A stretch of 21,956 nucleotides of DNA from an uncultured Taibaiella sp. (GTDB lineage Bacteria > Bacteroidota > Bacteroidia > Chitinophagales > Chitinophagaceae). Location: contig CAMPJV010000007.1 in the NCBI GenBank assembly GCA_946886975.1, positions 1-21,956 on the forward strand, given 5' to 3'. A model generated the notes under the pieces. It did no database searches, was not told the origin of the DNA, and saw only the letters and a program-made list of their open reading frames with translations. The translations under genes and the position numbers were made by a program. Every line of letters starts with the position of its first letter. The stretch's first letter is position 1. Below are positions 1-21,956 of the stretch, piece by piece.

Positions 1-297
1 GCTTGTAATAGGAGTAGACGAGGAATCTGATTATTTAGTTAGTGCCGACATGTAGGTTTCTCAGGTACGGTGTAAATTCGTCGAAGCTTAATCCTCAGCA
101 CCCCAGTTTTCACGGGCGCGGACCTTTAGGGATACATTACAAATAACAGCAACGTACCTGCAATATCATTGGAGTTGCAGCGGAGTTCCAGTGGAGTATC
201 ACCAGAGTAACATACTTGTATATAAGAGGTAACTACTGTAGGTAGTACTTCCCTTCGTTCAGGCTGCCCGGCATCATCCTTTCGGCAAAACAAGGCA
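1..297. other. No recognisable gene
   Basis: I see no convincing coding region, RNA gene or mobile element here. The only pattern is a degenerate 11-bp tandem repeat at 171-214, listed separately. Confidence 0.5.
171..214. repeat. Degenerate 11-bp tandem repeat
   Basis: Successive 11-mers GGAGTTGCAGC, GGAGTTCCAGT, GGAGTATCACC and AGAGTAACATA start at 171, 182, 193 and 204. The first two differ at two positions and the last two are progressively diverged. The period is close to one helical turn. No function can be assigned. Confidence 0.4.
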
Positions 298-321
298 AAG
301 CCGCAGACTTTGCTGCGGCTT
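298..321 (-). terminator. Probable intrinsic terminator of the Hsp20 gene
   Basis: The arms AAGCCGCAG (298-306) and CTGCGGCTT (313-321) are perfectly complementary over 9 bp with a 6-nt loop. Read on the minus strand the hairpin lies about 40 nt past the Hsp20 stop codon and is followed by the T-rich TGCCTTGTTTTGCC. The U-tract is interrupted, so efficiency is uncertain. Confidence 0.55.
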
Positions 322-362
322 CACCGGCGTGTGTGTGACGCCTGTTCGCTAAATGAGTAAAG

Positions 363-794
363 TCAGTTTACAGATATCCTATGACCATTGCTCTTCTTTG
401 CCTGCTCTGACTTGGGAAGACTTAAACTCAAAACGCCATCGTCATACTTTGCCTCAATTTTCTCTTTGTTTACTTCTTCAGGAATCGTGAAACTCCTGGA
501 GAAGGATGAGAAGTTATACTCCTTTCTTGTGTACCTTTTATCCTGCTCTTCTTTTTCTTCTTCTTTTGATGCACTGATGCTTAGCATGTTCCCCTCGATG
601 TCGATGGAGAAGTCTTCCTTGTTCATTCCCGGCGCTGCCAGCTCTACTTTGTAGTTGTCCTTTTCCTCAGTGATGTTCACTGCAGGAACCGTCAGTGTTC
701 TCCCAGGTATATCGCCTTCAAACCATGGCTTGAAGAAATCATCAAAGACCGTAGGAAACATTTCTCTGACTTTTGATAATGATCTTGTTGACAT
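363..794 (-). CDS. Small heat-shock protein, Hsp20/alpha-crystallin family
   Basis: ATP-independent holdase chaperone of the cytoplasm that binds unfolding proteins. The 143-residue product has a short N-terminal arm (MSTRSLSKVREMF, then FDDFFKPWF), an alpha-crystallin domain at about residues 38-128 with the typical ELAAPGMNKEDF strand and the AKYDDGVLSLSLPK signature, and a C-terminal I-S-V motif (140-142) of the I-x-I/V type used for oligomer assembly. The frame stays open upstream to an ATG at 1004, which would add 70 residues. I chose the ATG at 794 because Bacteroidota Hsp20 proteins normally begin a few residues before the FDDFF segment. No strong Shine-Dalgarno is visible at either start. 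The gene stands alone on the minus strand and ends at a hairpin (298-321). Confidence 0.93.
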   Translation of the reverse strand: MSTRSLSKVREMFPTVFDDFFKPWFEGDIPGRTLTVPAVNITEEKDNYKVELAAPGMNKEDFSIDIEGNMLSISASKEEEKEEQDKRYTRKEYNFSSFSRSFTIPEEVNKEKIEAKYDDGVLSLSLPKSEQAKKSNGHRISVN

Positions 795-1004
795 AAAAAC
801 TGGTTTTAGAGTTAACGATTTTGTTTGATCCTGTGAAGCTATTGCCTGGCTCGTGTCCTTCCAATGATATTTGGCAGACGTCAGCATGATCTTGATCAGT
901 GGCTGAGCTTTGCCTTCTCCGTCAGAAAGGAGGTCACGCATTCGTTCCAAGTGTTTCTGATAAAAGCATGACAGTACCCAAAAGGCGATGATATCGTCGC
1001 TCAT

Positions 1005-1281
1005 CGTTTTTTCAGGCTTTAAATAGTTGAGCCCTCTATTTTCATCTTACTTTGCTCCACGATGTGTGTTACGGTCGGAATATTTGCTGGCGCCTCATTC
1101 CGGATATGTTCAGGCACCCGACCCGGTGACTGGTATCAGAGCTCGTCCTGACTTTGATCATTTTCCCCCTTATCGCCTGAGCATAGCTTTAGTGTATTGA
1201 ATCATTGTGAGGTTGGGCATAAGATCAACCTGAAAGCAGGACCACTTATCATTAATCAGCTTTATAAAAAAAAGTCACGTC
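1005..1281. other. Divergent intergenic region
   Basis: This 277-bp stretch separates the Hsp20 region (minus) from the HPF-like gene (plus). I found no clear TANNTTTG element. A weak inverted repeat AGGTTG-N10-CAACCT lies at 1210-1231, which is not beyond chance. It presumably holds promoters for one or both genes, but none can be marked. Confidence 0.3.
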
Positions 1282-1611
1282 ATGAATATCGAGTTTCATT
1301 ACCCAGCAGGAACCATACCGGAAGGTTTAGTCGAAAAGATAGAACGCCAGATTGCTGTTTTCCACCAGGAGCACCCGGAGATATCCAGGGTTGAGGTCCA
1401 TTTTATGAATCAACCTACAGTCCTAAACAGTGAGTACGGTTGCAGGATAGACCTGACCATTTTCGGCAATTCGCTTATGGTGAGGCGCTTTGGTGGAAGT
1501 TTTGCTATCGCAGCTGACGAAGTTCTAAATGATGTGAATGAGCGGCTGAAGGAAAGGAAAGAGAGTCAAAAGGACTTGCCTGATCCGCTTTACTCATCCG
1601 TGGAGGTATAG
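1282..1611 (+). CDS. HPF/RaiA-like ribosome-associated protein (short form)
   Basis: Likely a member of the S30AE (sigma-54 modulation/ribosome hibernation) family, which binds the 30S decoding region and silences ribosomes in stress. The 109 residues follow the fold order of the family: an N-terminal strand (MNIEFHYP), a helix that would pack on it (LVEKIERQIAVFHQEH), strands ISRVEVHFM and CRIDLTIFGNSLMVRR, then an amphipathic helix (SFAIAADEVLNDVNERLKERKE) with a charged tail. Length matches short HPF rather than the long form, which carries an extra dimerisation domain. Assignment is from pattern, not from an exact motif. The ATG at 1282 follows an A-rich stretch. The neighbouring chaperone and stress genes fit a dormancy role. 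Confidence 0.72.
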   Translation: MNIEFHYPAGTIPEGLVEKIERQIAVFHQEHPEISRVEVHFMNQPTVLNSEYGCRIDLTIFGNSLMVRRFGGSFAIAADEVLNDVNERLKERKESQKDLPDPLYSSVEV

Positions 1612-1670
1612 AGGTGGCATCAATCGGGTAGTGATCAAAATTGTCTGGAGTTACCGGGCGCTTGGTTCCG

Positions 1671-2585
1671 TTACAGCGGTTCTTCAGATGGGTTGGGCTC
1701 CTGTTCCTTACCAGTAGCCAGTTGTCCATTTCTTCTCAGCAGTTTCTCGCATAGTATTTGGGCTTCGCTCAGGATTTTTGCGGCCTTGGCACCAGTGACG
1801 TCAATTTGTTTCAGTAACTCCGGTCTATCAACAATATCCCGGCACAGAACGATCCCCGCATCCAGCAGTACTTGCTTTTCAGATCTGGAAATGGTAGTCA
1901 TCGAAGTCAGCGGATAAAGACCGAGACGTTCTATCAATTCATTAAGGCTGCCCTTGCGCGGATAGTCCCATCCGAGGAGGTTTAGACCGATACACGTGCC
2001 ATACAGGATTGCGTCACTCGTAAATTTTGTATTTGTGACTACCCATCCCTGGTGCAGCTTAATGTCGTGGCCTGGCAATTTTATCCAACGAGCCTCAACA
2101 TCCTTAAACCTGGAATTAATATACAGGGGGATCTTGACGTCACATACAGTACCCCGGTGGTTGTGGTATTTGCACTCCACCATATAATGATGGTTGTCCT
2201 TTTCTGCAATGACATCTACCTCGTGCTTTACGCAATGGCCTTGCACAATTATTCCCGTTTGTGTCTTAAAGCCCTGTTCCTGCAGGATTGCAGCAACATA
2301 TCTTTCAAACGGAAACCCCGACGGGCCAAGTTCCATAATAGCAAGTTTCAGCTTGTAGCGACTGGCGACCGGCTTGGCACCTTTACGCAATAGCATAAAG
2401 GCTGCCTTGTATATTTGCGTCGTAGTTATCCCGCTGTAAAGCGAGTCTTTGATTTGTGAGACAATTTTGTGAACATCGTGCTCCCCTGCACCCGCGCGCA
2501 AGAGCGACCTTCTCAGTTTCTTTTCGTCAAACCACTCTTCTTGCCCAGAAGCTTTTCTAACCAATATTTTCTTATTGCCTGACAT
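1671..2585 (-). CDS. ATP-cone plus Mrr-like restriction endonuclease-fold protein
   Basis: A 304-residue protein with three visible parts. Residues about 6-90 form an ATP-cone (V-x-K-x-x-G, FDEKKLRRSLLRAGA, then GITTTQIYKAAFMLL), a nucleotide-sensing domain best known from ribonucleotide reductase and NrdR. Residues about 91-195 match an Mrr-like PD-(D/E)xK nuclease: HEVDV (D124), VECKY (E137, K139) and a following WVVTNTKFTSDA segment, so the catalytic triad appears intact. Residues about 226-285 resemble helix-hairpin-helix repeats that could bind DNA. It is a lone minus-strand gene, converging on the HPF-like gene, with no methyltransferase next to it. The family occurs in Bacteroidota, but its biological task is unknown to me; DNA cleavage gated by nucleotide levels is an inference. 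Start is the ATG at 2585. Confidence 0.82.
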   Translation of the reverse strand: MSGNKKILVRKASGQEEWFDEKKLRRSLLRAGAGEHDVHKIVSQIKDSLYSGITTTQIYKAAFMLLRKGAKPVASRYKLKLAIMELGPSGFPFERYVAAILQEQGFKTQTGIIVQGHCVKHEVDVIAEKDNHHYMVECKYHNHRGTVCDVKIPLYINSRFKDVEARWIKLPGHDIKLHQGWVVTNTKFTSDAILYGTCIGLNLLGWDYPRKGSLNELIERLGLYPLTSMTTISRSEKQVLLDAGIVLCRDIVDRPELLKQIDVTGAKAAKILSEAQILCEKLLRRNGQLATGKEQEPNPSEEPL

Positions 2586-2716
2586 GTTTGCTGGTTGCTA
2601 TAAATATATATAGTACTAGCGGATAATATTCACAAGATCCATTGATTTGGATGTGCAAGACTATTTGCGTCGGACGTTATCCTCCCGGACTAAGAGACGC
2701 ATTTGTTATGGTTCGG

Positions 2717-2944
2717 TCAGTTTAGCCGTAACATCAGTTCCTCCACGATCTGAGCTTCTGCAGTTTTGATATGATCATTAACTTCCGAGGCGATAAGCCA
2801 CGATTGCTCATGATTTTTCAAAATAAAGCTGACTCCGGGAATGTTCAAAGCGACTACTTTATAGCATTCGGGATCCTCCGGAATATAATGAAGCACGAGC
2901 ACTTCTCTGTCGATTACGATCGTGTGGACAAAACCTGATTTCAT
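2717..2944 (-). CDS. Small hypothetical protein
   Basis: A 75-residue frame from ATG 2944. A TTG at 2968 would add eight residues (MSDQTHII). I do not recognise the family. The sequence looks like a compact alpha/beta protein: alternating strands (FVHTIVID, EVLVLHYI, YKVVALNI, VSFILKN, SWLIASE) and a C-terminal helix (TAEAQIVEELMLRL). No membrane segment or signal peptide is visible. The balanced codon use and strand pattern argue for a real gene. An inverted repeat (2983-3009) lies upstream between this gene and the divergent lipoprotein. Confidence 0.5.
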   Translation of the reverse strand: MKSGFVHTIVIDREVLVLHYIPEDPECYKVVALNIPGVSFILKNHEQSWLIASEVNDHIKTAEAQIVEELMLRLN

Positions 2945-2982
2945 GATGATGTGTGTTTGGTCGGACAATGCCGTTATGCAAT

Positions 2983-3009
2983 ATTGTGAAAAAATATAAT
3001 AATCACAAT
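2983..3009. promoter_or_regulatory. Inverted repeat ATTGTGA-N13-TCACAAT
   Basis: Perfect 7-bp arms at 2983-2989 and 3003-3009 flank an AT-only 13-nt spacer. The repeat sits about 40 bp upstream of the small minus-strand gene and 124 bp upstream of the lipoprotein start. The half-site TTGTGA resembles a CRP-family half-site, but the spacing is 13 rather than 6, so it may be another operator or simply an AT-rich hairpin. Confidence 0.35.
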
Positions 3010-3132
3010 TCTCCGAGCCTTATATGTGACAGCGAGTGATCAGCTTCATGACCGCCCGCGCTGCAAACGATAATGGAATCCAAAGCCCTGGCTAGATTGC
3101 CTGCGGATAGATTATATTTGAAGTGGTACTTG

Positions 3133-3618
3133 ATGAGATATCTTTCTTTTTTCTGTATGATGGTTGTAGTGCTCCTTTCTGGCTGCAGGGATAATTCGGC
3201 AGATAGCGAGAGCAGCAGCCGTCACGAAAGGACCGACCCGGTTTGGGAGTATGAATACGACCCGACGGCGAATGACTTCCGAATCGTAAAGCTGCGGGAG
3301 TTAAGTCATGATACACTAACGGTTCCTTTGATCGAAGCAATTGTAAATACAGCCTGGCCCAAAGTTCAGGTAAAGTACCTTAAGGCAAGCAAGGATACCG
3401 TTTTTCTCACCATAGAACGAAGCGAGTTGTTGACGCAGCAAATGGGGTCAGAAGGCGCGCAACAGTTCCTGATCTCTGCAACTTTCACCTTTACAGAGCT
3501 AAAGGGAGTGAACTACGTCTCCTATACCTTTCCTGCCGGCGATCATGCAGAGGCTGGTGTTTATTCCAGGAGGTCCTGGACTTTCCCTCGCGCGGCACAG
3601 CCGGCTCCCTTGAACTGA
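3133..3618 (+). CDS. Predicted lipoprotein of unknown function
   Basis: Starting at ATG 3133 the product is 161 residues with a clear lipoprotein signal peptide: MRYLSFF, a hydrophobic core and the lipobox LLSGC (residues 14-18), followed by a Ser/Asp-rich linker. It should be anchored in the cell envelope. The frame is open to an ATG at 3073, but that start would place 20 charged residues before the signal peptide. The mature part contains GSEGAQQFLISATFTFTELKGVNYVSY and GDHAEAGVYSR, which loosely recall GerMN-type domains; this is a weak resemblance. A TATATTTG at 3113-3120 is too close to the start to be a likely promoter. No operon partner is evident. Confidence 0.72.
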   Translation: MRYLSFFCMMVVVLLSGCRDNSADSESSSRHERTDPVWEYEYDPTANDFRIVKLRELSHDTLTVPLIEAIVNTAWPKVQVKYLKASKDTVFLTIERSELLTQQMGSEGAQQFLISATFTFTELKGVNYVSYTFPAGDHAEAGVYSRRSWTFPRAAQPAPLN

Positions 3619-3751
3619 CTCAGAAATATTGACCTTCACTTGAGGTTGGACTACTTAATGTAGGCTGCTGCATCGGTGGCAACTGCAGTTCGGGATCATT
3701 CAGTGCGCCCGGGCAGTTATATCACGTCCCGTGAAGAAACTTAGGAGGAAT
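3619..3751. other. Intergenic region upstream of the CRP-like site
   Basis: No gene seen. It contains the inverted repeat TCACG-TCC-CGTGA (3722-3734). Its centre is about 31 bp, three helical turns, from the centre of the CRP-like palindrome at 3752-3767. Confidence 0.4.
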
Positions 3752-3767
3752 TGTGACAAAAGTCACA
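3752..3767. promoter_or_regulatory. Perfect CRP/FNR-family operator
   Basis: TGTGACAAAAGTCACA matches the CRP consensus TGTGA-N6-TCACA at all ten fixed positions and is a perfect palindrome with 6-bp arms. Its centre (3759.5) lies about 42 bp upstream of the start predicted from the -7 element at 3789-3796. That is the usual position of a class II activator site. Which regulator binds is unknown; Bacteroidota have several CRP/FNR-family proteins with different signals. Confidence 0.6.
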
Positions 3768-3788
3768 TCCGCCTTGATACGAACGAAT

Positions 3789-3796
3789 TAACTTTG
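3789..3796 (+). promoter_or_regulatory. Bacteroidota -7 promoter element
   Basis: TAACTTTG fits TANNTTTG exactly. There is no TTG at the expected -33 spacing (the nearest, at 3774-3776, is only 12 nt away), as would suit an activator-dependent promoter using the operator at 3752-3767. The predicted start is near 3802. Confidence 0.5.
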
Positions 3797-3801
3797 AATA
3801 A

Positions 3802-3897
3802 CTCACCTGAATTTGATTTCTCTCAGAGATATTCTTCTTCGGAAGACAAGTTGATAGGGTTTATAGGGGCTGGCTCATTCTTGAGCCGGCTTTTTTT
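3802..3897 (+). ncRNA. Candidate structured small RNA
   Basis: Predicted RNA of about 95 nt between the promoter at 3789-3796 and a strong terminator. It contains a weak hairpin TCTC-TCA-GAGA, then a 5-bp stem closed by a cUUCGg tetraloop (3833-3837 with 3842-3846), one of the most stable RNA loops known, then a 9-bp terminator hairpin and seven T. The 86-residue reading frame that crosses it (3731-3991) contains the terminator and looks non-coding. I do not recognise an RNA family. The start is estimated from the -7 element. Confidence 0.42.
3869..3897 (+). terminator. Strong intrinsic terminator
   Basis: Arms GCTGGCTCA (3869-3877) and TGAGCCGGC (3882-3890) pair over 9 bp (one G-U), the loop is TTCT and seven T follow directly (3891-3897). 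It is too far from the lipoprotein (250 bp past its stop) to be its obvious terminator and fits the candidate small RNA better. Confidence 0.85.
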
Positions 3898-4023
3898 GCA
3901 ACTGGGATCGTTTAGACAGATGCTTTGCTCTGTAAGATGTGGCCAGAAAAAGGATATAGCGGGAAATGACGGCAATCAGGCAAAGTTTTGATGGCTGTCA
4001 TAGATTCTCCGGGCCGGTGACGA

Positions 4024-4031
4024 TAAATTTG
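4024..4031 (+). promoter_or_regulatory. Possible -7 element for the USP-antiporter operon
   Basis: TAAATTTG matches TANNTTTG and lies 17 nt before the ATG at 4049, giving a very short leader. No TTG lies at the standard -33 spacing. Confidence 0.38.
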
Positions 4032-4048
4032 AAAGTAAACAGCCAACT

Positions 4049-4912
4049 ATGCCGTACAATATCCTCGTACCCACAGATTCTTCGGAGACTGCAGGAAAAG
4101 CATTTGGTTATGCTTTGAACATCGCTTCCCGGAGCAAGGCGACCATCTATCTTTATCATGTCTATAGCCCGGTAGAAAGCCCGTTCATAGAGACAGTTGA
4201 GATACGAAGGGATTATAACATGACTAATGAGGAATTGCTAATGGCAGAGCTTCATAGGCTTAGGGCCACATGGAAGGCAGCATATCCGGACGTGAACATT
4301 GTTACAGTCCTTGGCAGATCTCCTTTGGTGAACTCCATGATGCAATTTGTAAAAGATAAGGAGATCGACCTGATCGTAATGGGCACACAGGGGGCTACGG
4401 GAATTAGGAAGGTAGTTGTTGGCAGTATAGCGGGGCGGATCCTGGACAGAACATCTGTGCCGTTGTTGCTGGTGCCGGAGCGCTTTGAATGGCGGCAGCC
4501 GGAGAAGCTGGTCCTTGCAACGAATTATAATGAAGAAGACATTATAGCCATGAAATTATCGGGTTGGCTAGCGTCTTTATTTGATGCTTCTATTGAAGTT
4601 GTTCATTTGCCAGATGTTAATGGCGATAGTCAGGAGACAGAGAAATCGTTCAGGCGATATGTTGACGAACTTACTGTGCATGCACCGGGCGTCAGCCTCA
4701 AATCGACCATATTATCGACGTACTCGGTGTTTGACACACTAGAAACCCTTCATGAGCAGATACCATATGACGTACTTGTGATGGTAAAGCACAAGAAGAA
4801 ATTTCTCAACCGCCTCTTTATGGAGAGTTGTACCAAACATATGGCATACCTCACCTGGCATCCACTTCTGGTAATCCCTGCCAATGAGGTTGTCGATGCT
4901 ACAGCGCAGTAA
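4049..4912 (+). CDS. Universal stress protein, tandem UspA domains
   Basis: Cytoplasmic stress protein of 287 residues with two UspA folds. The first (about 1-145) is complete: it begins MPYNILVPTD with D10, and carries the ATP-binding signature G112-x-x-G115 followed after nine residues by G125-S126 (MGTQGATG then VGSIAGRIL). The second domain (about 152-280) keeps the fold but lacks the glycine signature; in its place is VKHKKKFLNRLF, so it probably does not bind ATP. This complete-plus-degenerate layout is common in Bacteroidota. Its TAA overlaps the ATG of the next gene by one base, so it should be co-translated with the antiporter. The start is the ATG directly before the first strand of the fold. 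Confidence 0.92.
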   Translation: MPYNILVPTDSSETAGKAFGYALNIASRSKATIYLYHVYSPVESPFIETVEIRRDYNMTNEELLMAELHRLRATWKAAYPDVNIVTVLGRSPLVNSMMQFVKDKEIDLIVMGTQGATGIRKVVVGSIAGRILDRTSVPLLLVPERFEWRQPEKLVLATNYNEEDIIAMKLSGWLASLFDASIEVVHLPDVNGDSQETEKSFRRYVDELTVHAPGVSLKSTILSTYSVFDTLETLHEQIPYDVLVMVKHKKKFLNRLFMESCTKHMAYLTWHPLLVIPANEVVDATAQ

Positions 4913-5922
4913 TGATTGATATTGGTGCATTTATCGCCGCGGGCGTAGTGATTTTTTTCGCGGGTAGAAAGCTCTCCTACTATGGCAACAGAATAGCCGA
5001 TCTTACCGGAATGGGAAAGGCCTGGCTTGGGCTTATTCTCATGGCAGCAATAACCTCGCTTCCAGAACTTATGGTGGGGATCAGTTCGTCAGCGATTTTG
5101 GAATCCGCTGACCTTGCAGTCGGCGACGTTTTAGGAAGTTGTGCTTTTAATCTCGGTGTTCTCGCCCTGATGGATGCCTTAGTTCCGAAACATAAGTCAA
5201 TTTTTGGTATGGTTTCCCAAAGCCACATCATGGCTGCCGGGATGAGCATTATACTTCTCAGTATTACGGGAGTGGCCCTATACCTACCCGATGAAATAGT
5301 GGTCGTAAAGGGGCTTGGCCTTACAAGTGCTGTTTTTATTATCATTTATTTCCTCTCCGTCTGGATATTGTACAGATTTGACAATAAGAACAAACAGCGG
5401 GCAGTTCCGTCGCCAGAGGCCGATATGCCACCAGCACATCCCAACCTCAAGGTCACTTTATTGCGATTTACCCTTTATGCATTAATTATTGTGATCGCCG
5501 CTACCTCCTTACCGTATTTTGCCGACAAGATCAGTGAAGACATCGGCTTAAGCCAGTCTTTTGCGGGGACCTTACTCCTGGCGGTTTCTACGTCGTTACC
5601 GGAGATCGCTGTGTCCATCGCGGCAGTGCGGCTTGGCGCTGTTGATATGGCCGTAGGAAACCTGCTCGGGAGTAACCTGTTTAATATTCTTATACTCGCC
5701 GTGGATGATATATTCTACGTGAACGGCCATCTGTTAAAGGATGCTTCCGACGTAAACCTGATTTCCTGCTTTTCCACAATCGTCATGTCAGCCATAGCCA
5801 TAACTGGTCTTGGCTATCGCCTTAAGACTAAGCGGTTCTGGCTTGCCTGGGATGCAGTTTTAATATTTGCTGTATACCTATTTAATCTTTTTGTGGTTTA
5901 CAGGTTATCGGGTACCTATTGA
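4912..5922 (+). CDS. Calcium/sodium antiporter-type membrane protein (CaCA family)
   Basis: Inner-membrane cation exchanger of 336 residues with about ten membrane helices. It has the two inverted alpha-repeats of the CaCA superfamily: one at about 40-85 (AAITSLPELMVGISSS, then VGDVLGSCAFNLGVL) and one at about 219-261 (AVSTSLPEIAVSIAAV, then VGNLLGSNLFNILIL). The two ion-binding glutamates, E52 and E231, lie in the TSLPE motifs. A hydrophilic loop (about 155-180) separates the halves. Family members exchange Ca2+ for Na+ or H+; the substrate here is not certain because alpha-1 departs from the usual consensus (GDVLGSCAFN for GxxxGSNxFN). The ATG overlaps the stop codon of the USP gene (TAATG). 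Confidence 0.88.
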   Translation: MIDIGAFIAAGVVIFFAGRKLSYYGNRIADLTGMGKAWLGLILMAAITSLPELMVGISSSAILESADLAVGDVLGSCAFNLGVLALMDALVPKHKSIFGMVSQSHIMAAGMSIILLSITGVALYLPDEIVVVKGLGLTSAVFIIIYFLSVWILYRFDNKNKQRAVPSPEADMPPAHPNLKVTLLRFTLYALIIVIAATSLPYFADKISEDIGLSQSFAGTLLLAVSTSLPEIAVSIAAVRLGAVDMAVGNLLGSNLFNILILAVDDIFYVNGHLLKDASDVNLISCFSTIVMSAIAITGLGYRLKTKRFWLAWDAVLIFAVYLFNLFVVYRLSGTY

Positions 5923-5941
5923 GCCCTCCCGCAGAGGGGCT
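5922..5941 (+). terminator. Weak terminator-like hairpin
   Basis: AGCCCTC (5922-5928) pairs with GAGGGGCT (5934-5941) with one bulged G and a 5-nt loop, starting at the stop codon of the antiporter gene. Only ATTTC follows, so the U-tract is poor. Confidence 0.35.
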
Positions 5942-6191
5942 ATTTCAAAAGGAGCGAAAGAATGCCAGGATACCTAATATCGAATCGTCGTAATAACTAC
6001 GGTCACCATCCGTCGTGACGGCTGTCATTTGACCAAATCTTAGTCTGTGCTTCCTTTATGTCATCAATCTGGATATCATGTCCGTTGATAGAGGAAGCAG
6101 CGTGCATGGGAACCTTGGTGTGCTGACCGTATAAGCTTCTGGAGTTTCTAAAACTGTAGAAGTAGTGTTTGACCAACTAAATAGAATCGTT
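5942..6191. other. Intergenic region before the DUF2892-thioredoxin operon
   Basis: About 250 bp with no gene that I can support. TTTGACCAA occurs twice (about 6033 and 6169), the second 15 nt before the next start codon. CCGTC-GT-GACGG forms a short inverted repeat near 6010. I could not place a standard promoter. Confidence 0.35.
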
Positions 6192-6407
6192 ATGACTAAG
6201 AACATGGGTAAAACAGATGTAAGAATGCGGATTGCCGCTACTGCAATCATTGTATTGCTTTATGCGTTCAATGTTATTTCAGGGGTAGCGGCCATCGTAC
6301 TCTTAAGTCTTGCTGCCGTATTTCTGATCACCAGCATGTTTAGCTTCTGTCCATTATATGCGATTTTCGGCATTAGCACATGCAAAACGAGGAAGCCGCT
6401 TTCGTAA
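6192..6407 (+). CDS. DUF2892 (YgaP-like) inner-membrane protein
   Basis: A 71-residue protein with the pattern of DUF2892: the N-terminal [14 protein letters not shown], two hydrophobic helices ([18 protein letters not shown] and [17 protein letters not shown]), then the conserved [15 protein letters not shown] ending. The two cysteines (in SFCPLY and STCK) are family features. The function of the domain is unknown; it is often found next to rhodanese or thioredoxin-type genes. An upstream ATG at 6165 adds nine residues; I chose 6192 because family members begin a few residues before the N-M-G motif. Only 11 nt separate it from the thioredoxin gene, indicating one operon. Confidence 0.85.
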
Positions 6408-6418
6408 CTATTTCAGCT

Positions 6419-6715
6419 ATGACAACATTCAAAGAGATAATAAGCGGCAGTAAACCTGTTCTTGTAGACTTTTTTGCAGAGTGGTGCGGACCCTGTCAAA
6501 TGATGAAACCGATCCTTGAGGAATTGAAGGGGAAGATGGGTGAGGAAGTTGTTATTCTTAAGCTTGATATTGATAAGAACCCACATGTGGCATCCCACTA
6601 CCAGATACAGGGGGTACCCACTTTGATTCTCTTCCGGAATGGTCACATCGTTTGGAGGCAAAGCGGTGTGCTTCACGCATCTCAGTTGGCCCAAGTCGTC
6701 AGGCAATATGCATGA
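6419..6715 (+). CDS. trxA: Thioredoxin
   Basis: A 98-residue cytoplasmic thioredoxin, a protein disulfide reductase. It shows [13 protein letters not shown] with the active site W22-C-G-P-C26, the KPILEEL helix, the KLDIDKNP strand and the cis-proline in GVPT (P67), followed by LILFRNG. Length is slightly below the usual 105-110 because the N-terminal strand is short. The frame is open upstream to 6380, but that start lies inside the DUF2892 gene; ATG 6419 is preferred. Its stop overlaps the ATG of a small downstream gene (ATGA at 6712-6715). This is probably an accessory stress-linked paralogue rather than the housekeeping copy, inferred from context. Confidence 0.93.
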
Positions 6716-6937
6716 ATTTCGGTTACGTCGTGATGATGAGCACATTTATTGCGCTGGCACAGGGTGGCGGCGGCTCTAAAGAAGATGATGCAGATGCAAC
6801 CGTCAACGTGACCAAAAAAACAACTATCACTAACAATGGAAACTAGAATACAGAGCCCTGGGTCTGATCGTACCCGCCCTTGGGTTTATCCTTTTTTACT
6901 CGTCGCCTTGGTTCGTGGTCACAGCTCGAAAGGGTAG
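6712..6937 (+). pseudogene. Frame-shifted small membrane protein gene
   Basis: Starting at the ATG that overlaps the thioredoxin stop, the frame encodes 44 residues: a hydrophobic start ([17 protein letters not shown]) and a Thr/Lys-rich stretch (TVNVTKKTTITNNGN), then TAG at 6844. Continuing in the same frame gives NTEPWV before TGA at 6865; shifting once gives IVPALGFILF; shifting again near the T6 run (6892-6897) gives LLVALVRGHSSKG and a stop at 6935. Joined, these pieces make one small protein with an N-terminal signal-like segment, a PWVW-type motif and one membrane helix, resembling a short family I recall from Bacteroidota. One nonsense change and two 1-nt losses are needed. Sequencing error cannot be excluded. 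Confidence 0.6.
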
Positions 6938-7129
6938 TCCGGAGTAGCGCACAGATCAAAAACGCCGACAATACCCCTGGACGCATCGCTGCGTTTCTAA
7001 GCATTGCTCAGTGAGAGCGTTTCTAAACTGGGCAGCGTTTCCTGTGCTCGCTGTTCCATTGACCTCGCTGTTAGCTTGTCCCATCAACGCCTACAATAAG
7101 TCTCTTCCTCGGTACTTCCGACCCGGAAT
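6938..7129. other. Intergenic region between convergent units
   Basis: No gene, RNA or convincing terminator seen. GCGTTTCTAA occurs twice about 30 bp apart (near 6991 and 7017) and GCGTTTC again near 7036, with no obvious meaning. Confidence 0.35.
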
Positions 7130-7561
7130 CTATTTTGAAACTGCTTCAAATATGGCCTCGCTGTCCTTCTGAGACAGATTGTCGAAATCACCACGCAATA
7201 ATTTCAAGGAGTATTTCTCCTTGTGAATTTCCTGTTTCGTTCTATATCCCAGGCTTCGGAATATTGGCAATGGAGGGCACCATCCTTGAATGGCGTGCTG
7301 AAGGAAAAATAGCAGGACCAACGTAGGAAATGCCAACCAATATGGATGCACAAATGCACCCAGCGCCAGGCCGATCAAAGCGACAATAGGCATGTTTACT
7401 TCCAAGACTCGTTCTGTGTCCCATTCATGATCCAACTCCTTTATACGCCTGGTAATGGCATCGCTACCACTTGAACGATGGTAGGCAATACTTTCCTTTA
7501 TCTTCTGGTCAATTTTCCGGTTGCGTTCGTCGGAAGTGTTTTTACGTACACGCTCTTGCAT
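7130..7561 (-). CDS. YgaP/DUF2892-like membrane protein
   Basis: A 143-residue protein: a charged N-terminal half (1-55), two membrane helices (about 57-90: MPIVALIGLALGAFV and YWLAFPTLVLLFFLQHAI), then the conserved QGWCPPLPIFRSLGYRT (92-108) and a basic KEKYSLKLLRGDF tail. The GWCPPLP motif followed by an LGxRT turn and the ALKALRGDF-type ending is characteristic of a DUF2892-like family found near metal-efflux and redox genes. Biochemical role unknown; the conserved Cys could be redox-active. It lies 12 nt after the DUF2243 gene on the same strand, so the two are one operon. It is the second YgaP-type protein in the window, with different architecture from that at 6192. Confidence 0.78.
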   Translation of the reverse strand: MQERVRKNTSDERNRKIDQKIKESIAYHRSSGSDAITRRIKELDHEWDTERVLEVNMPIVALIGLALGAFVHPYWLAFPTLVLLFFLQHAIQGWCPPLPIFRSLGYRTKQEIHKEKYSLKLLRGDFDNLSQKDSEAIFEAVSK

Positions 7562-7573
7562 AGTTTACCATCT

Positions 7574-8269
7574 TTAAGCTGTTTGAATATGTTTACGATC
7601 AGACTTTACAAGAGCGAAACCGGCAATTATCAATATTACAGATATACCTAGAAAGATATAGTTGGCAGGTCCATGATGGGCCGCCAGTTCAAAAACGTTG
7701 TGTAATTTCAGAATGTGATGATCGATCATACCTTCTATGACATTGAAGAGGCCCCAGCCAAGGAGGAGCCCACCACTAAGCAGCCTGCCGGAATGGTCAA
7801 TGTCTTTTCGCCGGAGTAGTTTCCACATTAGTATAACACCGATTAAGGCGACTACTAAACAGAAGGAGTGAAATATACCGTCCCAAAACATATTGACGCT
7901 TTTACCAACAATGTCAGTGGTAGGAATTCTAAAGGATAGCATTTCGTGCCATTGAAGAATCTGGTGAAGGATAATTCCATCAAGAAATCCACCTAGACCT
8001 ATACCCAGTACCATGGATGCAGTGGTAAGGGGCACCGGCGTAAGGAGATCTGCATTTTTCTCAAGGCGCGATTGGTGCTTCCTGGCTGTAACTGCGCTTA
8101 GAATAGCGACAGCTACTGTCAGGACAATAAATGCGGAAAGCATGGTAAGGAGATTGGGGAAAAAGGTGCTATTGTATATGCCGTCCCGTACTTGTTTGTT
8201 ACAGGTGATACATGCAAGCGCCTGACAAGGAGTGGAAGACAAGATAGCGAGCGCGACAGTAGTTTTCAT
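7574..8269 (-). CDS. DUF2243 membrane protein with N-terminal CxxC segment
   Basis: The DUF2243 core (about residues 80-200 from ATG 8269) is clear: LGGFLDGIILHQILQWHEML, VNMFWDGIFHS, then LLSGGLLLGWGLFNVIEGMI followed by DHHILKLHNVF. The many His and Asp residues at helix ends suggest metal or haem binding, but the function is unknown. Ahead of the core is a signal-peptide-like start (MKTTVALAILSSTPCQALA), an ACITC motif and an extra membrane helix (PNLLTMLSAFIVLTVAVAIL), which I do not expect in plain DUF2243 proteins. About five membrane helices in all. A TTG at 8290 would add seven residues; the ATG at 8269 gives the cleaner signal peptide. First gene of a two-gene minus-strand operon. 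Confidence 0.82.
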   Translation of the reverse strand: MKTTVALAILSSTPCQALACITCNKQVRDGIYNSTFFPNLLTMLSAFIVLTVAVAILSAVTARKHQSRLEKNADLLTPVPLTTASMVLGIGLGGFLDGIILHQILQWHEMLSFRIPTTDIVGKSVNMFWDGIFHSFCLVVALIGVILMWKLLRRKDIDHSGRLLSGGLLLGWGLFNVIEGMIDHHILKLHNVFELAAHHGPANYIFLGISVILIIAGFALVKSDRKHIQTA

Positions 8270-8350
8270 AATCTGGTATTTGCGAGCCAACTTTAGAATG
8301 CTGCCATAACATCATGCCAGTTCGTAAACCACATTTGTAGGAGTGTGTCA

Positions 8351-8548
8351 TTAGCGACTAGTGCCTGAAATCAGTTTCACTAATTCATACTTTTCAGATG
8401 GGATAAACGAAGCTGCGTCATCAATAAACCCATTATACTTTAGCTGCTTTCGCACCCGGTCTTTCTCAATCTTATCCGGCGCAGCTTGTGAAATGTCGAG
8501 CAAGACCAGAACCAGAAAATCGGCGACGAGCTGCGAATTTCCTGACAA
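8351..8548 (-). CDS. Short hypothetical frame or gene remnant
   Basis: A 65-residue frame with coding-like composition (a hydrophobic start, then DKIEKDRVRKQLKYNGFIDD and IPSEKYELVKLI). It has no ATG: the first usable start is TTG 8548 and a stop lies six codons upstream. It may be a truncated gene or the C-terminal remnant of a longer one. I do not recognise the family. Confidence 0.33.
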   Translation of the reverse strand: MSGNSQLVADFLVLVLLDISQAAPDKIEKDRVRKQLKYNGFIDDAASFIPSEKYELVKLISGTSR

Positions 8549-8710
8549 TAGGATTCTGTGGGGCTATGCCACATTCTCTTCTCTATCTTTTTATGGTATA
8601 GAATTGCTTGAACATGGCAATATCTTACTCCAGGTATTTATTCCCTTGGTATCTTTATGCTTGTTTATTCGCAGTTTTCATTGCCATTTGGTTACAAAAA
8701 TATTACAACA
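8549..8710. other. Leader region of the pyrophosphatase gene
   Basis: No gene seen. TATCTTTA at 8650-8657 is one base off TANNTTTG, but there is no TTG at the right spacing. Confidence 0.25.
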
Positions 8711-9250
8711 ATGAGCATAAATCCCTGGCACGCCGTTGAAATTGGCAAGTATATGCCTGATGTAGTTCAGGCAATTATCGAAATCCCTAAGAATAGCCGT
8801 GCAAAGTACGAGCTGGATAAAGAAACTGGGATGCTGCGGCTTGACAGAGTGCTCTATTCATCAGTGTTTTATCCTGCGAACTACGGCTTTATTCCCCGGA
8901 CGCTCGGCGAGGATAACGACCCGCTGGACATCCTGGTACTTTCGCAGATCGAAATTCAGCCTTTATGCATTGTGAACGCAAGGGTAATTGGTGTAATGCG
9001 AATGATAGATAATCAGGAGGCAGATGATAAAATTATTGCAGTGGCGGAAGATGATGTTAGTGTGAACCATATAAAGGATATAGATGGATTGCCGCCTAAC
9101 TTCAATTCAGAATTGAAGCATTTCTTTGAGGAGTATAAAAAACTTGAGAACAAGGTTGTGCTTGTTGAGAATTTCCAGGACAGCAGGATAGCTAAGGCAA
9201 TTATCAAAGTTGCAATTGATGATTACAATAAGAAATTCGGACAATCCTGA
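8711..9250 (+). CDS. ppa: Inorganic pyrophosphatase, family I
   Basis: Soluble enzyme hydrolysing pyrophosphate to two phosphates. The 179 residues carry the family I landmarks: E24, the [13 protein letters not shown] segment (K32, E34), [12 protein letters not shown] (Y54, Y58), the signature EDNDPLDIL with metal-binding D68, D70 and D73, and the EEYKKLENK substrate-binding segment. Length matches the bacterial hexameric type. The frame is open to 8657 in the same phase, but ATG 8711 gives the standard N-terminus ([12 protein letters not shown]). The gene stands alone between a minus-strand operon and a gene-poor stretch. With USP, Hsp20 and HPF nearby it may be a stress-linked copy, which is inference. 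Confidence 0.95.
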
Positions 9251-9470
9251 TTTGTTTGCTTCTCAACAGTTCAGGTAAATTATCGAAAGATCCAGCGACA
9301 TGCTCTTTCAATGCTTTCAGGCTGATCCAATCGCCTGTATCACGCTTTTCAATAAAGGTCTTTTACTGAAAGCTTCACTTTCAAAGCGCCAAAGACATTC
9401 TGGTAAAAAGAAGTTCTCCATCTTCATAAACAATAGCGGTTAGATTAGTAATACGATTTCGAGCTTCCAT
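9238..9470 (-). pseudogene. Possible degenerate gene
   Basis: On the minus strand, frames without full-length starts encode protein-like fragments: MEARNRITNLTAIVYEDGEL from about 9470, VFGALKVKLSVKDLY in the next frame, and IEKRDTGDWISLKALKEHVA continuing [18 protein letters not shown] (about 9238-9355) in another. They may be parts of one broken gene. I do not recognise the family and chance cannot be ruled out. Confidence 0.25.
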
Positions 9471-9672
9471 TTAAAGCTCAGGCAGCTCTGTAAAGCAGTT
9501 TGGCTTAGTCCAATGCTCTCGGAGTCCGCATGAGCTCGATATCGTTGGTTACGAATCGCTTATTCGAGATTGTCAGCCTTATAGACAAAATTTTATAAAA
9601 CACAGCAAACATTGTGTAATATACAAGCGGGTGGTTCGCACGACCTTTGTATTTAAATTTAAACTGACAAAA
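9471..9672. other. Region upstream of the metal-efflux operon
   Basis: About 200 bp with no gene that I can support. ACACA-N8-TGTGT (9600-9617) could be an operator half-site pair and TAAATTTA near 9654 a poor -7 element; neither is strong. Confidence 0.3.
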
Positions 9673-9881
9673 ATGCAAACACACAATTCAAGACGAACAT
9701 TAATTGCGGAGGATGTATAGCAAAGCTTGCACCCTTTTTGAATGAGAAAAAGCACGTTATAGGAAGTTGGAAAGTAGATACTTCTACACCCGACCGAGTC
9801 CTGACAGTAGAAACTGAAGCGGCTGCTGAAGAAGTGGAAGCCGTAGTTGCAAGCGCGGGATTCAAGGCTGAGGAAATTTAA
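9673..9881 (+). pseudogene. HMA metal-binding chaperone, frame-shifted near the start
   Basis: The frame ending at TAA 9879-9881 encodes a small heavy-metal-associated (HMA) domain: FKTNINCGGCIAKLAPFLNE, then GSWKVDTSTPDRVLTVETEA and VEAVVASAGFKAEEI. INCGGC supplies the CxxC site for copper-like ions, and the beta-alpha-beta order and length (about 69 residues) are right. This frame has no start codon before an upstream TAA at 9660. The natural ATG at 9673 is in another phase: ATGCAAACACACAATTC. Removing one AC pair gives M-Q-T-Q-F-K-T-N and restores the gene, so a 2-bp expansion in the CA run is the likely cause. It is the first gene of the efflux cluster. It may be a true mutation, a phase-variable tract or a sequencing error. 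Confidence 0.75.
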
Positions 9882-9952
9882 TGGCAACCAGCGCGGCTAA
9901 GTGGCTAATCAAAATATTGAGTTCACTATTCAAAAAGAATTGTTGCAAGTAA
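9881..9952 (+). CDS. Micro-ORF with C-terminal Cys pair
   Basis: A 23-residue ORF (MATSAAKWLIKILSSLFKK, then NCCK) whose ATG overlaps the TAA of the HMA gene (TAATG). It is an amphipathic, basic helix followed by a Cys-Cys pair. Shortly after its stop, another phase reads KRGCCPTIEQLPHIKAH before a stop at 10003-10005, so it too may be part of a longer frame-shifted Cys-rich peptide. No family recognised. Confidence 0.3.
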   Translation: MATSAAKWLIKILSSLFKKNCCK

Positions 9953-10014
9953 AAAGAGGTTGTTGCCCAACTATAGAGCAACTACCGCACATAAAAGCCC
10001 ATTAATACCACTTT

Positions 10015-11196
10015 ATGGCGATCAGAAATATTCTTTATGTCATTGTGTTTTTCCTGATGTGTGCTGAAGCAGCAACCGCTCAGTTTGTGTCGGAAAATGA
10101 GGTGGTATCGAGGGCGCTCGCCAACAGTAAAAATATCAAGGCAGATTCTTTAAACATTTTGCAACAACGGACGCTTGTGAAAAGCTCAGTTAATCTGCCG
10201 AATCCGGAGTTTTTCTGGGAAAGCCCAACAGGCACTTTCTACACAGGAAGTATTACTCAATCAATTGAGTTTCCCACAGTGTACACAAAACAGCGGGCCG
10301 TGCAGCGGGCTCGTGTGCGACTTGCGCAAAGCGAAAAAGCCGTAACTGAAGCGGAAGTAAGATTGCAGGCGAAATCACTGTATATGCAGTTGCAACTGGA
10401 GAATGAGAGAAAACTACAATTGCGGGAGCAGGATAGCCTTTATGATAAGATACAAGCAGCGGCAGTGCGGCAGTTTAAGGCCGGCCAGATAGACTACCTG
10501 CAACAGTTATTTGCAGAAACTCAATTCATGGAGATTCATAGCCAGCTTTTATCATCAGATGCGAAGATGGGAGCATTAAAACGCCAGCTTCAATACATTG
10601 CTGCCTTACCAGCAGACTTTGTAGTCTCAGCGTATAGCAGGATGGAGCCTGAGGATCTACTCAACTATACGCTGTCCGCCAGCAATGCGCGGCTGGGCGT
10701 GTTCGAGCAAAATGAATATATAAGCCAACACAACATAGGCCTGCAACGTAGCAAAGCACTCCCGGGCCTTGCCTTCGGTTATTTTAACCAGGGAGAACGA
10801 GAAACTCCCTCTCAATACCGATTCAGGTTAGGCCTCACACTACCGCTATGGTTCTGGCAGTATAGCGGAAACATACAAGCCGCTAAAGTGGAAAGAGATG
10901 TCAATAGACAGCGAACTGAAGGCTTTAAACAACAAGTGAGCACCCAGCAACGTCAGCTACAGGGCGAACTTGAGGGACTAGTGAAGGTGCTCAACTATTA
11001 TGAGTCTACTGCCTTGGCCAAATCCAGAGAAATGATCAGTACTGCTAATAGGTTTTTCGAGGCGGGGGAGACGGACTATATGAGCTACCTGAGAAACATA
11101 ACAGAAGCGTACAACATACGGCGGAAGTATCTAGAGACATTGCTTAACTACAATGAAACCATTTTACAGCTACAATTATTAACAGGGAAGTTATGA
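10015..11196 (+). CDS. Outer-membrane efflux protein (CusC/CzcC type)
   Basis: TolC-family channel that would carry metal ions across the outer membrane as part of a tripartite pump. The 393 residues start with a Sec signal peptide (core NILYVIVFFLMCAEAATAQ, cleavage after TAQ at about 23) and then show the long alternating helical hairpins of the OEP fold: Q/R/E-rich coiled coil at about 85-165 and again at about 285-385, with strand-forming segments around 60-80 and 245-275 (LGLTLPLWFWQYSGNI). There is no Cys after the signal, so it is not lipidated, unlike E. coli CusC. Its TGA overlaps the ATG of the adaptor gene (ATGA), so both are translated from one message. Confidence 0.9.
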   Translation: MAIRNILYVIVFFLMCAEAATAQFVSENEVVSRALANSKNIKADSLNILQQRTLVKSSVNLPNPEFFWESPTGTFYTGSITQSIEFPTVYTKQRAVQRARVRLAQSEKAVTEAEVRLQAKSLYMQLQLENERKLQLREQDSLYDKIQAAAVRQFKAGQIDYLQQLFAETQFMEIHSQLLSSDAKMGALKRQLQYIAALPADFVVSAYSRMEPEDLLNYTLSASNARLGVFEQNEYISQHNIGLQRSKALPGLAFGYFNQGERETPSQYRFRLGLTLPLWFWQYSGNIQAAKVERDVNRQRTEGFKQQVSTQQRQLQGELEGLVKVLNYYESTALAKSREMISTANRFFEAGETDYMSYLRNITEAYNIRRKYLETLLNYNETILQLQLLTGKL

Positions 11197-12863
11197 GGAG
11201 AATATTGCTGATGTTATTGTTGCTCCCCCTTTGCGGATGGGCTCATGGCGGAGAGGATCATGGAGAGAAGAAGGCTGTGTTATTGCCAATGACATCTTAT
11301 TTCTCGAGTGAAAGTATTTCTGACAAATACGAAGTACTTCTAAAGTATCTCCCTATAGAACCAAATGAACCTACCGTGATGAAGCTCTTCATCAGCAACG
11401 TGAATACTAATGAACCTGTAAACGTTTCCGCCTTGAATGTTACGTTACCAGGAATTAACCGAAGCGTGGAAAGCAAGCGGATAGACAACGGGACATACGA
11501 ACTTACCGGTTTCTTCCCGGAAGAAAAGGCTTATAACCTGAACGTGTCCATTGGAGGAGCGCTTGGGCCGGATCTGATTCAGGTTAGGAATATTGAGGTA
11601 GGAAAAGAGCTGCCCACAGCCGCCGATGAAGCTGAATATGTGCATGGTCATGCTTCCTGGCTTCTTTTGGTGGGAGGGTTAGCGCTCGGGGTGATCATCA
11701 CGCTTGTGAGCTTAAAGCTTTACCGGAGGCGAGTGAACAAAACGACGATTTCGATTTGCGTATTCTTTTTGGTCCTCCCATTTAGTACGTCCAGGGTCAT
11801 CGCTCATGGCGGGGAGGATCACGGAGAAAAGAAAACAACCGGAGGTAGTATGTCGCAAGCCTTCAGAGTTGAGAAAGAGACACAATTCCTGTTCAGGTTT
11901 ATCACGAGAAAAATTGAAACTGGTCCCTATAACGAATCTGTTAATGTAATGGGGACAGTGGTTCCAGCCCCAGGTGGCAAGGCGGTTATCCAGACACCAC
12001 AAACTGGGAAAATTATCACACTTAAGGTAACACCAGGTCAAAATGTAACAAAGGGACAGGTGCTGGCCACAATTGAGCAACAGGTCGATGCCGGTACTCA
12101 GTTAGATATTTTGACCCGGAAGAATAGCGTCAGTGCAGAGTATCAGGCTGCAAAGACGCAGTATGACAGGCTAAAGAGTATATCCGATATTGCTGCGAAG
12201 AAAGATGTTACTGAAGCAAGAGCGAGATATCAGACGGCGTTGGAAAACAAGAAGCTGTTTGAGGCTACAGCAGGCAAGAGTGCCGGCAGTACGAAGATAG
12301 TCACTCTGACTGCGCCTATATCAGGTGTAATCGGCTCCTTCAACTACGCAATAGGAGCGGTAGTAGATGCGGGCGAGACGATATTTGATATTACAAACCT
12401 TAATGAGGTGTTCGTTGAAGCTCAAGTATTCCCGTCAGATGCGGAGGCTCTGAAGAATGCCTTGGACTTCAGTACCCGTTCCGGGAGTGTGGCTAATCCA
12501 GCTGAGTATAACCTGGAGCTGCTCGCTCAACCACAGTCCGTAAATGAAGAAAATCAATCACAGAAGGTGCTATTTAAAGTTAAAAACCCCAACGGTCAAC
12601 TAAAAATAGGAGAAAACCTGAGGGTTAATGTGAAGACCATGCGCCAGCAGAGCCAACTTGTACTGCCGAGTGATGCAATTACGGATGTAAATGGCAAACC
12701 AGCAGTATTTATCAAGGACAAAGCGGAACAAATAAGTATAAGCTTCGTCAAATTAGGACAGAAGGACCTTAATAATACTGTTATACTTAGTGGGGCTGAA
12801 GATGGAGAGCGAATAGTTGTTCAAAATGTGTACGAGTTAAAAATGATATATCTAAACCAATAA
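11193..12863 (+). CDS. RND periplasmic adaptor (CusB/CzcB type) with extra N-terminal module
   Basis: Membrane-fusion protein linking the pump at 13931 to the channel at 10015. The 556 residues are far longer than a usual adaptor (about 380-420). The C-terminal part (about 220-556) is the adaptor: lipoyl-like half-motifs AVIQTPQTGKIITLKVTPG (265-282) and APISGVIGSFNYAIGAVVDA (374-393), a helical hairpin between them, then beta-barrel and membrane-proximal domains. The N-terminal part has its own signal peptide, the His-rich AHGGEDHGEKK (17-27), a beta-rich domain (about 45-140) and a membrane helix (155-175). A second signal-like helix (186-204) follows, then AHGGEDHGEKK again (204-214). Topologically this can work: periplasmic domain, two helices, periplasmic adaptor. 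The His/Asp/Glu motif may bind metal. Confidence 0.9.
   Translation: MRRILLMLLLLPLCGWAHGGEDHGEKKAVLLPMTSYFSSESISDKYEVLLKYLPIEPNEPTVMKLFISNVNTNEPVNVSALNVTLPGINRSVESKRIDNGTYELTGFFPEEKAYNLNVSIGGALGPDLIQVRNIEVGKELPTAADEAEYVHGHASWLLLVGGLALGVIITLVSLKLYRRRVNKTTISICVFFLVLPFSTSRVIAHGGEDHGEKKTTGGSMSQAFRVEKETQFLFRFITRKIETGPYNESVNVMGTVVPAPGGKAVIQTPQTGKIITLKVTPGQNVTKGQVLATIEQQVDAGTQLDILTRKNSVSAEYQAAKTQYDRLKSISDIAAKKDVTEARARYQTALENKKLFEATAGKSAGSTKIVTLTAPISGVIGSFNYAIGAVVDAGETIFDITNLNEVFVEAQVFPSDAEALKNALDFSTRSGSVANPAEYNLELLAQPQSVNEENQSQKVLFKVKNPNGQLKIGENLRVNVKTMRQQSQLVLPSDAITDVNGKPAVFIKDKAEQISISFVKLGQKDLNNTVILSGAEDGERIVVQNVYELKMIYLNQ
11241..11833 (+). repeat. In-frame direct repeat encoding AHGGEDHGEKK
   Basis: A 32-bp segment at 11241-11272 recurs at 11802-11833 with 29 of 32 bases identical. 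The spacing, 561 bp, is a multiple of three, so both copies encode the same His-rich peptide within one protein. Confidence 0.9.
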
Positions 12864-12889
12864 TTCGAAACTAAACTACCAGTAAGAAA

Positions 12890-13876
12890 ATGAAAAATGT
12901 ATTTAGAATTTCCATTGGAGCACTTGCTCTAGGCTCCTTAATTTTTTTAGGGGCCTGCAATGAAACCAAAACTGCGAAGACAGAAGCAGAGACCGCAACA
13001 GTTGAACACACTCACACTTATGCGTGCCCAATGCATCCCGAAGTAACAGGAAAGGAAGGCGACACCTGCCCCAAATGTGGTATGAAGCTGGAACACAATG
13101 ATAACGCCGCCGCTACCGGCAGAAGCTATTTTATGCAATTTGCTTCTACTCCTGCGGCCGTTGAGCCAAACAAAGAGGTTACGCTATCATTTACCCCGAA
13201 AGTTAAAGACAACGAGTCGGAGCAGGTGGCCCTGGACGTAGAACATGAGAAGAAAATCCATTTGATAGTTGTGAGCGATGATCTTGGCTATTTTGACCAT
13301 ATACATCCAGAATACAATGCGGATGGATCATATTCAGTAAAAACGAAGTTTCCTGGCGGCGGGAATTATAAACTGTTTGCCGACTATAAGCCAACTGGAG
13401 GAAACCATGTTGTAGACAAGATTGAGTTTTCCGTTTCCGGGAATGCGCCAGCTGCGAAGAAATACGGGGCGGACCGGTTGACCGGAAACGCAGGGGACGG
13501 GTTTACGGTTACCCTAAGCCCAGCTGGCGGAAAGTTTATCACAGGGGCGCCAATGCACATAGAAGGGGCTGTGAAGCTCAACGGTAAAGACGTGGATCCC
13601 TCCACTCTCGAGAATTACTTAGGTGCAAAGGCACACATGGTGGTCATTAGTCTAAATGAAAAGGAATACTTACATGTCCATCCAAGTGTAGAGGGCGGCA
13701 AATTTGATCTACACACGACTTTTGACAGACCAGGGATTTATCGCGGATGGATACAGTTTCAATCAAAAGGAAAGATCTATACGGCAGATTTCGTTATGAA
13801 TGTTACAGAGGGTTCAGAACGAGATAGGAAGAATGCCAGTGCGGGTCATACTGAAACCGCTCCTCATCAACATTAG
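12890..13876 (+). CDS. Heavy-metal-binding lipoprotein
   Basis: A 328-residue envelope lipoprotein (lipobox LGAC, C23). Residues 43-68 are a heavy-metal-binding domain of the type fused to CusB and copper ATPases: YACPMHPEV, then DTCPKCGMKLE (C46, H49, C60, C63, M65). The rest holds two similar beta domains: one with HLIVVSDDLGYFDHIHPEY (124-142) and one with HMVVISLNEKEYLHVHPSV (249-267), each followed by a Gly/Pro-rich strand pair. The H-x-H-P motifs look like a duplicated metal site. A His-rich tail (HTETAPHQH) closes the protein. It probably buffers or delivers periplasmic metal to the pump. It lies 26 nt after the adaptor gene and is followed by a hairpin (13891-13918). Confidence 0.85.
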   Translation: MKNVFRISIGALALGSLIFLGACNETKTAKTEAETATVEHTHTYACPMHPEVTGKEGDTCPKCGMKLEHNDNAAATGRSYFMQFASTPAAVEPNKEVTLSFTPKVKDNESEQVALDVEHEKKIHLIVVSDDLGYFDHIHPEYNADGSYSVKTKFPGGGNYKLFADYKPTGGNHVVDKIEFSVSGNAPAAKKYGADRLTGNAGDGFTVTLSPAGGKFITGAPMHIEGAVKLNGKDVDPSTLENYLGAKAHMVVISLNEKEYLHVHPSVEGGKFDLHTTFDRPGIYRGWIQFQSKGKIYTADFVMNVTEGSERDRKNASAGHTETAPHQH

Positions 13877-13890
13877 TACCATAAATGTAT

Positions 13891-13918
13891 AGTTCGGCAG
13901 GAGTAAGCCTGCCGAACT
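13891..13918 (+). other. Intercistronic hairpin
   Basis: AGTTCGGCAGG (13891-13901) and CCTGCCGAACT (13908-13918) are perfectly complementary over 11 bp with a 6-nt loop. No T-run follows, so it is more likely an mRNA-processing or stabilising element, or a partial attenuator, between the lipoprotein and the pump gene than a full terminator. Confidence 0.7.
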
Positions 13919-13930
13919 CAAAGAAAGCCG

Positions 13931-16900
13931 ATGCTTAACCGCCTTATAGAGTTTTCCCTCAAGAATAGGTTGTTTGTAGTAGCCTTTGCCTCTCTGCTTT
14001 TAGTTTACGGGGTGTATACTCTTGTTAGTTTGCCTGTTGATGTGTTGCCTGATCTTAACAGGCCAAGGGTAACTATTTTCCTGGAAGCTAACGGCATGGC
14101 ACCTGAGGAAATTGAGACACAAGTGAATCTGCCTGTTGAAATTTCCCTTAATGGTGCGCCTGGAGTAGAAGTTGTGAGGTCGGTAGCCTCGCCAGGATTG
14201 GGGATGATATTCGTTGAATTCGATTGGGACACGGATGTATATCGCGCAAGGCAATTGACCGCTGAGAAACTGCAGACAGTAGAACTTCCGAACGGTATTA
14301 CTCCTGTTATGGGGCCCATAAGTTCTATCATGGGTCAGATACTAATGATAGCCGTCACAGGTGATACAACGTCACCTGCCGATCTTAGGACGCTTTCAGA
14401 ATTTACCATCAGGAGACGTCTGATGAGTGTCACGGGGGTATCTCAGGTAATTCCAATAGGTGGTGAACGGATGCAGTACCAGGCATTGTTATCCCCCGAA
14501 AAGCTAAGGCAGTACAATGTGTCAATTGATGAGATTCGGCAGGCTTTGGAACTAAGCAATGTCAATACAACTGGAGGATTTATTGAGCATAAGGGATCTG
14601 AAGTGCTTATTCGTAATGTGGCCCGGGCATACACACTAGAGGACATTGCAAACACAGTAGTCAGCAATAAGGGCAATAAGCCTGTGATTCTAAAGCAGGT
14701 CGCTGACGTGAAATTTGGGGGGCCTCTAAAGCGCGGCGATGGTTCTTACAATGGGAATCCAGCCGTTATACTGAGCATTGAAAAGCAACCAACCGCGAAT
14801 ACCGTGGCCCTTACCGAGGAGATACTTACGGCAATTCAGGAAATTCAGACATCGCTTCCACCAGACGTTAAGATTCACACGGAGGTCTTTCAGCAAAGGA
14901 ACTTCATTGTAAACTCACTAACGAACGTTGAGCATGCGCTACGCGACGGGTTTATATTAGTAGTAATTATCCTTTTCCTTTTCCTGCTGAATTTCAGGAC
15001 AACCATTATTACGCTGACCGCCATTCCGCTCTCGCTCATTATTACGGCTATTATTTTCAAGTTATTCGGCATATCTATCAATACGCTTACGTTAGGCGGC
15101 CTGGCCATTGCCATAGGAGAACTAGTGGATGATGCGATTGTTGATGTGGAGAACGTATACAGGCGATTGAAGGAAAATTGGCATCGTCCTGAGCCTAAGC
15201 CATTGCTCAGGGTAATTTATGAGGCGAGCAGCGAGGTGCGCAATTCCATTGTCTATGCGACTATTATTGTTGTCCTAGTCTTTCTGCCGCTATTTTACCT
15301 GCAGGGCATAGAAGGCCGAATATTTGCACCCCTTGGGGTCGCCTATATAACGTCCATAGTTGCATCGCTTGTCGTATCTCTTACCGTGACACCAGCTTTG
15401 TGTAGTTATCTGCTCAATAAAGAAAGCCGCCTCAGGCATGTAAACGTGATGTTTTGGAGAAAGAAAAAAGCTTCGGATCATCCTCCCGGTTTAGAAGATA
15501 AGGAAAGTCCACTTGTGCGCTTCCTGAAGAAGCATGATACTTCGTTACTTCATTGGGGACTGAACAGACCTAAGCTGATCATAGCCGGGGCAGGACTACT
15601 CATCGTCGTTTCGATGATTGTTGTTCCATTCTTTGGGACCGAGTTTTTGCCCCCGTTCAACGAAGGGAGTTACACTGTCAATCTTATAACGCCTGCGGGC
15701 ACGTCTCTGCAGGAATCCAACAAAATAGGGTCTTTGGCAGAAAAACAGATTCTGAAAGTGCCTGAGGTGCTATTGACTGCAAGACGGACGGGACGGGCTG
15801 AGCTCGACGAGCATGCTGAGCCTCCCAGCTATTCGGAGATTGACGTACCAATTAAGGAGTCTGACCGAAGCAAGGATGAAGTTCTTGCAGATATACGTGA
15901 GAAACTCTCAGTTTTAAAAGGTGTCACAGTCAATATTGGCCAGCCTATATCGCATCGCCTTGACCACTTACTTAGTGGGGTGCGGGCGCAGGTGGCCATT
16001 AAGCTGTTTGGCAATGATCTTAATGAGATACGAGTAGGAGCTGAACAGGTTAAATCGGTTATATCTCAAATAGAAGGGGTAGTGGACGTGCAAGTAGAAA
16101 ATCAGGTGCTAACGCCTCAGCTCATCGTAAAACTCGATAGGACGGCTATGCAGCAATACGGCTTGCAGGCAGGAGCAGTCGCAGATGAACTGCAGGTTTT
16201 CTATAATGGATTGGTTACAGGAGAAATTATTGATGGTCAGAAGACATTCGACGTTGTAGTGAGGGCTAGTGACTCTGTAAGGCAAGACATAGATGCAATT
16301 AAGAACACTCCGGTATCCCTGGCAAACGGTAATCAAATCCCATTGGGAATGATAGCTGACATTGAGCTAACTAAGAGCATTAATAGCATATATCATGAAA
16401 ATACGCAGCGCAGGATTGTGATTTCGGCAAACATCCAGGACAGAGACTTGGGAAGTACCGTGCAGGAAATGCAACGGGCTGTCTCAAGGGAGATTAAGCT
16501 GCCTCAAGGTTATTACATGCAATGGGGTGGGCAATTTGAGAGCCAGCAAAGTGCGACGCGATTAATTACGATTCTTAGTTTGTTCTCGTTAGCTGGTATA
16601 TTTCTGGTTCTTTACAGTCATTTTAGAAGTGCACCTATAGTGTTGCAGATCATGCTCAACATTCCATTAGCATTAGTAGGAAGCGTTATAGCAGTGATAT
16701 TGACCGGGGGGACATTTTCAGTAGCCACACTTGTGGGATTTATAACGCTTACGGGTATCGCCTCCAGAAATGGTATAATGATGATATCCCACTATATTCA
16801 TCTTATCGAGCATGAAGGGCAGGTCTTTGGCAAAGAGATGATAATCCGCGGTTCGCTTGAACGATTAGTTCCTGTGATGATGACAGCTTTAGTGGCCGCT

Positions 16901-17089
16901 CTGGCGCTCATTCCACTTACGTTGGATGCTCAGGCTCCAGGTAAAGAAATTTTATACCCGGTAGCCACTGTGATCCTTGGTGGCTTAATCAGCTCAACGT
17001 TACTTGATATAATCGTGACACCTGTTGTATTCTACAAGTTTGGAGAGAAAGCACTGAGAGGCTACTTTAAAAGAGAAAGTACGGACTAA
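13931..17089 (+). CDS. Heavy-metal efflux RND pump (CusA/CzcA family)
   Basis: Inner-membrane proton-driven pump of 1052 residues, the motor of the tripartite system. It starts with the standard helix and the PVDVLPDLNRPRVTIFLEA porter entry, has two large periplasmic loops and twelve membrane helices. Helix 4 reads GGLAIAIGELVDDAIVDVEN (389-408): D400 and E407 correspond to CzcA D408 and E415, while the position of CzcA D402 is Ala. That pattern is as in CusA and favours monovalent Cu/Ag. However, the methionine relay of E. coli CusA is not apparent, so the substrate remains open. Intact over its whole length, with no frameshift. Last gene of the operon, 54 nt after the lipoprotein and downstream of a hairpin. 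Confidence 0.93.
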   Translation: MLNRLIEFSLKNRLFVVAFASLLLVYGVYTLVSLPVDVLPDLNRPRVTIFLEANGMAPEEIETQVNLPVEISLNGAPGVEVVRSVASPGLGMIFVEFDWDTDVYRARQLTAEKLQTVELPNGITPVMGPISSIMGQILMIAVTGDTTSPADLRTLSEFTIRRRLMSVTGVSQVIPIGGERMQYQALLSPEKLRQYNVSIDEIRQALELSNVNTTGGFIEHKGSEVLIRNVARAYTLEDIANTVVSNKGNKPVILKQVADVKFGGPLKRGDGSYNGNPAVILSIEKQPTANTVALTEEILTAIQEIQTSLPPDVKIHTEVFQQRNFIVNSLTNVEHALRDGFILVVIILFLFLLNFRTTIITLTAIPLSLIITAIIFKLFGISINTLTLGGLAIAIGELVDDAIVDVENVYRRLKENWHRPEPKPLLRVIYEASSEVRNSIVYATIIVVLVFLPLFYLQGIEGRIFAPLGVAYITSIVASLVVSLTVTPALCSYLLNKESRLRHVNVMFWRKKKASDHPPGLEDKESPLVRFLKKHDTSLLHWGLNRPKLIIAGAGLLIVVSMIVVPFFGTEFLPPFNEGSYTVNLITPAGTSLQESNKIGSLAEKQILKVPEVLLTARRTGRAELDEHAEPPSYSEIDVPIKESDRSKDEVLADIREKLSVLKGVTVNIGQPISHRLDHLLSGVRAQVAIKLFGNDLNEIRVGAEQVKSVISQIEGVVDVQVENQVLTPQLIVKLDRTAMQQYGLQAGAVADELQVFYNGLVTGEIIDGQKTFDVVVRASDSVRQDIDAIKNTPVSLANGNQIPLGMIADIELTKSINSIYHENTQRRIVISANIQDRDLGSTVQEMQRAVSREIKLPQGYYMQWGGQFESQQSATRLITILSLFSLAGIFLVLYSHFRSAPIVLQIMLNIPLALVGSVIAVILTGGTFSVATLVGFITLTGIASRNGIMMISHYIHLIEHEGQVFGKEMIIRGSLERLVPVMMTALVAALALIPLTLDAQAPGKEILYPVATVILGGLISSTLLDIIVTPVVFYKFGEKALRGYFKRESTD

Positions 17090-17219
17090 CAAATGAGCAT
17101 GGTACCAATTGTGACATGCCGAGAACTTAGTGGATACCTCCGATCGCCTCCTTTTTTTGATTGCTTCCAGTTCGCCAGAACCGGGTAAATGTTGATACTC
17201 ATAATCCCTGGTTTTAAAA

Positions 17220-17262
17220 GGTTGATGTAAAAGGTTGAGGTGGTTGATGTAATGGTTGAGGT
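17220..17262. repeat. Four direct repeats GGTTGAKGT
   Basis: GGTTGATGT, GGTTGAGGT, GGTTGATGT and GGTTGAGGT start at 17220, 17233, 17242 and 17254, equal to about two tandem copies of a 22-bp unit. They lie between the pump gene and the 3' end of tRNA-Gln. Confidence 0.75.
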
Positions 17263-17283
17263 AAACATGCCTTTTTTAGCCAT

Positions 17284-17311
17284 TTTTGACCACTTTTGAC
17301 CTCTTTTTGAA
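17284..17311. repeat. Phased TTTTGAC repeats
   Basis: TTTTGAC at 17284 and 17294 and TTTTGAA at 17305 recur at about 10-11 bp, one helical turn, on the same face of the DNA. Confidence 0.5.
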
Positions 17312-17335
17312 AACTCGGGGAATTCCCTATAACGC

Positions 17336-17362
17336 AAAATGGCTGCGGGTTGCAGCCATTTT
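17336..17362. terminator. Bidirectional intrinsic terminator
   Basis: AAAATGGCTGC (17336-17346) and GCAGCCATTTT (17352-17362) form a perfect 11-bp stem with a GGGTT loop. Because the stem ends in A4 and T4, the hairpin ends in a U-stretch on either strand. On the minus strand it lies about 25 nt past tRNA-Gln; on the plus strand it may end the efflux operon. Confidence 0.75.
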
Positions 17363-17386
17363 AAAAGAAAAAACTAATTAACCTCT

Positions 17387-17459
17387 GTAGTTCCACCAGG
17401 ATTCGAACCTAGACTAACTGAACCAAAATCAGTTGTGCTACCTTTACACAATGGAACTA
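17387..17459 (-). tRNA. tRNA-Gln (anticodon UUG)
   Basis: Complete cloverleaf on the minus strand: acceptor TAGTTCC/GGAACTA, D stem TGTG/CACA, anticodon stem ACTGA/TCAGT with loop TTTTGGT (anticodon TTG at 17426-17424), T stem CTAGG/CCTGG with the TTCGAAT loop. The U1-A72 pair fits glutamine tRNAs. CCA is not encoded. A canonical promoter precedes it and a hairpin follows. Its 3' end faces the accessory region. Confidence 0.95.
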
Positions 17460-17476
17460 TCCCTGATTGTGGGATG

Positions 17477-17508
17477 CAAAGGTAATGCCCCATTCTAAAA
17501 AGCCAAAA
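17477..17508 (-). promoter_or_regulatory. Bacteroidota promoter of tRNA-Gln
   Basis: On the minus strand TTTTG (17508-17504) is followed after exactly 19 nt by TACCTTTG (17484-17477), a full match to the TTG-N19-TANNTTTG consensus. The start is expected near 17472, giving a short 5' leader before the tRNA at 17459. Confidence 0.85.
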
Positions 17509-17612
17509 TCTTTGTGAGAAAAATATTTTACTCATGGGAAAACTCTTGAGTTTCCTCTGAAATGTCCCGCACCCGAGGCCTATTTTAACTGAATGCAATG
17601 ATGTTTTTACAT

Positions 17613-17620
17613 TAGGTTTG
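17613..17620 (+). promoter_or_regulatory. Probable -7 element of mrdA
   Basis: TAGGTTTG matches TANNTTTG and lies 35 nt before the mrdA ATG, predicting a leader of about 30 nt. No TTG lies at the -33 spacing. Confidence 0.5.
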
Positions 17621-17655
17621 CAAGAGGCTTTATTCCCATTTAATTTCGTGTCGGC

Positions 17656-19686
17656 ATGTCGCTTGCGGTGAATTCCCGCCAACTTGTTATAAGGTTTATT
17701 TTCATTGGTATCGCTCTTGCGATACTGACGCGCCTCTTCTTTCTCCAGATCTTCGAGGATAAATACAAGGTAATGGCTAATGATATAGCCATATACAGGA
17801 AAGTAGTATATCCTCCCCGCGGTGTGGTCATAGACCGGAACGGCAAGACCATGTGCTATAACCAGGTGGTGTACGACCTGATGGTCACGCCCACCAAGGT
17901 GCCTAAAGATATAGACACGCTGAGCCTATGCAACGTGCTTGGCATTACGAGAGAGGAGTATGATAAGCTGTTGTTCAAAAGCAGGATGAAAAACGGGCCT
18001 ATGCGGCAGGGCGTGTTCATAGAGCAGCTCACTGCCGCCCAGACCGCTCGCTTCAAGGAAAACATGTTCCTCTTCAACGGCTTCGAGCTGCTGGAGCGCT
18101 CCATCCGGTCCTATCCTAACTCCAGCGCGGGAATCATATTAGGTTATATTGGCGAGGTTTCGCCGAAGATGCTTAAGAAGGACAGGTATTCCTCCTACCG
18201 CCAGGGCGACTACGTAGGTATGAACGGGCTGGAGAGCAGTTACGAAGAGGTGCTGCGCGGCCAGCGAGGGGTTTACTACTTCGAGCGAGATAACTTCAAC
18301 AGACCCCGCGAATCTTATAAAAGAGGTGCGCTCGATACGCAGGCAATTGCGGGCAGAACGCTGCAGCTCCACGTAGACGCCGAGCTGCAGGAATACGCCG
18401 AGAAGCTGATGGTCAACAAGATAGGGAGTGTTGTCGCCATAGATCCTTCGACCGGCGGAATCATATCCATGGTCAGCGCCCCGAGCTTTGATCCTAATCT
18501 GCTGAAGGGTAGGGAGCGTTCAAAGAACTTCGCCCAGCTATTCCTCGATGCCAAGCACCCGCTGTTCAACCGCGCCACCCAGGCAGCCTACCAGCCCGGC
18601 TCCACTATGAAGCCTATTACGGGGCTCGTCGCCCTGGATATGGGTGTCATCACACCCGCCTTTGGCTACCCCTGCGGCGGCGGATACTATAGCTGTGGCA
18701 GAAGAATAGGCTGCACGCACTCAGGCGGAGGCCACGCGGCCAATCTTCGCCTCGCGCTGGCTAACTCCTGCAATGCCTACTTCGTGCACATATTCAGGCT
18801 CATCGAGGACGCTAAGAAGTTCAAGACTGTGAAGGCCGGCCTGCAGAACTGGTCCCAGTACATGTATAATTTCGGCTTTGGTCACCCCACGGGTGTCGAC
18901 ATACCCTATGAGGGCAAAGGGCTGGTGCCGGATACTAACCTGTATAACAAGATGTACCGCGGCAGCTGGAACTCCTGCACCAATCTCTTTGTAGGTATGG
19001 GCCAGGGAGAGATAGCACTCACGCCCCTGCAGCTCGCAAACGCCATGTGCATCATCGCAAACAAGGGTTTCTATTACACTCCTCACTTTGTAAAGGCTAT
19101 AGACAGCAATACGAAAGACCCCTTGCTCAAGCCCTACCTGATCAAGCACAGGCCATTGGGCAATGTGCCCGATGAAGTCTACAATGTCGTTGGGCTAGGC
19201 ATGCAGGACGTGGTAGAAAAGGGAACGGGAAGGGTGGCCATGCTGCCAGGCATAGAGATATGCGCCAAGACCGGAACGGTGGAGAACAAGGCAGTGGTGC
19301 ACGGGAAGGCAATGCAGATGAAAGACCACTCTGTGTTCGTGGCCTACGCGCCTCGTGTCAATCCGAAGATTGCTATCGCGGTGATCGTAGAGAATGCAGG
19401 CTACGGCGCGACATGGGCAGGACCCGTAGCAAGCCTCATGATAGAGAAATACCTCACCGACAGTATAGCTTCCAACAGGAAGCACCTGGAGGAGCGGCTC
19501 TATAACGCTAAGCTGATCAATCCTTACATCTATGCCATAGACTCGGCAGACAAGCAGAAGTGGAGAGAGCGGGAGTCCAGGAGGATTGAAAGGAAGCGAA
19601 TAAAGGACAGTACCAACAGAGCGCGCGATTCCATAGCTATAAGAGCGTGGTTCGAGAAGAGACTAGGCAAAAAGCTCCCGATTTAA
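17656..19686 (+). CDS. mrdA: Penicillin-binding protein 2, elongation transpeptidase
   Basis: Class B PBP that cross-links peptidoglycan during rod elongation, partner of RodA. The 676 residues show a short cytoplasmic tail, one membrane helix (about 10-30), the pedestal domain starting at YPPRGVVIDRNG (52-63), and a transpeptidase domain with the three catalytic motifs S316-T-M-K319, S371-C-N373 and K538-T-G540. Between the first two motifs is a Cys/His cluster (C340, C347, C353, H355, H360), in the region where E. coli PBP2 binds zinc. A charged Arg/Lys-rich tail extends past the domain. ATG 17656 directly precedes the membrane helix. Base composition is visibly more G+C-rich than in the accessory region. 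rodA follows after 15 nt. Confidence 0.97.
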   Translation: MSLAVNSRQLVIRFIFIGIALAILTRLFFLQIFEDKYKVMANDIAIYRKVVYPPRGVVIDRNGKTMCYNQVVYDLMVTPTKVPKDIDTLSLCNVLGITREEYDKLLFKSRMKNGPMRQGVFIEQLTAAQTARFKENMFLFNGFELLERSIRSYPNSSAGIILGYIGEVSPKMLKKDRYSSYRQGDYVGMNGLESSYEEVLRGQRGVYYFERDNFNRPRESYKRGALDTQAIAGRTLQLHVDAELQEYAEKLMVNKIGSVVAIDPSTGGIISMVSAPSFDPNLLKGRERSKNFAQLFLDAKHPLFNRATQAAYQPGSTMKPITGLVALDMGVITPAFGYPCGGGYYSCGRRIGCTHSGGGHAANLRLALANSCNAYFVHIFRLIEDAKKFKTVKAGLQNWSQYMYNFGFGHPTGVDIPYEGKGLVPDTNLYNKMYRGSWNSCTNLFVGMGQGEIALTPLQLANAMCIIANKGFYYTPHFVKAIDSNTKDPLLKPYLIKHRPLGNVPDEVYNVVGLGMQDVVEKGTGRVAMLPGIEICAKTGTVENKAVVHGKAMQMKDHSVFVAYAPRVNPKIAIAVIVENAGYGATWAGPVASLMIEKYLTDSIASNRKHLEERLYNAKLINPYIYAIDSADKQKWRERESRRIERKRIKDSTNRARDSIAIRAWFEKRLGKKLPI

Positions 19687-19701
19687 AACAACGATGTCAA
19701 G

Positions 19702-21030
19702 ATGGCCCAGGAGGGAAAAACATTTGTAAGCAGGATCGACAGCATTACCGTATTGCTGTATCTCGTCCTTGTGCTTGTGGGACTGGTCACCATATTCTCC
19801 GTAGAGTACAGGACGACAGATCCAAGCATATTCATGATGAGCAAGAGCCACATGAGACAGTTCACTTGGTTTGGCATATCGTTGTTTGTAGGCCTGATCA
19901 TATTATTCACAGAAAGCAAGTTCTTCTCCAGCTTCGCCTTCCTGTTCTATACCATAGGTATCTTCCTGCTCATCATTACCATATTTGCGGGCTCCAATGT
20001 GAAGGGCTCGCACTCCTGGTTGGGCGTCGGCAGCGCCAGGTTCCAGCCGGGTGAGGTCTGCAAGATATTTACAGCACTGGCATTATCTAAGTTCCTCTCC
20101 CTGCCGGAGACCAACTTCAAGACGCTGAAGCATAGGCTTGTAGGCGCTGCGCTGGCGTTGGTCCCCTGCGCCATCATTATTTTGCAGTCAGAAACCGGCC
20201 TCGCACTTGTCTATTTGTGTTTCTTTCTCGTAATGTATCGGGAGGGTCTGCCTAATAGCGTGCTGATCATAGGCTTCTCCGTAGTGGCGCTCACCCTCAC
20301 CACACTCCTCGTCGACCGGGTGGTGATGTTTTATATCCTTACAGCTATTACAATTCTCATAGCAGTATTGATGAGGAAAACGATAAAGCGGAATATTGTT
20401 GTACTGTTTGTCGTCCTCGGCATCTGGGGTGTAGCCATTGGATTCTCCCAGTTTCTTGTGCCGTTTACATTCACGCATGTACTGAAAGGCTACCAGATAG
20501 ACCGGATATATTCCATGCTGGGGCAGGAGGTGCCGGAAGAATATATACCCGTGAGCGAAGGTGACGAGCTACCGGCCAGGAAAGGCAACGCCTCGGATTA
20601 CAATGTAACACAGTCCAAGATCGCCATCGGTTCCGGCGGATTGTTCGGAAAGGGTTTCCTTAATGGCACGTCTACCAAGAACGACTTTGTACCGGAACAG
20701 AATACCGACTTTATTTTCTGCGCCGTGGGGGAGCAGTTTGGCTTCGTGGGCAGCGCCGTGCTGATCCTGCTCTACCTCTCCCTGATGCTGCGGATATTAT
20801 TTATCGCGGAGCGGCAGCGATCTGACTTTAGCAGGATATATGGCTATTGCGTGGCTTCCATATTGTTCTTCCACTTTGCGGTCAACCTTTCCATGACCAT
20901 AGGCCTCGCGCCGGTGATCGGTATCACATTACCCTTCCTGAGTTATGGAGGGAGCTCATTACTATCATTTAGTATCCTGATGTTCATTCTGATAAGGCTG
21001 GATGCTGACAGGCAGGTGATGATACGCTAA
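19702..21030 (+). CDS. rodA: RodA, SEDS peptidoglycan glycosyltransferase
   Basis: Multi-pass inner-membrane enzyme that polymerises lipid II for cell elongation. The 442 residues carry SEDS landmarks: SHSWLGVGSARFQPGEVCKI, where FQPGEVCKI replaces the usual FQPSELxK; LQSETGLALVY, where QSETG replaces the common QPDLG; the periplasmic GYQIDRIYSMLG loop, GSGGLFGKGFLNGTSTKNDF with VPEQNTDFIFCAVGEQFGF, and the C-terminal GLAPVIGITLPFLSYGGSSL. About ten membrane helices. Length is greater than E. coli RodA (370) because of a longer central periplasmic loop. It is co-transcribed with mrdA, its obligate partner. A -7-like TAACTTTG overlaps its stop codon. Confidence 0.96.
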   Translation: MAQEGKTFVSRIDSITVLLYLVLVLVGLVTIFSVEYRTTDPSIFMMSKSHMRQFTWFGISLFVGLIILFTESKFFSSFAFLFYTIGIFLLIITIFAGSNVKGSHSWLGVGSARFQPGEVCKIFTALALSKFLSLPETNFKTLKHRLVGAALALVPCAIIILQSETGLALVYLCFFLVMYREGLPNSVLIIGFSVVALTLTTLLVDRVVMFYILTAITILIAVLMRKTIKRNIVVLFVVLGIWGVAIGFSQFLVPFTFTHVLKGYQIDRIYSMLGQEVPEEYIPVSEGDELPARKGNASDYNVTQSKIAIGSGGLFGKGFLNGTSTKNDFVPEQNTDFIFCAVGEQFGFVGSAVLILLYLSLMLRILFIAERQRSDFSRIYGYCVASILFFHFAVNLSMTIGLAPVIGITLPFLSYGGSSLLSFSILMFILIRLDADRQVMIR

Positions 21031-21035
21031 CTTTG
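21028..21035 (+). promoter_or_regulatory. Possible -7 element for the MBL-fold gene
   Basis: TAACTTTG matches TANNTTTG and begins at the rodA stop codon, 15 nt before the next ATG. It would give an almost leaderless transcript. No -33 TTG at the right spacing. Confidence 0.4.
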
Positions 21036-21042
21036 CGTCCCT

Positions 21043-21792
21043 ATGGCGGTAATATATCCATTGTCGGAAGGCGAATTCACGATAGGACATGATAAGATGT
21101 TTGTACCCTTCGACCCTGCGGAAGATGAACTGAATGATCGTCCCACTGGTTCGCTGCTGGTAGATGTGCAGCCCTTTCTTATCGCCACAGCCAAAGATCT
21201 CCTACTGCTGGACACCGGCCTCGGGTTCAGCACAAAGGCTGGTGAGCTGATGGTCCATCACAACATCCGACTTTGCGGCTATGACCCGGACCAGGTCACC
21301 AAAGTGCTCATGAGTCACCTGCATAAGGACCACGCAGGAGGCGTGACGTACAAAGACGCCAATGGTGTAGTGAAGCCATCCTTTGCGAATGCCGACTACT
21401 ATATCTACCGGGAAGAAGCAGATTTTGCTTTGAAGAAAGGATTGCCCTCCTACGTCCCGGAGGAGCTGACCCCGCTTCTGTCGTCAGGACAGGTGAAGTG
21501 GCTGGATGGTGAGGAAGGGATGATAGATGACTATATAAGGTACACGCATTCGGGCGCTCATTGTCCCGAGCATATCGTGTTCCTGGTCACGGATGGCGCT
21601 GACAAGATATTCTTTGGTGGTGATGAAGCGCCGCAGCTAAAGCAGATGAAGATAAAGTATGTTGCCAAGTATGATTATGATGGTAAAAAAGCTATGGGCC
21701 TGCGCGAGCAATATGCTGAGCAGGGCCGTGGTGAGGGCTGGCAGTTCCTGTTCTACCATGATATACAGAAGCCGATAGCGAAGCTGAACTAG
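21043..21792 (+). CDS. MBL-fold metallohydrolase
   Basis: A 249-residue metallo-beta-lactamase-fold hydrolase. Metal ligands are in place: H92-L-H94-K-D96-H97 (SHLHKDHAGG), H177 in the SGAHCPEH strand, D194 (FFGGDEAPQ) and H239 (FLFYHD). The LLLLDTGLG segment (54-61) is the first strand motif. The layout resembles lactonase-like members, but the substrate cannot be told from sequence. It lies 12 nt after rodA and may be co-transcribed or use its own promoter at 21028. No signal peptide, so cytoplasmic. Its stop codon overlaps that of the convergent gene at the right edge. Confidence 0.9.
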   Translation: MAVIYPLSEGEFTIGHDKMFVPFDPAEDELNDRPTGSLLVDVQPFLIATAKDLLLLDTGLGFSTKAGELMVHHNIRLCGYDPDQVTKVLMSHLHKDHAGGVTYKDANGVVKPSFANADYYIYREEADFALKKGLPSYVPEELTPLLSSGQVKWLDGEEGMIDDYIRYTHSGAHCPEHIVFLVTDGADKIFFGGDEAPQLKQMKIKYVAKYDYDGKKAMGLREQYAEQGRGEGWQFLFYHDIQKPIAKLN

Positions 21793-21956
21793 CGCCGCCT
21801 GTTCCTTCCTTCCAGTCGCTTGATGAGCATCTGCTTAAACTCCCGCTCTGCGCTATAGAGGTCCGCAAGCTGCCTGGCAGATATTACCTTCAGGAATTCA
21901 TCTTTATACCGCCGCTTCAGCGCTATTACATCTTCCTGGAAGTCGAGGTTATCTTC
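21789..21956 (-). CDS. C-terminal end of a hypothetical helical protein (partial)
   Basis: The minus-strand frame runs from the window edge to TAG at 21791-21789, giving the last 55 residues of a protein whose start is outside. The segment is highly charged and helical (LKRRYKDEFLKVISARQLAD, then LYSAEREFKQMLIKRLEG, and an Arg-rich end). This resembles the C-termini of small Spy/CpxP-like or anti-sigma-associated proteins in Bacteroidota, but that is only a guess. Its stop shares bases with the stop of the MBL gene (CTAG). Confidence 0.7.
   Translation of the reverse strand, partial: EDNLDFQEDVIALKRRYKDEFLKVISARQLADLYSAEREFKQMLIKRLEGRNRRR

Follow-up and report, generated by a model that had tools for sequence, protein, structure and literature searches.

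A predicted small RNA of a multicopy Chitinophagaceae family behind a CRP/FNR-type promoter in a stress-gene cluster

Positions 3752–3897 of the window (the whole stretch of 21,956 nucleotides that was analyzed) are best read as a CRP/FNR-activated small-RNA gene that belongs to a multicopy RNA family of Chitinophagaceae, here named R2, and whose product probably acts in trans; we hold this reading as a whole with good confidence. The promoter type, the membership in the family, the covariation of the hairpin, and the noncoding pattern of conservation were established computationally. What a preliminary description had observed in this region was confirmed. Its interpretation was supported with the exception of a UUCG hairpin and of the implied single, standalone RNA, as the window RNA turned out to be one copy of a multicopy family.

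The candidate region is intergenic and lies on the + strand between a lipoprotein-like ORF (3073–3618, + strand, no Pfam match) and uspA, a universal stress protein gene identified by its Pfam match (Usp, PF00582; 4049–4912, + strand). Domain searches revealed Hsp20, a weak HPF/YfiA match, an ATP-cone/Mrr protein, Usp, a Na/Ca exchanger, and thioredoxin in this neighborhood. The protein with ATP-cone and Mrr-type nuclease domains (Pfam), located within the stress cluster, is encoded at 1671–2585 on the − strand. The HPF/YfiA-like ORF (1282–1611, + strand) scored 15 bits with TIGR00741 versus a cut-off of 40.9 and gave no Pfam match, and its HPF label is weak. The RodA encoded in the window showed 79% identity to RodA of a MAG named Flavipsychrobacter, and the best identity found among 396 Chitinophagales genomes was 73%. 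A blastn search of the region against plasmids gave no match; UspA searched against plasmids gave 130 records, all with <60% identity, and none of the genome contigs scanned with UspA alone was confirmed.

The CRP/FNR-type operator TGTGACAAAAGTCACA (3752–3767, + strand) matches TGTGAN6TCACA exactly, as no other site in the window does. It had been described as a perfect palindrome, which applies to its 6-bp arms; the central AAAA flanked by them is nonpalindromic. The -7 element TAACTTTG (3789–3796, + strand) begins 23 bp past the TGAN6TCA core of this operator. Upstream of it, TTG occurs at spacer 12 only and at none of the canonical spacers 19–21; thus, the earlier statement that the promoter of the window RNA has no -33 element holds. 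Given the 23-bp spacing, the operator center falls at approximately −42 relative to the predicted start, which we take to be the class II activator position, as had been proposed. An operator near −41.5, a fixed distance to the -7 element, and the absence of a -33 element were all found, the start site itself being deduced from the sequence. These features support the assignment of a class II CRP/FNR-type promoter, with an operator of a kind that does not distinguish CRP from FNR.

The spacing of 23 bp (N23) recurs as a promoter type. TGAN6TCA followed by TANNTTTG was counted at spacings of 5–59 in 81 sequences, comprising the window and 80 loci around usp genes, and gave 41 matches at N23 and 25 at a spacing of 45, with 60 matches summed over the 53 other spacings. 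These loci had been selected for usp genes; a second count, made in 14 whole genomes selected for usp matches or sites already seen, yielded 87 matches to TGAN6TCA-N23-TANNTTTG versus nine for the pattern read backwards, with all 14 genomes being positive. Among 87 distinct N23 promoters (85 from the 14 genomes and two from the window), 66 had an ATG frame of at least 40 codons at most 80 nt from the expected start, indicating that the majority of N23 sites are gene promoters. TGAN6TCA-N23-TANNTTTG is a real promoter type. The site at 45 lies two helical turns beyond the N23 site; 17 of the 25 matches at this spacing have their -7 element in common with an N23 site (L001–L080). Together with the family homology described below, the spacing peak bears out the earlier view that the signals occur together beyond chance.

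Three promoters of the N23 kind are present in the window, ahead of the HPF-like ORF, the RNA, and uspA. The promoter of the HPF-like ORF (1125–1191, + strand) has operators at both spacings (1125–1140 and 1147–1162) and a -7 element, TAGCTTTA (1184–1191), with one mismatch. The uspA promoter comprises the operators AATGACGGCAATCAGG at spacing 45 (3965–3980, + strand) and TTTGATGGCTGTCATA at spacing 23 (3987–4002, + strand) and the -7 element TAAATTTG (4024–4031, + strand), which is located 17 bp ahead of the uspA ATG. With a -7 element and two operators of its own, uspA does not need the upstream RNA promoter.

The occurrence of terminators 40–150 nt downstream of such sites was surveyed with the -7 element relaxed to TANNTTT[GA]. 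A terminator was found behind three of 76 N23 sites (window, L080, and L060), compared with two of 174 sites with another spacing and 0.6% of positions picked at random. Taken alone, this enrichment is modest evidence, and the family homology is the main support. Two loci flagged by the terminator script were rejected as N23-promoter RNAs: L101 has the appearance of a reading-frame end, and the hairpin in L132 is weak. REC-cNMP-HTH_Crp proteins are encoded in L060 (2293–3351, − strand) and L080 (6510–7562, + strand), in both cases adjoining histidine kinase genes in stress clusters, and may be considered candidate regulators of N23 promoters. In L060, the promoter–terminator pair is convergent to the REC-cNMP-HTH_Crp gene.

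A small RNA of approximately 95 nt (3803–3897, + strand) was predicted from the -7 element and the terminator, with an expected start at 3801–3804. A 98-nt fold had a free energy of −31.6 kcal/mol (z = −3.03), and one of 200 shuffles was equally good. The intrinsic terminator (approximately 3865–3896, + strand) consists of a stem formed by 3865–3877 with 3882–3894 and a T-tract, with compensatory changes in four pairs. A simple terminator scan did not list it, probably because G–U pairs of the extended stem consume the T-tract. As this stem covaries and is kept in relatives, the strong terminator described before is corroborated, and comparative evidence likewise supports the prediction of a short, terminator-ended RNA. 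No ATG occurs between the predicted start (approximately 3803) and the T-tract. The TCTTC-TTCG-GAAGA hairpin is present at 3833–3846 (+ strand), as reported, and lies outside the matches in relatives.

These matches come from a blastn search with 3740–3905 as the query and 99 genomes related to the nearest genome as the target; the 3′ part (from 3852) was found at E ≤0.01 in 23 of the 99. The best match was in L209 (E = 6e-15, 98% over 44 nt). As counted from the match list, 21 of the 23 matching relatives hold at least two copies, often in tandem at a distance of approximately 110–230 bp. No match with E <0.009 in the 99 relatives extended to the left of 3851; therefore, the 5′ half (approximately 48 nt) and the UUCG hairpin are not conserved. 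Comparison with relatives, of the kind originally suggested, recovered the terminator hairpin and a whole family; neither the UUCG hairpin nor the opening stretch of approximately 48 nt was kept. The operator and spacer (3754–3783) were weakly matched at G016:C2:2518609–2518639 (E = 0.0092, 87%).

A leave-one-out model built from 25 copies, with the window excluded, matched the family region at 3837–3897 (+ strand; models R2 and R3) with 66.9 bits and E = 2.5e-14, and the rest of the window scored at most 7.7 bits. The 26 copies, chosen by similarity, align without gaps, and the 22-nt stretch TGATAGGGTTTATAGGGGCTGG (3852–3873, + strand), a probable interaction region, is identical in all of them. 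In a wider set of 116 distinct copies, 21 nt of this stretch are exact in 98. UUUUCAU precedes the core in 98 of the 116 copies and is absent from 18. The window copy has GACAAGT at this place; UUUUCAU was not taken as defining, and the window copy may have diverged in function. The window thus contains both the match to a model made without it and the invariant 22 nt followed by the covarying terminator stem, by which the window RNA was computationally assigned to the R2 family.

Of the cells of the terminator stem, 99.7% are paired. Four stem pairs change on both sides, a number reached by four of 500 shuffles, and 14 cells of the stem are doubly changed, which none of 500 shuffles attained; slid versions gave 0–2 such cells. 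With model R2, whose training included the window copy, and a threshold of 1e-3, matches were obtained in 63 of 294 Chitinophagaceae genomes, up to 11 per genome; the 33 Flavobacteriales yielded a single weak one of 31.6 bits. At gathering level, the sole Rfam 15 match of the whole window was a tRNA gene elsewhere (17388–17458, − strand), and positions 3600–4100 gave no match at E up to 1, CyaR and FnrS included, in agreement with the initial remark that no RNA family was recognized. A narrow literature search found no published record of the R2 family.

The promoters of R2 copies vary. Among 81 copies, a perfect -7 element was found 8 nt ahead of the family region in 13 and 46–61 nt ahead in 18, and many copies have no perfect -7 element. 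An ordinary -33 element (TTG at spacer 19–21) precedes the -7 element in 16 of the 18 long-leader copies. The only two without it, those of the window and L228, both bear an operator (TGTGACAAAAGTCACA and TGTGACCTTAGTCACA, respectively), in each case at N23 and with an equal offset of 48 nt. When 116 distinct copies were tested for TGAN6TCA at exactly N23 from a -7 element with at most one mismatch, six were positive (window, L228, L331, L322, L211, and L212), compared with a mean of 0.06 in mononucleotide shuffles and eight matches at 49 other spacings (10–59). Copies adjoining an IF-3 gene, some of them in tandem, were found in L228, L331, and L322 (with operator) and in L210 and L223 (without operator). 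In L211, a PAS histidine kinase gene (183–1295, − strand) adjoins the operator-bearing copy. Operator control seems to have been acquired by single R2 copies. The R2 family as such is not CRP/FNR-controlled, since 110 of 116 copies are without an operator by the N23 test, and family-wide control is not claimed. The earlier assignment of CRP/FNR control is accordingly backed by comparison as far as the promoter type is concerned, but the operator is present in just six of the 116 family copies.

Four other explanations were considered and all rejected on the evidence against each. As it immediately precedes uspA and has the same orientation, the RNA might be the 5′ leader or an attenuator of the uspA transcript, with the terminator acting as a regulated stop, and a terminator-ended stretch is also found ahead of a usp gene in L080, L402, and L403. 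We consider this unlikely, because a promoter of uspA's own with two operators is situated between the terminator and the ATG, because the five copies in L228, L331, L322, L210, and L223 adjoin the IF-3 gene and not usp, and because UspA was found at E = 1e-30 in only four of the 99 relatives, with none among the first 16 listed (presumed closest). The terminator could also belong to the lipoprotein-like gene (3073–3618), which ends approximately 250 bp upstream on the same strand, and be accompanied by an operator that arose by chance. This is very unlikely in view of the operator, the N23 spacing, and the -7 element, which are exact and recur ahead of other copies, and of the family similarity, which begins 13 nt ahead of the stem at full identity.

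The multicopy, often tandem occurrence with up to 11 matches per genome would also fit a REP- or MITE-like hairpin repeat that is not a gene. A repeat of this kind would hardly account for perfect -7 elements at two set distances (8 nt in 13 and 46–61 nt in 18 of 81 copies, 16 of the latter 18 with a -33 element), for a T-tract on one strand only, for copies that hold their position by the IF-3 gene in several genomes, and for a strongest constraint that extends to unpaired bases ahead of the stem; its probability is correspondingly very low. Finally, ATGGTGATAGGGTTTATAGGG... would encode a small protein, MVIGFIGAGLFSG..., conserved in many copies, and 58 of 76 exact-seed copies indeed have an in-frame ATG-GTG (ATA-GTG in 10). 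In the window, the start position reads AAG-TTG, with no ATG. Only six of the 76 copies (five unscorable) contain an in-frame stop codon upstream of where the T-tract ends, so that in the remaining scored copies the frame runs off the RNA. Changes in the stem alter residues yet keep the pairs, and the 22-nt stretch is invariant at every base in 26 of 26 copies, including the third positions of codons. A small protein gene is therefore very unlikely; the conservation in relatives is not protein-like, as the RNA reading had anticipated, and by these comparisons the pattern of R2 was classed as noncoding.

In enterobacteria, CRP or FNR controls the transcription of the short RNAs CyaR, Spot 42, and FnrS. 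The window RNA differs from them in having no Rfam match, in belonging to another phylum, and in its Bacteroidota-type -7 promoter. The closest studied system by behavior, compared by description only, is FopS/GibS of Bacteroides thetaiotaomicron, paralogous multicopy short RNAs that are described for Bacteroidaceae in the parts of the source consulted (PMC11697453); R2 is likewise a multicopy paralogous family in Bacteroidota. According to the same parts of that source, the promoters of the FopS copies are canonical and that of the related GibS carries a special motif; FopS is described there as blocking the start regions of susC and as binding RbpB (PMC11697453). For R2, two crude scans gave no enrichment of pairing with start codons. 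Perfect anti-start sites (pattern ACCCTATCN{0,14}ATGAAAA) gave 56 matches in 16 genomes without enrichment: 51 had the form CAC[CT]ATG and are presumably the RNA genes themselves, and the five others compare with six matches of the reversed control. A duplex scan with the family seed at the starts of 998 predicted genes (1.2 Mb of G558) yielded 333 regions at or below −12 kcal/mol, versus a mean of 355 for shuffled seeds and 404 for gene interiors. With the window seed, 64 were found at the starts of the 998 genes versus 76 (shuffled) and 86 (interiors). Rfp18 of Flavobacterium psychrophilum is a conserved small RNA that affects mRNA levels, with conservation reported within the genus (PMC9723704). 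Compared by description only, it differs from the window RNA with its CRP/FNR-type promoter in that the main text of PMC9723704 contains no CRP or FNR.

A probable sister family, R1, consists of GGUUUUUCAUAGGAUAUUGGAUU and a GCUGG..UUCU..CCGGC terminator. L009 has three tandem units (20114–20517, + strand) and a fourth copy elsewhere (5164–5228, − strand), several of them preceded by CRP/FNR-type operators; further copies are in L138 (352–417, + strand), recognized by eye and missed by the terminator script, and in L008 (598–662, − strand). At a threshold of 0.01, model R1 found matches in 212 of the 294 Chitinophagaceae genomes, up to 15 in each, and five R1 source loci that were checked gave nothing with Rfam at gathering level other than a tRNA. 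R1 resembles R2 in its UUUUCAU..GG..GAUA block followed by the GCUGG..UUCU..CCGGC terminator, in being multicopy, and in having some operators, but it occurs in more genomes, and mostly in other ones. The hand-typed genome lists of the two overlap in 17 genomes, with both matches strong only in G665. On the window, model R1 with filters off reached at best 11 bits, and not at the RNA. Model R2 gave weak, in-register matches to R1 copies (11 of 13 matches, counted by position; E = 0.07–0.92, 33 loci), and R1 and R2 are probably homologous. Of 37 R1 copies, three have an operator at N23 and two at N24.

An unrelated RNA of Flavobacteriaceae with GAGAGUGGGGAUUCUC and the core GAGAGTGGGGATTCTC was observed behind N23 promoters ahead of usp in L080 (copy at 8914–9045, + strand), L402, and L403, and ahead of another gene in L400. 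In a broader reading, for which we see about as much reason to accept as to doubt, R1 and R2 would be branches of a single ancient RNA superfamily present in most Chitinophagaceae, a counterpart of Bacteroides FopS. Single copies would have been recruited repeatedly to a CRP/FNR stress regulon by swapping the -33 element for an N23 operator, and in Flavobacteriaceae an unrelated RNA would independently have come under this promoter type next to usp genes.

For the window RNA, we propose that an activator of the CRP/FNR superfamily binds TGTGACAAAAGTCACA at the class II position and thereby would compensate for the lack of a -33 element in a -7 promoter of the Bacteroidota type. Transcription would then proceed from approximately 3803 to the terminator at 3897 and give an RNA of approximately 95 nt, an R2 copy with a 5′ leader of its own under a promoter kind common to the neighboring uspA and HPF-like genes. 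Action in trans appears most likely: we conjecture that the exposed part of the invariant 22 nt pairs with mRNAs or binds a protein when the regulator is active. In the pairing mode, mRNAs complementary to GAUAGGGUUUAUAGG might be the targets.

In our judgment, based on a narrow literature search, only a few species of Bacteroidota have been studied to any extent for small RNAs and the way these are controlled. R2 and its probable sister R1, both without an Rfam match, were found in 63 and 212 of 294 sampled Chitinophagaceae genomes, respectively. The promoter rule TGAN6TCA-N23-TANNTTTG, with its frequent second site at 45 and with loci from several orders, may make candidate CRP/FNR regulons readable in unstudied genomes. 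As the paralogous RNAs differ in promoter type, they offer a direct way to test how small RNAs are recruited to a stress regulon.
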